Below are positions 1-64,000 of a DNA stretch of 64,000 nt, piece by piece. This DNA comes from Cyclobacteriaceae bacterium (GTDB lineage: Bacteria; Bacteroidota; Bacteroidia; Cytophagales; Cyclobacteriaceae). A program made the position numbers and the translations under genes. The notes beneath the pieces were generated by a model. That model did not search any database and had not been told where the DNA came from. It saw nothing but the letters and a program-made list of their open reading frames with translations. Location: positions 186,001-250,000 of the forward strand of contig JAEUUA010000004.1 of assembly GCA_016787755.1 (NCBI GenBank), in the 5' to 3' direction. The stretch's first letter is position 1. Every line of letters starts with the position of its first letter.

Positions 1-603
1 TCGCATCAGATTGATTCGCCCGAGCGTGGATTTTCAACCCGCTTTGAAGGACCACTCGATATGCGGATGGATCAGAAAGGAAAACTTACTGCAGCCAAAA
101 TTTTAAATGAGTATTCGGAAGGAGAGCTTCATAAAATTTTTGGCATGTATGGCGAGTTAAAGAATGCCCGCACGGCCGCAAAGACAGTAGTAGTTGCACG
201 CACGGATAAACCGTTTGTGGCCACGCAGGATTTGAAGAATGCATTACAATCTATCGCTCCACGAGGAAAGGAGTTTAAATATTTCGCCCAGGTGTTTCAG
301 GCGCTGCGCATTGAAGTAAATCAAGAGATGAAGGCACTTGAAGATTTTTTGCACCAATGTGGCGATGTAATGAAAACGGGCGGGCGGTTAGTAGTGATGA
401 GTTATCATTCGCTGGAAGACAGAATGGTGAAGAACTATATAAACACCGGAAAGGTGTTTGGGGAACTTGAAAAAGATTTTTACGGAAACCCGATCAAACC
501 TTTTCAATCGATCAACCGAAAGCCAATCGAGGCTTCGGAAGAAGAAGTAAAGGAAAATAATAGAGCCCGAAGTGCAAAACTTAGGGTAGCTGAAAAGATA
601 TAA
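1..603 (+). CDS. rsmH: 16S rRNA m4C1402 methyltransferase RsmH, 5'-truncated by window edge
   Basis: The reading frame is open from base 1 and begins inside the protein with SHQIDSPERGFSTRFEGPLD, the conserved RsmH stretch that precedes DMRMD. The C-terminal half continues with FKYFAQVFQALRIEVNQE and GGRLVVMSYHSLEDRMVK, both family hallmarks. RsmH N4-methylates C1402 of 16S rRNA using S-adenosylmethionine. The SAM-binding N-terminus lies outside the window. It is the first visible gene of the division/cell-wall cluster, and its place directly before an ftsL-like gene and ftsI is the usual Bacteroidota order. Identity is secure; only the 5' end is missing. Confidence 0.96.
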   Translation, partial: SHQIDSPERGFSTRFEGPLDMRMDQKGKLTAAKILNEYSEGELHKIFGMYGELKNARTAAKTVVVARTDKPFVATQDLKNALQSIAPRGKEFKYFAQVFQALRIEVNQEMKALEDFLHQCGDVMKTGGRLVVMSYHSLEDRMVKNYINTGKVFGELEKDFYGNPIKPFQSINRKPIEASEEEVKENNRARSAKLRVAEKI

Positions 604-610
604 ACTTATT

Positions 611-643
611 CTCCCTCTCCTCTGGAGAGGGTTGGGGTGAGGT
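611..643 (+). repeat. Hairpin repeat copy 1, between rsmH and ftsL
   Basis: A perfect 8-bp inverted repeat (CCCTCTCC 613-620 / GGAGAGGG 624-631, loop TCT) is followed by the G-rich tail TTGGGGTGAGGT (632-643). The same hairpin plus tail recurs at 723-757 and 8667-8700. It starts 8 bases after the rsmH stop codon. There is no T-tract, so it does not look like a standard intrinsic terminator. Confidence 0.75.
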
Positions 644-701
644 AAGACATGAAAGGGTTAATGTGATTTAAAGAGAGAACGTGAATAAGTATATGGTAAT
701 T

Positions 702-757
702 ATAACATTGGAAAAACAGTCACCCTTCTCCTTTGGAGAAGGGATGGGGATGAAGTT
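702..757 (+). repeat. Hairpin repeat copy 2, abutting the ftsL start codon
   Basis: A perfect 9-bp stem (CCCTTCTCC 723-731 / GGAGAAGGG 735-743, loop TTT) is followed by ATGGGGATGAAGTT, which ends directly against the ATG at 758. Its 56 bases align without gaps to 8645-8700 in the murG 5' end at 44 of 56 identities. Stem changes between the copies are mostly pair-preserving, which suggests the hairpin itself is maintained. The G-rich tail may act as the translation-initiation region of ftsL. Confidence 0.75.
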
Positions 758-1165
758 ATGAGCGAAAACAAATTTAGAATCGAACCTCAACGAAATCGTG
801 GCAACGAAGCACGGGTGAAGCCTGCTGCTCCGGGGCCAAGTATTTTTTCGGGTCTTGAGAAGAAATTGAAACTGGAATCGTATTTCGAAGCGGGATTCCC
901 AACGCAATACCTTCCTAAAATATTATTTGCCGTGTTTTTAAGTCTTTTATACATAAGCAATACGCATCATGCAGAGAAGGCCACGCGCAAGATTGATAAA
1001 ATGCAAATTGAAGTTGAAGACTTACGCGCTGATTACACTACGTTAAAGGCCGATATTATGTATGCCAGTAAACAAAGTGAAGTAGCAAGACGCGTAAAAG
1101 ATTTAGGATTAAAAGAAAGTTTGAACCCTCCTTATAAACTAGTTGTAGAGAAAGGTGAATATTAA
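758..1165 (+). CDS. ftsL: FtsL-like division protein (single-pass membrane, coiled coil)
   Basis: A 135-residue protein with a charged cytoplasmic N-terminus (about residues 1-50), one hydrophobic segment (about 53-70, YLPKILFAVFLSLLYIS) and a periplasmic region with heptad character (about 78-115). Size, topology and position between rsmH and ftsI match Bacteroidota FtsL-like proteins, which join FtsQ and FtsB-type partners in the divisome. Sequence conservation of FtsL is low, so the call rests on topology and synteny. The 3' end overlaps ftsI by 11 bases, consistent with coupled translation. The start at 758 directly follows repeat copy 2 and overlaps the end of a tiny upstream frame (693-761). 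Confidence 0.78.
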   Translation: MSENKFRIEPQRNRGNEARVKPAAPGPSIFSGLEKKLKLESYFEAGFPTQYLPKILFAVFLSLLYISNTHHAEKATRKIDKMQIEVEDLRADYTTLKADIMYASKQSEVARRVKDLGLKESLNPPYKLVVEKGEY

Positions 1166-3245
1166 GAAGTCCATATTAGTACGCGTTCGGGTTGCATTTT
1201 TATGCGTGATGGTGTTTGCTGTTTGTGTGGCCGCGAAGATTGGGCATATTCAATTTGTGGATGGTGAAAAGTGGGAGAAGATGAGTGAAGAGATCAACTT
1301 TGATTTTAAGAAAGTAAAAGCGACCCGGGGTAATATCTATTCAGACAATGGCAGTTTGTTGGCTACCAGTTTGCCCTTTTATAAAGTAGCGATTGACCCC
1401 ACGCTGGCCAAGCCAGAAGTATTTAAAAGTGGCGTGGATTCGTTGAGTTTGTTGTTGGCGCGTTATTACAGAGACAAGTCATCCACTGAGTATAAGCAGA
1501 TGCTTAAAGATGCGCGTGCCTCAGGCCGGCAGTATATTGTTGTTAACCGCAAACAAATCAACTATCAGACAAAAAAAGAGATGATGAGTTGGCCCATCTT
1601 CCGCGAAGGAAGGTACAGGGGTGGAGTAATTTTTGAAAAGATAGATGTTCGGTATCGCCCCTTCTCAAACTTAAGTCGCAGAACGGTTGGTTTTGTAAAC
1701 GAAGATGGAAAAGGGGCAGGTCTTGAGTACAGTTTTGATAATGTGTTGGGTGGTCAGGATGGAGAAGCGCTGTTTCAAAAAATTGCGGGAAGCACCTGGA
1801 AGCCGGTGTTTGATGGTAATAGTGTGAAGGCAATCAATGGATTGGATATCCATACCACATTAGACATTAATCTTCAAGATGTAGCTGAGACATCTTTATA
1901 CCACGCCATGAAACGTCACAATGCCGATGAAGGAACGGTTGTCGTGATGGAAGTGAAGACCGGGCATATAAAAGCCATTTCAAATTTGAGTAGCGATGGA
2001 CATGGTGAATTTTTTGAAAAGTTCAATCATGCGGTGGGCGGTTCTATTGAACCCGGATCCACGTTCAAGTTGGTGACCATGATGGCTTTGTTGGAAGAAA
2101 CAAACATTGAATTGTCTGACACGATCAACACGGGTAATGGGGAATACACTTTTTACAATCGTAAAGTCAGGGATCATCACGAAGGTGGCTACGGAAAAAT
2201 TACGATTCAGCAAGCGTTTGAATTATCATCCAATGTGGCGATGGCCAAACTTGTTGATAAACATTTTGGAACCAGGCCATCTAAGTTTTTAGATTATGTG
2301 GACAATTTGAAATTATCAAAACCTTTGGGTTTGCAAATCAATGGTGAGGCGTATCCAAAAATTACACGGCCTTCTGATAAAGATTGGAGCGGCCTAACAC
2401 TTCCGTGGATGGCATACGGATATGGGTTGGAAATCACTCCACTACAAACCCTTACGTTATACAATGCTGTTGCCAATGATGGCAAAATGATTAAACCTGT
2501 ATTTGTTACTTCTGTAAGTAAAGCGGATCGTGTTAAGAGTGATTTCGAAACAGAAGCATTGACTGGAAAGATTTGTTCCAATAAAACACTTAATCAGTTG
2601 AGGCTATTATTGGAAGGTGTTGTTGACAATGGAACTGCCAAAAATTTAAAAAATTCCAATTATAGGATTGCCGGCAAAACAGGTACTGCGCAGATTTTAG
2701 AAAATGGTCGCTATGAAAAAAGGTACATCACTTCGTTCGTTGGATATTTTCCGGCACACGATCCAAAATATTCTGCGATTGTGTTAATAAAAAATCCACG
2801 TGGATTTTATCAATATGGTAACAATGTTGCAGGTCCTGTCTTTAAAGACATTGCAGATAATATTTATGCCCGTGATATCAATCTGCATACCGCCATGGAG
2901 AGAAAGAAAATTTTGGAAGCAGGAGTATTTCCAACCATTCGCGCGGGCAAACAAGATGAACTTACCATGCTCAGTAATGAATTAGGAGTTTCCAATCATT
3001 CGGCTACCGAAGAAGAATGGATAAAAGCTTCGATTAGTGGAAATGCAGTTATTTGGAAAAAGAATGGAGTGGTAAAAGATCTGGTTCCGGATGTGATGGG
3101 AATGACTTTTCGTGATGCTATTTATTTATTAGAGAAATCGGGCTTGCGGGTTTCGTTTGAAGGAAGGGGAAGGGTAACAAAGCAATCCATCCTGCCGGGT
3201 GCAAGATTTTCAAAAGGCTCAAGAATTTATTTACAACTGGGATAA
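1155..3245 (+). CDS. ftsI: Division-specific peptidoglycan transpeptidase (PBP2B/FtsI type) with C-terminal PASTA domain
   Basis: A 696-residue class B penicillin-binding protein. An N-terminal membrane anchor (about residues 8-28) is followed by the dimerisation region with KATRGNIYSDNG (about 54-66) and the transpeptidase domain. The catalytic serine motif is S302-T-F-K305, followed by an SSN motif (in FELSSNVAMAKL) and KTGT (in IAGKTGTAQ). The last 65 or so residues (VPDVMGMTFRDAIYLLEKSG onward) form one PASTA repeat. The enzyme cross-links septal peptidoglycan in the periplasm as partner of FtsW, encoded downstream. It overlaps ftsL by 11 bases and ends immediately before murE. Confidence 0.96.
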   Translation: MNIKKSILVRVRVAFLCVMVFAVCVAAKIGHIQFVDGEKWEKMSEEINFDFKKVKATRGNIYSDNGSLLATSLPFYKVAIDPTLAKPEVFKSGVDSLSLLLARYYRDKSSTEYKQMLKDARASGRQYIVVNRKQINYQTKKEMMSWPIFREGRYRGGVIFEKIDVRYRPFSNLSRRTVGFVNEDGKGAGLEYSFDNVLGGQDGEALFQKIAGSTWKPVFDGNSVKAINGLDIHTTLDINLQDVAETSLYHAMKRHNADEGTVVVMEVKTGHIKAISNLSSDGHGEFFEKFNHAVGGSIEPGSTFKLVTMMALLEETNIELSDTINTGNGEYTFYNRKVRDHHEGGYGKITIQQAFELSSNVAMAKLVDKHFGTRPSKFLDYVDNLKLSKPLGLQINGEAYPKITRPSDKDWSGLTLPWMAYGYGLEITPLQTLTLYNAVANDGKMIKPVFVTSVSKADRVKSDFETEALTGKICSNKTLNQLRLLLEGVVDNGTAKNLKNSNYRIAGKTGTAQILENGRYEKRYITSFVGYFPAHDPKYSAIVLIKNPRGFYQYGNNVAGPVFKDIADNIYARDINLHTAMERKKILEAGVFPTIRAGKQDELTMLSNELGVSNHSATEEEWIKASISGNAVIWKKNGVVKDLVPDVMGMTFRDAIYLLEKSGLRVSFEGRGRVTKQSILPGARFSKGSRIYLQLG

Positions 3246-4709
3246 ATGGCCGAGTTAAAGGACATACTATATAAAGTACACATCACCTCTACATCGGGCA
3301 ACATGAATGTAGAAGTGAAAGGGATTTGCTTTGATTCGCGTAAAGTAGAACCCGGCTTTTTGTTTATTGCTGTTAAAGGCATTCAATCGGATGGCCATGA
3401 GTTTATTGCGAAGGCAATAGCGAGCGGAGCTGTTGCTGTGTTGGGTGAAAAACTTCCCGAGGCAATATCTGATAAGACGACCTACGTAACTGTAAAAGAC
3501 AGTGCTAAGGCATTGGGGATTGTTGCCGGTAATTTTCATGGAAACCCTTCTTCAAAAATTCAACTGATAGGAGTTACAGGTACAAATGGTAAAACAACGG
3601 TTGCTACGTTGTTGTTTAAACTTTTTACCCATCTGGGTTATCGCTGCGGAATGTTATCCACAGTTGTTAATAAAATTGTGGATAAAGAAATAGCGGCAAC
3701 ACACACAACGCCCGATCCCATTCAGATTAATGAATTGTTGGTGCGTATGCTTGCTGAAAAATGTTCGCATTGTTTTATGGAAGTAAGCTCGCATGCAGTT
3801 GTGCAAGGAAGAGTAGAAGGTTTGAATTTTGCGGGGGCACTCTTTACGAACATCACGCACGATCATCTAGATTACCATCGCACGTTTGAAAGTTATATCC
3901 GTGCTAAGAAAGGCCTTTTTGACGGATTGTCTTCGGATGCATTTGCTTTAGTCAACGTGGATGACAAGCGTGGCATGGTGATGCTTCAAAATAGCAAAGC
4001 TAAAAAGCAGACCTATGGCTTGAAGAAAATGGCCGACTTCAAAGGAAAGATTATTACAAATTCCATTGAAGGGTTGGAGCTTGAGATTGGTGAGCGTAAT
4101 GTTTGGTTTAAACTAATTGGTGATTTCAATGCCTACAATTTATTAGCGGTGTATGGAACTGCTTGTTTACTTGGCGAAGATCCGGAACTGGTATTGATGA
4201 AGTTATCGGCATTATCAGGGGCTCCGGGGCGTTTTGAATTAGTAGTACCGGGTTCAAAGTTTACTGCCATTGTTGATTATGCACACACACCGGATGCTTT
4301 AAAAAATGTTTTAGAAACCATAGGACACTTCCGATCTGGTAATGAACAAGTGATTTCTGTAGTGGGATGTGGAGGAGATAGAGATAAAACTAAACGACCC
4401 TTAATGGCTGCCATTGCCTGTAAATATTCCAGTAAAGTAATTTTTACTTCCGATAATCCACGCAGTGAGGATGCATTGGAGATTATTAAAGAAATGCAAT
4501 TAGGAGTGGGTCCTACCGATGCAAAAAAAACGTTGGTGATGGTTGATCGGGAGGAAGCTATTAAAACTGCTTGTATGATGGCGAAGGAAAAGGACATTGT
4601 TTTGGTGGCTGGTAAGGGTCATGAAAATTATCAAGAGATTAAAGGAATAAAATATCCTTTTGACGATAAAGAAGTTTTGACGCGGATGTTAAAAATGTTC
4701 AGCAATTAA
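3246..4709 (+). CDS. murE: UDP-MurNAc-L-Ala-D-Glu:meso-diaminopimelate ligase
   Basis: A 487-residue Mur ligase. The ATP-binding motif TGTNGKTT lies at about residues 111-118, and the substrate-contacting region contains THTTPDPI and EVSSHAV. DNPR at residues 403-406 is the family signature for meso-diaminopimelate as the third amino acid, so the organism probably makes DAP-type peptidoglycan. The enzyme acts in the cytoplasm after MurD. It starts on the base after the ftsI stop codon, implying co-translation. The length is normal. Confidence 0.97.
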   Translation: MAELKDILYKVHITSTSGNMNVEVKGICFDSRKVEPGFLFIAVKGIQSDGHEFIAKAIASGAVAVLGEKLPEAISDKTTYVTVKDSAKALGIVAGNFHGNPSSKIQLIGVTGTNGKTTVATLLFKLFTHLGYRCGMLSTVVNKIVDKEIAATHTTPDPIQINELLVRMLAEKCSHCFMEVSSHAVVQGRVEGLNFAGALFTNITHDHLDYHRTFESYIRAKKGLFDGLSSDAFALVNVDDKRGMVMLQNSKAKKQTYGLKKMADFKGKIITNSIEGLELEIGERNVWFKLIGDFNAYNLLAVYGTACLLGEDPELVLMKLSALSGAPGRFELVVPGSKFTAIVDYAHTPDALKNVLETIGHFRSGNEQVISVVGCGGDRDKTKRPLMAAIACKYSSKVIFTSDNPRSEDALEIIKEMQLGVGPTDAKKTLVMVDREEAIKTACMMAKEKDIVLVAGKGHENYQEIKGIKYPFDDKEVLTRMLKMFSN

Positions 4710-4834
4710 TTTGAGAATGAGGTGATTTGAATATTTGATAATGAAAAACCCGAACATAGATATTGACAATATACTTTTAACGCTTGCGAGAATTGAATTT
4801 TTAAATTTTCTAATTTTCAAATTTCTGAATTAGA
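4710..4834 (+). other. AT-rich spacer between murE and mraY with TTTGA-type low-complexity runs
   Basis: A 125-bp gap in an otherwise gapless cluster. The left part has repeated units of the form TTTGAnnAT (TTTGAGAAT, TTTGAATAT, TTTGATAAT). The right part (about 4793-4831) contains the complementary AATTTTCAAATT-like units, giving a loose inverted arrangement. No ORF, clear promoter or terminator is seen. Confidence 0.5.
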
Positions 4835-6067
4835 ATGCTGTACTACTTTTTCGACTATATCGAAAAGAATTTTGATTTTCCTGGCGCGGGATTGTTTCAA
4901 TACATTTCATTCCGTGCAGGTGCTGCCGCTGTGTTGTCGTTACTTATTACAATTACACTCGGTAAAAGATTGATTGCTTTTTTAAAGAAGAAGCAAGTAG
5001 GCGAAGACATTCGTAACCTTGGTCTGGAAGGCCAGATGCAAAAGAAGGGAACACCAACAATGGGTGGCTTGATTATTATTGCAGCCATTTTGATACCAAC
5101 ACTATTGATGGCAAGGCTCGACAACGTGTATGTGATTCTACTAATCGCAACTACGTTGTGGCTAGGACTCATTGGCTTTATTGATGATTATATCAAAGTT
5201 TTTAAAAAAAACAAAGAAGGGTTAGCTGGCCGCTTTAAAATAGTAGGACAGGTAACGATTGGATTGATTGTAGGACTTACACTTTATTTTAATGAGAGCG
5301 TGGTAGTGCGGGAAGTAAAGCCAGCCACGGTTGCCAGTACTCAGGTCATGCAACCAGAATCAGAGTCAGGGGCTAAATTGGAGTATCATGATGTAAAGTC
5401 AACCGCCACTACTGTTCCTTTTATGAAGGACAATGAGTTTGATTATAGCAGCTTGTTGCCCTGGATTGACAAAAGTTACACATGGATCGTTTATACACTG
5501 CTTGTGATATTTGTGATTACCGCTGTTTCCAATGGTGCAAATATTACGGATGGCATTGATGGCCTGGCAGCGGGTACTTCCGCTATTATCGGTTTAACGA
5601 TTGCGATTTTTGCTTACCTCTCGGGTCGCGTTGACTTTAGTAGTTATTTGAACATTATGTACATCCCTAACTTGGGTGAACTAGTAATTTTTTGTACTGC
5701 CTTTGTAGGAGCTTGTTTAGGATTCTTATGGTACAATTCGTATCCCGCTCAGGTTTTCATGGGCGATACGGGGAGTCTTTCAATGGGTGGTATCATTGCT
5801 GTATTGGCACTGGCCGTTCGTAAGGAGTTAATGATTCCTGTGTTGTGCGGAATCTTCTTTGTTGAGTTGCTCTCGGTAATGATGCAGGTATCTTATTTTA
5901 AATACACAAAGAAAAAATTTGGTGAAGGACGCAGGATATTGCTAATGTCTCCCTTGCATCATCATTATCAAAAGAAAAATATTCATGAGTCTAAAATTGT
6001 AACCCGATTTTGGATTGTAGGAATTCTATTGGCAATTTTTTCACTAGCTACACTAAAACTTAGATGA
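4835..6067 (+). CDS. mraY: Phospho-N-acetylmuramoyl-pentapeptide transferase (lipid I synthase)
   Basis: A 410-residue polytopic membrane enzyme that transfers phospho-MurNAc-pentapeptide from UDP to undecaprenyl phosphate, making lipid I. Family motifs in order: KKGTPTMGG (about 70-78), the metal-binding IDDY (about 116-119), [25 protein letters not shown] and the terminal PLHHHYQKK. Compared with the roughly 360-residue enterobacterial enzyme there is an extra loop of about 45 residues (roughly 156-200) after YFNESVV, rich in polar residues. The 3' end overlaps murD by 4 bases (ATGA). Confidence 0.97.
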
Positions 6068-7425
6068 GCGAGCGAGTAGTCATATTAGGGGCAGGAGAAA
6101 GCGGTACAGGTGCAGCCTTACTGGCGAAAGCGAAAGGCTTTGATGTGTTTGTTTCTGATCAGGGAAGTATAAAAGAAAAGTACAAGACTGAATTAAGGAG
6201 GGAGTCAATTTCATATGAGGAAGGACTCCACTCAACAAACATAATAATTAATGCAAACTTGATTATTAAAAGCCCTGGTATTCCTGATAAGGCAGAGATA
6301 ATAAAACTGGCCAAATCAAAAGGTATTGAAATTATTGATGAGCTTGAGTTTGCATTTCGTTACCTGAAAGGAAAGGTAATTGCGATTACAGGAACGAATG
6401 GAAAAACAACCACAACATTATTGACGTATCATCTGTTGAAGTCGGCAGGATTTAATGTTGCACTTGCCGGAAACGTAGGGGAAAGCCTTGCACGGAAAGT
6501 GGCAAAGGAAAATCACGAATGGTATGTGGTTGAAATCAGCAGTTATCAGTTAGACGGAACAATAACATTCTGCCCGGAGATTGGAATATTACTGAACATC
6601 ACACCCGATCATTTGGATCGCTATGAATATAAAATGGAGAATTACATCAACTCCAAATTCAAGTTGATCCAAAACATGAAGGGTCAACAGCACTTTATTT
6701 ATTATGCTGATGATGCAGTTACTGGTGCCGAAGTTTCAAAGCGAGAAATCCCAATCAATAAATTACCGGTATCTCTTACAGATAAATCAATGCCGGCTCA
6801 TTTTGATGGTGAACAAATGGTTTTCACTTTAACCGGAAAGCGGTTTGCGGTTTCACAATCGGACACAACCTTAAAAGGACCTCATAACCTGATCAACACC
6901 TTGTCGGCAGTTACAGCCGTATTTTTTGCAGGTGTTGATTGGGATTCTATAAAAGCAGGATTAAAGACTTTTAAAAATGCGCCACATCGCTTGGAGTCTG
7001 TGACCTCGATTAAAGGAGTTGAGTTTGTGAATGATTCAAAAGCAACTAATGTGGATTCTGTTGTGTATGCGTTGGGCAGTTATTCACAACCCTTGATTTG
7101 GATAGCAGGTGGTATCGATAAAGGAAATGACTATAACCTTATTAAAGCTGAGGTTGCAAAAAAAGTTAAGACATTGATCTGCTTAGGAAAAGACAATGAT
7201 AAACTCAAAGACTTTTTTAGAAATGTGGTTCCAGAAATTAAGGAAACACAAACTATAAAAGAGCTGGTAAGAATAGCGTTGGATGCAGCAAGTGCAGGAG
7301 ATGTTGTTTTACTTTCACCAGCCTGCGCAAGCTTTGATTTATTTAAGAATTATGAAGATCGTGGCGATCAATTTCGTGAAGCGGTGTTAGAACTGAAACG
7401 TGAAACAGAAAAAGTACGAGTATGA
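6064..7425 (+). CDS. murD: UDP-N-acetylmuramoyl-L-alanine--D-glutamate ligase
   Basis: A 453-residue Mur ligase. An N-terminal Rossmann-like region ([18 protein letters not shown]) is followed by the ATP-binding motif [11 protein letters not shown] (about residues 108-118), the central [10 protein letters not shown] and the C-terminal [12 protein letters not shown] and [11 protein letters not shown], all typical of MurD. It adds D-glutamate to UDP-MurNAc-L-alanine in the cytoplasm. It overlaps mraY and ftsW by 4 bases each, which places the three genes in one translationally coupled run. Confidence 0.97.
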
Positions 7426-8606
7426 CAGTAAAAATTAAAGAGTGGGCAGACAAAAACTTGCAAGGCGACCGGGTGATCTGGGCGGTTGTTTTTGCGCTTT
7501 CGCTGATTAGTATTTTAGTGGTGTATAGCTCCATTGGCACACTTGCATTCAAGCGCTCATCAAGTCCGGAATCCTACTTAATCAAACATACATTCATGGT
7601 GTTTCTTGGCTTGGCTGCCATGTGGTTCGCGCATAAAATTGATTATAGGTACTATTCAAAATTATCCAGGCTTGCGCTGTGGATCAGTGTGCCGCTTTTG
7701 ATTTATACGTTTACAAATGGAACAACAATCAATGATGCGGCTCGTTGGATTACGCTACCAATAATCAATACTTCTTTTCAACCTTCAGACTTTGCCAGCC
7801 TTGCATTGATTATTAATTTGGCCAGTATGCTTTCTAAAAAGCAACAGAATATTGAAGATATAAAGGAGTCGCTCATTCCCATGTTAATTTGGTGTGGTGT
7901 TATCTGCGGGCTCATTGCATTAACCAATTTATCAACAGCCATGTTGCTTTTTGCAACGTGTATGCTGGTCATGTTTATTGGTAGAGTACCCGTAAAATAT
8001 CTTGCCATGTTGGTATTGGTTGGATTGCTAGCCGGTGCGATTGCGTTAAAGTTTGGTGTTCGTGCGGAAACAGCAAAAAACAGGATTCTGAATTTTGTTC
8101 AGGGAACGGAACTTCCTTTTCAAGCAAAACATGGAATGATTGCGGTTGCAACAGGAGGAATTTTTGGAAAAGGTCCTGGCAACAGTGAGCAACGAAATAT
8201 ATTACCACATCCATATTCTGACTTTGTTTACGCAATTGTGATTGAAGAGTATGGTTTGATTGGTGGAGTGATTGTCTTGATTCTTTATCTGGTGCTTCTT
8301 CATAGAGGTATGAAAGCCGCCTATAATAGTGAGCGTGCATTTGGTGGATTGTTATCAGCGGGACTGAGTTTTGATTTGGTGTGTCAAGCCATGGTAAATA
8401 TGGGTGTGGTAGTTGGGCTTGGACCGATTACCGGTCAGCCGCTGCCATTAATCAGTATGGGAGGAACAGCCATGGTGTTTACGGGCTTATCAGTTGGAAT
8501 TATTTTAAGTGTGAGTCGAGGTGAGCGCGAAGAAAACTGGGGACAAAAAACCACTGGTGAAGAACTTAGGGTGAAAGAAAAAAGTATGGATGCTAAAGCA
8601 GCTTAA
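7422..8606 (+). CDS. ftsW: Septal peptidoglycan polymerase FtsW (SEDS family)
   Basis: A 394-residue polytopic protein with about ten predicted membrane segments. Family landmarks include GKGPGNSEQRNILPHPYSDF in the large periplasmic loop, then VIEEYGLIGG and the C-terminal ITGQPLPLISMGGTAM. SEDS proteins polymerise lipid II into glycan strands and pair with a class B PBP, here the ftsI product upstream. The C-terminal tail after about residue 365 is charged and cytoplasmic. The position between murD and murG is canonical. Confidence 0.96.
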   Translation: MTVKIKEWADKNLQGDRVIWAVVFALSLISILVVYSSIGTLAFKRSSSPESYLIKHTFMVFLGLAAMWFAHKIDYRYYSKLSRLALWISVPLLIYTFTNGTTINDAARWITLPIINTSFQPSDFASLALIINLASMLSKKQQNIEDIKESLIPMLIWCGVICGLIALTNLSTAMLLFATCMLVMFIGRVPVKYLAMLVLVGLLAGAIALKFGVRAETAKNRILNFVQGTELPFQAKHGMIAVATGGIFGKGPGNSEQRNILPHPYSDFVYAIVIEEYGLIGGVIVLILYLVLLHRGMKAAYNSERAFGGLLSAGLSFDLVCQAMVNMGVVVGLGPITGQPLPLISMGGTAMVFTGLSVGIILSVSRGEREENWGQKTTGEELRVKEKSMDAKAA

Positions 8607-8622
8607 TATTTTATAAGGGAAA

Positions 8623-9798
8623 ATGGAAAGTTTTAAAGTTGATAATAAAAATGGAACAACCGTCAACCTTCTCCACCGGAGAGGGGTTGGGGGTGAGGTT
8701 CCATATCGACTTATTATAACAGGTGGCGGAACCGGGGGCCATATCTTTCCTGCGTTGGCAATTGCTAACGAGTTTAAGAGCCGGCATGCCAATGCGGAAA
8801 TTCTTTTTGTAGGTGCCAAAGGAAGAATGGAAATGACGCGCGTTCCGGATGCCGGGTACAAAATAATTGGACTTTGGATCAGTGGCCTCCAGCGTAAGAT
8901 TACTTTATCCAATCTGTTATTCCCTTTCAAACTGATATCAAGTTATTTCAAGGCGCGAGCAATTATAAATCAGTTTAAGCCTGATGCAGTGATTGGAACG
9001 GGAGGTTATGCCAGTGGTCCGATTTTATTGGCAGCTACCAGTAAAAAAATTCCTTCCTTAGTTCAGGAGCAGAATTCATATGCCGGGCTTACCAATAAAC
9101 GGTTGGGTGAAAAGGTACAGAAAGTGTGTGTTGCATATCCTGAGATGGAGAAATATTTTCCGAAGTCAAAAATAGTATTTACCGGTAATCCCGTGCGGAG
9201 AGATATCATTGATCTTGATTCGAAAAGAGAAAAGGGTAACAACTATTTTGGATTATCGGTCAATGAAAGAACGCTTTTGATTTTAGGCGGAAGTCTGGGT
9301 GCACGGACCATCAATGAAAGTGTGTTGGAAGGCATTGATAAGTTGATCGACTCGAACGTGCAGGTAATCTGGCAGACCGGAAAATTTTATTATGAGAGTA
9401 TCAAGGCTCAGGTTCGGAATAAAGATTTGAGAAGAATTCGGATTCATGATTTTCTGAAACAAATGGATTTGGCATACGCAACGTCTGATGTGGTGATTTC
9501 AAGAGCAGGAGCATTATCCATTTCAGAAATATGTTTGGCGAAACGGCCGTGTATTTTGGTGCCTTCACCCAACGTAGCGGAAGACCATCAGACTAAAAAT
9601 GCAACGATGCTTGTGAAAGAAGGTGCTGCTCGAATGATTAAAGATCGTGATGCTAAAAACTCTTTAATAAGTGAATCATTGAAACTTATTTATGATCAGC
9701 AAGCGTGCAATGCGTTGCGCGATAATATTACCCGATTAGGAAAACCCAGAGCAACAGAAGACATCGTTGACGAAATTGAAAAATTGATTGAAGCATGA
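8623..9798 (+). CDS. murG: UDP-GlcNAc:lipid I GlcNAc transferase with repeat-derived N-terminal extension
   Basis: A 391-residue GT28 glycosyltransferase that converts lipid I to lipid II on the inner face of the membrane. The glycine-rich loop GGGTGGH is at residues 34-40, whereas it normally lies within the first 20 residues. VQEQNSYAGLTNK and SRAGALSISE are further family motifs. Residues about 9-26 are the in-frame translation of hairpin repeat copy 3 (8645-8700), and the family-like sequence begins right after it at PYRLIITGGG. No in-frame ATG, GTG or TTG is present between the ATG at 8623 and that point, so the extension is probably translated. The 3' end overlaps murC by 4 bases. Confidence 0.95.
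   Translation: MESFKVDNKNGTTVNLLHRRGVGGEVPYRLIITGGGTGGHIFPALAIANEFKSRHANAEILFVGAKGRMEMTRVPDAGYKIIGLWISGLQRKITLSNLLFPFKLISSYFKARAIINQFKPDAVIGTGGYASGPILLAATSKKIPSLVQEQNSYAGLTNKRLGEKVQKVCVAYPEMEKYFPKSKIVFTGNPVRRDIIDLDSKREKGNNYFGLSVNERTLLILGGSLGARTINESVLEGIDKLIDSNVQVIWQTGKFYYESIKAQVRNKDLRRIRIHDFLKQMDLAYATSDVVISRAGALSISEICLAKRPCILVPSPNVAEDHQTKNATMLVKEGAARMIKDRDAKNSLISESLKLIYDQQACNALRDNITRLGKPRATEDIVDEIEKLIEA
8645..8700 (+). repeat. Hairpin repeat copy 3, inside the murG coding start
   Basis: An 8-bp stem with one G-T pair (CCTTCTCC 8667-8674 / GGAGAGGG 8678-8685, loop ACC) plus the tail TTGGGGGTGAGGT. It aligns without gaps to 702-757 at 44 of 56 bases. It lies in frame inside murG and adds about 18 residues to the N-terminus, ending directly before the conserved MurG fold. 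Confidence 0.75.
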
Positions 9799-11180
9799 AG
9801 TTAGATCAATACGATAGCATATATTTCTTAGGCATTGGAGGCATTGGTATGAGTGCTATTGCTCGTTGGTTCAAGCACAAGGGCTTGCGTGTAGCAGGGT
9901 ATGATCGTACGCCAACACCGTTAACACACGAGCTGATTGAAGAGGGAATGGAAATTCATTTTGAAGACAAAATTGAATTTATTCCTGGCTACATTAGCAA
10001 AGAGACAACTTTAGTAATATTTACTCCGGCCATTCCTAAAAATCATGTTGAGCATACCTATCTAAAGGAGTTAGGGTATACAATTCTCAAAAGATCAGAA
10101 GTACTTGGTTTGCTAACTAAAAATTATAGAACCATTGCGGTGGCAGGAACTCATGGTAAAACAACAACGTCATCATTGATCGCGCACATCTTAAAGTATG
10201 CAGGCAAGAACATGGTTGCGTTTCTAGGAGGCATCACCGCCAACTACGAATCGAACTTAGTAATGCACGGTGAGGTGAATGATGAAACCCTGGTGGTGGC
10301 TGAGGCCGATGAGTTTGATCGTTCATTCCTTAGATTGTTTCCTCACACGGCAGTGGTAACGTCAGCTGATGCGGATCACTTAGATATCTATGGCGATCAC
10401 TTGCAGATGTTGAGTTCTTATAAAGAATTTATCGGTCAGATCAATAACAAAGGCAATCTTATTATTCATGAATCGATTGCGCTATTAGCGAATGAAGCTG
10501 AGCATCTAAAAAAAGAAACCTATGGTATGAGCCGGGGACAATTTTTTGCCGGCAATATCGTCCCGATTAGTCGAGACGGATTTTTTGAATTCGATCTTAA
10601 TGGCTCTGCCAAGAAGATTGAAAAGATACAACTCGGTGTCCCTGGTTTTCATAACATGGAGAATGCGATCGCAGCCATACTGGTAGCGTTAAAGTTTGGC
10701 ATTCATGAAAAAACGATTCGTGAGGCGCTTGTTTCGTTCCGTGGGGTGAAGAGAAGATTTGAATATGTGATCCGCAAAGAGAACCTGATTTACATCGATG
10801 ACTATGCGCACCACCCCACTGAAATTGAAGCATTTCTTACATCCCTGAAGGAAATGTATAAGGGCAAAAAGATTACGGTTATTTTCCAGCCTCATCTGTT
10901 TACGCGTACACGGGATTTTGCGAGAGAGTTTTCTAAAAGCCTAAGCCTGGCAGACGAATTACTGTTGATGGACATTTATCCGGCCCGCGAGGAACCTATT
11001 CCCGGAGTTACCTCTGATATGCTCTTCAAAGACATTTCAAGCCCGGTAAAAATAAGATGTTCAAAAAAGGATGTGTTGCAGCGTTTGGAAGATATGGATG
11101 TGGAAGTATTGGCAACTATAGGTGCAGGTGATATAGACACATTTGTGAAACCCATTAAAGAGATGTTAAGTAGCAAATAA
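9795..11180 (+). CDS. murC: UDP-N-acetylmuramate--L-alanine ligase
   Basis: A 461-residue Mur ligase. The N-terminal FLGIGGIGMSAIARW binds the UDP-substrate, AGTHGKTTTSSLIAHIL (about residues 116-132) binds ATP, and the C-terminal YIDDYAHHPTEIEAF is diagnostic of MurC. It adds the first amino acid, L-alanine, to UDP-MurNAc in the cytoplasm. It overlaps murG by 4 bases and lies 2 bases before ftsQ. Confidence 0.97.
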   Translation: MKLDQYDSIYFLGIGGIGMSAIARWFKHKGLRVAGYDRTPTPLTHELIEEGMEIHFEDKIEFIPGYISKETTLVIFTPAIPKNHVEHTYLKELGYTILKRSEVLGLLTKNYRTIAVAGTHGKTTTSSLIAHILKYAGKNMVAFLGGITANYESNLVMHGEVNDETLVVAEADEFDRSFLRLFPHTAVVTSADADHLDIYGDHLQMLSSYKEFIGQINNKGNLIIHESIALLANEAEHLKKETYGMSRGQFFAGNIVPISRDGFFEFDLNGSAKKIEKIQLGVPGFHNMENAIAAILVALKFGIHEKTIREALVSFRGVKRRFEYVIRKENLIYIDDYAHHPTEIEAFLTSLKEMYKGKKITVIFQPHLFTRTRDFAREFSKSLSLADELLLMDIYPAREEPIPGVTSDMLFKDISSPVKIRCSKKDVLQRLEDMDVEVLATIGAGDIDTFVKPIKEMLSSK

Positions 11181-11182
11181 CT

Positions 11183-11947
11183 ATGGGATGGAAATTAAAC
11201 ATTCGTAAAGAAATAAAGATTGCTGTTGCGTTAATAGCGATTTCGGTTTTGATTGCTTTTAGCTCTCGAAAACAAGATGGTTTGGTGTGTAAGGATATTT
11301 CCATTGATCTGGAGAATGTACATGAAAATCATTTTTTAGACGAAGCGGATGTTATGAAATTGGTGGAAGAAAGTGGTCAGAAAATTATCGGAAGCCGTTT
11401 AGAGAACATCAATTTAAGAGCCATCGAAACCCGATTAAAGTATGATAAACATATTCGCAATGCTGAATTATTTAGTGATTTGAAGGGAAATTTGGTGGTG
11501 CATGTGGAATTGCGTAGACCCCTTGCACGGATTGTACAGGAGGATGCACCCGATGCGTATATAGCCGAGGATGGAACATTTATGTCGGTGTCTGAAAAAT
11601 ATTCTTCACGTGTTACCTTGATTAGTGGTTCCTATATGAAAGCACTTTTAAAGAATGAAAGTCTTCACGCAAGCGAAGAAGGAGTTAAATTGTTGGAGAT
11701 GATCGAGTATATCAATGAGGATAAGTTTTGGAAAGCCCAGATTGCTCAGTTAGACATAAACTCAAACGGTAAAATAGTTATCTATCCGCAAATTACCGGG
11801 CAACGTGTGGAGTTTGGGCAGGCTGAGGATTATGAACTGAAACTAAAAAAACTGATGATTTTTTATAAAGAGATTCTTCCTCAAAAGGGATGGACTCATT
11901 ATCAACGTGTGAATTTGGAATATGCAGGACAAATAGTAGCAGAATAA
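11183..11947 (+). CDS. ftsQ: Cell division protein FtsQ/DivIB-type
   Basis: A 254-residue single-pass membrane protein. The N-terminus is short and basic, followed by a membrane segment at about residues 12-28. A POTRA-like region (HFLDEADVMKLVEESG through LVVHVELRRPLARI) and a beta-rich C-terminal domain follow, as in FtsQ. It bridges cytoplasmic and periplasmic divisome subcomplexes. The protein is divergent in sequence; the call combines topology, the RRPLARI element and the invariant position between murC and ftsA. Confidence 0.9.
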   Translation: MGWKLNIRKEIKIAVALIAISVLIAFSSRKQDGLVCKDISIDLENVHENHFLDEADVMKLVEESGQKIIGSRLENINLRAIETRLKYDKHIRNAELFSDLKGNLVVHVELRRPLARIVQEDAPDAYIAEDGTFMSVSEKYSSRVTLISGSYMKALLKNESLHASEEGVKLLEMIEYINEDKFWKAQIAQLDINSNGKIVIYPQITGQRVEFGQAEDYELKLKKLMIFYKEILPQKGWTHYQRVNLEYAGQIVAE

Positions 11948-12002
11948 AATTAAGGCAGAGATATTTTTTAATCTATAACAACCACTAATAACAAATAAGG
12001 TC

Positions 12003-13313
12003 ATGGAAAATGAAAAAATAGTAGTAGGTCTTGATATCGGCACAACGAAGATCTGTGCTATCGTAGGCCGTAAGAACGAGTTCGGAAAACTTGAAGTGCT
12101 CGGTATGGGCAAGGCAGAATCGGAAGGCGTTATCAAAGGCATCGTGACAAACATCGACAAAACTGTCTTTGCTATTGAGAAAGCAATTAAAGAGGCAAGT
12201 GAAATGTCGGGCATTGATATTGGCGTTGTCAATGTAGGCATTGCCGGACAGCACATTCGCAGCTCAATTCATCATGGCAGCATTACACGCATGTCTAAAG
12301 AAGATGAGGTGAGCATCGAAGATGTGAATCGCCTGACGGAAGATATGTATCGTATTGTAATTCCACCTGGCAGTGAAATCATTCACGTAATGCCACAAGA
12401 TTATTCTGTGGATTATGAAGAAGGCATCAAAGATCCGGTAGGAATGAGTGGTGTAAAGTTGGAGGCCGACTTCCATATTATTACAGCACAAACCAGCGCC
12501 ATCAATAATATCAACAAATGTGTACGCAGGGCAGGTCTTGAAATTCAGGATTTAATTCTTGAACCACTCGCATCAAGTCTAGCTGTATTAAGTGAGGAGG
12601 AAAAGGAAGCCGGTGTTTGTTTGATTGATATTGGTGGTGGCACCACAGACATAGCAGTTTTTCATGATAGCATTATTCGTCATACGGCTGTTATTCCATT
12701 CGGTGGAAATATTTTAACCAGCGACATCCAACATGGTTTGATGGTAATGGCAAAGCAAGCTGAACAACTGAAGACTCGCTTTGGCAAAGCCATTGCAGAA
12801 GAAGCAAGTCCTAATGAAATAGTTTCTATTCCAGGCATTCGTAACAGAACTGCAAAAGAAATTTCTGTAAAGAATCTATCGAGCATTATTCAGGCGCGCA
12901 TGGAGGAAATTATTGAAATGGCACATACTGAAATTATCAATTCCGGATATGAAAACCGGCTTGCGGGGGGGATAGTAATAACGGGTGGCGGATCTCAATT
13001 AAGTTGTTTAAAGCAACTGGTTGAGTACATGACCGGCATGGATGCGCGCATTGGATATCCCAATGAGCATTTAGGAAAAAGTAAGATGGAAGCAGTGAAG
13101 AGTCCGATGTATGCTACTTCCGTGGGCCTTGTGTTATCAGGTTTCCGATCGTTAGATGAGAGAGCTGAGCGATACAAGGAAGCGAAGGGTGCGCAGAAAG
13201 TTGTGAAGGTGAAGAAAGAAAAACTGAATCCAGCGTCTGATTTCTTCTCCAACATTCTTAATAAAACGAAAGGTCTCTTGATTGATGACCTGGATGGAAA
13301 AAATGAATATTGA
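12003..13313 (+). CDS. ftsA: Divisome actin-like protein FtsA
   Basis: A 436-residue actin-fold protein that tethers FtsZ to the membrane. Nucleotide-binding motifs are VGLDIGTTKICAIVG near the N-terminus and CLIDIGGGTTDIAVF in the middle. GGIVITGGGSQL is the adenosine motif. The C-terminus (FFSNILNKTKGLLIDDL) is a plausible amphipathic membrane-targeting helix preceded by a basic linker rich in Lys and Val. A 55-bp gap separates it from ftsQ, and ftsZ follows after 23 bases. Confidence 0.96.
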   Translation: MENEKIVVGLDIGTTKICAIVGRKNEFGKLEVLGMGKAESEGVIKGIVTNIDKTVFAIEKAIKEASEMSGIDIGVVNVGIAGQHIRSSIHHGSITRMSKEDEVSIEDVNRLTEDMYRIVIPPGSEIIHVMPQDYSVDYEEGIKDPVGMSGVKLEADFHIITAQTSAINNINKCVRRAGLEIQDLILEPLASSLAVLSEEEKEAGVCLIDIGGGTTDIAVFHDSIIRHTAVIPFGGNILTSDIQHGLMVMAKQAEQLKTRFGKAIAEEASPNEIVSIPGIRNRTAKEISVKNLSSIIQARMEEIIEMAHTEIINSGYENRLAGGIVITGGGSQLSCLKQLVEYMTGMDARIGYPNEHLGKSKMEAVKSPMYATSVGLVLSGFRSLDERAERYKEAKGAQKVVKVKKEKLNPASDFFSNILNKTKGLLIDDLDGKNEY

Positions 13314-13336
13314 ATTAACCACTAAACACTATTGTC

Positions 13337-14926
13337 ATGTTTGAACCAGTAACAGGATACAAATTTGACCTCCCAAAACATCATAAATCAATTATAAAAG
13401 TAATTGGAGTTGGTGGAGGAGGTAGCAATGCGGTGAATCATATGTTTCGACAGGGCATCAAGGATGTTGAGTTTGTCGTTGCTAACACCGACTTACAAGC
13501 ACTGAATAGCAGCCCCGTTCCATACAAACTTCAACTCGGAGTAAATCTTACAGAAGGCCTTGGCTGCGGAGCCAACCCTGAAGTGGGTAGGGCAGCTGCT
13601 GTAGAAAGCAAAGAGCAAATTCGGGAAATGCTGATGGGTACCAAGATGGTCTTTGTTACTGCCGGAATGGGCGGTGGCACCGGTACCGGAGCAGCACCGG
13701 TGATTGCTAAGATTGCCAAGGACATGGACATTCTTACAGTCGGAATTGTGACCGCACCTTTTTCTTTTGAAGGAAAGAAAAAAATGACACAAGCTGAATT
13801 AGGGATCGATGCCTTTAGATCCAGTTGCGATACCGTACTGGTAATACTGAATGATAAGCTGCGCGAGATATACGGAAATCTCTCTATTGGTCAGGCATTT
13901 GGCGAAGCAGATAATGTATTAACTACGGCAGCCAAAGGAATAGCTGAGATAATAACCTTGGCGGGATATGTGAATGTTGACTTTCAAGATGTACGAACCG
14001 TGATGTTGAATGCCGGAGCTGCTGTTATGGGATCGGCTGAAACGCGTGGGGAGAGCCGGGCGATCAAAGCGGCACAACTTGCATTGGCCTCACCGTTGTT
14101 GGATAATCATGATATCATGGGGGCAAAGAAAATCTTGCTTTCGATTATTTCTGGTGAGGAAGCAGAACTTCAAATGGATGAGCTAACAATTATCACAGAG
14201 TACATCCAGGAGCAAGCCGGAGATGAAGCAGAAGTAATTTTTGGTCACGGTGTTGATCCTGATTTAGGGGATCGCATTCGCACCACAGTAATTGCGACAG
14301 GATTTGTTTCTGAAAGAATGTTGAAAGTACAAACGGACTCAAAAAAAGTACATGAGTTAGATCGCTCTCAGATTTCTTTATTCGGTACGGTTGACAATTC
14401 AGTCAATCAACGGAATCAAGAATTAAAACTTAAGTTGAAGTCTGATAATGATAAACCTATTCTTAAAGAGGATAAGGATGATGAATTGCCTCCTGCAAAA
14501 GAAGAGAAATCCGTCAAGGATCGTACTTACTTTTTTGAAGTCCCAAACAAGGTTGAATCAAACTCTCAGGAAGAAGACGAAGGGGAAGAGAGCCTTCTTG
14601 GTAGTGATGAAGAAGAATTCGATTTGGGAAAAGGGATATCAGCCGATCAGGTAATCAATGAAGAAGGAATGATGGAAGTGCGTAGAACCAAGAAGCGATT
14701 GGAAGAGCAAGCACGAGCGAGAAGAGAAAAACTGCAATCTGCCAAGAAGAACGAAATGTCCAAAGAAGAGTTTAATGAAAAGTGGACATTACCAGCTTAC
14801 TTAAGAAGAGGAGTGAAAATGGATAATGTACCGCATTCTTCTGAGCCATTTATCTCACGCTATAACCTGAACGATGATAATAATCTTTTAGGCAACAATA
14901 AATTTCTGCATGACAATGTAGATTAA
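13337..14926 (+). CDS. ftsZ: Cell division GTPase FtsZ with long acidic C-terminal region
   Basis: A 529-residue tubulin homologue that forms the Z-ring. The GTP-binding glycine-rich signature GGGTGTG lies in GMGGGTGTGAAPVIAK, and the T7 loop is NVDFQDV. The globular core ends near residue 325. The remaining 200 residues are a charged, probably disordered linker, including an acidic stretch (EEDEGEESLLGSDEEEFD). The conserved C-terminal peptide that binds FtsA is recognisable as WTLPAYLRRGVKM (residues 483-495) but is followed by 34 further residues, so it is internal. This is the last gene of the cluster, followed by two hairpins. Confidence 0.97.
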   Translation: MFEPVTGYKFDLPKHHKSIIKVIGVGGGGSNAVNHMFRQGIKDVEFVVANTDLQALNSSPVPYKLQLGVNLTEGLGCGANPEVGRAAAVESKEQIREMLMGTKMVFVTAGMGGGTGTGAAPVIAKIAKDMDILTVGIVTAPFSFEGKKKMTQAELGIDAFRSSCDTVLVILNDKLREIYGNLSIGQAFGEADNVLTTAAKGIAEIITLAGYVNVDFQDVRTVMLNAGAAVMGSAETRGESRAIKAAQLALASPLLDNHDIMGAKKILLSIISGEEAELQMDELTIITEYIQEQAGDEAEVIFGHGVDPDLGDRIRTTVIATGFVSERMLKVQTDSKKVHELDRSQISLFGTVDNSVNQRNQELKLKLKSDNDKPILKEDKDDELPPAKEEKSVKDRTYFFEVPNKVESNSQEEDEGEESLLGSDEEEFDLGKGISADQVINEEGMMEVRRTKKRLEEQARARREKLQSAKKNEMSKEEFNEKWTLPAYLRRGVKMDNVPHSSEPFISRYNLNDDNNLLGNNKFLHDNVD

Positions 14927-15027
14927 AGAAATGGCATATCCGGCACGACTGGTGTTTTACTCCATTCGTAGTGGTTGTTGGTGGTAAATATTTTTTGCCG
15001 GTGCCGGAGTGCCTTATTTTTTAAACT

Positions 15028-15083
15028 GAGTTAACCCATTTTTTTAACTCGACTGCCTCACTTGATTTCTCAGGTGAGGCAGT
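15028..15083 (+). terminator. Double hairpin downstream of ftsZ
   Basis: Two adjacent inverted repeats lie about 100 bases past the ftsZ stop: GAGTTAA (15028-15034) with TTAACTC (15044-15050), and a perfect 10-bp ACTGCCTCAC (15052-15061) with GTGAGGCAGT (15074-15083). Only a short T-rich stretch (TCAATTTTC) follows. They are a plausible terminator for the dcw transcript, though the T-tract is weak. Confidence 0.55.
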
Positions 15084-15095
15084 TCAATTTTCAAG

Positions 15096-15112
15096 TTGCT
15101 GATAATCAGCAA
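15096..15112. promoter_or_regulatory. 17-bp near-perfect palindrome upstream of a lipoprotein gene
   Basis: TTGCTGAT-A-ATCAGCAA is a perfect 8+1+8 inverted repeat about 90 bases before the lipoprotein start at 15201. The one-base centre is unsuitable for an RNA hairpin, so a dimeric DNA-binding protein site is the more likely reading. No regulator is encoded nearby. Confidence 0.35.
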
Positions 15113-15200
15113 TGGTATATTGGTTGGCATAACTACCAACTCGCGTTTTAGCTTTCTGGCATTTCAATTGTTTTCAGTACCTAAACAAACAAATAAGGGT

Positions 15201-15608
15201 ATGAAAACAAGACTACTTTTTTTGGCCGCAAGTTTATTTTTAACCTCTTGCGATATCTTAATTATCGAACCCGTTTATGATGCTCGTGATCAGGTAATTG
15301 GTTCCTATAAAGTGGATGAGTATAGCCAAACTTATAATGAACGCGTAGGGTTTTATGTTTATATCCGAAAGTCGGGAGGTAACTATTCAGATAACGTGGT
15401 CATTGAAAATTTCTACAATGCCAATGTAGATGTTCGGGCAGAAATTGTTGGTGATAAAATTTACATCAGCCGACAAGTTGTGAATGGATATGAGATAGAA
15501 GGAGTAGGTACCATTTATTTTGATTTGATCCGATTCAATTATTCTGTAAAGGATCTTTATTACAACCGACCTGTTGATTTTTGCGAGGCGAAGGCCTGGT
15601 TCGTGTAA
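15201..15608 (+). CDS. Small secreted lipoprotein, function unknown
   Basis: A 135-residue protein. I place the start at the ATG at 15201 because it gives a textbook lipoprotein signal (MKTRLLFLAASLFLTSC, lipobox LTSC); the frame is open further upstream but without a plausible start. The mature part is rich in Tyr, Val and Ile with alternating polar and hydrophobic residues (GFYVYIRKSGG, YFDLIRFNYSVKD), suggesting a small beta-sheet domain. I do not recognise a family. It is transcribed alone between the ftsZ hairpins and a bidirectional terminator. Confidence 0.8.
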   Translation: MKTRLLFLAASLFLTSCDILIIEPVYDARDQVIGSYKVDEYSQTYNERVGFYVYIRKSGGNYSDNVVIENFYNANVDVRAEIVGDKIYISRQVVNGYEIEGVGTIYFDLIRFNYSVKDLYYNRPVDFCEAKAWFV

Positions 15609-15623
15609 AAATAAATGGTGGCA

Positions 15624-15661
15624 AAAAAGGAAGTCAGTACAATCCTGTACTGACTTCTTTT
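15624..15661. terminator. Bidirectional intrinsic terminator
   Basis: A perfect 12-bp stem GAAGTCAGTACA (15630-15641) with TGTACTGACTTC (15646-15657), loop ATCC, is flanked by A6 on the left and T4 on the right. It can serve both the lipoprotein gene (+) and the convergent thioredoxin gene (-). Confidence 0.85.
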
Positions 15662-15678
15662 ATTAGATGCTGTGAAGA

Positions 15679-16002
15679 TTAAACTACCTGAGCTTGTATT
15701 TTCTGCGAAAGAACAGACTTAGGCACTGCACCTACCTGTTTGTCAACTACCTGACCATTTTTGAAAACAAGAAGGGTAGGGATTGAGCGCACGCCAAAAC
15801 GAGCTGTAACTAGCGGATTTTCATCCACGTTCAACTTAGCAATAACGGCTTTGCCTTCATAATCACCAGCAAGCTCTTCTACAACCGGGCCAATCATTTT
15901 ACAAGGGCCACACCATTCTGCCCAAAAGTCAACTAAAACAGGCTTATCGGTGTTGATTGCCTGATCGAAATTAGAGTCGTTAAGTTCTAAAGTTTTACCC
16001 AT
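15679..16002 (-). CDS. trxA: Thioredoxin
   Basis: A 107-residue thioredoxin with the redox-active WCGPC in VDFWAEWCGPCKMIGP (about residues 26-41), the cis-proline loop in RSIPTLLVFKNG and the normal single-domain length. No signal peptide is present, so it is cytoplasmic. It reduces protein disulfides with electrons from thioredoxin reductase. It lies 25 bases downstream of the dnaE stop on the same strand. Confidence 0.97.
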   Translation of the reverse strand: MGKTLELNDSNFDQAINTDKPVLVDFWAEWCGPCKMIGPVVEELAGDYEGKAVIAKLNVDENPLVTARFGVRSIPTLLVFKNGQVVDKQVGAVPKSVLSQKIQAQVV

Positions 16003-16027
16003 GATATGTGTATTAAGGCGTTTAAGT

Positions 16028-19000
16028 TTATTGTATTTCGTATTCTAATGAGTCCAACACAAAGGTAGGTGAATTTGTTCCAATTTCTTCTTTTTCTGAG
16101 GACTGAGGTTTGCTCACAGATTCAGTCAACCAGCGGGTCTCAAATTTGTCAGTGAGCACACCAACCTCCGCCACTTTTCTTAGTTCCCGAATAAATTCAT
16201 TGTTGACTTTAATTCGGCATTCTCTGGATAATAATTCGGTTTGTATTCCTTCCCCTTCATCACGTAGGTAGAATGTAAGATTTGAAGTACCTTTATTTTT
16301 CTTGCAAAGTTTGCCGAGTTTATCAACCAGAGTGGATGATACTGTATCAACGGATAGGCGTATGGCTAACCCTTGAACACGTTTAGAGGCCAATTCATTT
16401 AACAAATCAATATTTCTGATTTTGAATTCCAAGCTTTGATCTCCCCACGCTTTGCGAACTACAGCACCTTCCACAAAAAGGAATAATCCGGGCATCAGGA
16501 AGGATTTGAATTTAAGGTATTCATCGCTCCATAGCATGAACTCAAACTTTCCACTATAATCTTCCATCACCAACTTCCCGAAAGGGCGACCTGTTTTGGT
16601 CATGCGATGTTCAACACTGGAAACAATCCCTCCAAGTTTACATTCTTTTCCTTCCAGCGCATCAAAGTCGGTGAGCGTTGTGAGGGCAGTTGTACAAAAC
16701 GTATCCATCTCAAACTTGAAATTGTCGAGCGGATGACCAGAGATGTAAACACCTACTACTTCTTTTTCGAAGTGTAATTTTTCAATCTCACTAAAAGGCT
16801 CCAGCGGGTCTATTTTAGGAGCTGGCATTTGAGTACCTGTGGATTCACCGAATAAACTCGCTTGTGCACTTTGTTCTTCCTGGTGCATTTTGCTGGAATA
16901 GCGAATCACTTTTTCGGTAAGCGAAAGGTCACCATCTTTTGCGGTCATGTATTGCCTGCGGTGATATTCAGTAAAGCAATCGAACGCTCCGGAAAGAGCA
17001 AGACATTCAAATGTCTTTTTATTGATAGCTTTTTGACTTAATCTTTTGGCAAAATCGAAAATATCCTTGTAAGGTCCATGAGCTTCGCGCTCAACTATAA
17101 TAGATTCTACGGCAGCTTCACCAGCACCTTTTATGGCACCCAAGCCAAATCGTATTTGCCCCTGATTGTTTACTTCAAAATGAACTCCCGATTCATTCAC
17201 ATGCGGACCCAATACTTCAATCCCTTGCTTTCGGCAATCTTCAATAAAATAAGTTACGTTATCTAAATTGTTTTGTGAATGCGTAAGAATGGCTGCCATG
17301 TAATCAGCAGGATAATTTGCTTTAAGGTAAGCGGTTTGATAGGCTACTAAGGAATAGCAGGTAGAGTGAGACTTGTTGAATGCATATTGAGCAAACGCTT
17401 CCCAGTCTTTCCATACTTTTTCTGCCACTCGTTCATCATGGCCATTGGTTTTACAACCTGTAATGAACTTGTCTTTCATTTTATCCAACACCTCTTTCTG
17501 CTTTTTACCCATCGCTTTACGAAGTACATCGGCATCCCCTTTCGAAAAGTTGGCAAGTTTTTGCGAAAGTAACATCACCTGCTCCTGATATACGGTAATA
17601 CCATAGGTGTCTTTTAGATATTCCTCCATTTCCGGGAGGTCATATTTAATTGGCTCGCGACCATTCTTTCGCGCAATGAAAGCAGGGATATATTCCATCG
17701 GGCCTGGTCTGTACAAGGCGTTCATGGCAATGAGATCTTCAAATTTGTCAGGTTTCAGACTTCGCAAATAGTTTTGCATGCCGTCCGATTCAAACTGAAA
17801 TGTTCCTGTTGTGTCTCCGCGTTGATAAAGTTGGTAGGTGGTTAAATCATCTAAAGGAATTTTATCGATGTCGATTTCAACCCCTTTTCGCTTTTTAATA
17901 TTTCTGATGGCGGTCTTAATGATAGAAAGTGTTGTAAGACCCAAAAAGTCCATCTTCAACATGCCTGCACTTTCTACCACACTGTTATCAAACTGCGTTA
18001 CCAGCATATCCGAATCTCGTGCGGTGGAAACCGGAACTAGTTTGGTTAATTCATCAGGGGTGATGATTACACCACAGGCATGTGTTCCCGTATTTCGAAG
18101 TGATCCCTCCAGCACAATGGCTTGCTTAATTACCTGCGCTTTTAGATCGCTGCCTTTTTTTATTTCGCTTAACTCTTTTACTTCTTCAAAGGCTTTTGCG
18201 AGCGTAGTGCCAGGTCTTTCTGGAATCATCTTGGCCATACTATTTGCTTCTGCCAAAGGCAATTCCATTACGCGTGCACAATCACGAATGGATGACTTGG
18301 CAGCCATGGTTCCGTACGTAATTATTTGTGCTACCTGACTATGCCCATATTTTTCAATTACATATCGAAGTACTTTATCACGTCCTTCATCATCGAAGTC
18401 TATATCAATATCGGGAAGCGAGACTCGATCAGGATTTAGGAAACGCTCGAATAGTAAATCATAGGCAATTGGATCCACATTTGTAATTCCAGTACAATAA
18501 GCAACTGCAGAACCGGCCGCGGAACCCCGACCTGGGCCTACGGAAACTCCCATCTCACGTGCTTTCCCCGTAAAATCTTGTACGATCAAGAAATATCCTG
18601 GATAACCGGTATGCCTAATCGTTTCTAATTCAAAATCAAGACGCTCTCTGATTTCTTTTGTTATGTTCGGATAACGTTTTTTTGCACCTTCATAGGTTAG
18701 GTGTTTCAAATAATCATCTTCCGTTGAAAAATCCAGTGGGATTTCGAATTTTGGAAGCATGACATTCTGCTTCAATTCGTAGGTCTCAATCTTGCCAATA
18801 ATCTCGCTTACCGTTTCAATGGCCTCTGGTAAATCAGAGAAGAGTGATTTCATTTCCTCCTGTGATTTGAAATAAAAATTACTATTCGGTAATCCGTATC
18901 GGGTTCCACGTCCGGAACCAATCGGGGTAGATTGAAACTCGCCTTCTTTAATGCAAAGTAAAACATCGTGCGCATTTGATTCGTCCTTTTCAATATAGAA

Positions 19001-20332
19001 GCACTCGTTGGCGGCAAAATATTTGACATTATATTTTTCTGCAAACTTAAGGAGTGTTTCATTTACACGATCTTCTTCACGGGTATCATGGCGATTCAAT
19101 TCAATGTAGAAGTCGGCTCCAAACAATTGGTACCACCAGACGAACACCTCTTCAGCTTGCTTTTCACCAACATGCAGGATCAAGTAAGGAATTTCGCTGG
19201 TCAGTGCCCCAGTAGTTGCAATTAAACCCTCCTTATGTTGTTTAATGAGTTCTTTATCAATGCGTGGATAAATTCCGTAAAGGCCTTCGATAAACCCCAA
19301 TGAACTAAGTTTGGCTAAGTTTTGGTAACCAGTTTTATTCTTGGCAAGAAGTACCTGATTAAACCGCTTGTCGGGATTGTCCTTTGTGAATTTCAGTTTT
19401 TTTCGTTCATCCGAAATGTACACCTCACATCCAACGATCGGTTTAATAGAATGTTTAAGCGCTTCACTCACAAACTTGAAAGCCCCATACATATTACCAA
19501 GATCGGTAAGTGCCACCGCTGGCATGTTCTGCGATTTTGCCTTGGCGATAATGTCATTTACATTAGGTACCGCCTGGAGAACCGAAAACTGAGAATGAAG
19601 ATGGAGATGACAGAATGGTTTATCGACTAACTCCTTACTAAAGGAACTAGTTGTATATTCTGCACCCTTATTCTTTTCCCGCTTTACAGAGTTTCCGGAT
19701 TCCAGATTCGGTTCATCGTATTCAATTTCTTCGACAGGTGTTGCATCGAATGGCTTCGTTATTTTTTTGGTGATGAGCCCAAAGAAAGATCGTGCAGTAG
19801 CAGCTACATCGTAGGAAGCGTCATGCGCATCTTCAAAAGGGTAGCCAAAAAGTATTTGGTGTAGCTCAGTGAGTCGTGGCATTTTGAGCCGACCGCCAAT
19901 TCCACCAGTTAATTGGCAAAATTCAGTGGCCGCAATGCCGGTATCTAATTTTTGCAGGGAAAGAAAATGATCGGCATCTAGTTGCTGGCGAATAAATTCA
20001 GCACCAATAATATTGATATCAAACTCGATATTATGGCCAATCAGAAGTTTGGCGCTGGCAAGGTCTTTATTAAAAATATTCAGAACTTTAAGAAGGTCAT
20101 GTCCTTCCTCCAGCGCTCTTTTGGTTGAAATCCCGTGAACCTGCTCTGATTTAAATGGAATATCAAATCCATCTGGTTTTATTAAAAAGTTGTGTTGCGA
20201 TAAGAGCTTACCGGTGTTGTTATGAAGTTGCCAGGCAATTTGAACAAGCCTTGGCCAGTTGTTGAGGTCAGTAATGGGGGCAGTCTTATTGTGCGGAAGC
20301 CCAGTGGTTTCCGTATCGAAAATCAAATACAT
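16028..20332 (-). CDS. dnaE: DNA polymerase III alpha subunit with N-terminal DEDDh proofreading exonuclease domain
   Basis: A 1434-residue replicative polymerase. Residues 1 to about 185 form a DnaQ-like 3'-5' exonuclease with all five DEDDh residues visible: D6 and E8 in DTETTG, D105 in GHNIEFD, and H170 and D175 in HDASYD. After a polar linker (about 195-235) the PHP domain starts at HLHLHSQFS (242-250). The polymerase catalytic aspartates are in PDIDIDFDDEGRD near residue 640. The helix-hairpin-helix region and an OB-fold domain (LGGIVSSVEHRMTKTGRPFG) complete the DnaE order. Polymerase and proofreading activity therefore appear to sit on one chain. Typical DnaE proteins are about 1160 residues. 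I read this as a fusion of epsilon-type exonuclease to DnaE; it is not PolC, where the exonuclease is inserted within the PHP domain. Confidence 0.95.
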   Translation of the reverse strand: MYLIFDTETTGLPHNKTAPITDLNNWPRLVQIAWQLHNNTGKLLSQHNFLIKPDGFDIPFKSEQVHGISTKRALEEGHDLLKVLNIFNKDLASAKLLIGHNIEFDINIIGAEFIRQQLDADHFLSLQKLDTGIAATEFCQLTGGIGGRLKMPRLTELHQILFGYPFEDAHDASYDVAATARSFFGLITKKITKPFDATPVEEIEYDEPNLESGNSVKREKNKGAEYTTSSFSKELVDKPFCHLHLHSQFSVLQAVPNVNDIIAKAKSQNMPAVALTDLGNMYGAFKFVSEALKHSIKPIVGCEVYISDERKKLKFTKDNPDKRFNQVLLAKNKTGYQNLAKLSSLGFIEGLYGIYPRIDKELIKQHKEGLIATTGALTSEIPYLILHVGEKQAEEVFVWWYQLFGADFYIELNRHDTREEDRVNETLLKFAEKYNVKYFAANECFYIEKDESNAHDVLLCIKEGEFQSTPIGSGRGTRYGLPNSNFYFKSQEEMKSLFSDLPEAIETVSEIIGKIETYELKQNVMLPKFEIPLDFSTEDDYLKHLTYEGAKKRYPNITKEIRERLDFELETIRHTGYPGYFLIVQDFTGKAREMGVSVGPGRGSAAGSAVAYCTGITNVDPIAYDLLFERFLNPDRVSLPDIDIDFDDEGRDKVLRYVIEKYGHSQVAQIITYGTMAAKSSIRDCARVMELPLAEANSMAKMIPERPGTTLAKAFEEVKELSEIKKGSDLKAQVIKQAIVLEGSLRNTGTHACGVIITPDELTKLVPVSTARDSDMLVTQFDNSVVESAGMLKMDFLGLTTLSIIKTAIRNIKKRKGVEIDIDKIPLDDLTTYQLYQRGDTTGTFQFESDGMQNYLRSLKPDKFEDLIAMNALYRPGPMEYIPAFIARKNGREPIKYDLPEMEEYLKDTYGITVYQEQVMLLSQKLANFSKGDADVLRKAMGKKQKEVLDKMKDKFITGCKTNGHDERVAEKVWKDWEAFAQYAFNKSHSTCYSLVAYQTAYLKANYPADYMAAILTHSQNNLDNVTYFIEDCRKQGIEVLGPHVNESGVHFEVNNQGQIRFGLGAIKGAGEAAVESIIVEREAHGPYKDIFDFAKRLSQKAINKKTFECLALSGAFDCFTEYHRRQYMTAKDGDLSLTEKVIRYSSKMHQEEQSAQASLFGESTGTQMPAPKIDPLEPFSEIEKLHFEKEVVGVYISGHPLDNFKFEMDTFCTTALTTLTDFDALEGKECKLGGIVSSVEHRMTKTGRPFGKLVMEDYSGKFEFMLWSDEYLKFKSFLMPGLFLFVEGAVVRKAWGDQSLEFKIRNIDLLNELASKRVQGLAIRLSVDTVSSTLVDKLGKLCKKNKGTSNLTFYLRDEGEGIQTELLSRECRIKVNNEFIRELRKVAEVGVLTDKFETRWLTESVSKPQSSEKEEIGTNSPTFVLDSLEYEIQ

Positions 20333-20522
20333 GTAAAAAGATCAATCAGTGGTTGACGGTAAATTTAAGGCTATTACCGAAGCAACCCAACCATCCCATT
20401 ATGGGAAGATAATCAACAATCCGGTATGGATTCACAAGTGGGCTACCTGTAATTTACTGATTATCAAATTACTAATTAAATGGATCGTGATTTGGAAATA
20501 ACCATCCTATAATTAACCAACC
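20333..20522. other. Intergenic region between dnaE and a small membrane ORF
   Basis: A divergent region upstream of dnaE and of a candidate 36-codon ORF. It holds a perfect TCCCAT-T-ATGGGA palindrome (20394-20406). I see no RNA gene, riboswitch signature or clear TAnnTTTG promoter box here. Confidence 0.4.
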
Positions 20523-20633
20523 ATGAAAAACTTGTTGAAAAAATTAATTGCTGTAGTATCACGCGAATGGTTCTTGATAACCATGATACTCGTAATTTCT
20601 TTGCTACTCGTTTTATTCAGTCAATTCAATTAG
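20523..20633 (+). CDS. Candidate 36-residue single-pass membrane protein
   Basis: ATG at 20523 opens 36 codons ending at TAG (20631-20633). The product starts MKNLLKKLIAVVSREW and continues with an uninterrupted hydrophobic stretch (FLITMILVISLLLVLF), then SQFN. The basic N-terminus plus a single membrane helix is typical of bacterial small membrane proteins. It lies 200 bases before sdhC on the same strand and could belong to the leader of that operon or be independent. No homologue is known to me, and translation is unproven. Confidence 0.45.
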   Translation: MKNLLKKLIAVVSREWFLITMILVISLLLVLFSQFN

Positions 20634-20684
20634 GATACCTGGCAGTTCAACCAATCTTGAAGCAGTTTAAAATCTACCAATCAA

Positions 20685-20715
20685 TTGTTTGGTATGGCTT
20701 TGAGAAGTATTTTTG
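20685..20715 (+). promoter_or_regulatory. Candidate Bacteroidota-type promoter for sdhCAB
   Basis: TATTTTTG (20708-20715) fits the Bacteroidota minus-7 consensus TAnnTTTG exactly. A TTG at 20685-20687 lies 20 bases upstream, in the expected minus-33 position. Transcription would begin near 20722, about 110 bases before sdhC. Confidence 0.45.
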
Positions 20716-20746
20716 ATTCTGTTCAACAATATACTCAACCTAAACT

Positions 20747-20836
20747 ATGAAATGGCCGTTGGCAAAACTTGCTCTTATTAGGAATACTAATTCGGCCATT
20801 CCATGTGACCTAAAAAAAATAAACATTAACACATGA
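20747..20836 (+). CDS. Candidate 29-codon leader ORF overlapping the sdhC start
   Basis: ATG at 20747 opens 29 codons (MKWPLAKLALIRNTNS and so on) ending in a TGA (20834-20836) that overlaps the sdhC ATG (20833) as ATGA. It begins about 25 bases after the predicted transcription start. The geometry fits a translationally coupled leader peptide, but a frame this short can occur by chance. Confidence 0.3.
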   Translation: MKWPLAKLALIRNTNSAIPCDLKKININT

Positions 20837-21507
20837 AATGGTTTCTTGATCTTTTTTCAAGTTCGCTTGGAAGAAAAATTGTAATGGCCTTAACGGGAAT
20901 TTTCCTGATTCTATTTTTGGCCGTTCACCTAACGGGTAACTTGCAGTTGCTTAAAGATGATGGTGGTAAAGCCTTCAATACCTATGCAGAGTTCATGGGC
21001 AATAATCCCTTGATTCAAATTATCTCGAAAGGAAACTTTGCATTTATTATCATACACATAGTTTGGGCGTTGATGCTTACCATCCGCAACAGGGCGGCTC
21101 GAGGCTCGGTGGGGTATTCACAACCTAATAAAAAATCGATTTGGGCATCGCGTAACATGGGTATCTTAGGAACAATTATTTTAGTATTCCTGGTAATGCA
21201 TATCCGTCATTTCTATGCCGAGGCTCATTTTGGAAGCTTACCTACTCAAATGTATGATGGCCACGAGGCAAAAGATTTGTATGGCCAGGTTGTTTTCTGG
21301 TTTCAAAAAGATTGGTATGTGGCGCTTTATGTGTTTAGCATGATTGCGCTAGGTTTTCACTTGTGGCATGGCTTTGCAAGTGCTTTTCAAACGCTTGGCT
21401 TAAACCATCTTAAGTACAATCCTGTTATTAATTTCGTGGGGAAAGCGTACGCAATACTTGTACCCGCTGGGTTTGCATTAATTCCTATATGGATGTTTTT
21501 TGCTTAA
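20833..21507 (+). CDS. sdhC: Succinate dehydrogenase/fumarate reductase cytochrome b subunit
   Basis: A 224-residue membrane protein with about five hydrophobic segments. It carries scattered histidines suited to heme b ligation (AVHLTGN, FIIIHIVWAL, FLVMHIRHFY, GFHLWHGF). This single-subunit cytochrome b is the Bacteroidota-type anchor replacing separate SdhC and SdhD. It passes electrons between the SdhAB head and menaquinone in the inner membrane. sdhA follows after 40 bases. The start at 20833 overlaps a candidate leader ORF. Confidence 0.95.
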   Translation: MKWFLDLFSSSLGRKIVMALTGIFLILFLAVHLTGNLQLLKDDGGKAFNTYAEFMGNNPLIQIISKGNFAFIIIHIVWALMLTIRNRAARGSVGYSQPNKKSIWASRNMGILGTIILVFLVMHIRHFYAEAHFGSLPTQMYDGHEAKDLYGQVVFWFQKDWYVALYVFSMIALGFHLWHGFASAFQTLGLNHLKYNPVINFVGKAYAILVPAGFALIPIWMFFA

Positions 21508-21547
21508 TCTATTTAGAAGAAATTGTAAAAAATCTTAATCAAAGATT

Positions 21548-23470
21548 ATGAAGCTCGATTCAAAAGTTCCGGAAGGGGAACTATCGCAGAAGTGGACAAA
21601 ACATAAATTCAATCTTAAATTGGTAAACCCAGCCAATAAAAGAAAGTACGAAGTAATTGTTGTGGGTACCGGGTTAGCGGGTGCATCCGCAGCAGCGTCT
21701 CTGGCTGAGCTAGGCTATAATGTTAAGTCATTTTGTTTTCAGGATAGTCCACGCAGGGCTCATAGTATTGCTGCTCAAGGTGGTATCAATGCTGCAAAAA
21801 ATTATCAAAATGATGGCGATAGTGTTTTCAGACTTTTCTATGATACCGTAAAGGGGGGTGACTATCGGTCACGTGAAGCTAATGTTCACAGATTGGCAGA
21901 ATCAAGTGTCAGCATTATCGATCAATGCGTTGCCCAGGGAGTTCCTTTTGCCAGGGAGTATGGTGGTCTGTTGGCAAATCGTTCTTTTGGTGGAGCACAA
22001 GTATCAAGAACATTTTATGCCCGGGGTCAAACAGGTCAGCAATTATTATTGGGAGCCTATGGTGCCCTTAACCGCCAGATTGCCAACGGAAAGGTGAAGA
22101 TGTACAATCGAAGTGAGATGTTGGACCTTGTTGTGGTTGATGGAAAAGCAAGAGGAATAGTTACCCGGGATCTGATCACGGGGAAAATTGAGGCCCACAG
22201 TGCACATGCGGTATTGTTATGTACGGGCGGATATGGAAACGTTTTTTTTCTATCCACAAATGCAAAAGGATCGAACGTAACAGCAGCGTGGCGTGCGCAT
22301 AAAAAAGGTGCCTTTTTTGGCAATCCCTGTTTCACGCAAATTCACCCAACCTGTATTCCCGTTTCTGGCGATCATCAGTCTAAGCTTACACTGATGTCTG
22401 AGTCACTTAGGAATGATGGCCGTGTTTGGGTTCCTAAAAAAGCAATGCCGGGTCTTAAGTCTAAGGAAGCCATGAGTCTGCCGGAATCTGAAAGAGACTA
22501 TTTCTTGGAAAGAAAATATCCTTCTTTTGGAAATCTGGTGCCTCGCGATGTTGCCTCGCGAAATGCAAAACAAGTATGTGATGAAGGGCGGGGTGTTGGC
22601 TCTGGCTTAGCGGTGTTTCTTGATTTTACCGATGCAATTAAACGCGATGGAGAAGACCAGATTCGCGCCAAGTATGGTAACCTGTTTGATATGTATCAAC
22701 AGATTACCGGTGAAAATCCTTACAAAGGACCAATGATGATTTATCCGGCAGTCCACTACACAATGGGTGGCTTGTGGGTGGATTATAATTTGATGACGAC
22801 TGTACCTGGTTTGTATGCATTAGGTGAAGCCAATTTCTCTGATCATGGGGCAAATCGGTTGGGAGCCAGTGCATTGATGCAAGGCTTAGCCGATGGATAT
22901 TTTGTAATTCCATATACCATTGGAGATTACCTCGCTAACATTGGATGGAAAGATAAAATTGAAACGGATCACCCGGCCTTCCAAGAATCAATGGATGCAA
23001 TAAATGAGCGAGTAAAAAAACTGCTTAGCATCAAAGGCAAAAAGACAGTTGATGAATTTCATCGTACGCTAGGTCTTACCATGTGGGAATACTGTGGTAT
23101 GTCACGCACTGAAGTGGGTTTGAAAAAAGCAAAGAAAATAATTCAGGATTTGAAGACTGAATTTTGGACGAATGTAAATGTATTGGGCTCAGCCAATGAG
23201 TTGAATCAGGAATTAGAAAAAGCAGGCCGGGTAGCCGACTTTATTGAGTTAGGAGAGTTGATGGTGGATGATGCACTCAATCGTTCGGAATCTTGTGGAG
23301 GTCACTTCCGCGAAGAATCTCAAACACCAGAAGGTGAGGCCTTGCGAAAGGATGATGAGTTTGCCTATGTAGCCGCCTGGGAGTTTCGAGGCGAAAACCA
23401 ACCTGAAGAACTTCATAAAGAAGAATTGAAATTTGAAAATGTAAAACTTACTCAACGTAGCTATAAATAA
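21548..23470 (+). CDS. sdhA: Succinate dehydrogenase flavoprotein subunit
   Basis: A 640-residue flavoprotein. The FAD Rossmann motif [19 protein letters not shown] lies near residues 39-57. The covalent-FAD histidine is in [15 protein letters not shown]. The substrate-site region includes [12 protein letters not shown], and [18 protein letters not shown] near residue 435 is a hallmark of the family. It oxidises succinate to fumarate in the TCA cycle. It is cotranscribed with sdhC and sdhB, with one base between its stop and sdhB. Confidence 0.97.
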
Positions 23471-23471
23471 T

Positions 23472-24242
23472 ATGAAGATTACGTTAAAAGTCTGGAGACA
23501 GAAAGATCAAAAGAGCAAGGGAGCTTTTAAAACTTATCAGCATGATCATGTGTCGGAAGACATGTCATTTTTAGAAATGATTGATGTGTTGAATGAGGAG
23601 TTGATCAAAAAGAATGAAGACCCCATCGCTTTTGATCATGATTGCCGCGAAGGTATTTGTGGAATGTGTAGCTTGTATATCAATGGCCATCCTCACGGAC
23701 CAGTTCAAACAACTACATGTCAGCTTCACATGCGCTCGTTTAAAGATGGACAAACCATCACGGTGGAGCCTTGGCGTGCAAAGGCATTTCCGGTAGTTAA
23801 AGATTTAGTAGTGGACAGAGCTGCCTTTGATCGCATTCAACAGGCGGGTGGCTATATAAATGTGAACACCGGTGGTGTTCCTGATGCAAATGAAATTCCA
23901 ATTCCGAAGAAGAAGGCCGATGAAGCCTTTGATGCCGCTACCTGTATTGGGTGCGGGGCTTGCGTGGCAGCCTGTAAAAATGCATCGGCCATGTTGTTTG
24001 TGAGTGCAAAGATTTCGCAGTTTGCATTATTGCCTCAAGGTCAGGTTGAGCGCAAGGAAAGGGCAGAAAAAATGGTAGCCCAAATGGATGCCGAAGGGTT
24101 TGGGTCATGTACAAATACCTACGCATGCGAAGCGGAATGCCCTAAAGGAATTAAAGTGGCTAACATTGCACGAATGAACCGCGAATATTTAGGGGCCATG
24201 ATGACATCCTATGAGATTGAAACGGATGGTGGTGGCGATTGA
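23472..24242 (+). CDS. sdhB: Succinate dehydrogenase iron-sulfur subunit
   Basis: A 256-residue iron-sulfur protein. The [2Fe-2S] ligands are in [12 protein letters not shown] and the later TTTCQL. The C-terminal ferredoxin-like domain has [12 protein letters not shown] and [15 protein letters not shown], supplying ligands for the other clusters. It carries electrons from the SdhA flavin to the heme b subunit. A hairpin terminator follows 17 bases after the stop. Confidence 0.97.
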
Positions 24243-24258
24243 TCGACCACTTCAAAAT

Positions 24259-24289
24259 AAAAAACACCTGACAGCTACAGGTTTTTTTT
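24259..24289. terminator. Bidirectional intrinsic terminator after sdhB
   Basis: ACCTG (24266-24270) pairs with CAGGT (24278-24282) around a 7-base loop, flanked by A-rich sequence on the left and T8 on the right. It lies between convergent sdhB and the lipoprotein gene at 24308-24814. Confidence 0.75.
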
Positions 24290-24307
24290 ATACCTTATTA
24301 TTATTGG

Positions 24308-24814
24308 TTATTCATTTTTACAAACTCCAAAAGCTGCCCTTCCCGAGGAGGTAGCTTTCACTGCAGATGCACCAATGTTGCCACCCGCTAATATGATATC
24401 ACGCTCAGCACCCGTGTCAGAGAGATGCACCTTTATACAAGCTTCCAACTTCACCAACTCAGCATACGAGATTATAGTTTCATTTGCCAATTGAGTCAAT
24501 TTTGTTTCACTTATTCCAGTTGTTGAACTTACCGGACTTAACAATGCTGCCACATCAGCTCCAGAGGTAGTAATGTCTCCTAGATGCAAGTGTAAAGGTA
24601 ATTTAGCCTTTCCTGATGTTCCCGTAAGGGACACAAGTATTGTGGATGAGCCGTCTCTTCGCTCTTTAATGGTTGCTGAACCAGTTACAGCATATTGAGA
24701 CCCTGGCTGAAGGGCATAGGTAATTTCATTGCCTGTAAAATCACTTATGCTTTCACCTTCCTGACAGGAAATCCAAATCATTCCACACAACACGATCGCT
24801 AAACTCTTTTTCAT
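24308..24814 (-). CDS. CHRD-like lipoprotein, function unknown
   Basis: A 168-residue protein with a lipoprotein signal (MKKSLAIVLCGMIWISC). The mature part has a beta-rich pattern with a strand after strand layout: GSATIKERRDGSSTILVSL, LPLHLHLGD, then a long polar segment and ACIKVHLSDTG. A His-x-His strand (LHLHLGD) followed about 60 residues later by a KVHLSD strand resembles the CHRD fold, known from chordin and bacterial extracellular proteins. This is a pattern match by eye and is uncertain. It is transcribed convergently with sdhCAB and divergently from the LPP20-type gene. Confidence 0.7.
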   Translation of the reverse strand: MKKSLAIVLCGMIWISCQEGESISDFTGNEITYALQPGSQYAVTGSATIKERRDGSSTILVSLTGTSGKAKLPLHLHLGDITTSGADVAALLSPVSSTTGISETKLTQLANETIISYAELVKLEACIKVHLSDTGAERDIILAGGNIGASAVKATSSGRAAFGVCKNE

Positions 24815-24913
24815 ACCCTGAGAATTTGATAATAAAGATATAAAATTTGATTGAAAGTTAGATTTTTGCTCTTGGTTTTGACTTTTGATTCACAACGGAT
24901 CCTTTGAATTGGC

Positions 24914-26338
24914 ATGGATATGGTATATTCGTATCAACGAAAACCAAGTGACTTTAATTCTGTGAAAAGACTATACTTTGTTGCTTTAATATTGGCCGGT
25001 TGCAGCCCCTCCGTTACAAATTCTTCGCTTAAGTCGAATTTACAAAACCCAAAACCCGAATGGCTATCGGCCAAACCCGTTCAATCCAGCTATTATATTG
25101 GTATTGGTCATAGCACCAAGGATGGTACAAATAACTATGTTCAGTCTGCCAAGAATAGCGCTTTGGAGGATTTAGTTTCGGAGATCAAGGTTAACATCTC
25201 TTCTACTTCGGTACTCAGCCAAATCGATGCTAATAAAGAGTTTCAAGAGAAGTATGAGCAAATTATTCAAACTACGGTTGCCGATGAAATTCAGGAGTAT
25301 GAGCAAATGGACACATGGGAAGATCCCCAAAATTATTGGGTGTATTACCGACTTTCCAAGCAGCGCTATAAGGAGATTAAGGATAAGCAAAGGCGCGATG
25401 CGGTTTCCCTTGGGTTAGATTTTTTCACCAAGGCCAAGAGTGCTGATCGAAGCGGAGATCTTGTTTTGGCGCTGGGATTTTATTATCAAGGATTTCGCGC
25501 AATTGAAAAATACCTGGCTGATCCAATTCGCCTTGAGTTTGAGGGTAAAGAAATACTGTTAACCAATGAAATTATTGCCAGCATGCAATTGATTTTAGAT
25601 AAAATGGAGTTGTCTGTTACCCCGAAAGAGATTGTGCTGAACAGAAGGGTGGCACAAAACGACATGAGTGTAATGGCAAGAGCGGTTGATAAAAATTCAC
25701 GCAAGTCAATTGCCGATCTACCATTAGCCGCTGCGTTTGAAAAAGGAGCGGGCGATGTGTATCCTACTTACAAAACAGATGGATCCGGGCAAGCTAAAAT
25801 TTTACTTTCTAAAATTAGTTCGCGTGATTTAGAACAAACGGTAGCTGTAAAGGTGGATATGTTGAGTTTTGCAGGGAATGGCGGAGGTGATATTTACTCA
25901 TTAATAGCAGGGAAAATGGTTGTTCCCAAAGCAACTATTCTAATGAAAGTTCAAAGACCCTTGGTTTATATTGCAGCTAACGAGAAAAGTTTGGGGGTAG
26001 ATAAATCAAATCAGCAGTTAGCCAACCGAATAAAAAATTTTCTGGCTACCTCAGGTTTTGAATTTACGGATGATAAGAATAAGGCCGAGCTTTCACTGGA
26101 TGTAAGTGCTAATTCTGAAAAAGGAGCTGTATCGGGTAGTATTTACATCACCTATGTTACCGCTTTGATTCGTGTGTCAACGGCAAGCGATAATAAGGAA
26201 ATCTATGCAACTACCTTGGATCGCATTAAGGGATTCAGCCTTGACTTTGAACGTTCAAGCCAGGAAGCATATAATAAGTCGGTAGAAATCCTAGATAGAG
26301 AAAAACTTCCAGAACTTTTAAACGCTATTTTGCAATAA
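24914..26338 (+). CDS. LPP20-type lipoprotein with C-terminal extension
   Basis: A 474-residue protein. The ATG at 24914 puts 16 residues before an otherwise standard lipoprotein signal; a GTG at 24962 would give MKRLYFVALILAGC directly and may be the true start. Residues about 45-160 carry the LPP20/FlgT-like pattern: KPEWLSAKP, YYIGIGHSTKDG, SAKNSALEDLVSEIKVNISS and WVYYRLSKQRYKE. The remaining 300 residues contain a mixed domain and a final region (NRIKNFLATSGFEFTDDKN onward) resembling outer-membrane assembly-type alpha/beta domains. Related LPP20 proteins sit in the envelope. The role is unknown. A smaller protein of the same type follows. Confidence 0.8.
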   Translation: MDMVYSYQRKPSDFNSVKRLYFVALILAGCSPSVTNSSLKSNLQNPKPEWLSAKPVQSSYYIGIGHSTKDGTNNYVQSAKNSALEDLVSEIKVNISSTSVLSQIDANKEFQEKYEQIIQTTVADEIQEYEQMDTWEDPQNYWVYYRLSKQRYKEIKDKQRRDAVSLGLDFFTKAKSADRSGDLVLALGFYYQGFRAIEKYLADPIRLEFEGKEILLTNEIIASMQLILDKMELSVTPKEIVLNRRVAQNDMSVMARAVDKNSRKSIADLPLAAAFEKGAGDVYPTYKTDGSGQAKILLSKISSRDLEQTVAVKVDMLSFAGNGGGDIYSLIAGKMVVPKATILMKVQRPLVYIAANEKSLGVDKSNQQLANRIKNFLATSGFEFTDDKNKAELSLDVSANSEKGAVSGSIYITYVTALIRVSTASDNKEIYATTLDRIKGFSLDFERSSQEAYNKSVEILDREKLPELLNAILQ

Positions 26339-26453
26339 TTATGTGGGTTTTTGATCATTTTAAGCACATTTTAAAGCTCTTTAAATTCTGTGTTTTTGAG
26401 AGTGGCCTGTTAATTGCATTATCGTAAATTGCTTAACCAAATTCCAAATTGAT

Positions 26454-27017
26454 ATGAAAAAGTTAAATTATGTTTCCTTATTAGTACTAGTTGCAGTTGC
26501 TATCCTTGCGGGTTGTAAGGGTAAAGAAAAAATTCCTGCAGGCGAGAAAGAAGTTGTGGTGCCTTGCTCAGGCCCTGATTATTTTACGACAGCAAAAGCA
26601 TTTCGCGCAAATTCTATTGGCGAAAGCCAGGATCAGGTAACTTCTAAAAAGAAGGCGCTTACCAATGCACGCAATGAACTTGCTCAGGCTATCAATACGA
26701 CTGTTAAAACAGTTACTGATAACTATGTAAACTCTCGTGAGATGAATAACAAGGAAGAAGTGGAAGAACGCTTTGAGAGTTTAAATCGCGAAGTAGTAAA
26801 TCAAACCCTTTCTGGTATTCGCACACTTTGTGAAAAACTTGTAAAGACGGATAATGGTACCTACAAGACCTATGTAGCCATTGAGCTTTCTGCCGAAGAA
26901 TTAGTATCCAAGTATAATGAACGCCTTTCGAAGGACGAGCGTCTTAAAATCGACTATGATTATGAGAAGTTCAAAGAGACCTTTGAAAAAGAAATGGAAA
27001 AAATGGGAAACAATTAA
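26454..27017 (+). CDS. Second LPP20-type lipoprotein
   Basis: A 187-residue protein with a clear lipoprotein signal (MKKLNYVSLLVLVAVAILAGC). The mature part shows the LPP20 layout: FRANSIGESQDQVTSKKKAL, NARNELAQAINTTVKTVTDNY, a charged helix, then GTYKTYVAIELSAEEL. The C-terminal 30 residues are highly charged and probably helical. It resembles the N-terminal domain of the preceding gene and may act with it in the periplasm or outer membrane. It has its own 115-bp upstream gap and ends before a strong terminator. Confidence 0.82.
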   Translation: MKKLNYVSLLVLVAVAILAGCKGKEKIPAGEKEVVVPCSGPDYFTTAKAFRANSIGESQDQVTSKKKALTNARNELAQAINTTVKTVTDNYVNSREMNNKEEVEERFESLNREVVNQTLSGIRTLCEKLVKTDNGTYKTYVAIELSAEELVSKYNERLSKDERLKIDYDYEKFKETFEKEMEKMGNN

Positions 27018-27038
27018 TTCTCACAAACTAACTAAACG

Positions 27039-27069
27039 ATCCCGGTCTAACAAGGTCGGGATTTTTTTT
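27039..27069 (+). terminator. Intrinsic terminator directly abutting the next start codon
   Basis: ATCCCGGTC (27039-27047) pairs with GGTCGGGAT (27054-27062), two of the nine pairs being G-T, and is followed by an 8-base T-tract to 27069. The next gene starts with ATG at 27070. It terminates the LPP20-type gene, and the same bases would form the leader of the DUF3052 gene. Confidence 0.8.
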
Positions 27070-27474
27070 ATGGCTGGATATTCACAAACACCTTTAATAA
27101 AAAAGTTAGGAATAAAACCCGCGACCCGTATTCTTATTAAAGGCGAACCTAAAACCTATTGGGATTGGATAAGTCCTTTGCCTCAAGACGCTGTTGTTGT
27201 AAAGCAGGGTCGAGGTGATCTTGATTTTATCCATGTGTTTGTTTTGAGTGTGAATGAATTTGAATCCCAATTCCTAACCATGAAAAAACTGCTTAAGAAA
27301 GAGGGGATGCTTTGGATTTCGTGGCCAAAGAAATCGTCAAAGATTGAAACTGATTTGGATGAAAATAAGATTCGTGATTTTGGATTGGCTAATGGACTTG
27401 TAGATGTTAAAGTGTGTGCGGTAGATGAAGTTTGGTCAGGATTAAAATTCGTCTATAGAACCAAAGATCGCTAG
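27070..27474 (+). CDS. DUF3052-family protein
   Basis: A 134-residue cytoplasmic protein starting MAGYSQTPLIKKLGIKPATR, the characteristic opening of DUF3052 proteins, which fixes the start at 27070 although the frame is open upstream inside the previous gene. Other conserved parts are LPQDAVVVKQGRGDLDFIH and GMLWISWPKKSSKI. The fold is thought to be SAM-methyltransferase-like without clear catalytic residues; the function is unknown. The start codon directly follows a terminator T-tract, so no Shine-Dalgarno site exists. The stop codon shares 4 bases (CTAG) with the stop of the convergent CAP gene. Confidence 0.85.
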   Translation: MAGYSQTPLIKKLGIKPATRILIKGEPKTYWDWISPLPQDAVVVKQGRGDLDFIHVFVLSVNEFESQFLTMKKLLKKEGMLWISWPKKSSKIETDLDENKIRDFGLANGLVDVKVCAVDEVWSGLKFVYRTKDR

Positions 27475-28028
27475 AATCGTTCTGCAAAATCCATCACTGT
27501 ATTGACGCGATACGTTTTATGACCTTCAATGGCAATTCCAACCCATTGATATTTAGGTTCCAGAATATTTTTACGATGCCCCAGGGATTCAATTCCATCA
27601 TCAATTAGCAAAGCCATCACAATATCAAGTGCCGTGTCGTTTCCGTAGTCACAATTTTCTGCGATCATGCCACCGGCTTTAGCTTTTTTTCGAATCCGGT
27701 CCGCAAAGGAAGTCCCGTCAGAACTGGAATGACCTATTTTCCCCAAGCGACCCATATCCAGGGCATGCATCTTAGCGACATCGCTTAAGGCAGCAGACAT
27801 TTTAAGGGGTTCCATCTTTTTGGTTTTCTTAAGATCGGAGATCAGAGATTTAGCGTACCGATTGGTTGTGAGTTTATTTTCTTTCAGGTACGGGGTAAGA
27901 TACTTTTTGATAAAATCCTGCGGATCGGTTCGTACTGCATTCATAATTTTCAAAACATCGTCCTCTCGGGATTGTATGTGTCCCATTCCTTGACCCAGAA
28001 AAAGTAGTAGTGTAATTGTTCTAAGCAT
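27471..28028 (-). CDS. Secreted CAP-domain (SCP/PR1-like) protein
   Basis: A 185-residue protein. I start at the ATG at 28028, which gives a hydrophobic signal sequence (MLRTITLLLFLGQGMG) and lies 2 bases after the upstream transporter stop; the frame is open further upstream, but that would overlap the transporter. CAP landmarks are VAKMHALDMG, IGHSSSDGTSFADRI, AENCDYG and LGHRKNILEPKYQWVGI. CAP proteins are extracytoplasmic with varied roles, and bacterial ones are mostly uncharacterised. It is probably cotranscribed with the sugar transporter. Confidence 0.87.
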   Translation of the reverse strand: MLRTITLLLFLGQGMGHIQSREDDVLKIMNAVRTDPQDFIKKYLTPYLKENKLTTNRYAKSLISDLKKTKKMEPLKMSAALSDVAKMHALDMGRLGKIGHSSSDGTSFADRIRKKAKAGGMIAENCDYGNDTALDIVMALLIDDGIESLGHRKNILEPKYQWVGIAIEGHKTYRVNTVMDFAERF

Positions 28029-28030
28029 GA

Positions 28031-29383
28031 TCAACTGATTCCTAAGCGTTTCTGAATTTCTTCCAGCGATACACCTTTTGTTTCGGGAAATTTGGTCAAT
28101 ACCCAAATCAGTTGAAGCACCATCATTATTGCAAAAAAGGCAAAGATGATCCATGGATCATCGCGAACAATTCCATTGTCTTTATCTAAAAAGACGGGGG
28201 TAAGAAGTGTGATCAATGCAGCAATTACCCAATGCACACTGGCGCCAAAGGATTGGCCCATAGCACGTGATTTGTTAGGGAATATTTCTGAAATAAATAC
28301 CCAGATAACAGCCCCCTGACCCATTGCATGGGCAGCTATAAATAGCAACAAGAAAGACATTAAGAACATGGGACCAGCCGAAAAATAGAAAGCATAGGAC
28401 ACCATCGAAAGGCTAAGGATATATCCAAGGGATCCAATGATCAGTAATTGTTTTCTACCCATGCGATCGATGAGATACAAACCAACAAAGGTGAAGATGA
28501 GATTAATACCCCCAATCGCGATTGAGTTAAAAAGCGATTCTTTAGCAGCCAATCCTGCCCGTTCTAAAATTTCGGGTGAATAGTATAAAATAAAGTTGAT
28601 ACCTGAGATCTGGTTGAAAAATGCGATGAAGAATGCTAACATGATAGGTTTCATCAATCTCCGACTGAAGAATGGTTCTCCATCGCTTTTTGAATCGTTT
28701 TTATTAACCTCTAAAATGATTTGAACTTCTTCCTTTGGATTAGGGACTCCTAAATCGATCAACACCTTTTCGGCTGAAGCCAAATCATTTCTTCGCGTAA
28801 TTAACCAGCGTGGGCTTTCAGGAACGCGAAGCACCATGAGGGTATAAATTAGTGCAGGAATAGCCTCAACACCTAACATCCAACGCCAGTCATTTGCCCC
28901 ATCAAAGCCAACTAAAAAGTAGTTCGACAGAAAGGCAATTAGAATTCCAAAAACAATATTGAATTGATACAAAGCCACCAACCTGCCACGGATGGAGGAG
29001 GTGGAAATCTCTGCGATGTAGGTGGGGGCAACCACCGATGAAACGCCCACACCTACACCCCCAATAAACCGGAAGAAGGAAAACAAATATGGATCCGTAG
29101 CAAACGCAGAACCCAGCGCACTTACAGTATATAAAACCCCTATCCAAAAGAGAACTTTTTTTCTTCCAAATTTTTCTGTTGGAATTCCCCCAAACAAAGC
29201 ACCAAGCACTGTTCCCCAAAGGGCCATCGACATTATAAATAATCCATGAAACCAGGGCGAAGTATTCCAAAGTTCTTTGATGGGTAAGTTGGCCCCGGAA
29301 ATTACAACCGTATCGAAGCCGAACAGAAAGCCTGCCATAGCGGCAACGATGGAATTGAGGTAGGTATATTGTCGAGTTGTCAT
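28031..29383 (-). CDS. Sugar porter family MFS transporter
   Basis: A 450-residue membrane protein with about 12 predicted helices. Family motifs: GFDTVVISGA in helix 1, a GRKK-type loop (EKFGRKKVLFW), RGRLVALYQFNIVFG, the PESPRWL signature (PESPRWLITRRN), LIDRMGRKQLL and the terminal FPETKGVSLEEIQ. These are diagnostic of the XylE/GLUT-like sugar-proton symporters. The substrate cannot be told from sequence. It lies 2 bases upstream of the CAP gene on the minus strand. Confidence 0.93.
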   Translation of the reverse strand: MTTRQYTYLNSIVAAMAGFLFGFDTVVISGANLPIKELWNTSPWFHGLFIMSMALWGTVLGALFGGIPTEKFGRKKVLFWIGVLYTVSALGSAFATDPYLFSFFRFIGGVGVGVSSVVAPTYIAEISTSSIRGRLVALYQFNIVFGILIAFLSNYFLVGFDGANDWRWMLGVEAIPALIYTLMVLRVPESPRWLITRRNDLASAEKVLIDLGVPNPKEEVQIILEVNKNDSKSDGEPFFSRRLMKPIMLAFFIAFFNQISGINFILYYSPEILERAGLAAKESLFNSIAIGGINLIFTFVGLYLIDRMGRKQLLIIGSLGYILSLSMVSYAFYFSAGPMFLMSFLLLFIAAHAMGQGAVIWVFISEIFPNKSRAMGQSFGASVHWVIAALITLLTPVFLDKDNGIVRDDPWIIFAFFAIMMVLQLIWVLTKFPETKGVSLEEIQKRLGIS

Positions 29384-29465
29384 AGATAGAAAGATAGGAA
29401 TATTCTTTCTATTGCAAAGCTACCCGACCTTGCTCTCAAAGAAGATTAACAAATTAAACGAAGTA

Positions 29466-30113
29466 CTACTTCCAGTTAGCAGGATCCAACCGCCACGATT
29501 TAACGTGAATCAATTCTTTTTCATCCAGATATTTCTGCTCGGCTGCCTGAGTAAGCATATGCGTAAAATCACTTAAGCAAACTAATTGAATGTTGGCGTC
29601 TGAGAAATTTTTTTCAGCAGTTTCAAAACCATAGGTAAATATGGCGGCCATGCCAATAACTTTAAAGCCGGCCTCTTTCATGGCTTGTGCAGCTTTAAGG
29701 GAACTGCCGCCCGTGGAGATAAGATCTTCCACTAAAACCACTTTGGCATTTTTCTCCACTTTGCCTTCTATTAAGTTTCCCATGCCATGTTCTTTTGGCT
29801 TGGGCCGAACATATACAAAAGGAAGCCCCAATAAATCGGCAACGAGTGCACCTTGTGGGATTCCTGCAGTTGCCACTCCTGCAATACACTCTACCTGTGG
29901 ATAATGAAGTTTAATAGCCCGGGCAAGATTTTCTTTAATATAAGTTCGAATGAGCGGGTAAGAGAGTGCTAATCGATTATCGCAATAGATGGGTGATTTC
30001 CATCCTGAACTCCAGGTAAATGGATGCCTATAATTTAATTTAATGGCCCCAATTTCAAGTAATCTCGAGGCAACGGGGGCGGCCGTATCTTCTTGTATTT
30101 TGATATGATTCAT
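29466..30113 (-). CDS. pyrE: Orotate phosphoribosyltransferase
   Basis: A 215-residue type I phosphoribosyltransferase. The PRPP-binding motif VVLVEDLISTGGSS is at residues 125-138, and YVRPKPKEHGMGNLIEG carries the flexible catalytic loop. It converts orotate and PRPP to OMP in pyrimidine synthesis. The start MNHIKIQEDTA is supported by family length. It stands alone, divergent from the Nudix gene. Confidence 0.96.
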   Translation of the reverse strand: MNHIKIQEDTAAPVASRLLEIGAIKLNYRHPFTWSSGWKSPIYCDNRLALSYPLIRTYIKENLARAIKLHYPQVECIAGVATAGIPQGALVADLLGLPFVYVRPKPKEHGMGNLIEGKVEKNAKVVLVEDLISTGGSSLKAAQAMKEAGFKVIGMAAIFTYGFETAEKNFSDANIQLVCLSDFTHMLTQAAEQKYLDEKELIHVKSWRLDPANWK

Positions 30114-30275
30114 ACTGCAATTTATCAGGAAACGGAACTCACACCAAAGTGGATCTTTATAAATACTGCAAAATTTTAGGATAGGTATCTTAAGCTTGTA
30201 ATAATTGTTGTTGGGGGTTGATTCATTGCAAATAATTGATGTTTTTGCGCTAGTGAAATTGTCTCAACGACTAGC

Positions 30276-30959
30276 ATGAACCTCTTTATAAACGACATTC
30301 CCATCCAAATTATGCGATTGGATGAGTTGCCACCTGCCGGCCATATCAATTTCGAAATTGACGCTTCCACGGAAGTAATCACCAAAGCTAAGTTGATTCA
30401 TCACGTGTGGATTAGGCAGGTATCGGTTCAGGATATGGATTTGATCTTAGATCTGATTAATACCAAAGTTCCCTCACACCTTATTTCACTTTACATTTCA
30501 GTTCTTGATTATGAAGCCCTTAAACTTTTCCTTACCACGCGGTTTAAAGTAGTAAAAGCTGCAGGCGGACTGGTTCGTAAAAAGGATAAGTTCCTTATGA
30601 TTTATCGCATGAAGAAGTGGGATTTACCAAAAGGAAAAAAGGAATCGGGCGAAACCTATAAGGAAGCTGCTGTCCGTGAAGTCGCTGAGGAGTGTAATAT
30701 AGAAGTGAAGTTAGGGAAAAAGGTTTGCACTACGTGGCACACGTACACGATGAATAAAAACAGCATGTTAAAGAAAACACGTTGGTACAAGATGGATTTG
30801 ATTGACGATTCAAAAAGTAAGCCCTGTATGGAGGAGGATATTGAGGAATTGCGCTGGATGACTCAGAAGGAGGTTTATCATGCCTTAGAGAACTCATACA
30901 AATCCATTCGATTTGTATTCGAAGAGTACTATCGTAAGAAAAATAAAATTTCTGATTAG
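30276..30959 (+). CDS. Nudix hydrolase with N-terminal extension
   Basis: A 227-residue protein. Residues 1 to about 92 form a separate N-terminal region of unknown type. The Nudix fold starts at AAGGLVRKKDKFLMIYR, and the Nudix box spans residues 120-141 (G120, E126, R134-E135, E138-E139). The final Gly of the box is replaced by Asn141. The substrate is unknown; Nudix enzymes hydrolyse nucleoside diphosphates linked to another moiety. The stop codon shares TTAG with the convergent coaD stop. Confidence 0.9.
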   Translation: MNLFINDIPIQIMRLDELPPAGHINFEIDASTEVITKAKLIHHVWIRQVSVQDMDLILDLINTKVPSHLISLYISVLDYEALKLFLTTRFKVVKAAGGLVRKKDKFLMIYRMKKWDLPKGKKESGETYKEAAVREVAEECNIEVKLGKKVCTTWHTYTMNKNSMLKKTRWYKMDLIDDSKSKPCMEEDIEELRWMTQKEVYHALENSYKSIRFVFEEYYRKKNKISD

Positions 30960-31411
30960 AGCTTGTAAGGAATCAAGGATGAGACATCCCCTTTATAGCG
31001 ATGCACCTCACGGATGATGGAAGAGCTTATTGCAGCGAATTGAGGCGATGTGATTAGAAAAACTGATTCTAAGTCATCATTCAGTTGCCGGTTTACTTGC
31101 GCTATGCTATTCTCATATTCAAAGTCTGTAGTGTTACGCAATCCCCTAAGTAAGTACCGTGCGCCATTTCTGCGGGCAAACTCGGCCGTTAATTCTGAAA
31201 AAGTTTGAACTGAAATGTTCGGATAGGCAGCAAATGTTTCTTGAATTTTCCCTTCCATAAACTCAATAGGAAAGTAGCGTTGGCTTTTTCCACTATTGTA
31301 TCCAATGGCCACAATGATCTCATCAAAAAGAGAAAGCCCCCGCAGCACAATATCTTCATGACCTTTGGTAAAGGGATCAAACGAACCCGGAAACAGGGCG
31401 ATGCGTTTCAT
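30956..31411 (-). CDS. coaD: Phosphopantetheine adenylyltransferase
   Basis: A 151-residue nucleotidyltransferase. ALFPGSFDPFTKGHED near the N-terminus carries the HxGH-like motif (T-K-G-H18), and ISSSIIREVHRY near the C-terminus is the second nucleotide-binding motif. It makes dephospho-CoA from 4'-phosphopantetheine and ATP. It overlaps the upstream DUF3822 gene by 4 bases (ATGA), a pairing often found in Bacteroidota. Confidence 0.96.
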   Translation of the reverse strand: MKRIALFPGSFDPFTKGHEDIVLRGLSLFDEIIVAIGYNSGKSQRYFPIEFMEGKIQETFAAYPNISVQTFSELTAEFARRNGARYLLRGLRNTTDFEYENSIAQVNRQLNDDLESVFLITSPQFAAISSSIIREVHRYKGDVSSLIPYKL

Positions 31412-32301
31412 AATTTATGAAGCAAGTGAATAGAATAGAGATCGAAAAAGTGATGCTCCTGAACTTCGTCAAACAAATATCCAAATTTTAAATACGAAGG
31501 CCTACCTCCAAAACTTATGTTGCGAACATACTTTACAAACTCCAGGTAGTGTGGTGAGTTCTTACCAACATAACCCCATAGAATCACTTCGCTGGTGTCT
31601 TGATCCATGTTAAGACCTTTCAAAACCAGCATAATATATTTCACGTAGTCAGAGAACTGTTTGATCAAAAACTGATTGTAGTAAGTGAGCTTTCCATCTT
31701 GAACAGACAGAATGTGTAGTTTAAACCGGTCAACATAAATATAAAGAGGAGAGTTAGTCGTTTTTTCAGAATACTCCAAAACCCCTTCGATCAGGGCTGT
31801 GGATTGGTGAACAATGTGAAGTTGTGTATTGGCATAAATCTGTTTGAACCATGCATGCAATTCTTTTTGAATAGCAAACACGGTAACTGCATCCATTTGG
31901 TGGTTTGAACAATGAAGGAAATCTTCTTTAGAAGCATCTACCTGTGCATTAAACTGCAAGTAGTCGATAGACGCTTCTTCTACAAAAAGCGAAGCAGGTA
32001 CTTGAACAAATTTTGTACTCTTGATAGAAATCCAAACCTCTTTCCAAAACCCAGCCTGAAGCACCGGATGTGAATCAAAGAGGACTTTGAATAGAATGTG
32101 TAATTCATTATGCGAACTTAAATCGCCAAGCACATAATCTTCGAAGAAAAGGATGCGGTTATCTTGAGTATCGATAATTCCAATCTGTAAATCTCTTACA
32201 CCAAGTTGAATCAGTAATTCATACTGGTGAAGTTTTTCTTCATCAAATCGATCATCTTTGATCTTCTTTATAAGCTTAAAGCCCTGCGCAGTAGATTGCA
32301 A
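31408..32301 (-). CDS. DUF3822-family protein
   Basis: A 297-residue cytoplasmic protein with no signal peptide or membrane segment. It has the layout of DUF3822 proteins, with an actin/RNase-H-like pattern: LLIQLGVRDLQIGIIDTQ, a middle STALIEGVLEYSEK and LYIYVDRFKLHILSVQDGKLTYYNQF. The metal or nucleotide-binding residues of active ASKHA enzymes are not obvious. The 4-base overlap with coaD suggests a link to coenzyme A supply, but the function is unknown. Confidence 0.8.
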   Translation of the reverse strand: MQSTAQGFKLIKKIKDDRFDEEKLHQYELLIQLGVRDLQIGIIDTQDNRILFFEDYVLGDLSSHNELHILFKVLFDSHPVLQAGFWKEVWISIKSTKFVQVPASLFVEEASIDYLQFNAQVDASKEDFLHCSNHQMDAVTVFAIQKELHAWFKQIYANTQLHIVHQSTALIEGVLEYSEKTTNSPLYIYVDRFKLHILSVQDGKLTYYNQFLIKQFSDYVKYIMLVLKGLNMDQDTSEVILWGYVGKNSPHYLEFVKYVRNISFGGRPSYLKFGYLFDEVQEHHFFDLYSIHLLHKL

Positions 32302-32310
32302 AGTAGATTG

Positions 32311-33120
32311 TTATTCCCAATTACCGGAAGTTGAAATATCGTAACGTGAACCGAAGTGGAGTGGCTTACGATTTTTAGCTTCATTACTCTCCTTACGAAT
32401 CGGATTAACAGGCTTAGGATCTTTCACCTCAATCACCTGAACCTTCAACCCTCCTTTTTCAACCACTCCAACAAAAATATCAAACTTTAACCCTGGTTTT
32501 CCGGGAACGTTGCCCAATGTGGCTAAATCGATATTAGGATCAAATACGTAATTTGTTAAGGTCATTAATGGCTGGCCTTTTTTCAATTGTGAACCAACTT
32601 TTACTGATTCTAATTTGGTGACCGTACCTTCTTCCTGCATCGGAGGCTCATTTACTTTTTCGCCTACGCGCAATGAATATGTTTTTTGATTTTTGATCAC
32701 CCGATCGCCCACCTTCACCTTAAACCCAAGGAACGTGCCAATATCGGGAGAGTTTACAAAGTAAGTCTTTTTAAAAATTCTGTCCCTGGCTGAAATGAAA
32801 CCAAGTGTATCAATAATAACCGTCACTTTTTCAACACCATAAGATTGTTGTTCAATTTGTTCCTTGCGTTGTATGATTGGAACCTGCCCATTTCTAATAA
32901 AGTTGGCCAATGAATCCCAGTTTGAAGTATATCGTTTATTTACGCTTTGAAATACAATCTCTGCTTCCCTTATTAATTTCAACTTTTCAACGATCGCTTC
33001 TTCAGTTGTTTCTATTTTTGCGCGTTCATCAATAGTGCCTTGAACACTTTGATAAAGCAGATAGGCAAGAAAAAGACTGGCAGCGAGAAGGACACCGGTA
33101 AGGATTTTTGTCAAGTTCAT
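32311..33120 (-). CDS. Membrane-anchored protein of unknown function
   Basis: A 269-residue protein with a single N-terminal membrane segment (about residues 5-24, ILTGVLLAASLFLAYLLYQS), then a charged helical part (30-60) and an extracytoplasmic region rich in Val and Lys with beta character (GFKVKVGDRVIKNQKTYSLRVGEKV). The C-terminal 40 residues are basic and Pro-rich. I do not recognise a family; it appears restricted to Bacteroidota by its neighbourhood. It lies 9 bases upstream of the DUF3822 gene and probably forms an operon with it and coaD. Confidence 0.72.
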   Translation of the reverse strand: MNLTKILTGVLLAASLFLAYLLYQSVQGTIDERAKIETTEEAIVEKLKLIREAEIVFQSVNKRYTSNWDSLANFIRNGQVPIIQRKEQIEQQSYGVEKVTVIIDTLGFISARDRIFKKTYFVNSPDIGTFLGFKVKVGDRVIKNQKTYSLRVGEKVNEPPMQEEGTVTKLESVKVGSQLKKGQPLMTLTNYVFDPNIDLATLGNVPGKPGLKFDIFVGVVEKGGLKVQVIEVKDPKPVNPIRKESNEAKNRKPLHFGSRYDISTSGNWE

Positions 33121-33175
33121 TGGTTACTGGTTTAGCCTGCAATTATAAATATTTTATAGCGTTTAATACAACCTA

Positions 33176-33649
33176 TTATAACTTAAAATAGCCCCTTAAA
33201 TTGACTATTTTCATAGGATCGGTTACTTTTTTGAAAATGCCGTGAAGTTCCATTGATTTCAACCCTTCTAATTCGGCCAAATCGAAAAACTTTACATCCT
33301 GAATGATCTGATTATCACCCATTTCGGGATCGAACCCTTTTCTTAACGCTCCCCCGGCTACAACAATCGAAAAGAAAAGCTCCAGGGCGTGTAAAGGCTT
33401 TTTAATAAATTCGCACGCAAACAGAAAGTCACGTATTTCAACAATTAATCCGGTTTCCTCCAGAAATTCCCTTTTTATGCATGCTTCCGCGGTTTCGCCA
33501 AACTGTAAGCCACCACCTGGAGGAGCCCAAAAGTTTCCATCATTGAGCTTTGAGTGATTGATCAGGAGAATTCCATTTTCGGCAATGCAGATTCCGCAAA
33601 TCCTTACTCGTAGTTGATTTCCAAACGTTTCATGAACCACATTAGGCAT
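33176..33649 (-). CDS. Nudix hydrolase
   Basis: A 157-residue single-domain Nudix protein. The complete Nudix box is at residues 46-68: G46, E52, R60-E61, E64-E65, G67. VRICGICIAENGILLINH forms the first strands. The substrate is unknown. It is transcribed divergently from the DUF1573 gene and is separate from the other Nudix gene at 30276. Confidence 0.92.
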   Translation of the reverse strand: MPNVVHETFGNQLRVRICGICIAENGILLINHSKLNDGNFWAPPGGGLQFGETAEACIKREFLEETGLIVEIRDFLFACEFIKKPLHALELFFSIVVAGGALRKGFDPEMGDNQIIQDVKFFDLAELEGLKSMELHGIFKKVTDPMKIVNLRGYFKL

Positions 33650-33734
33650 AGTTGTGTTTTAAATTTTAAGACTACTTTAAAATAAAGAAAGTGTTTATTA
33701 GTTCTTCTATAATCAAGAATTAATTTATAATACT

Positions 33735-34142
33735 ATGAAGAGAATGATTCTGATTGTCCTTTGTTTGTTGCCTGTATTTTTTGTTGAAGCTCAGGAAACT
33801 AAGCCAATATCAGGTCCGGTTATTACCTGGGCTGAAAGTACCTACGATTTTGGTGATATTATGGAAGGAGATAAAGTTAGTCACACCTTCAAGTTTACAA
33901 ACACAGGTAATTCACCACTTGTATTAACAAATGTAGAAGTTACATGCGGATGTACAACTCCTAACGGATGGCCGCGCGATCCTATTGCTCATGGTGCAAC
34001 AGGGGAGTTGACGGTGGCGTTCAATAGCACGGGTAAATCGGGTAAACAACATAAAGTCATCAACATTGTTTCTAACTCAGTGGGTACAACTAATCAGGTA
34101 ATGATTATGGTAAACGTTTTGGCAAAAAAGCAATCCAACTAA
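33735..34142 (+). CDS. DUF1573-family secreted protein
   Basis: A 135-residue protein with a signal peptide (MKRMILIVLCLLPVFFVEAQ). The mature part is the DUF1573 Ig-like domain: ITWAESTYDFGDIMEGDKVSHTFKFTNTG is its typical opening (cited here in short parts: YDFGDI, FKFTNTG), then VEVTCGCTTPNG and FNSTGKSGKQHKVI. Such proteins are common in Bacteroidota envelopes, with unknown function. Its stop shares CTAA with the convergent DUF423 gene. Confidence 0.88.
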   Translation: MKRMILIVLCLLPVFFVEAQETKPISGPVITWAESTYDFGDIMEGDKVSHTFKFTNTGNSPLVLTNVEVTCGCTTPNGWPRDPIAHGATGELTVAFNSTGKSGKQHKVINIVSNSVGTTNQVMIMVNVLAKKQSN

Positions 34143-34519
34143 GATTTCTTAAAAGCAGATATAAATAAAAATCCCCACCCCATGAGAAGGATAACTCCGC
34201 CAATTGGAGTAATGATTGCAAACAATGTGTTGTTCGTTAAGGCCAATAGATACAAACTACCACTGAATAAGAGCGTTCCTATAATCATGCAAATAGCGCT
34301 TGCGGATAACCACTTACAAACAAATCGATCCATCAAAGTACCTATAACCAACAAGGCGAGCGTGTGATAAAAATGGTAGCGTACTGCTAGTTCGTAAGTA
34401 TCGGTTCTATTATTTTCCACGAGCACTTGCTTTAGTGCATGAGCTCCAAAAGCACCAAGCGCAACTGCCATAAAACCTGTGAAGGATGCAAGCAGCAATG
34501 TTTGTCTTGAATTAATCAT
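34139..34519 (-). CDS. DUF423-family membrane protein
   Basis: A 126-residue protein with four predicted membrane helices. MAVALGAFGAHALK near the N-terminus and YHFYHTLALLVIG are signatures of DUF423. The function is unknown. It follows the YggS-type gene by 2 bases, so the two are probably cotranscribed. Confidence 0.9.
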   Translation of the reverse strand: MINSRQTLLLASFTGFMAVALGAFGAHALKQVLVENNRTDTYELAVRYHFYHTLALLVIGTLMDRFVCKWLSASAICMIIGTLLFSGSLYLLALTNNTLFAIITPIGGVILLMGWGFLFISAFKKS

Positions 34520-34521
34520 CT

Positions 34522-35196
34522 TTAATTGTAATTTCTGGCTCCAAATATTGCGGTACCTACGCGCACAATGGTACTTCCTTCTTCGATAGCAATTTTATAA
34601 TCAGCACTCATTCCGATAGAAAGTTCTTTCATTTCAACGTTTGTGGGTAATTTTTGAGTCTTTAATTTTTGGAAGAGTTGATTTATCAACGAAAATTCAT
34701 TTCTGATTTGTTCTTGATTCTCAGTAAAGGTGGCCATACCCATTAAGCCTTTAATCTCAACATGCGAAAAATTATTAAGTTCCTGGGAGTTCATTAATTC
34801 TTTTACCTCCTTAAGGTCAAACCCAAATTTGGTTTCTTCTTTAGCAATATGTACTTGAAGCAGGCATGAAATTTTTCGATTTACTTTTTTGCCCTGTTTG
34901 TCAACTTCTTCCAATAGCTTAATTGAATCAATCGAATGGATGAGCGCTACAAAAGGAGCGATGTATTTAACTTTATTGGTTTGGAGATGGCCAATCATAT
35001 GCCATTCAATATCCTTCGGGAGGGCTTTATATTTTAATGCGAGCTCTTGCGCTTTGTTTTCTCCAAAAATACGCTGTCCGGCATCATAGGCCTCTTGCAG
35101 ACGTTCAATGGGCTGTGTTTTACTAACCGCTACTAGTTTATAGGAAAAGGCACTCAACTCCTCTTTAATCGCTTTTATATTATTTTTAATCACCAT
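34522..35196 (-). CDS. YggS-type pyridoxal 5'-phosphate homeostasis protein
   Basis: A 224-residue fold-III PLP protein. The PLP lysine is in KLVAVSKTQPIERLQ, and GQRIFGENKAQEL, WHMIGHLQTNKVK and LSIGMSADYKIAIEEGST are conserved family blocks. These proteins bind and buffer PLP without known enzymatic activity. The length is normal. It lies divergently from the GH3-like gene. Confidence 0.93.
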   Translation of the reverse strand: MVIKNNIKAIKEELSAFSYKLVAVSKTQPIERLQEAYDAGQRIFGENKAQELALKYKALPKDIEWHMIGHLQTNKVKYIAPFVALIHSIDSIKLLEEVDKQGKKVNRKISCLLQVHIAKEETKFGFDLKEVKELMNSQELNNFSHVEIKGLMGMATFTENQEQIRNEFSLINQLFQKLKTQKLPTNVEMKELSIGMSADYKIAIEEGSTIVRVGTAIFGARNYN

Positions 35197-35245
35197 TTAA
35201 TAATTTCACCCGTTCTATATCTTATTTTTCCACTTCAACAAAGTT

Positions 35246-36781
35246 ATGGCCATACTTGGAACCTTACTAAAAAAGGGAATTAAACTTCGGGAAAACCTTG
35301 AGCAGGAATATACAGCGCCTATCGAATTACAAAAGAAAGAGCTAAAAGAGTTGATGATTACCGCCAGTCAGACGGAATTTGGTAAATACTTCAACTTCCC
35401 CGACATACTTAATCACTTTCGAAAAGGCAATACGGATTTTTATCAAGCATTTAAAGGAAGCATCCCGATTCATGACTACAATAAAATTTATAAAGACTGG
35501 TGGCATCTGTCGATTAAAGGGGCAAAAAATATTTGCTGGCCGGGGCGTATAAAATACTTTGCGTTAAGTTCAGGAACATCTGAGGCGGCCTCCAAGCACA
35601 TTCCCGTGACAAAGGAAATGACAAAGGCCATACAAAAGACAAGCGTTCGTCAAATTCTTAGCTTATCAAAATATGATTTGCCACCTGAAGTATTTGAGGC
35701 GGGTATTTTGATGATTGGTGGCAGCACTCACTTAAACAAAAAGGGTAGTTTTTTTGAGGGTGACCTTAGCGGGATTCAGGCGGCTCGGTTGCCTTTTTGG
35801 TTTCAGCACTTTTATAAGCCCGGAAAAAAAATAGCGTCCACCCGCGATTGGGATTCAAAACTGAATGAAATAGTTCGCAAAGCGAAGGATTGGGATATTG
35901 GAATAGTGGTAGGTGTGCCCGCCTGGATTCAAATCTTACTTGCAAAAATTGTTGAATTTCATAAGGTGGAACACATCCATGAGATTTGGCCTAATCTTCT
36001 GATTTATGTTCATGGTGGTGTGTCGATGGATCCCTATCGAAAAGGGTTTGAAAAGCTATTGGGAAGACCCATCTATTACATTGAAACTTACCTGGCTTCT
36101 GAAGGCTTTATCGCCTATCAGGCATTGCCTAAACGTAAATCAATGAGACTTGTACTCAACAATGGAATCTTCTATGAGTTTATTCCTTTTGAGGAAAAGA
36201 ATTTTACCTCCGCTGGCGAAATAAAAGCTGATGCGGAGACTTTGCTGATCAGCGAAGTAGAAGAAGGCAAGGAATATGCTATCCTTTTATCTACTTGCGC
36301 AGGCGCATGGCGATATTTAATTGGTGATGTAATTAAATTTGTCTCCATTGAAGAATTGGAAATTGTGATCACTGGTCGAACCAAGCATTTTCTAAGTCTA
36401 TGTGGTGAGCACTTGTCTGTTGATAATATGAACAAGGCAATAGAATTGGTCTCCGATGAAATGAACATCACTATTCCTGAGTTCACAGTGGCAGGTATTC
36501 CATATAGGTCATTGTTTGCTCATCAGTGGTATATTGGAACGGATGATAAGAACGTGGATGCAGCTAAACTAAAGGAGCGAATTGATTTTCATTTGAAGGC
36601 ACTTAATGATGACTATGCAGTGGAGCGAAGCGCAGCGTTGAAGGAAGTGCTGGTAGATGTATTGCCGCTTCATAAGTTTTATGATTGGATGGAGCATAAG
36701 GGGAAAGTAGGTGGGCAAAATAAATTTCCAAGGGTGATGAAGAGCACTCAGTTAGATGAGTGGATAAAGTTTATTGCGTAA
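35246..36781 (+). CDS. GH3-like acyl-adenylate-forming family protein
   Basis: A 511-residue protein of the GH3 family (annotated as GH3 auxin-responsive promoter family in bacteria). The ATP/AMP-binding loop is KYFALSSGTSEAASKHIP. Later blocks include YIETYLASEGFIAYQA and LSTCAGAWRYLIGDVIKF, typical of GH3. Plant members conjugate amino acids to acyl hormones; bacterial substrates are unknown. It ends 2 bases before the LysE gene. Confidence 0.9.
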   Translation: MAILGTLLKKGIKLRENLEQEYTAPIELQKKELKELMITASQTEFGKYFNFPDILNHFRKGNTDFYQAFKGSIPIHDYNKIYKDWWHLSIKGAKNICWPGRIKYFALSSGTSEAASKHIPVTKEMTKAIQKTSVRQILSLSKYDLPPEVFEAGILMIGGSTHLNKKGSFFEGDLSGIQAARLPFWFQHFYKPGKKIASTRDWDSKLNEIVRKAKDWDIGIVVGVPAWIQILLAKIVEFHKVEHIHEIWPNLLIYVHGGVSMDPYRKGFEKLLGRPIYYIETYLASEGFIAYQALPKRKSMRLVLNNGIFYEFIPFEEKNFTSAGEIKADAETLLISEVEEGKEYAILLSTCAGAWRYLIGDVIKFVSIEELEIVITGRTKHFLSLCGEHLSVDNMNKAIELVSDEMNITIPEFTVAGIPYRSLFAHQWYIGTDDKNVDAAKLKERIDFHLKALNDDYAVERSAALKEVLVDVLPLHKFYDWMEHKGKVGGQNKFPRVMKSTQLDEWIKFIA

Positions 36782-36783
36782 GC

Positions 36784-37407
36784 ATGGAGATTATTTTCAA
36801 TGGCATTAAACTCGGTATTGTTTTAGCATTCTTAATTGGGCCTGTTTTTTTTACCATCATTCAAACGAGTGTAGAGCGGGGTTTTTGGAATGGTGTATTA
36901 GTTTCGTTAGGGGTTTCTCTAAGTGATATTCTCTATGTTACCATTTGTTACTTTGGAGTAATCCAGTTTATCAATGATCCTAACTTTCGTGAAAGTCTCG
37001 CATATGTGGGCGGAGGTATACTTGGTCTGTTTGGGCTCTATCATTTATTTATTAAAAGCCGGAGAAACATTCGAGTAGCCGTGGCTGCGGCCGAAGGAAG
37101 AAAGATGTATCGCTATTTTGTTAAGGGTTTTATTATTAACGGACTCAGTCCCATGGTGCTTATTTTTTGGATTGGAACGATCAGTGTAGCCTCCCTTGAT
37201 TTTGGATACTCACATGGCTATGAGTTTTTTATTTTTTTTAGTATTGTGTTGATTACTGTATTGGCTACCGATATTCTTAAAGCTTATCTGGCTGATAAGT
37301 TGAGGAGGTTGGTAACAAGAAGACTCATGATGATTATGAATGTGATTGTAGGCATCTGCCTGATCATCTTTGGTGCACGATTAATTTTTCTGGCGGGTAC
37401 TTTCTGA
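36784..37407 (+). CDS. LysE-family amino acid exporter
   Basis: A 207-residue membrane protein with about six helices. MEIIFNGIKLGIVLAFLIGP is the LysE/RhtB-type opening (GPVFF motif), followed by ERGFWNGVLVSLGVSLSDI. I start at the ATG at 36784, just after the GH3 stop. Its pairing with a GH3-like ligase raises the possibility of export of an amino acid or conjugate, which is inference only. Confidence 0.88.
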   Translation: MEIIFNGIKLGIVLAFLIGPVFFTIIQTSVERGFWNGVLVSLGVSLSDILYVTICYFGVIQFINDPNFRESLAYVGGGILGLFGLYHLFIKSRRNIRVAVAAAEGRKMYRYFVKGFIINGLSPMVLIFWIGTISVASLDFGYSHGYEFFIFFSIVLITVLATDILKAYLADKLRRLVTRRLMMIMNVIVGICLIIFGARLIFLAGTF

Positions 37408-37418
37408 TTGAAAATAAA

Positions 37419-38462
37419 TCAATCCTGCAGCACATTCGATAAAAAAGTTGACTTGAGCAGTACCCATATCAGGAAGAACACCACAGCCCATTGGAGGTAA
37501 ATGTAATAGTAGTCGGCTGTATCTTTAAAACGCGTTTCTTTTATTTCGGCTTTTTCATATTGATCAATGCGATCGAATACACTTTTAAGCGCTGCGTTAT
37601 CCGTTACCCTGAAAAACTCTCCACCCCCAATTTGAGCAATCTTACGCATGGTGGTTTCGTCAATCGTATTTTCAACCATATTAGGTCTGCCAAAATAATC
37701 CTTTCCAAAAGGCACCATACCTTCTTTCCCCACAATAATCGTGTAGGTTTTAATTTCATAAGCCGCTGCTAACTCTGCGGATGTAATGGGATCAATGTTC
37801 CCTGCAGTATTATCCCCGTCACTTAACAGAATACACACTTTTGATTTTGACTCCGATTCGCGCATGCGGTTAGTTACCACAGCCAATGCAGAACCAATGG
37901 CAGTGCCACGCGATTCAATCATTTCGAAACTAATATCATTCAAATATGCGTTAAGTAAATCATAATCTGTAGTTAATGGAGCCAGTGAAAACGCATCGCC
38001 TGAAAAAACCACAATTCCAATTCTATCCTGGAGTCTTCCCTTTATAAAGTCACGCGCCACATCTTTTGCAGCTTCTAACCGATTGGGTTTAAAATCTTCA
38101 ATCTGCATGGACTGCGAAATATCGATCGCTAGCATAATGTCAATTCCTTCCGTCCATTGCTCAACTTTTTCATTAGTTTTTTGTGGTCGAGCAAGGGCAG
38201 TTAATATGAGAATGAGTACGAGAGCCAATATAAATTCAGGAAGGAAACGAATCCAGGTAAGGGGAGAAGAGGTGAGATCACTTTTAACAAGTGCTACCGG
38301 AAGTTTTTGATTGAAGTAGTGGCGCAATGCCCAGCGACTAATAAATATAAGCGGAACAAGAAGTATGGCCCAAATAAATAGAACATTTTCCCAGGTAAAC
38401 CCCTGCAGCGTGGATGGATAAAACCAGTCTATCGAATACCAAGGATCAAGTATCTCATCCAT
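37419..38462 (-). CDS. BatA-like von Willebrand factor A membrane protein
   Basis: A 347-residue protein. Two N-terminal membrane segments (about 24-42 and 73-91) precede a VWA domain with the MIDAS motif D114-I-S-Q-S118, a Thr in SRGTAIGSAL and the aspartate in LLSDGDNT (202-209). A third membrane segment lies at about 320-337. This is the BatA layout. Bat proteins are tied to aerotolerance and envelope stress in Bacteroidota, with no defined biochemistry. It overlaps the upstream gene by 8 bases. Confidence 0.9.
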   Translation of the reverse strand: MDEILDPWYSIDWFYPSTLQGFTWENVLFIWAILLVPLIFISRWALRHYFNQKLPVALVKSDLTSSPLTWIRFLPEFILALVLILILTALARPQKTNEKVEQWTEGIDIMLAIDISQSMQIEDFKPNRLEAAKDVARDFIKGRLQDRIGIVVFSGDAFSLAPLTTDYDLLNAYLNDISFEMIESRGTAIGSALAVVTNRMRESESKSKVCILLSDGDNTAGNIDPITSAELAAAYEIKTYTIIVGKEGMVPFGKDYFGRPNMVENTIDETTMRKIAQIGGGEFFRVTDNAALKSVFDRIDQYEKAEIKETRFKDTADYYYIYLQWAVVFFLIWVLLKSTFLSNVLQD

Positions 38463-39354
38463 GCTTTACTTCCTCCACCTTTTGGTTGAATTGATTTTTT
38501 GTAAACTCCTTCAATTGATCAAAAGAATCAAATGTTTCAGGGGCTAATCGTCCGTAAATCATTCTATCTACGGAACGAAGCGGTTGACCCAGTTCACTGC
38601 TTTCTTGCTCTCTGATTTCACGCGTGGTAAATTTTGTATAAGGTCGGGAAGAAAGTTCTTCCATGTATTTTTTCCAAATCGTAATGGATGATTCAGCAAC
38701 TTCTGGAGAAAAGCCTGCTTTCAGTTTTTCAATAGCCTCATCGAATCTGCTTAAAAATGACTCGTGACTTCTTACCAGTTTCTTGAGTGTAAAATATTTC
38801 CTTATTCGTTTTCCAAATAGTATCCAGCATGCAATCACAATCAGAAGAAGAATGGCACCAATAATTAATAAAAATGGGTAGTTAAGAAGCCAGCTCACAG
38901 GATTATAGGCTGTATTCGTTTTTAGTGGAAGTTGATTAATCGCTAGTGAATCGGGGAGAGTACCCACGAGCTCTTTAAAGAATACAGTATCTGCTTCGGT
39001 TAGGTAGGTTAGAGAATCTTTCTTCTGGAGCTGAAAAACCGGGAGTGCCAGAACTTGAATTTTATCTATTTCATAGGTAGCGAGTGTGTAAATCACGCTA
39101 TCATAACTAACACCACTCGTAGTTTTTGTTTGGAAGTATCTCTTATTCTGAAACTCGAATGGTGCAAATGAATAGGTTGAATCTGGGAATAGGACCTGAT
39201 AAGTTTGAGGGTATGTAGCAGTGAGATAAAATTTTAATGGCTCACCAAGTTTAACCGTATCTACGTCAAAGTAACCCCGGACTTTCACTTCCTGCGAAAA
39301 GCTCAAGTTTGTGATTAACGATAGTAACAATGATAGTTGAAACGCCTTAAACAC
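38455..39354 (-). CDS. BatD-like/DUF4381-like secreted membrane protein
   Basis: A 299-residue protein with a signal peptide (MFKAFQLSLLLSLITNLSFS), a beta-rich extracytoplasmic domain to about residue 150, one membrane helix (about 158-178, FLLIIGAILLLIVIACWIL) and a charged cytoplasmic tail with a helical domain (IWKKYMEELSSRPYTKFTTREI). This arrangement is typical of the unnamed gene between DUF58 and BatA in such clusters. It overlaps both neighbours by 8 bases. Confidence 0.78.
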   Translation of the reverse strand: MFKAFQLSLLLSLITNLSFSQEVKVRGYFDVDTVKLGEPLKFYLTATYPQTYQVLFPDSTYSFAPFEFQNKRYFQTKTTSGVSYDSVIYTLATYEIDKIQVLALPVFQLQKKDSLTYLTEADTVFFKELVGTLPDSLAINQLPLKTNTAYNPVSWLLNYPFLLIIGAILLLIVIACWILFGKRIRKYFTLKKLVRSHESFLSRFDEAIEKLKAGFSPEVAESSITIWKKYMEELSSRPYTKFTTREIREQESSELGQPLRSVDRMIYGRLAPETFDSFDQLKEFTKNQFNQKVEEVKHG

Positions 39355-40249
39355 TTTTAACTGTTTTATTTCTCACTTTAAATAATTTTAACAGTTTAGG
39401 AACAAAATTCTCATCTGTGGAAACGCTTAAAAAATTGATTTGGTGTTTTTTGCTGAAGTTGACTATCTCTTGCTGCCGTTCAAAGTGATGCGTTGTCATT
39501 TTATCTCTAAAATCTCCAAAGGAAGAATTGACCCACAGTGTTTTTTTTGACTCCTTATCGAGAATAGGAATGATGCCTAACTTGGGTAGCTGCGTTTCTC
39601 GCTTATCGCTCACCTGAATCAAAACCAGATCGTGTTTTTTTGCCAATGATTTTAAATGATGGTGATATCCTTCATCAATAAAATCTGAAATCATAACAAT
39701 AACGCTCCTTCGCCTAATGGAATTTAACGCAAATGTAATTGCTTTATTGAGATTGGTCTTAGTGGATTTTGGCTCCAACTTGCTAAGGTTGGAAATTATT
39801 TCATAGGCTTGCGCCATGCCTTTTTTAGGTTTGATGAATTTTTCACGCTCATCGGAATAACAAATCAATCCTACCTGGCTGGACTCTTTCGTTCCGGATA
39901 AGGCAAGCACCCCACAAATTTCTTTAGCAATGTCGAACTTGGTTTGGCCGGGAGTCCCAATATATTGCGAAGCGCTTACATCCAAAATGAAGTAAATGGT
40001 CTGTTCTTTTTCTTCCCGAAAGGTTTTAACAAAAGTACCATGCCCTTTTGCCGAAACATTCCAATCAATCGTTCTGATGTCGTCACCATATTGATAAGGG
40101 CGAACGTCATCAAACTCTAAGCCAGTGCCTTTAAAAATAGAGTGGAAATCACCCTGCATCTGGCTATTGATGGCCTTTCTAATCTGTATTTCGTATTTCC
40201 TTAGCTTTTTAAGCAGCTCTTTCACTCTGGCACTTTTTTGGAGGCTCAA
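39347..40249 (-). CDS. DUF58-domain protein
   Basis: A 300-residue cytoplasmic protein. The DUF58 signature is visible as DVRPYQYGDDIRTIDWNVSAK (residues about 48-68), in the form GDDIRTIDWN, followed by a VWA-like fold (IYFILDVSASQYIG and VIVMISDFIDEG). It is normally encoded directly after a MoxR-type AAA ATPase. Here the upstream neighbour is a divergent lipoprotein gene, so the MoxR partner is not adjacent. Confidence 0.92.
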   Translation of the reverse strand: MSLQKSARVKELLKKLRKYEIQIRKAINSQMQGDFHSIFKGTGLEFDDVRPYQYGDDIRTIDWNVSAKGHGTFVKTFREEKEQTIYFILDVSASQYIGTPGQTKFDIAKEICGVLALSGTKESSQVGLICYSDEREKFIKPKKGMAQAYEIISNLSKLEPKSTKTNLNKAITFALNSIRRRSVIVMISDFIDEGYHHHLKSLAKKHDLVLIQVSDKRETQLPKLGIIPILDKESKKTLWVNSSFGDFRDKMTTHHFERQQEIVNFSKKHQINFLSVSTDENFVPKLLKLFKVRNKTVKSV

Positions 40250-40260
40250 AAATAATAAAT

Positions 40261-40668
40261 ATGACTAATTTCGCAGCCTATATGAGTTACAGACGGCAAC
40301 AGTTTCAAACGATTATAACTCGCTTTGGTTTGATAAGCCTAATAATCGGGGTCTTTAGTGGCTGTTTACAGGAGAAACGACCCCCGGGAGTATTGTCACC
40401 GCAAGAATTGACAAAAGTTATGATGGAACTTTATCTCGCGGAAGCGAGAGCCAATGGTCTGAATATCGTGAGAGACTCCATTGTGAAATATTTTAAACCT
40501 GCTGAGCAAAAGTTACTGGCCCGGGAAGGTGTATCGGATTCTATCATGAGGATAACCTATCAATACTACATAGAGCGGCCTGAGGAATTTGAAAAAATTT
40601 ATGACTCAGTAATTGATTCGCTGAGTTTGCGCGAGCAGAAGGAAAAGAGCAAAACTTCTTCTAATTAG
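40261..40668 (+). CDS. DUF4296-family lipoprotein
   Basis: A 135-residue protein. The hydrophobic signal and lipobox are at ITRFGLISLIIGVFSGC. The ATG at 40282 (MSYRRQQ) gives a shorter n-region than the ATG at 40261 and may be the true start. The mature part, LSPQELTKVMMELYLAEARA followed by SIMRITYQYYIERPEEFEKI, is the DUF4296 pattern. The function is unknown. The gene ends on the edge of mutS2. Confidence 0.85.
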   Translation: MTNFAAYMSYRRQQFQTIITRFGLISLIIGVFSGCLQEKRPPGVLSPQELTKVMMELYLAEARANGLNIVRDSIVKYFKPAEQKLLAREGVSDSIMRITYQYYIERPEEFEKIYDSVIDSLSLREQKEKSKTSSN

Positions 40669-40673
40669 TGCTC

Positions 40674-43034
40674 ATGATATTTCCAACCGAGTTTGAAGAG
40701 AAACTGGGGTTTGATCAAATCCGTGATCGCCTAAAAAATTATTGTCTTAGCCCCTTAGGAATTAAGTTGGTTGATCAGATGAGTTTCTCTGCTGATTTTG
40801 TTACCGTACAATCCCGGCTAAAGCAGAATCTTGAGTTTAAATTAATTCTTGAAAAGGGCGATCAATTTCCGGCCACTCATTATGCTGATCCGGATGAATA
40901 TTTAAAAACCGCGGCCGTTGAAGATAGTTTTCTGGAAGAAGAAGCATTTTATACCATTCTCACTTCGCTACAGACTATTCTTGCGGTGAAGCAGTACCTC
41001 GCCACTAATTTAGAACTTTATCCAGAACTTTATTCGTTAACGCATCAGGTTGTCGTATCTAAAAGTTTACTTCAACAGATCGAATCAAAATTTGATGATA
41101 AGGGTCAGCTTCAGGATAATGCCAGTTCAGAACTCGCAAAAATCAGAAAGCGAATTCGCGAAGAACAACTTCGGGTAAAGCGATTAACCGAACAGGTATT
41201 CCGGCAAGCCGTTGACCAGGGTTGGGTACCCGAAGGCGCCACGGCAACTATTCGTGATGGCCGGTTAGTCATCCCAATCATGACTCAGCACAAGCGGAGA
41301 TTGCCAGGGTTAATAATGGATGAATCAGCCACAGGACAAACAGTTTTTATGGAACCGTTGGATGTGCTGGAAGCTAATAATGAAATTCGGGATTTGATTC
41401 ATGCCGAGCGAAGGGAGATCATTAAAATTTTGCGAGAGCTAACCAATCTTTTGCGAATTCATTTGCATGAACTAACACCCGCTTATCAGTTTTTGGCCAT
41501 AATTGATTTCACTCGAGCCAGGGCTAAATTTTCATTGGATATAGGTGCCGAGTTACCAACTGTAAAACCCACCCCTGATTTAAATTGGTTACATGCCCGG
41601 CATCCGCTGTTGTATTTGAGTTTGAAGGGGAAACGAGAAGTTGTACCACTCACGATTGACTTAACCTCAGCAAGCCCGTTTCTTTTAATATCAGGTCCTA
41701 ATGCAGGCGGCAAATCTGTTTGCTTAAAAACGGTAGGCTTGATTCAATATATGGTACAATGTGGTTTACTGGTGCCTTTGCATGATAAATCCACGGTTGG
41801 GTTGTTCAAAAATATTTTCCTTGACATTGGCGATCAGCAGTCGATTGAAAATGATTTGAGTACGTACAGCTCGCACTTAAAAAATATGGCGTTCTTTCTT
41901 CATCATTCAAATCAGCATACGTTAGTGTTATTGGATGAGTTGGGCGCGGGCACTGATCCAAATTTTGGTGGAGGTATTGCTGAATCTATTCTGGATGGTT
42001 TGGTAAGGAGAAATGCATGGGGTGTTGCTACTACCCATTACTACAACCTGAAATTGTTTGCCAGCAACCACAACTCCATTCGCAATGGAGCCATGCTATT
42101 TGATTCAAAAAAATTAGCCCCCTTATTCCAATTAGAGATTGGTAAACCTGGCAGTTCATTCGCGTTGGAGATTGCCCGTAAAACAGGGTTGCCTTATGAA
42201 ACCATTCAACGGGCAGAGAAAATTATTGGCCAGGAGTTAACAGGGTTAGAATCGTTGATGAAGTCGGTTGCTGAAGAGAAGCAATCCTTGGAGAAACGAC
42301 AGAAGGAAATTAAAGCGCAAGAAGAAAAACTTAGTGAAACGCTGAGCCGATATGAAGTACTGTCTTTTGAACTCACCACTAAAAAGAAAGAAATACTGGA
42401 TAAGGCAAAAACGGAAGCCTCTAATCTATTAAAAGAAACTAATCGGGAGATCGAGAAAACGATTCGACATATCCGCGAAAACAAAGCAGAGAAAAAGGAG
42501 ACAAGAAAAGTTCGGGATGGCTTGCAAGACCTTATACAAAAAGTTAAGCCCAATGTTATTGTATCCGAAACCGATGTAACACTAGAAGTGGGTGATTATG
42601 TTCGGTTGATAGGCCAAGAGGTAAGTGGGAAAGTGCTATCGATTAATGACAAATCAGCACTTGTTCAGTTTGGTGATTTGCGTTCGCAGGTTAAATTAAA
42701 GCAGTTGGTGCGGAGCGACAAGGCAATTGTGCATCCAACATTCGCCAAAGCAAAGTCATTTGGAATCGATGTAATGTCCAAGCAATCAACGTTTGTAAGC
42801 ACCCTGGATATTCGTGGCAAGCGGGTGGAGGAAGTAAATGCGCTTTTAGATCAGTTTGTTGACGATGCGTTGTTGTTGGGGCAAGCCGAATTAAAAATTC
42901 TGCATGGAAAGGGTGAGGGTGTGCTGCGCAAAGTGGTGCGGGAGCGGCTTAAGACAATAAAAGGAGTTGCTTCTTTTGCCGATGAACATGTAGAGCGTGG
43001 GGGTGCCGGAATTACGGTGGTGGTGCTAAAATAA
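40674..43034 (+). CDS. mutS2: Endonuclease MutS2
   Basis: A 786-residue MutS-family ATPase with a C-terminal Smr nuclease domain. Walker A is ISGPNAGGKSVCLKTVG (about residue 340), with DELGAGTDPNFGGG as Walker B and switch region. A long charged coiled coil (about 520-625) follows. The Smr domain starts at STLDIRGKRVEEVNALL with ILHGKGEGVLRK. It lacks the mismatch-recognition domain of MutS. MutS2 acts on branched DNA or on collided ribosomes in some bacteria. I prefer the ATG at 40674 to the GTG at 40668, which overlaps the previous stop codon. Confidence 0.95.
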   Translation: MIFPTEFEEKLGFDQIRDRLKNYCLSPLGIKLVDQMSFSADFVTVQSRLKQNLEFKLILEKGDQFPATHYADPDEYLKTAAVEDSFLEEEAFYTILTSLQTILAVKQYLATNLELYPELYSLTHQVVVSKSLLQQIESKFDDKGQLQDNASSELAKIRKRIREEQLRVKRLTEQVFRQAVDQGWVPEGATATIRDGRLVIPIMTQHKRRLPGLIMDESATGQTVFMEPLDVLEANNEIRDLIHAERREIIKILRELTNLLRIHLHELTPAYQFLAIIDFTRARAKFSLDIGAELPTVKPTPDLNWLHARHPLLYLSLKGKREVVPLTIDLTSASPFLLISGPNAGGKSVCLKTVGLIQYMVQCGLLVPLHDKSTVGLFKNIFLDIGDQQSIENDLSTYSSHLKNMAFFLHHSNQHTLVLLDELGAGTDPNFGGGIAESILDGLVRRNAWGVATTHYYNLKLFASNHNSIRNGAMLFDSKKLAPLFQLEIGKPGSSFALEIARKTGLPYETIQRAEKIIGQELTGLESLMKSVAEEKQSLEKRQKEIKAQEEKLSETLSRYEVLSFELTTKKKEILDKAKTEASNLLKETNREIEKTIRHIRENKAEKKETRKVRDGLQDLIQKVKPNVIVSETDVTLEVGDYVRLIGQEVSGKVLSINDKSALVQFGDLRSQVKLKQLVRSDKAIVHPTFAKAKSFGIDVMSKQSTFVSTLDIRGKRVEEVNALLDQFVDDALLLGQAELKILHGKGEGVLRKVVRERLKTIKGVASFADEHVERGGAGITVVVLK

Positions 43035-43062
43035 AGAAGCCCTGCATGGCGCGGGGCTTCTT
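43034..43062. terminator. Intrinsic terminator after mutS2
   Basis: A perfect 9-bp stem AAGAAGCCC (43034-43042) with GGGCTTCTT (43054-43062) starts at the last base of the mutS2 stop codon. The convergent lipoprotein gene ends at 43080, so it may serve both strands. The following T-tract is weak. Confidence 0.75.
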
Positions 43063-43079
43063 AAAATTGTTGGGTTAGA

Positions 43080-43556
43080 TTAAAGGGTAAATTTAAATAC
43101 CCAGTCTCCTGAAACTACTCCGGTTCTTCCAGAATAACCAGTCCCAGTAAAATTGAAACTAATTGTGAGTGTAGATTCTGTAACGGAATAGGTCATGGCT
43201 AATTCATCTGCCGTTCCCTTATCGCGAATCATTTGAGTTTCGACAGCAGTACCAAAGTCCCATTTACCAGATGCCTTCCAAGGACTTAAGCTTGGTCGTC
43301 CTGAAGTTGCATAATCAAAAGGAGGAGTTCCTTTTGTACCAGAGAACGTAATCTGAAACCCGGGGTAATCCCCTGTTTTATCTACACCATCTAAAGTAAC
43401 AGAATTTGCTACGGTATTTATTTTCCAGGTCTTCTTTAATTTATCGAATTGAACATCGGCTATCGGTTCTGGGTCGCCCCCTTTACCCTTACATCCTGCA
43501 TAGGTCAACAGCACAGCCGTAATTGAAATAAGAGATAGTATTCTAAGTACTTTCAT
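43080..43556 (-). CDS. Lipoprotein with lipocalin-like pattern, function unknown
   Basis: A 158-residue protein with a lipoprotein signal (MKVLRILSLISITAVLLTYAGC). The mature part opens LKKTWKINTVANSVTLDG and continues with regular short strands (YPGFQITFSG, LTISFNFTG, WVFKFTL). The KxWKI opening and strand spacing resemble lipocalin-like Bacteroidota lipoproteins. There is no functional evidence. It is a single gene between mutS2 and the lipid A block. Confidence 0.78.
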   Translation of the reverse strand: MKVLRILSLISITAVLLTYAGCKGKGGDPEPIADVQFDKLKKTWKINTVANSVTLDGVDKTGDYPGFQITFSGTKGTPPFDYATSGRPSLSPWKASGKWDFGTAVETQMIRDKGTADELAMTYSVTESTLTISFNFTGTGYSGRTGVVSGDWVFKFTL

Positions 43557-43651
43557 TGTTTTTGATTTAAAATCATCCTAAACATAGCAAAATGGCTTTT
43601 CTAAAAAAAATGAAGCCAGAAAAGTTAGCGGTTAATGATGGGTTTTAACTA

Positions 43652-44278
43652 TTAGTAACCCTTTTTATACGCCAGAATATCAATTTTTTGAGCGTCTTGA
43701 GGATACTCATGCTCCTGGTTAGAGGCAATGAAGACAAGAGTCTCAGCCGGCAGTTGGTCACGATGAGTTATGTACCACTCAATTGATTTGTTGTCAAAAT
43801 TTGTGGTGGGTTCATCAAGGAACAAAAGGTCGGCTTGAGCGTATAGGGCCAACCCTAATTTAAGTCGTTGCCTCATGCCCGAGGAAAAATTTGCTATGGC
43901 TTTATCTTTGGCTCGGGGCAATTCGAAAATCTCAATTAGTTCTTCGGTCGTTTTGTGGTTACGGGCTTTCTTAAATTTGAAATGAAAATTTATCATTTCG
44001 GTAAGGGTAAACTCATCAATCAAATCCATATAGGGTGTTGCAATGGAAATGTGCCTGAAGATTTCATCGAGCGGAATTTCTTTGCCATCTTTTTCATACA
44101 CCACATTTCCCAGGCTCGGTAGCATTTGTCCCCATAAAACCTGCATTAATGTTGACTTCCCTGAACCATTGGGCCCAACGATGGCATATGAATTTGGTGA
44201 TGAGAACTGAAAAGTTAAATCTTTAAAAATCCATTCGCGGTTAAACCGCTTGCTTAGATTTTTTGTGATGAGCTTCAT
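43652..44278 (-). CDS. Solo ABC transporter ATP-binding protein
   Basis: A 208-residue ABC ATPase. Walker A is GPNGSGKST (residues 35-43), and Walker B is LLFLDEPTTNFD. The signature loop reads FSSGMRQR in place of LSGGQ, as in many exporter-type ATPases. No permease is encoded beside it. It overlaps lpxA by 4 bases, so it is coexpressed with lipid A synthesis and might serve an envelope export step; this is inference. Confidence 0.9.
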   Translation of the reverse strand: MKLITKNLSKRFNREWIFKDLTFQFSSPNSYAIVGPNGSGKSTLMQVLWGQMLPSLGNVVYEKDGKEIPLDEIFRHISIATPYMDLIDEFTLTEMINFHFKFKKARNHKTTEELIEIFELPRAKDKAIANFSSGMRQRLKLGLALYAQADLLFLDEPTTNFDNKSIEWYITHRDQLPAETLVFIASNQEHEYPQDAQKIDILAYKKGY

Positions 44279-45075
44279 TCAAATGCAGCGGTGTTGGCTG
44301 AAAAACCTTTCATAACTCCACGTTCGCTGGTGCGAATGAATGACACGATATAATCTCTTTCAGTGCTTGAAGGTAATTCATTTTCTACCAGGTCGAGGGC
44401 TTTAGAATTATTTAACCCTTTCAAAAAAATGTATCGATACACTTCCTGTATCTCTCCAATTTTTTCGGCTGAGAATCCGCGCCTGCGAAGCCCTACCGTA
44501 TTTACGCCTGCATAGGTAAGTGGCTCGCGTGCAGCTTTGGTATAAGGAGGCACATCTTTACGCACCAACGATCCGCCTGAAATCATCACATGTGAACCTA
44601 CTTTCACAAATTGGTGAAGAGCACTTGCACCTCCAATGATTGCCCAGTCCTCAATGGTTACATGTCCCGCTACCTGAACGGTGTTGGCTAAAATACAATG
44701 ATTGCCAACGGTACAGTCATGGGCAATATGCACATAGGCCATCAAGAGGCAATCACTACCCACGATCGTTTTGAATTTATCAGAGGTTCCTTTGCTGATC
44801 GTAACAAATTCCCGGATAACGGTGTTGTCGCCAATAAAGGTTTCGGTTTCCTCCCCAGCAAATTTTAAATCTTGCGGAACCGCTGAGATCGAGGCACCTG
44901 GAAATATTTTCACATTCTTTCCGATTCGCGCGCCTTCCCATATTACTGCGTTGGGTCCAATCCAGGAGTTATCCCCAATCTCCACATTCGCTTTGATGGT
45001 AGCGAAGGGTTCTATACTTACGTTGGTGCCAATTTTCGCCTCTGGGTGAACGTTGGCTAAGGGATGATAGCTCAT
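44275..45075 (-). CDS. lpxA: UDP-N-acetylglucosamine acyltransferase
   Basis: A 266-residue left-handed beta-helix protein with many hexapeptide repeats (IGTNVSIEPFATIKANVEIG and on). The catalytic histidine region is VHIAHDCTVGNHC, and GVNTVGLRRRGFS is the conserved start of the C-terminal helical domain. It catalyses the first step of lipid A synthesis. It overlaps lpxC/fabZ and the ABC gene by 4 bases each. Confidence 0.96.
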   Translation of the reverse strand: MSYHPLANVHPEAKIGTNVSIEPFATIKANVEIGDNSWIGPNAVIWEGARIGKNVKIFPGASISAVPQDLKFAGEETETFIGDNTVIREFVTISKGTSDKFKTIVGSDCLLMAYVHIAHDCTVGNHCILANTVQVAGHVTIEDWAIIGGASALHQFVKVGSHVMISGGSLVRKDVPPYTKAAREPLTYAGVNTVGLRRRGFSAEKIGEIQEVYRYIFLKGLNNSKALDLVENELPSSTERDYIVSFIRTSERGVMKGFSANTAAFE

Positions 45076-46472
45076 GAATCTTTACGGACAATACTTGCGG
45101 TCATAGAACCTTCACACACGAGACTGTTACCTACATAAGCACGTCCGTACATTTTAGCGATCCCTCTTTTTATGGGTGCAATTAAATCACATTGGATAAC
45201 AAGTGTATCGCCAGGCAAAACCATTTTTCTAAATCTAAAATTTTCAATTCCTAAAAAATACGTCCAATAATTTTCTGGATCAGGCACTGTGTTTAACACA
45301 AGAATTCCTCCGGTTTGCACCATGGCTTCAACTTGTAACACACCGGGCATAACCGGGTTGCCAGGAAAATGTCCCTGGAAATAGGGCTCATTGAAGGTTA
45401 CATTCTTTACGCAGGCAACTGTCTCATTATCTAAATAAATCACTTTATCAATTAACAAGAATGGATACCGGTGCGGAAGAGTGCCTGTGATCCTGTTTAT
45501 ATCCATTACCGGAGGCAAACTTGGATTATACTTTGGTCTTCCTTTTTTATCATCTTCCTGCATCAGCTTTTTAAGCTTGCGGGCAAACGCAACGTTAGCT
45601 GCGTGACCAGGGCGTGCTGCCAGGATTTGAGCTTTCAAAGGTCTTCCGGCCAACGCTAAATCACCAATAATATCGAGGAGTTTATGGCGTGCAGGCTCGT
45701 TGTTATAGCGCAGTTCTATATTGTTAAGGATGCCTTCTTTTTTAACTTCTACACGCGGCTTGCCGAGCATCTTGGCAATGTTTTCCAATTCATGATTTTC
45801 AACAACGCGGTCAACAATTACGATAGCGTTATTAAGATCCCCACCTTTAATTAGGTTGTTTTTGTAAAGCATTTCCAACTCATGCAAAAAACAAAAGGTA
45901 CGGCAGGAAGCAATCTCTTTTTCAAATTGACGAATGTTGGTGATCGATGCATGCTGACTTCCTAAAACAGGTGAGTTATAGTCAATCATTACCGTTACCC
46001 GATAATCATCCAATGGCAAGGCAGCTATTTCAACATTGCGGGCAGCTTCCCGATAAAAGATACTATCCTGAACTTCAAAAAAGTCGCGTAGGGCATTTTG
46101 CTCTTCGGTCTCAGCCTCTTTCAAAACATTAACAAACTGTATGGAGCTGCCATCCATAATGGGTGCTTCAGGTCCATCCAGTTGAATCAACACATTATCA
46201 ATTTCAAGACCCACTAAGGCTGCTAAAGTGTGTTCAATCGTACTTACCCGTGCTCCGCTTTGTTCAATGGTAGTTCCTCGGGAAACATCCACTACGCGGT
46301 CACAATCTGCATCAATAATGGGCGAGCCCGGTAAATCAATTCGTTGGAATTTAATTCCATGATTTGGCTTGGCGGGGAGGAAGGTCATATTAGTTTGCAC
46401 CCCCGTATGGAGCCCAACCCCGGATAAGGTCACCGATTTCTTAATGGTTTGTTGCTTGTGATTGAGCTTCAT
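45072..46472 (-). CDS. lpxC: Bifunctional LpxC deacetylase / FabZ dehydratase
   Basis: A 466-residue fusion. The N-terminal LpxC part (to about residue 305) has the zinc-binding STIEHTLAAL and PARHKLLDIIGDLAL. The C-terminal FabZ hot-dog domain has LPHRYPFLLIDKV and GHFPGNPVMPGVLQVEAM. I start at the ATG at 46472 (MKLNHKQQTIKKSVTLSG), which fits the family, not the upstream in-frame codon at 46487. LpxC commits lipid A synthesis, and FabZ competes for the same 3-hydroxyacyl-ACP pool in fatty acid synthesis. The fusion is common in Bacteroidota. Confidence 0.96.
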   Translation of the reverse strand: MKLNHKQQTIKKSVTLSGVGLHTGVQTNMTFLPAKPNHGIKFQRIDLPGSPIIDADCDRVVDVSRGTTIEQSGARVSTIEHTLAALVGLEIDNVLIQLDGPEAPIMDGSSIQFVNVLKEAETEEQNALRDFFEVQDSIFYREAARNVEIAALPLDDYRVTVMIDYNSPVLGSQHASITNIRQFEKEIASCRTFCFLHELEMLYKNNLIKGGDLNNAIVIVDRVVENHELENIAKMLGKPRVEVKKEGILNNIELRYNNEPARHKLLDIIGDLALAGRPLKAQILAARPGHAANVAFARKLKKLMQEDDKKGRPKYNPSLPPVMDINRITGTLPHRYPFLLIDKVIYLDNETVACVKNVTFNEPYFQGHFPGNPVMPGVLQVEAMVQTGGILVLNTVPDPENYWTYFLGIENFRFRKMVLPGDTLVIQCDLIAPIKRGIAKMYGRAYVGNSLVCEGSMTASIVRKDS

Positions 46473-46602
46473 ATTAAAAGGGGGCAAATTTAAACCCGAT
46501 TAGATGGATTATCAAGAAAGGGAACGATTGTTAGCAAAGGATGCATTTTTGACCCTTAATCCAATCATTTTTATTCGAATTTTACTATGAATCGGTCTGG
46601 AT

Positions 46603-47655
46603 TCAATTCTCGGAAACACCCGATCTGCTCATCCTTTCTTCAAGTTGTCTCAGGCGAGTATTAAGATCTGGTAATTGTTTGAAGACTGCATATGATTTGA
46701 AGTAGTCTTTAATATCGACTGCCGGGTATCCAATTAGACGTTCACCTTCATCTTTTATCGATTTAGAGATGCCAGCCTGAGCCCCAATGCTGGTATTGTT
46801 TGCAATAACCAAATGGCCGGCAATACCTACCTGACCTGCCAATACGCAATTCTCGCCAATCTTCGTTGAACCTGAAATTCCAGTTTGGGCAGCTATTACA
46901 GTATTTTTTCCAATTTCTACGTTATGCGCAATCTGGATTAGGTTATCCATTTTTACACCTTTCCGGATGATCGTTGAATCACCAAACATCGTAGCACAAT
47001 CAATTACTGAATTGGCTCCAATAGTTACATTGTCCTCAATCAGTACATTGCCAAGTTGAGGAATGGTCTTGTACGTTTTATCTTCCTGAGGAGCAAATCC
47101 AAAACCATCACTTCCGATAACCGCACCGGCATGGATAACGCAGTTATTACCAATATGTGTATCAGCATATAATTTCACGTTTGCATGTAAGATGGTGTTG
47201 TTCCCGATCACAACGTTATCACCAACATAAACATGCGGATATATCTTTACATTATCCCCAATCCTCACATTACTTCCGATATAAGAAAACGCTCCACGGT
47301 AAATGTTTTGTCCGATAACAGATTTCTCACCCAAGTAAGAGGGCTCTTCAATGCCGGATTTTTGAAATGAGATAAGTTTATGATATTCTTCCAGCAATAA
47401 TGTGAAACTATTGTAGGGATCATCTACCAGGATAAGTGACGAGTTGATATTTTTTTTGCCCTGGAAATCTTTTTTTACAATAACAGCACTTGCTTGTGTG
47501 GTATAAATGAATTGCTCATATTTTGGATTGGAGAGAAAAGCGATCTGCCCCTTTTTTGCATCCTGGATTTTGGCAAGCATGTTTATCTTTGCCGTGCCAT
47601 CACCTTTCACCTCACCCCCCAACATGGTGGCTATTTGAGCGATGCTAAACTCCAT
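46603..47655 (-). CDS. lpxD: UDP-3-O-acyl-glucosamine N-acyltransferase
   Basis: A 350-residue protein. The N-terminal uridine-binding domain (FSIAQIATMLGGEVKGDG, IAFLSNPKYEQF) is followed by a hexapeptide beta-helix with the catalytic region NLIQIAHNVEIG and the conserved GSDGFGFAPQ. A C-terminal helix ends RQLEERMSRSG. It adds the N-linked acyl chain in lipid A synthesis. It lies 130 bases upstream of lpxC/fabZ on the minus strand. Confidence 0.96.
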   Translation of the reverse strand: MEFSIAQIATMLGGEVKGDGTAKINMLAKIQDAKKGQIAFLSNPKYEQFIYTTQASAVIVKKDFQGKKNINSSLILVDDPYNSFTLLLEEYHKLISFQKSGIEEPSYLGEKSVIGQNIYRGAFSYIGSNVRIGDNVKIYPHVYVGDNVVIGNNTILHANVKLYADTHIGNNCVIHAGAVIGSDGFGFAPQEDKTYKTIPQLGNVLIEDNVTIGANSVIDCATMFGDSTIIRKGVKMDNLIQIAHNVEIGKNTVIAAQTGISGSTKIGENCVLAGQVGIAGHLVIANNTSIGAQAGISKSIKDEGERLIGYPAVDIKDYFKSYAVFKQLPDLNTRLRQLEERMSRSGVSEN

Positions 47656-47695
47656 ATCTTATCTGTGTAAATTTGAATGGTGAATTTTTGGGTCT

Positions 47696-48925
47696 CTACA
47701 AAGATACATTTTTGGGCCAGCATAAATAGTTTTTCTCTACGATTTTGCTAATCGCCTTAATACTGGGTAAATCAGAGGCATGCGCAATGTCCAGTATCTC
47801 ACCTTTCTTGGTTAGAATATTTATTGATTTTCCGCCTGAAACATACGCTTCATTGCTTACCGTACCTAAAGAGTATAAATAATTGGTGTCTTTTCGCAAG
47901 ATTCCATATACCTGATGGATTTCTTGCCTTACCTTTTCTACTGCACTTTTCTTTATAGGGTCAGTGGATAAAATTATTTGAAAAAGTTCACGCTGTAAAA
48001 GCCGGTTGCATAACCCAGTCAGAATTGGATCGGCATGATTGCGCCAGCATTTTATTGCTCCCCAAATGTCGTTGTCGTCCATTTGACCAAAAAGATCGAG
48101 CAATGCATGATTCTCATTGAAGTCAGATAACTTATGATTATTCAATAAGAAATTACCCAATGCATCTGTGGTAGTTAGCTTTTCACCTGCTCGCAATAAA
48201 TATTGAGCTCGTCTGATAATGTTCACCATCATACGCTCCGCACTAAGGGCGGTCTTGTGTAAATACACTTGCCAATACATAAGTCTCCGCGAATGCAAAA
48301 AACTTTCTATGCTATAGATTCCCTTTTCTTCTACAACCAATTGATCATTATGAACATTTAACATAGCGATAATGCGATCCACACCTATCGTGCCCTCCAT
48401 CACTCCCGTAAAAAAGCTATCACGCTTTAAGTAATCCAGTCGATCAATGTCTAACTGGCTGCTTATAAGTTGGTGAAAGAATTTCCGTGAATAACTGTTT
48501 CGAAAAAATTGAATGGCCAGATCCAGGGCTCCGTTAAACTCTTTATTGATTTCTCGCATGAAGAGATAGGAGATGCTTTCATGCTTTATGTCTTGAAGTA
48601 AAGTTTCTTCCAACGCATGCGAAAGTGGCCCATGGCCAATATCATGAAGTAAGATGGCGACAAGGGAAGCTTCTTCTTCTTTTGCACTAATTTCAATTCC
48701 TTTTAGTTGAAGGTTTTTAATAACCCGACTCATTAAATGCATGGCCCCTAACGCATGATGAAAGCGTGTATGTAAAGCTCCTGGGTACACGAGATCACTA
48801 AGGCCCAACTGTTTTATATACCGCAGCCGTTGGAAGTAAGGATGTTGAATCAAGTCATGGATCAAATCGCTCTGAATCGAGATGAATCCGTAGACGGGGT
48901 CGTTAATGATTTTCTTTTTATTCAA
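47696..48925 (-). CDS. HD-domain phosphohydrolase
   Basis: An HD-superfamily protein of about 409 residues. Metal-ligand motifs are TRFHHALGAMHLM and LLHDIGHGPLSHALE. The family usually begins NKKKIINDPVYGF, so I place the start at the in-frame TTG at 48925; a TTG at 48991 would add 22 residues and overlap porX by 6 bases. No in-frame ATG exists near either. Relatives hydrolyse dNTPs or nucleotides, but the substrate is not known here. It precedes lpxD in the same direction. Confidence 0.88.
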   Translation of the reverse strand: MNKKKIINDPVYGFISIQSDLIHDLIQHPYFQRLRYIKQLGLSDLVYPGALHTRFHHALGAMHLMSRVIKNLQLKGIEISAKEEEASLVAILLHDIGHGPLSHALEETLLQDIKHESISYLFMREINKEFNGALDLAIQFFRNSYSRKFFHQLISSQLDIDRLDYLKRDSFFTGVMEGTIGVDRIIAMLNVHNDQLVVEEKGIYSIESFLHSRRLMYWQVYLHKTALSAERMMVNIIRRAQYLLRAGEKLTTTDALGNFLLNNHKLSDFNENHALLDLFGQMDDNDIWGAIKCWRNHADPILTGLCNRLLQRELFQIILSTDPIKKSAVEKVRQEIHQVYGILRKDTNYLYSLGTVSNEAYVSGGKSINILTKKGEILDIAHASDLPSIKAISKIVEKNYLCWPKNVSL

Positions 48926-48985
48926 ACGATCAATTGAGATTGGACGTATAAACCGTACCTTAGAAAGATTTTTATTCCTAATTAC

Positions 48986-50545
48986 ATGCAAAGATATAGC
49001 ATTTTGTGGGCGGATGATGAGATTGATTTACTGAAACCGCATATTTTGTTTCTGCAACAGCGCGGGTATGACATCACCCCTGTCAATAATGGCTCTGAGG
49101 CCGTTGAACTCAGCGAAGCGAAACATTTCGATATTGTTTTTTTAGATGAACACATGCCGGGCATGTCTGGGTTAGAGGCATTGAGTCAAATCAAAAATCA
49201 TAAGCCCAATCTCCCCATTATCATGATTACCAAAAATGAGGAGGAGAAGATTATGGAGGATGCGATCGGGGCAAAGATTGACGATTACCTGATCAAACCC
49301 ATCAACCCGAGTCAAATCCTATTGGCCATTAAAAAGATACTCGACAATAAGCGGCTGGTGATTGAAAAAACAAACTCCAGTTACCAACAAGAGTTTCAGA
49401 AAATCAGTACAGCCTTTTTGGACGACATGAATCATGAACAATGGGCTGATATTTACAAGAAGTTAGTTTTTTGGGAACTTCAAATGGAAGAGGCTGATAA
49501 CCGCGATATGGGCGAAGTGCTGGAGATGCAAAAGGTAGAAGCCAACCTAAATTTTTGCAGGTTTATAAAACGGAATTATGAAAATTGGTTGAATAATACC
49601 AATGTGGAAAAGCCCCTTCTTTCTCACCAATTAATGAAGAAAAAGGTCTTTCCTGAACTGAAACCCGGGGAACCAACTTTTTTCATACTCATTGATAACC
49701 TTCGGTTTGATCAATGGAAAACCATTGAGCCGGTGCTGGCCGAATATTTTAATGTGGATAAAGAAGAATCTTATTACTCGATTCTTCCTACTACGACTGC
49801 CTATTCGCGCAATGCCATTTTTTCGGGTCTCATGCCTTCGGAGATGGCGAAAACTAATCCTGATTTGTGGGTGGGAGAGGATGAAGACGAATCGAAAAAT
49901 AATTTTGAAGATGACTTTTTAGCCAAGCAGATTCGTAAGAATAATCTGAATATAAAATTCTCTTACAATAAAATAAAAAAGCAGGAAGAAGGTAGGGATC
50001 TGGCTGATTCCATTAATAATTTATTTCATAATGATTTGAATGTAATCGTCTATAATTTTGTAGATATGCTTTCGCATGCACGCACTGATATGGCGATGAT
50101 CCGCGAACTGGCTCCAGACGAATCGGCCTATCGCTCGATTACCAAATCGTGGTTTATTCATTCGCCCTTAATGGACATTCTAAGAAAAATTTCAGATAAA
50201 AAGGCTAAGGTGATTATTACAACGGATCATGGAACCATTCGCGTAAAGCGACCTTTCAAAATTGTGGGCGACAAAAGTGTGAATTCAAATTTGAGATACA
50301 AGCAAGGCAAGAACTTAGGTTTTTCAGGGGACAAGGTTTTTGAGGCGCCTAAGCCAGAACGTTTTTTTCTACCCAAAACCAACGTATCGACCTCTTATGT
50401 GTTTGCTATTGAAGATCAGTTTTTTGCATACCCTAATAATTATAATTATTACGTGAATTTTTATAAAGACACGTTTCAACATGGTGGGGTAAGCCTGGAA
50501 GAGATAATCATTCCTTTTATTTTATTATCTTCGAAGAATGCCTGA
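48986..50545 (+). CDS. porX: Type IX secretion response regulator PorX (receiver plus PglZ-type domain)
   Basis: A 519-residue two-domain protein. The receiver domain (1 to about 118) has the acidic pair D10-D11, phospho-acceptor D54 in FLDEHMPGMSG, T82 and K104. The alkaline-phosphatase-like PglZ domain spans about 225-515, with FILIDNLRFDQWK, LPTTTAYSRNAIFSG and IITTDHGTIRV supplying metal ligands. PorX with sensor PorY controls type IX secretion genes and hydrolyses cyclic oligonucleotides in studied species. No porY or T9SS structural gene is in the window. The start is 61 bases from the HD gene start, divergent; tsaE overlaps its end by 8 bases. Confidence 0.95.
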   Translation: MQRYSILWADDEIDLLKPHILFLQQRGYDITPVNNGSEAVELSEAKHFDIVFLDEHMPGMSGLEALSQIKNHKPNLPIIMITKNEEEKIMEDAIGAKIDDYLIKPINPSQILLAIKKILDNKRLVIEKTNSSYQQEFQKISTAFLDDMNHEQWADIYKKLVFWELQMEEADNRDMGEVLEMQKVEANLNFCRFIKRNYENWLNNTNVEKPLLSHQLMKKKVFPELKPGEPTFFILIDNLRFDQWKTIEPVLAEYFNVDKEESYYSILPTTTAYSRNAIFSGLMPSEMAKTNPDLWVGEDEDESKNNFEDDFLAKQIRKNNLNIKFSYNKIKKQEEGRDLADSINNLFHNDLNVIVYNFVDMLSHARTDMAMIRELAPDESAYRSITKSWFIHSPLMDILRKISDKKAKVIITTDHGTIRVKRPFKIVGDKSVNSNLRYKQGKNLGFSGDKVFEAPKPERFFLPKTNVSTSYVFAIEDQFFAYPNNYNYYVNFYKDTFQHGGVSLEEIIIPFILLSSKNA

Positions 50546-50981
50546 ACAGTGGAAACTGTTGCACGAGAGCTCATTAACGTTAAGTGATTTACCTGTTGCG
50601 GCAAAGCAATTAGTGAATCTTAGTAAAGGGCAAGTTGTTTGGCTTTTGCATGGTGAGATGGGTAGTGGAAAAACAACGTTGGTGAAGAGCTTAATGAAGG
50701 AGTTGGGTATCGCTAGCCTGGTAACAAGTCCAACGTTTTCGATTGTGAATGAATATGGGGAGTCAGAAGAGAATACCGTTTATCATTTCGATTTTTATCG
50801 ATTAAAGAATGAAACGGAGGCGTTGGATATCGGCTTTGAAGAATATTTGACTTCCGGAAAGTTATGTTTGATCGAATGGCCGGAAAAAGTGATTAACTTG
50901 TTACCGGAAAAAGTGTTTGAAGTTAAGATTGAGTTTCATGATGCAGTAAGCAGAAAAATATATTTCCGAACTCATGAGTGA
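50538..50981 (+). CDS. tsaE: tRNA t6A biosynthesis ATPase TsaE
   Basis: A 147-residue P-loop protein. Walker A is GEMGSGKTT (residues 39-47), followed by TSPTFSIVNEYGE and YHFDFYRLKNETEALDIGFEEY, all family marks. It works with TsaB and TsaD to make threonylcarbamoyladenosine in tRNA. It overlaps porX and the ald-type gene by 8 bases each. Confidence 0.95.
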   Translation: MPEQWKLLHESSLTLSDLPVAAKQLVNLSKGQVVWLLHGEMGSGKTTLVKSLMKELGIASLVTSPTFSIVNEYGESEENTVYHFDFYRLKNETEALDIGFEEYLTSGKLCLIEWPEKVINLLPEKVFEVKIEFHDAVSRKIYFRTHE

Positions 50982-52197
50982 AAAAAAGAAAACCGGATTT
51001 GAGGCGCTTGCTAAAACAAGTTTGTATCCGCAAGAGCGGCTGCAAAAGGTAAAAAAAGGGAAACACTCTTTTTTGATTGGTTTGCCCAGAGAGGTTTCAC
51101 TTCAGGAAAATCGCATTAGCCTTACCCCCGATGCAGTTGCCCTTTTGGCCAATAATGGTCATGAAGTCATCGTTGAAACCAAAGCCGGGGATGGTTCTAA
51201 ATTTTCTGATAAAGAGTATAGCGAAGCAGGTGCAAAGGTTGTTTATTCGTTAGAGGAGGTGTACAAAGCCGATATTCTCCTTAAGATTGAGCCTCCTTCG
51301 CTGGAAGAAATTGAATATTTCAAACCCGGGCAGACCCTTATCTCGGCTCTTCAGATGGGGCACTTAAAGCAAGACTGCATCAATGCTTTGTTAAAGAAAC
51401 GGGTGACTGCATTGGCCTATGAATTCATAGAGGACAAAGTGGGTGGGATGCCCATTGTAAGGGCAATGAGTGAAATTGCCGGAAGCACGGTCATGCTCAT
51501 TGCAGCAGAATACTTAAGTACGGTTAATAAGGGGAAGGGAATAATCCTTGGCGGAATCACCGGAGTGCCGCCAACCAAAGTAGTTATTATTGGAGCTGGA
51601 ACTGTTGCCGAATATGCGGCAAGAGCAGCACTAAGTTTGGGTGCCGAGATTCAGGTGTTTGATAACCACCTCTACAAACTTAGAAGGATTAAGCACACCC
51701 TGGGTCATCAATTTTACACATCAACGATTGATACAATAACACTCGGTGAAAGCTTACTCAATGCCGATGTTGTCATTGGAGCACTTCGTGCCGAAAAGGG
51801 AAAAGTACGCCATGTCGTTTCGGAGGAAATGGTGAAACGGATGAAACCCGATTCACTGATTATTGATTTGAGTATTGACCAAGGTGGTTGCATTGCCACC
51901 TCTGAGACAACTAGCTTAAATAAACCTGTTTATAGAAAGTATGATATTATTCACTACTGTGTTCCGAATGTGGCATCTCGAGTTGCTAATACAGCGAGCA
52001 CAGCATTAAGCAATATTTTTACCCCAACAATTTTAAGGGCTGCCGAAGAAGGTGGAGTGGAGGAAATGATTTTTTCTCACAAATGGTTTATGAAAGGGGT
52101 TTATACCTACAAAGGAACCTTGACAAATGAATCGATAGCGCGTAAATTCGCGATGAAGTATAAAAATATTGAATTGCTTTTGGCAATTCGGGTATAA
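50974..52197 (+). CDS. ald: Alanine dehydrogenase
   Basis: A 407-residue NAD-dependent enzyme of the alanine dehydrogenase/transhydrogenase alpha family. The substrate domain opens GLPREVSLQENRISLTPDAV, and the NAD domain has VVIIGAGTVAEYAARAALSLG. It interconverts L-alanine and pyruvate with ammonia. An N-terminal extension of about 30 residues precedes the family start. Transhydrogenase alpha is less likely because no beta subunit or membrane part is nearby. Confidence 0.9.
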   Translation: MSEKKKTGFEALAKTSLYPQERLQKVKKGKHSFLIGLPREVSLQENRISLTPDAVALLANNGHEVIVETKAGDGSKFSDKEYSEAGAKVVYSLEEVYKADILLKIEPPSLEEIEYFKPGQTLISALQMGHLKQDCINALLKKRVTALAYEFIEDKVGGMPIVRAMSEIAGSTVMLIAAEYLSTVNKGKGIILGGITGVPPTKVVIIGAGTVAEYAARAALSLGAEIQVFDNHLYKLRRIKHTLGHQFYTSTIDTITLGESLLNADVVIGALRAEKGKVRHVVSEEMVKRMKPDSLIIDLSIDQGGCIATSETTSLNKPVYRKYDIIHYCVPNVASRVANTASTALSNIFTPTILRAAEEGGVEEMIFSHKWFMKGVYTYKGTLTNESIARKFAMKYKNIELLLAIRV

Positions 52198-52946
52198 TGG
52201 AAAGAGTATTAAGTATGAAAAGGTTAGTTACAGTTTTATGTATTCTATTTTTCCAAACTTTTGCATTTGGCCAATGGGCAATACCTGCCAATCTGAGAGC
52301 TGAAAATACGTTGGATAGACTGTCTGATAAAGGAGGTTTATCAAATTCAGATATTCTCTATGGAGTACCCGGTGACCCCGGTGGAGTAGTTGGCGATGTG
52401 TACCTGAATGATAAATGGAATAGTGCCACCATCTTGTTATACCAGTCGGAGACTATGATTGAGGGGTATCCGGTAAAGTATGATATCAAAAGTAATTTAA
52501 TTGAAATAAAATCGAATGCTGGAATTAAAGTGTTGGATGTAAGGAGAATCAAGAATATGGTATGGAAAGATTCGGTTACAACTACTCCTCAGTATTTTAT
52601 AAACGGAAGTGAGTTCAAGAAAGACGGAACTCCTTTTGTGGGATTGTTAGAGGTTTTGGTAGATGGGCCCATGCCCTTACTTAAAAGAACTCAATTATTT
52701 GTTAAGCAGCCTACTTATAATGCCGCTCTGGATGTCGGCTCAAAAGACGTTAAACTTTATAAGAAGTCCATAATTTTTTATGCTAAAGATGGTGGACTAG
52801 TTGAAGTTAAAAATAAAAAAGATGTCCTTGAGGCTTCTGGAGCATTAGCTAAAGAGGTTGAAGCTTACATTAAGAGTAATAGGTTGAGCATAAGCAAGGA
52901 TGAAGGCGTTAGTCGTGCTTTTGAATTTATAAATTCAAAGTTGTAA
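52197..52946 (+). CDS. Secreted protein of unknown function
   Basis: A 249-residue protein. The first ATG (52197) overlaps the ald stop as TAATG. The ATG at 52215 gives a cleaner signal peptide (MKRLVTVLCILFFQTFAFG). The mature part is rich in beta strands (VVGDVYLNDKWNSATILLYQ, YDIKSNLIEIKSNAGIKVLD), followed by KKSIIFYAKDGGLVEVKNKK and a helical C-terminus. I do not recognise a family with certainty. It ends 2 bases before the convergent valS stop, with no terminator between. Confidence 0.75.
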   Translation: MERVLSMKRLVTVLCILFFQTFAFGQWAIPANLRAENTLDRLSDKGGLSNSDILYGVPGDPGGVVGDVYLNDKWNSATILLYQSETMIEGYPVKYDIKSNLIEIKSNAGIKVLDVRRIKNMVWKDSVTTTPQYFINGSEFKKDGTPFVGLLEVLVDGPMPLLKRTQLFVKQPTYNAALDVGSKDVKLYKKSIIFYAKDGGLVEVKNKKDVLEASGALAKEVEAYIKSNRLSISKDEGVSRAFEFINSKL

Positions 52947-52948
52947 TT

Positions 52949-55630
52949 CTACTCTTTCAATTCTCTTAACGCCTCCTCATACGATTTAATTTTCGTTTCG
53001 GCATCTGCCTTTTTCTGTTGTTCCAATTCCAATACTTTGGCCGGAGCACCAGCCACAAATTTTTCATTTGAAAGTTTTTTATCTACTGAGGCAAGAAAGC
53101 CACGCTGGTATGCTAAATCTTTTAAGATCAATTCTCTTTCTTTCTCAAGATCTAATTTCCCTTCCAACGGGATGGTGTACTCAACAGTTCCTACCAAGAA
53201 AGAAACTCCGGCTGGTTTTTCAGGAGCCGAAAACACTTCATTAATATTCGAAAGTTTTTTGATGATTGGCCAAAAACATGAGAAGTCATCAGTGCCTTCT
53301 TTCTTATAAAGCTTGATCGCTACTTTAGGAGAAATTCCTTTTGAGTTTCTGGTGTTTCTTACTTGAGTTATGGTTTCGAAAGCAAGAGTTGCTTCCTTTA
53401 ATAGTGAAGCATCAATGTTACCAGCCGTTGGCCAGGTTGCTACCAGAATACATTCTTTCTCTGCCCGTCTGCTTAATTCACTCCATAACTCTTCTGTAAT
53501 GAAAGGCATGAAGGGATGTAACACTTTCAGTACATTTTCAAAAAGTGAAATAGTTTTAGTGTACGTTACCACATCGATAGGTTTTCCGAACTCCGGTTTT
53601 ATCATCTCCAGGTACCAGGCACAGAAATCGTCCCAAATTAATTTGTAAACACCATGCAACGCATCCGACATTCTAAACTTGTCGAAATGATCGGTTAATT
53701 CAATGAGTGATTGGTTGAACTTGGATTCAAACCAATGAATGGCGGTCTTATTTTCTTCCGGTTGGATTAATTGTTTATCCACTTCCCATCCTTTTACCAA
53801 ACGGAATGCATTCCAGATTTTATTGGTGAAGTTTCTGCCTTGCTCAACTAATTTTTCATCGTAGAGTAAGTCATTACCAGCAGGCGAACTGAACAACATT
53901 CCCGTACGAACGGCATCCGCGCCATAGGTGTTTATTAAATCAAGCGGATCAGGTGAATTGCCGAGTGACTTCGACATTTTTCGGCCTTGCTTGTCGCGAA
54001 CAATACCTGTTAGATAAACATTCTCGAAGGGCTTTTTGTCCATGTACTCATACCCCGCAATAATCATTCGCGCCACCCAAAAGAAAAGAATTTCAGGAGC
54101 TGTTACCAACACCTGAGTAGGGTAGTAATAATCAAGCTCTTTATTGTTTGCAGGAATTAATTTTCCGGTTGCTGTATCAAATGAATCATCCTTAAATCCT
54201 TTAAATACTTCCATCGGCCAAAGCCATGACGATGCCCAGGTATCTAATACATCTTCATCTTGCCGTAACTCTTTTTCTGTAATGGATCTTCCGGATTTTT
54301 TTGTTGCAAACTTTATAGCATCCGCTAGTGTCTCGGCTACCACAAAATCATCCTCACCATTTCCATAGAAATAAGCCGGGATGCGATGACCCCACCATAG
54401 TTGACGGGAGATACACCAGTCGCGCACATTCTCCATCCAGTAGCGGTAGGTATTTTTAAACTTGGCCGGGTGCAGTTTAATTTCATCTTCTTCAACTGCC
54501 TGATGCGCTTTGCGCGAAATCTCCTTCATTTTAACAAACCACTGTAAGGAGAGTTTTGGTTCGACTACTGTATTCGTTCTTTCCGAGCGACCAATGCGTG
54601 TAACAAACTCTTCTTCTTTTACTAAATGTCCTGCAGCTTTTAAATCTTTTACAATTTCTTTGCGAACCGCAAAACGATCTTTCCCATAGAATTTAGGTAA
54701 CTCACATTTTTCATTTAATGACCCATCATCATTAATGGTATCAATTACCGGAAGATTATGGCGTTGCCCAATTTCATAGTCATTCACGTCATGAGCTGGG
54801 GTAACTTTTAAACAACCGGTTCCAAATTCCTTATCAACATAGTCATCAGCAATTACCGGAATTTCACGATTGATAAAGGGAACCAAAATCTTTTTTCCAA
54901 TCAGGTTTTTATAACGCTCGTCCGATGGGTTAACTGCAATAGCAACATCGCCCATAATGGTTTCGGGGCGCTGCGTGGCAATCACTACCCATTCATCTTC
55001 ACTGTCTTTTACTTTATAGCGAACAGAATAAAGAATCGACTTCTCACCATCTTCTTTATAAAGCACTTCTTCATTTGACAGAGCAGTCTTGGCTTCACAA
55101 TCCCAATTGATCATGCGCAACCCACGATAGATATACCCTTTATTGTGTAGATCTACGAAGACTCGAATGACAGCCTTGTAATAATCTTCGTCCATTGTGA
55201 AGGAGGTGCGCTCCCAATCACAGGAAGCACCTAACTTTTTAAGTTGCTCAAGAATAATTCCGCCATATTTTTCCTTCCACTCCCAGGCATATTTTAAAAA
55301 CTCATCACGTGAGAGATCCGATTTCTTAATTCCTTTTTCGCGAAGCATGGCCACCACGCGTGCTTCGGTTGCAATAGAGGCATGATCTGTACCTGGCACC
55401 CAACAAGCTTCCTTTCCTTCCATCCTGGCTTTTCTGATCAACACATCTTGAATGGTATTATTAAGCATGTGCCCCATGTGCAGCACACCTGTTACGTTCG
55501 GAGGTGGGATAACAATGCAATAGGGCTTCTTATTTGGGTTGACTTCTGAATGAAAGAAATTCTGCTTTTGCCAATATTGGTACCATTTATCTTCAACGTC
55601 AGATGGATTGTATTTGGTAGAAAGTGCCAT
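52949..55630 (-). CDS. valS: Valyl-tRNA synthetase
   Basis: An 893-residue class I aminoacyl-tRNA synthetase. I start at the ATG at 55630 (MALSTKYNPSDVEDKWYQYW), the family opening. The HIGH motif is H51-M-G-H54 in PPNVTGVLHMGHM, and KMSKS is in KQGRKMSKSLGNSPDP. The editing domain lies between. The C-terminal 65 residues form the valine-specific coiled coil (LEKERELILKDLAYQRGF). The frame is open 28 codons further upstream without conservation. Confidence 0.96.
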   Translation of the reverse strand: MALSTKYNPSDVEDKWYQYWQKQNFFHSEVNPNKKPYCIVIPPPNVTGVLHMGHMLNNTIQDVLIRKARMEGKEACWVPGTDHASIATEARVVAMLREKGIKKSDLSRDEFLKYAWEWKEKYGGIILEQLKKLGASCDWERTSFTMDEDYYKAVIRVFVDLHNKGYIYRGLRMINWDCEAKTALSNEEVLYKEDGEKSILYSVRYKVKDSEDEWVVIATQRPETIMGDVAIAVNPSDERYKNLIGKKILVPFINREIPVIADDYVDKEFGTGCLKVTPAHDVNDYEIGQRHNLPVIDTINDDGSLNEKCELPKFYGKDRFAVRKEIVKDLKAAGHLVKEEEFVTRIGRSERTNTVVEPKLSLQWFVKMKEISRKAHQAVEEDEIKLHPAKFKNTYRYWMENVRDWCISRQLWWGHRIPAYFYGNGEDDFVVAETLADAIKFATKKSGRSITEKELRQDEDVLDTWASSWLWPMEVFKGFKDDSFDTATGKLIPANNKELDYYYPTQVLVTAPEILFFWVARMIIAGYEYMDKKPFENVYLTGIVRDKQGRKMSKSLGNSPDPLDLINTYGADAVRTGMLFSSPAGNDLLYDEKLVEQGRNFTNKIWNAFRLVKGWEVDKQLIQPEENKTAIHWFESKFNQSLIELTDHFDKFRMSDALHGVYKLIWDDFCAWYLEMIKPEFGKPIDVVTYTKTISLFENVLKVLHPFMPFITEELWSELSRRAEKECILVATWPTAGNIDASLLKEATLAFETITQVRNTRNSKGISPKVAIKLYKKEGTDDFSCFWPIIKKLSNINEVFSAPEKPAGVSFLVGTVEYTIPLEGKLDLEKERELILKDLAYQRGFLASVDKKLSNEKFVAGAPAKVLELEQQKKADAETKIKSYEEALRELKE

Positions 55631-55741
55631 AGGATGAATTATAATTGAATAAGAACGCAAAAATAGGAAAAGGGACGGTAACTGGGTTGTTACTTTTTGA
55701 AATCCAGACCACAAAGTATTTTCGTAAATTTGGAAATCAAA

Positions 55742-56881
55742 ATGAATACCCCGATGAATACTACCGCACCCGCTGAGGACATTAAGATTGATAAAATTGA
55801 ATGGAAACAGCTATCGAGTTTAGCGGCCTTATATGGCTCTATTGTTATCGGGTGGATTGCCTATCATAATTATCAGCCAAAGCTCCTTATTCAATTTAAT
55901 CTTATGGAATTTACTTATCTGCTGATAATAGTGCAGGGGATTATCTTGATTATTACTCCACTTATTGCCGGTAAGATTGGTGATCGGTTTCGGTTTAAAG
56001 CCGGGCATAGGATGCCAATCATTTCTTCGGGGATCAGTTTTGCAGCGATGGTTTTTATGGCGGTAGCCTTCACACTTTTTAGCAATCCCGGTGAAGTGTT
56101 TCGATGGATCTTACCGCTTCTAATTGTTTTATGGTTGGTAGCCATGAGTATTTTCACAAGCCCAGCCCTTTCCACCTTAGAGCTTTTCACTCCCATTGAT
56201 AAGTTACCTCGTGCCATGGCGATTTTGACGATCGTGGCTAATTTAATTTATTCGTTGGAGCCTGTGATTGTTGATTTAATTGATTTTGTAGGAGCCCCTT
56301 TAACGTTTATGTTTGGAGGTATAGCCGTATTTGTTTCGGGCTATGCCCTGAAAAAAAATTCAATAAGTCTTTTTAAGAATAACCCTGCCCATCCGAGAGC
56401 AGAATTCAAATTAGATACGCAGCGATCAAATTACAGCTACATCTTTTTCCTGGGTATTGTAGTAGGAATTCCTACCACGTTACTCTTCAATTATTTTCCA
56501 GATCTTCTTGAAACAAATTTATCAACTCTGTTTAAGATGGAAGGGAAATGGCTTTTGGTAGTTGCATTATTTATATCGGCTGTGCTTTCGCTGCCCGTTA
56601 GTAATTATGTAATCAAAATTGGAACAGTAAAGTCTTTCTGGTGGAGCTTCCTGATCAACTCAATTTGTTTGATTCTGGTATTTGTTATTGGCTTACCCAT
56701 TCTCACGATAATTGCCATGTTCATTTTCATTGTTTCTTTCACTGTGCTTTCCATTAGTTCTTTGCCTTTGGCCATTGAACGAGCCAATTATTTTGAAAAG
56801 GTATTTTGCGTGGGAATTTTCTTTAGTGGAATGGCCTTGCCCGATGGCATTGTGGAGACATTACAAGCGATGGGGCACTAA
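55742..56881 (+). CDS. MFS-type membrane protein
   Basis: A protein of about 379 residues with roughly 11-12 predicted membrane helices. The frame starts at 55697, but MNTPMNTTAPAEDIKIDKIEW from 55742 is the more likely start. An MFS A-like loop is visible as AGKIGDRFRFKAGHRMP, and further helices such as LLIVLWLVAMSIFTSPALST follow. It resembles the SLC45/GPH-like branch, but the substrate is unknown. It is divergent from valS. Confidence 0.8.
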   Translation: MNTPMNTTAPAEDIKIDKIEWKQLSSLAALYGSIVIGWIAYHNYQPKLLIQFNLMEFTYLLIIVQGIILIITPLIAGKIGDRFRFKAGHRMPIISSGISFAAMVFMAVAFTLFSNPGEVFRWILPLLIVLWLVAMSIFTSPALSTLELFTPIDKLPRAMAILTIVANLIYSLEPVIVDLIDFVGAPLTFMFGGIAVFVSGYALKKNSISLFKNNPAHPRAEFKLDTQRSNYSYIFFLGIVVGIPTTLLFNYFPDLLETNLSTLFKMEGKWLLVVALFISAVLSLPVSNYVIKIGTVKSFWWSFLINSICLILVFVIGLPILTIIAMFIFIVSFTVLSISSLPLAIERANYFEKVFCVGIFFSGMALPDGIVETLQAMGH

Positions 56882-57000
56882 TTTGCGCGTATAAAATTTA
56901 AACACGTAGAAACATAGGTTCGTAGTGATAGCTCGTAACTTATTAGGATAGACTATCTACGATTTCTCTGTACCTATTTGGTTAATGCATTTCAAAAAAA
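56882..57000. other. Convergent spacer with a loose inverted repeat
   Basis: The 119-bp gap between the MFS gene and the methyltransferase gene has two related arms. The left arm (about 56900-56926, ACGTAGAAACATAGGTTCGTAG) and the right arm (about 56956-56984, CTACGATTTCTCTGTACC and on) pair imperfectly. There is no T-tract. It may be a weak bidirectional terminator or a remnant of an interspersed repeat. Confidence 0.4.
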
Positions 57001-58350
57001 TCAACTCATCCGAATTCGCCATGCTGCCGGATAGAGATTATTAACCCGGTTGCCAAGCTGATTGATCCATCCAAGGGGTGTGCCTTTATAGGTAACTAAT
57101 GCAAAACCCCGTTGACCGTCAACCACATGAATGGTTTCTTTGCGAAGATAGGCCAGTGCTTCTTCTATTTCCAAATCAATAATTGAAAAATGATTTTGAT
57201 TTAAATGAATTGAAAGCGCCATCGCATGCTCTGGAATTAGCTTATCATGTTTTGTTTCGGCCACTGCCGTTCCCTTGCTCACAATATGTAGTTGAGTGCA
57301 TATAAAGCCCATCTCATCATAAAGTTCAGAAGGAATTTGAATCAGTAATGAATTTTGTTGAATGAATTTAAATTGATCGGGTTGTAAACTCCAGTCTTGA
57401 AGTTGTTCTGAAATCTTTTTAGGTGTTAGATCAAAATTTTTTCCGGCCCTGATTCGTATCGATTGTTCGCCTTCCATTTTTCTTAATGCAGAAATAAAAA
57501 ACCCTTCTCCATTTACACGATGGGGATAAAACCGATAACCAATGGATTTTCCAACTTCAATTTTTTCTAGGTTCCATACCGGATCTACCGATAGATCAAT
57601 GAATTCCACCGCTCGATTTTCTGCCAGCCAATTTAGTGTGCCTTCATTTTCACTTTCGTTGAATGTGCAGGTGCTATACATCAGGATTCCATTTTCTTTC
57701 AGCGCAGGCCACACATCATTCAAAATTCTTCGCTGTCGTTGGGTGCAAAGATTTACATGTTCTTCCGACCATTCTTTGGATGCCTTATAATCCTTCCGAA
57801 AGAGTCCTTCACCTGAACACGGAGCGTCCACAAGAATAACATCAAAATATCCAGGTAGTTTTTGAAACGTTTCAGGATCGCTGTTTGTAACCAGCACATT
57901 GGCACAACCCCATTTCTGAATATTTTCAGATAGTATTTGCGCCCGCGACCGGATGACGTCATTTGAAACTAAAAGCGAATCGTTAGTCAATAAACTAAGT
58001 AGATGCGTTGATTTACCACCCGGAGCAGCACATAAGTCAAGCACACGCAAAGGTTTAGTAATATCAACGGAATGCTTTAGAACGTGCTCTAAGAACATAG
58101 AACTAGGTTCTTGTACATAATATTTTCCGGCATGCAATGCTGGATCTAATGTAAAGACTGGCCGTTCTGGTAAGTAGTACCCAAAATCAGTCCAGGGTAT
58201 TTTTATCCCTTCAGGAAGTTTATCTTTGTAGGGATTGATTCGAATGGCCACTGGTGGAGTTTGTTTGTGTGCGTGAAGAAAATCGGGCCATTCATGTCCC
58301 AGGGCTGACTTCATTCTGTTTTCGAAAGCGGCAGGAAAAAAGTCAGGCAT
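57001..58350 (-). CDS. RsmB/NOP-family RNA m5C methyltransferase (RsmF-like)
   Basis: A 449-residue methyltransferase. The SAM motif is LDLCAAPGGKSTHLL (about residues 104-118). The first conserved cysteine is in VDAPCSGEGLFRKD and the catalytic cysteine in YSTCTFNESENEGTL. The C-terminal part has GEGFFISALRKM and a final domain (about 390-449) resembling the RsmF/PUA-like extension. It methylates cytosine C5 in rRNA or tRNA; the exact site cannot be told. It is convergent with the MFS gene. Confidence 0.92.
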   Translation of the reverse strand: MPDFFPAAFENRMKSALGHEWPDFLHAHKQTPPVAIRINPYKDKLPEGIKIPWTDFGYYLPERPVFTLDPALHAGKYYVQEPSSMFLEHVLKHSVDITKPLRVLDLCAAPGGKSTHLLSLLTNDSLLVSNDVIRSRAQILSENIQKWGCANVLVTNSDPETFQKLPGYFDVILVDAPCSGEGLFRKDYKASKEWSEEHVNLCTQRQRRILNDVWPALKENGILMYSTCTFNESENEGTLNWLAENRAVEFIDLSVDPVWNLEKIEVGKSIGYRFYPHRVNGEGFFISALRKMEGEQSIRIRAGKNFDLTPKKISEQLQDWSLQPDQFKFIQQNSLLIQIPSELYDEMGFICTQLHIVSKGTAVAETKHDKLIPEHAMALSIHLNQNHFSIIDLEIEEALAYLRKETIHVVDGQRGFALVTYKGTPLGWINQLGNRVNNLYPAAWRIRMS

Positions 58351-58409
58351 GAATTTATTTGAGGTAACGAGAAAGAAGGATATAATTTAGACGTAAAGTA
58401 AAGACTTTT

Positions 58410-59681
58410 ATGATTAAGGCGAATGACCCGGCTTTGCAAAGCTGGATAGAGATACCAACCAATTCTGATTTCCCCATTCAAAACTTACCGTTTGGTATTT
58501 TTAAAACCGATTACTTAACACCAGTGGCCGGTGTGGCCATCGGTAATTATGTGTTAGACCTTGTGTATTTATATGAGCATGGGTTTTTTGATGGGCTCGG
58601 TTTGCCACAGGGAATTTTTAACCAGCCATCTCTTAACGATTTCATTGGATTAGGAAAGAAGAAGTGCCGTGAAGTGAGAGAACGCATTTCAGAATTGTTG
58701 CAACATGATAATGAAGAACTGAGATTAAATCTCGGTGCGCGTGAGTTGGCACTCATTCCGATGGAGGAAGTTGAGATGTGCATGCCTGTAAAAATCCCAA
58801 ACTATACTGATTTTTATAGCAGCGAAGAACACGCTACCAATGTGGGCTCGTTGTTTCGTGATCCAAAAAATGCCTTGTTACCTAATTGGAAACATATGCC
58901 AGTGGGGTATCATGGCCGCGCTTCTTCCATTGTGGTATCTGGAACAAGCATTCACCGACCTAAAGGCCAGGTAAAGCCAGGTGATTCTGAAGTACCAATC
59001 TTTAGTGCTTCGCAAAAGCTCGACTTTGAATTGGAGATCGCTTTTATTACGTGCAAGGAAACCGATTTGGGTTCGTCAGTTTCAACAAATGAAGCTGAGA
59101 ATTTTATTTTTGGCTTTGTGCTCTTTAACGATTGGTCAGCACGCGATATACAACAATGGGAATACGTTCCCCTTGGCCCATTTCTGGGAAAGAATTTTGG
59201 ATCAACGATATCGCCTTGGATTGTTACCATGGATGCACTTGAGCCCTTTAGAGTTGCCGGACCCAAACAATCTCCAGAAGTTTTACCTTATCTAAAAACA
59301 GCAGGCGACAAAACGTTTGATATTAATCTGGAAGTTTCCATTCAACCTGAAAATTCAGATGCGATCATTATCAGCAAATCAAACTTTAAGTATTTGTATT
59401 GGAATGTGAATCAACAACTGGCGCATCAAACCGTGAACGGATGTAACCTGCAAGTTGGCGATCTATATGCATCAGGTACGATTAGTGGTCCGAGTTCAGA
59501 TTCATTGGGTTCTCTGCTTGAACTTACGTTGAATGGAAAGAAAGCGATCGCATTGGCGGATGGATCGCAACGTAATTTTATTGAAGATGGAGATTCAATA
59601 ATTTTAAAAGGTTATGCCAAGAAAGGCCATGTGCGGATTGGATTTGGCGAGTGTAGGGGAAAGATAGTGCCTGCAAACTGA
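58410..59681 (+). CDS. fahA: Fumarylacetoacetase
   Basis: A 423-residue hydrolase. The active-site region is NYTDFYSSEEHATNVGSLFR, followed by GYHGRASSIVVSG. The metal-binding acidic residues are in FELEIAFITC and LFNDWSARDIQQWEY. GLGPFLGK-like sequence (PLGPFLGKNFGSTISPW) and GTISGPSSDSLGSLLEL are further marks. It catalyses the last step of tyrosine degradation, giving fumarate and acetoacetate. No other gene of that pathway is in the window. Confidence 0.95.
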   Translation: MIKANDPALQSWIEIPTNSDFPIQNLPFGIFKTDYLTPVAGVAIGNYVLDLVYLYEHGFFDGLGLPQGIFNQPSLNDFIGLGKKKCREVRERISELLQHDNEELRLNLGARELALIPMEEVEMCMPVKIPNYTDFYSSEEHATNVGSLFRDPKNALLPNWKHMPVGYHGRASSIVVSGTSIHRPKGQVKPGDSEVPIFSASQKLDFELEIAFITCKETDLGSSVSTNEAENFIFGFVLFNDWSARDIQQWEYVPLGPFLGKNFGSTISPWIVTMDALEPFRVAGPKQSPEVLPYLKTAGDKTFDINLEVSIQPENSDAIIISKSNFKYLYWNVNQQLAHQTVNGCNLQVGDLYASGTISGPSSDSLGSLLELTLNGKKAIALADGSQRNFIEDGDSIILKGYAKKGHVRIGFGECRGKIVPAN

Positions 59682-59740
59682 TGCTGGATACTAGATTCTT
59701 GACACTATAAACTCACGACTAAATACTATTGACTAAAAAA

Positions 59741-60601
59741 ATGCTCATTAACCCAAAAGAATTATCTACCCCTAAACTCCAAGCTTATCTTCAAGGCGCT
59801 GTTTCACCCCGGCCGATTGCTTTAGCGAGTACTATTGATAAAGATGGAAATGTTAATCTGAGTCCCTTCAGTTTCTTCAATTTGTTTAGTATGAATCCGC
59901 CTATCTTGATTTTTTCACCGTCAAGACGAGTGCGCGATAATTCAACCAAGCATACTCTTCAAAATGTGCAGGAGGTACCTGAGGTAGTAATCAATATTGT
60001 TTCGTATACCATGGTGGAGCAAGTGTCGTTGGCAAGTTGTGATTTCCCGAAAGGAACCAACGAGTTTGAGAAAGCCGGGTTTACCGAAGTTACTTCAATA
60101 CATGTTAATCCCCCACGCGTGGCTGAGTCACCCGTTTCTTTTGAGTGCAAAGTCAATCAGGTAATTCCCTTAGGGCAGGAGGGTGGAGCGGGTAATCTTG
60201 TTATTTGTGAAGTGGTTCTTATGCACATTGACGATGAAGTGTTGGGTGTAGATGGTTTTATTGATCCCAATAAAATTGATGCGGTTGCCCGGATGGGGCA
60301 GGATTATTATTGCCGGGCATCGGGTGAAAATGTTTTTACAGTTCCAAAGCCCAATACAAAAGTAGGGATTGGTATTGATCAGATTCCAACGCACATCCGA
60401 AACAGCAATGTGCTAACCGGAAATGATTTGGGGCGCTTAGGTAATATTGAAAAACTACCAACTGAAAGTGAGATTAAACTCTTTCAATCAACAAAGCTTT
60501 GGAAAGATGCTAAAGGAAATGGGGTGAAGGAACTTCATCAGTTGGCAAAGAACTATTTGAGTGAAAATAAATTAGAAGAAGCCTGGAAGGTGTTGTTGTG
60601 A
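59741..60601 (+). CDS. Flavin reductase-like (FMN-binding split barrel) protein
   Basis: A 286-residue protein. I start at the ATG at 59741 (MLINPKELSTPKLQ); a TTG at 59729 is also in frame. The flavin-binding part has GAVSPRPIALASTIDKDGN, LSPFSFFNLFSMNPPIL and SPSRRVRDNSTKHT. After about residue 205 there is an extra C-terminal region of 80 residues ending NKLEEAWKVLL, typical of the Bacteroidota subgroup. The electron acceptor is unknown. A degraded copy of its last 17 codons lies at 63170-63220. Confidence 0.88.
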   Translation: MLINPKELSTPKLQAYLQGAVSPRPIALASTIDKDGNVNLSPFSFFNLFSMNPPILIFSPSRRVRDNSTKHTLQNVQEVPEVVINIVSYTMVEQVSLASCDFPKGTNEFEKAGFTEVTSIHVNPPRVAESPVSFECKVNQVIPLGQEGGAGNLVICEVVLMHIDDEVLGVDGFIDPNKIDAVARMGQDYYCRASGENVFTVPKPNTKVGIGIDQIPTHIRNSNVLTGNDLGRLGNIEKLPTESEIKLFQSTKLWKDAKGNGVKELHQLAKNYLSENKLEEAWKVLL

Positions 60602-60753
60602 TACGTGTACCCAGTAAACACATGAGATTATGGAAAGTAGAAATTCCGTCTGTTATGGACAATCCATAAATCCTGTGTAATGAATCATTTTAGGTGGTAA
60701 TACAATCCAGAAGATTGGATTATTCTGCAAAAGCTCTTTTAATCCTATTTGAG

Positions 60754-60761
60754 TAACTTTG
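60754..60761 (+). promoter_or_regulatory. Candidate TAnnTTTG minus-7 element for the envelope module
   Basis: TAACTTTG at 60754-60761 matches the Bacteroidota minus-7 consensus and lies 31 bases before the lipoprotein start at 60793. No matching TTG is seen at the expected minus-33 distance, so support is partial. Confidence 0.35.
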
Positions 60762-60792
60762 GGCTATAATTCAGATAGTCTTTAGCTTATCT

Positions 60793-61368
60793 ATGAAAAA
60801 CAAATACCTATTTTTTTTACTTCTACTCGGTGTCCTTAGCTGCACCGATAACCAGGTCGATGAAATAGCCATCAGGCGAAATGGCCTTGTTGAGTTTAGT
60901 CTTGATAACATACCCTGGCGCGCAAGTTCTTTTCAACTTATAAATATTGGTGAGGTAGTTGTTTTTGAGGATCCCTCAAATGTAGAAGGCACAATTTATC
61001 AGCGACTATTCTTTTTAATTAAAGGACATAATGAGAAGGGGGGTGACAGAAAGCTTACTGTCATTTTTGATCTTCCTGTATCAGGCCGGCTGCTTGGCAA
61101 AGCATCCCTTGCATACTCCCAGTTAAATGGAGGCATTAAAAGTGTAGAGTTTAGTGATCAGGCGGAAGGCCATAACAGTCCATTCAAACTTTACACATTA
61201 GCTATTGACGAAACAGCAGAAGTATTTATAGACGTGCAGCGTCAAAGCCTGCAAGACAAAATTGTGGCCGGAGTATTTAAACTGGTGCTTACCGATGTTA
61301 CTGATCCAGCCAATAAGATCTCATTAAACGAAGGTGTGTTTAAGGATATACCCTACACAGAACTTTAA
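60793..61368 (+). CDS. Lipoprotein of unknown function, first gene of an envelope module
   Basis: A 191-residue protein with a lipoprotein signal (MKNKYLFFLLLLGVLSC, lipobox VLSC). The mature part is beta-rich, with strands such as LVEFSLDNIPWRASSFQLI, RKLTVIFDLPVSGRLLG and VAGVFKLVLTDV, compatible with a calycin- or Ig-like sandwich. There is no recognised family. It lies 12 bases before the next gene and is probably its operon partner. Confidence 0.78.
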   Translation: MKNKYLFFLLLLGVLSCTDNQVDEIAIRRNGLVEFSLDNIPWRASSFQLINIGEVVVFEDPSNVEGTIYQRLFFLIKGHNEKGGDRKLTVIFDLPVSGRLLGKASLAYSQLNGGIKSVEFSDQAEGHNSPFKLYTLAIDETAEVFIDVQRQSLQDKIVAGVFKLVLTDVTDPANKISLNEGVFKDIPYTEL

Positions 61369-61380
61369 GTTATTTTAACT

Positions 61381-62274
61381 ATGAAAATTTTTTATCTAAT
61401 CCTGTTACTGATTTTTCCGCTCACTCTATCTGCACAAGAAACGGGAACACCTCCTGCGCACTTCGATGTCATCATAAAAATTAATGGTGATATTATTTAC
61501 GGTATGGTAACTGAAGTGACGTTCGATTTAGTAAAGTACAAACGAACTGATATTCCTGATGGCCCTGTATATCAGCTTTTGCGCAGCGAGGTTTATGCCA
61601 TTAGTTACCGTAACCAATTGAAGGAAATCCTGAATCCGGGAAGTTTCAATCCTCCGGTAGACAACGTGGAAGAACCATTTGTTGAAACTGAGCCCGAGAT
61701 TGAAGAGGAAATGGAAACTCCGTCCTTTTTAGATAAAACAAATCTTCAGCGTGGTGAAATCCGTTTGGGGGTTGGGTTCATTCCAAGCTACTCCAAAATT
61801 GACAATAAGGATTCTTACAATACTAATATTGGATTTCCACCCATCATCGTGACCTATCTGATTCCGTATAAGAAATCACTTATGGTAGGCATACAACTCG
61901 CAACGGGAACATTTAACTATAGCCGCAGCCAATTTGATGACTATGATCAGATTCAAACCCAAAGTGAGCTTAAGGAAAATTTATTTCAACTAAGCGCATT
62001 AGGGAAGTATCAATTTACCAGTAGTGACTTAAGGCCTTACGCCATCTTAGGTCTTTCCCTGAATATTTCATCGGTAAACGCTGAATCCACGTTGAATTTT
62101 GTTGATGATGACAGAACCATATTTGTTAAAAGTGGTGTTAGAAATACGGGCATGGGCGTTGTGGTTCGAGCGGGTTTGGAGTATAGTTTAACTGATCAGA
62201 TCGGTTTTTATACAGACTTAGGTACGGGTGTTTCGCTCATTCAACTGGGTGGGGTTTATAAATTGAATAAGTAA
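61381..62274 (+). CDS. Outer-membrane beta-barrel protein with N-terminal soluble domain
   Basis: A 297-residue protein with a signal peptide (MKIFYLILLLIFPLTLSAQ). Residues about 25-80 form a small domain often seen in Bacteroidota (IIKINGDIIYGMVTEVTFD, VKYKRTDIPDGPVYQL, EVYAISYRNQLKEI). An acidic Pro/Glu linker (about 98-116) follows. From about 125 on, alternating strands (GEIRLGVGFIPSYSK, SLMVGIQLATGTFNYS, LRPYAILGLSLNIS) predict an eight-strand-type barrel. The function is unknown. The stop codon overlaps the next start as TAATG. Confidence 0.82.
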   Translation: MKIFYLILLLIFPLTLSAQETGTPPAHFDVIIKINGDIIYGMVTEVTFDLVKYKRTDIPDGPVYQLLRSEVYAISYRNQLKEILNPGSFNPPVDNVEEPFVETEPEIEEEMETPSFLDKTNLQRGEIRLGVGFIPSYSKIDNKDSYNTNIGFPPIIVTYLIPYKKSLMVGIQLATGTFNYSRSQFDDYDQIQTQSELKENLFQLSALGKYQFTSSDLRPYAILGLSLNISSVNAESTLNFVDDDRTIFVKSGVRNTGMGVVVRAGLEYSLTDQIGFYTDLGTGVSLIQLGGVYKLNK

Positions 62275-62912
62275 TGAATAGAATTATGGTGACGAATTTT
62301 TTTTTAGCCTTCCTCCTGGTGATAACCGGTAGTATGCATGTGAATGCCCAGAAATCGTCACAACCTGCTGTATCCAATAAGGCGAAACCTTCGACAGCTA
62401 CACGAGGCTTCACGTTACATCTTGGGCCCAGTGTTACTTACTATCAGGGGGGAAGCACCAGAAGTTTTGACACCTTTGAAACCGATCGACTTAGCTGGCA
62501 AGTCAATGGCATGTTGGGATATGGGTTTAATAAGAATAACGCAAACCGGAGCAACATTTTAGGCATCTTTGGGACCGGTGGCTACACAACCCAGCGTGTG
62601 TTAAATCAAATGCTTACTGATCAGTCACTGGTTGTGGCGGATTTAGCAACCTCAAAATATTATAATTTTTATCAGGTAGAAGGGGGAATGTTAATCGCTG
62701 AAATTTTAAGATTAAGCACAGGGGTGGGCGTTCAACATTATGCTACTACAAGCACGGGTGATGAGCAACTTTATTATGTGTCATCCACGGCAGGGTTATC
62801 GTTTGCACTTGGTTCGTCTGTTAACTGGGTATTTGATGTCAACTTTATACACGGGCGCGACTTTAACAACACCGTAATCCGGGCCAGCACCGGATTGAGC
62901 ATAGCCTTCTAA
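62274..62912 (+). CDS. Second predicted outer-membrane beta-barrel protein
   Basis: A 212-residue protein with a signal peptide (up to about residue 26, ending HVNAQ). A short Ser/Lys/Ala-rich linker is followed by barrel-like strands: FTLHLGPSVTYYQGG, WQVNGMLGYGFNKNN, GVGVQHYATTS and the final NTVIRASTGLSIAF, which ends in phenylalanine as many outer-membrane proteins do. It shares the base overlap TAATG with the upstream barrel gene and is probably translationally coupled to it. There is no recognised family. Confidence 0.8.
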   Translation: MNRIMVTNFFLAFLLVITGSMHVNAQKSSQPAVSNKAKPSTATRGFTLHLGPSVTYYQGGSTRSFDTFETDRLSWQVNGMLGYGFNKNNANRSNILGIFGTGGYTTQRVLNQMLTDQSLVVADLATSKYYNFYQVEGGMLIAEILRLSTGVGVQHYATTSTGDEQLYYVSSTAGLSFALGSSVNWVFDVNFIHGRDFNNTVIRASTGLSIAF

Positions 62913-63029
62913 CGTAGCCTTGTCAAAACTTATTGTTCAGCAAAAAACCTTCTTATGGGAAGGTTTGCGCTGCTTTCAACTTCCGCAAATCACTTATTCT
63001 ATAATTGATGGGTTTATCTGGCGAAGTCC
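62913..63029. other. Start of the 321-bp gap after the envelope module
   Basis: The 62913-63233 gap contains no intact gene. This first part holds one hairpin (62945-62966) and otherwise no recognisable element. The second part carries the pseudogene remnant listed separately. Confidence 0.5.
62942..62966 (-). terminator. Hairpin with T-tract on the minus strand
   Basis: AAACCTTC (62945-62952) pairs with GAAGGTTT (62959-62966) around TTATGG. On the minus strand the stem runs into a T6 tract, so it could end the truncated cyclase transcript coming from the right. It may also slow transcription leaving the barrel gene on the plus strand. Confidence 0.6.
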
Positions 63030-63220
63030 GGCAAAGATTAATGAGTCTCAGATCTTAATTCCTTCAATCTGATTTGAAGATTTTTTTAGTTGGGTTCGTG
63101 AGACAGGCAACGGCTTCCAGAGTCAAGCCATAAAGAAAGCACGTGTGATTCTGACTAACTTTACAAAAAAAATATTTGGATGAAGGAAAACTTGAAGAAG
63201 CCTAAAAGGTGTTTTTGTGA
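63030..63220 (+). pseudogene. Degenerate 3' remnant of a flavin reductase-like gene
   Basis: Bases 63170-63220 align without gaps to the last 51 bases of the flavin reductase-like gene (60551-60601), with about 40 of 51 identical. Translated, they give KKYLDEGKLEEA*KVFL* against KNYLSENKLEEAWKVLL*, with the Trp codon changed to TAA and the stop codon kept at the same place. Upstream similarity is weak: ESQI and GNG in another frame from about 63030 may match ESEI and GNG of the intact protein, implying a frameshift. The core match is convincing; the left boundary is a guess. Confidence 0.5.
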
Positions 63221-63233
63221 ATTATTTAAGTTT

Positions 63234-64000
63234 TTAATATGCAATCAGACAGTTACTATATCCTGTTGAAATTTTAATAAATAACACCACCTTAATAAGC
63301 TGAACCGTTTTCCGAAGTTTATTTCCAGCTCTACGAACGCTACCTTCAAGCAGATGCGTCAGGTTAAGTTGCCCTCCTATCACCTTCAAATCCATGTTCT
63401 TCCATTTGAAGGCGAAGGAAGAAGTTCGCCCTATCACTTTCAACCCTGGCACTTGCGCCAGTACGTTAATGATTTCTTCTGTGATGCCATCACTAAAGAA
63501 TTCTTGCTCAGCATCGTTGCTCATGTTCTCGAAAAGCAAAACAGCTGTGCTATTTTCCGCCAACGCAGTCACCGGCTTTTGGGCCTCAATAGCCTTACCT
63601 CCTTCAAACAGCACCTGGTACATCCTTACCGGCTGGCTTACTTTCTTTAATTTCTCCTCTTTTACAAACTGCGACTTGATTTCGCTTTTGTTGGAAATAT
63701 TATGATGAACCGTTTTCGAAATAAAAATACAACCGGACTTGGCAGCAGCCTGGATGCGTGCGGCAATGTTTACTCCATCACCATACACATCATCATTTTC
63801 AAAAAGCACACCGCCAAGGTGAATGCCTATTTTCAATTTAAAGTCATTTGACAAACTACAAGTCTCCTGAATTTTAATGGCGGCATACACGGCATCGGCT
63901 GCAGTGCTAAAACTTGCCATCACTCCATCACCAAGTTCTTTTATCCATCGCCCATTAAATTCTTCGATGATCGGTTTTTGCAATGCTCTGTTCTTTTTAA
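63234..64000 (-). CDS. Adenylate/guanylate cyclase-type protein, 5' end outside the window, C-terminus apparently truncated
   Basis: The minus-strand frame is open through the right window edge, with KKNRALQKPIIEEFNGRWIK leading into the class III cyclase domain: KELGDGVMASF, LKIGIHLGGVLFENDDVYGD and GVNIAARIQAAAKSG. From about FENMSNDAEQEFFSDGITEE a TolB/FlgO-like domain follows (VIGRTSSFAFKWKN, THLLEGSVRRAGNKLR). Related proteins continue after QLIKV with a conserved stretch and TPR repeats; here the frame changes to VLFIKISTGYSN and stops. I saw no continuation in the other two frames. It may be a pseudogene or a shortened gene. Confidence 0.8.
   Translation of the reverse strand, partial: KKNRALQKPIIEEFNGRWIKELGDGVMASFSTAADAVYAAIKIQETCSLSNDFKLKIGIHLGGVLFENDDVYGDGVNIAARIQAAAKSGCIFISKTVHHNISNKSEIKSQFVKEEKLKKVSQPVRMYQVLFEGGKAIEAQKPVTALAENSTAVLLFENMSNDAEQEFFSDGITEEIINVLAQVPGLKVIGRTSSFAFKWKNMDLKVIGGQLNLTHLLEGSVRRAGNKLRKTVQLIKVVLFIKISTGYSNCLIAY

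Follow-up and report, generated by a model that had tools for sequence, protein, structure and literature searches.

Protein-coding palindromes are a known kind of element, since examples of them have been published (PMC2229807; PMC3733652). The palindromes of Rickettsia and Wolbachia are dispersed elements that form in-frame fusions with conserved housekeeping genes, whose products accommodate the extra residues; the Rickettsia palindromic elements (RPE) measure 105–146 bp (PMC2229807). The REP sequences, palindromes of 20–40 bp with GTAG or CGTC tags, are mostly intergenic, with some copies in genes, including those of tRNA synthetases, and many at N-termini, although many of these N-terminal assignments may concern REPs that lie outside the coding sequence (PMC3733652).

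The repeat described here was analyzed in a window of 64,000 nucleotides from a Cyclobacteriaceae bacterium (GCA_016787755.1; contig JAEUUA010000004.1, positions 186,001 to 250,000), to which all coordinates refer unless stated otherwise. Like RPE, it lies in frame in conserved protein genes (murG, mogA, aspS, leuS, traG and a histidine kinase gene), in agreement with the likeness to the Rickettsia elements, in a different phylum, drawn by the original prediction. By description the two are set apart, RPE being units of 105–146 bp in an obligate intracellular alphaproteobacterium, while the present units of ~42–54 bp occur in Bacteroidota and flank DUF559 genes. With the GTAG/CGTC REPs the family shares a short palindrome with a conserved stem, but its consensus carries neither tag and it is not found near Y1/RAYT genes; both murG copies read CGTC at the left end by chance, whereas the family does not. 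As in RAYT-REP units (REPtrons), a nuclease gene is bracketed by a palindromic repeat that has many solo copies elsewhere; the bracketed gene, however, encodes a DUF559 domain (PD-(D/E)XK, Vsr-like) rather than an HUH transposase. The accessible text of PMC12907096 describes DUF559 as a Vsr-like PD-(D/E)XK endonuclease domain and discusses Caulobacter VsrA, of the same Pfam domain family as the repeat-flanked DUF559, as a mismatch-repair enzyme; unlike the present case, no repeat association is described in that text. The family differs from the published in-frame palindromes in its phylum, its unit, the lack of a GTAG/CGTC tag or Y1 association, and its DUF559 partner. Very probably, murG contains in frame a solo copy of a DUF559-linked, REP-like repeat, which is tolerated as a disordered tail.

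N-Terminal Extension of MurG

The murG gene (8623–9798, forward strand), recognized from its open reading frame and its profile and PDB matches, encodes a protein of 391 aa with a repeat-encoded N-terminal extension. The match to TIGR01133 (MurG) scores 309.9 bits, against a curated cut-off of 250.25, and begins at residue 29, and PDB MurG chains align from residues 27–30. The conserved sequence, PYRLIITGGGTGGH, comprising beta-1 and the glycine-rich loop, starts at 8701 (8701–8742, forward strand). An imperfect palindrome, TGGAAC...TCTCCACCGGAGA...GGTTCCA, was identified by sequence and folding at 8652–8705, inside the reading frame. The proposals that the repeat encodes residues about 9–26 of MurG and that the family fold begins only after it are thus both upheld, the coordinates being right within a few bases.

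The in-frame codons from 8623 read ATG GAA AGT TTT AAA GTT GAT AAT AAA AAT GGA ACA ACC GTC AAC CTT CTC CAC CGG AGA GGG GTT GGG GGT GAG GTT CCA TAT CGA. As had been predicted, this codon reading contains no ATG, GTG or TTG in frame after 8623 and before CCATATCG (8701). The ATG at 8623–8625 (forward strand) is the only canonical in-frame start before the conserved fold and is common to the sister genome G026 (ATGGAAAGTTT); the next one is located past the GGGTGGH loop. The only alternative starts after the repeat are ATT at 8713 and ATA at 8716, both inside beta-1.

The AlphaFold2 model of MurG (mean pLDDT 85) has pLDDT <50 at residues 1–19 and 21–23 and places beta-1 at residues 29–34, and the repeat-encoded N-terminus is predicted to be a disordered tail before this strand. 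The missing canonical start between the repeat and the GGGTGGH loop, the ATG and frame conserved in two genomes with gene bodies near synonymous saturation, and the parallel case of mogA (see below) are strong, if indirect, evidence that MurG is made with this tail, which would be neutral for the enzyme.

The Repeat Family

The core of the murG copy (8661–8702, forward strand; 194661–194702 of the contig) matches the family covariance model R1 with 55.6 bits (E 5e-15). The same model locates two other copies on the forward strand of the window, one at 607–646, directly past the stop codon of a gene ending at 603, and one at 718–759, where GATGAAGTT directly joins the start codon (ATG, 758) of the following ORF. 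About 57 copies are present in this genome (covariance model, E ≤ 0.01), and the 21-mer core has 16 matches at ≤3 mismatches in the 4.74-Mb sequence vs. 0 for the reversed control. The family consensus is nGTCACCCCTCTCCTCTGGAGAGGGGnTGGGGGTGAGGT, with a core of 42 bp; the murG insert covers about 54 bp. The murG hairpin folds better than shuffled sequences (z −3.66). In the covariance model stem 98.5% of cells are paired, and covariation is 0.189 vs. 0.117 in shuffled data (0/500), with only one column pair changing on both sides, a signal that describes the family as a whole and not selection on each copy. The core lacks stop codons in two of three forward frames and in all three reverse frames, therefore copies can be read through, and in-frame copies would survive where the host protein tolerates extra residues.

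Scanning the 64-kb window against Rfam revealed no family at the gathering score. A repeat search restricted to the window missed the family under the settings chosen, and the whole genome was required to find it. Among plasmids, blastn gave weak matches only, of 80–90% identity and in unrelated organisms, and tblastn found murG homologues, all with <60% identity.

Some copies adjoin start codons. An ATG is located exactly 2 nt after the GAGG motif in 9 of 53 copies of the genus, compared with a background near 0.7 per position; examples are the copy at 718–760 of the window and those at seven other loci. Of the 14 ATGs near repeat copies, 12 begin an ORF that is 80 codons or longer. The repeat is placed as if it supplied the ribosome-binding region.

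Origin of the murG Insertion

The 5′ ends of murG were compared, as the original prediction had proposed, between relatives with and without the repeat. Among 30 murG loci only two carriers were found, this genome and G026 (contig JALHRJ010000109.1), in which the MurG protein is 82% identical and the repeat occupies the same place; it was not found at murG in the other genus members examined. In the 29 repeat-free relatives the nearest in-frame start, a TTG, GTG or ATG (TTG or GTG in most), is located five codons before the conserved PYR in 28 and six codons in one. The repeat-free leader is therefore 5–6 residues long, which speaks against an unrelated, equally long extension in these relatives, and the two carriers have 18 codons more. 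This length difference defines an in-frame insertion of ~54 bp (18 codons) at 8647–8700 (forward strand), with edges good to a few bases.

In G026, murG has a TTG 23 codons (5 + 18) and an ATG 26 codons before PYR. In this genome only the ATG at 26 codons is present, and TTT at 8632–8634 (forward strand) replaces the TTG of G026, probably marking the site of the native start. Given the start 5–6 codons before PYR in the 29 relatives and the TTG at 5 + 18 codons in G026, the native start was not interrupted by the repeat. Thus, of the start shift originally proposed, the use of the upstream ATG stands, while the displacement of the original start by the repeat does not: the native TTG is upstream of the insert and is retained in G026. 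The N-terminal regions of the two genomes are equal in length, with zero indels over 26 codons, and the leader between ftsW and the murG ATG differs in length by 1 base.

The in-frame insertion, its sharing with the sister, the position of the native start, the loss of the TTG, the family membership and the flanking of DUF559 genes are all evident at the level of sequence. In the simplest scenario, about 54 bp would have entered murG in frame a few codons downstream of its native TTG start, before this species and G026 diverged. The ATG three codons above the TTG would then have come into use as the start, the TTG persisting in G026 and later decaying to TTT in this genome.

In-Frame Copies in Other Genes

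The 30 best copies of the genome include in-frame ones in murG, mogA, aspS, leuS, a TPR-containing ORF and the genes for a histidine kinase and a TraG ATPase. They use several frames and both strands; most of the remaining copies are intergenic. In mogA an N-terminal repeat follows the ATG in this genome and in G026, with one whole-codon indel that keeps the frame; in G026 the palindrome itself has decayed. The other relatives examined lack a repeat at mogA, and nearly all of them have an ATG shortly before RIGII. The aspS gene carries an internal repeat-encoded insert of 10 residues (LTPYPSPEERG region) in this genome and in G008; it is absent from the AspRS chain of PDB 6wom and from 12 relatives (G026, G030 and ten others). 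Loss, transfer or repeated insertion are the options for this patchy distribution.

Two further copies among these 30, both reversed, encode the C-terminal residues of TruA and RibF and contribute their stop codons. The copy at LpoB was rejected as an N-terminal extension, an ATG being present directly after the repeat.

Synonymous Divergence of the Inserts

The gene bodies of this genome and G026 are near synonymous saturation (dS about 2.7). Between them, the murG insert has a pS of 0.25–0.34 vs. 0.73 for the murG body; for the inserts of murG (8650–8700) and mogA together, the range is 0.25–0.37 vs. 0.65–0.73 for the bodies. In G026 the pairing of the murG hairpin is retained through a T.G to A-T change. 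The low synonymous divergence of the murG insert is not predicted by simple neutral tolerance; constraint at the DNA/RNA level, gene conversion between copies, or re-insertion may account for the low values of the inserts. The dN/dS ratio of the murG insert was rejected as proof of coding, the insert being too short and the ratio confounded because its synonymous sites are unusually conserved.

Association with DUF559 Genes

A repeat is present within 200 bp of DUF559 genes at 30 of 35 loci of the genus, on both sides at 20, of which 17 have the inverted (−)/(+) arrangement; many of these loci represent one ancestral leuS site and are therefore not independent, the other host genes being separate sites. 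Of 28 DUF559 loci from the rest of the phylum, roughly half also have R1-model matches close by, as counted by eye. By contrast, 30 Y1_Tnp loci yielded 0 matches to R1, and Y1/RAYT was rejected as the partner of the repeat. A family-blind test for flank-to-flank repeats was positive at 25/33 DUF559 loci in the genus and 16/23 outside it, vs. 11/24 Y1 loci, the latter as expected for transposase genes. Across 59 genomes of the genus, the numbers of repeats and of DUF559 genes are correlated (Spearman 0.65, p 3e-8, kinship ignored), with a median of 6 repeats per genome with DUF559 vs. 1 without.

A whole DUF559 domain (PF04480), bracketed by the repeat, is present in frame in LeuRS of this genome, just before the editing domain (G000:C24:266367–266877). 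LeuRS-embedded DUF559 was also seen in many members of the genus and at one locus of another family, and six loci carry the domain in frame in other Bacteroidota proteins. Besides LeuRS, the hosts comprise a class I synthetase with an anticodon domain and DUF5915 (IleRS-like), the B12-dependent methionine synthase MetH, HsdM, HsdR and a type ISP restriction enzyme. The possibility that DUF559 is part of an intein in LeuRS or the other hosts was rejected, Pfam scans revealing no intein/Hint domain. A different palindrome-like repeat, with the reading SPAGGGKGVE / PQPPPAGDRLGV, flanks another DUF559 gene (L217, L216), which suggests that different DUF559 lineages have different repeat variants.

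By association, the family is probably mobilized by DUF559-encoding elements or forms their ends; that DUF559 is the enzyme moving the repeat we infer from this association and from the RAYT-REP analogy. A broader model, which we put forward tentatively and at somewhat less than even confidence, is that such elements, a DUF559 gene bracketed by palindromes, are widespread in Bacteroidota, that the full element lands in frame in essential genes (LeuRS, IleRS-like, MetH, HsdM, HsdR) and is translated without splicing, and that the nuclease scatters solo repeats that extend MurG and MogA. Among the DUF559 papers found, a set thin in subscription papers and hence weak evidence in this respect, titles and abstracts suggest no repeat link, and the partnership looks new.

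Alternative Explanations

The murG repeat could be a 5′ untranslated element, with MurG starting after it at ATT 8713 or ATA 8716. Such an arrangement would agree with the family copies that directly precede start codons (GAGG, 2 nt and ATG in 9/53) and with the possibly extragenic position of many N-terminal REPs (PMC3733652), but no canonical start follows the repeat, ATT or ATA would cut beta-1, and 29/29 relatives keep a canonical start with a leader of 5–6 residues. Moreover, the frame and the ATG of murG are kept in G026 without indels, and mogA, with the same layout, has a whole-codon indel; we regard an untranslated repeat as very improbable. An assembly or binning artefact might be suspected, many of the related genomes being MAGs, yet its probability is practically nil, the same insertion being present in the separately assembled sister (JALHRJ010000109.1) with its 82% identical protein. 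It is also conceivable, though unlikely, that the translated repeat is kept for a function of its hairpin or peptide, such as setting the translation of murG relative to ftsW. The synonymous sites of the insert, more conserved than those of the murG body, and the stem pairing retained in both genomes speak for such a role; against it, synonymous divergence in mogA is similarly low despite the decay of the palindrome in G026, the MurG tail is predicted to be disordered, and no other genus member examined has the insert.

As to the origin of the family, an ordinary RAYT/REP system moved by a Y1 (HUH) transposase would account for the likeness of the units to REP/BIME, both being short palindromes that in some places form inverted pairs, and 14 of these 15 genomes do carry Y1_Tnp genes. 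However, R1 is missing from all 30 Y1_Tnp loci, though many Y1 genes carry their own terminal repeats, and the consensus has no GTAG or CGTC tag, leaving this explanation improbable. The preferred reading remains the tolerated in-frame solo copy of a DUF559-linked repeat.

Implications

The murG locus represents a polarized case, in which the site is empty in 29 relatives and filled in two. It would document the incorporation of a mobile palindrome into an essential enzyme outside Rickettsia, the response of the start codon included. Should the association with DUF559 prove real, a dispersed repeat family of Bacteroidota would gain a candidate enzyme, and it would become apparent how nuclease genes can reside in essential genes in the absence of splicing.
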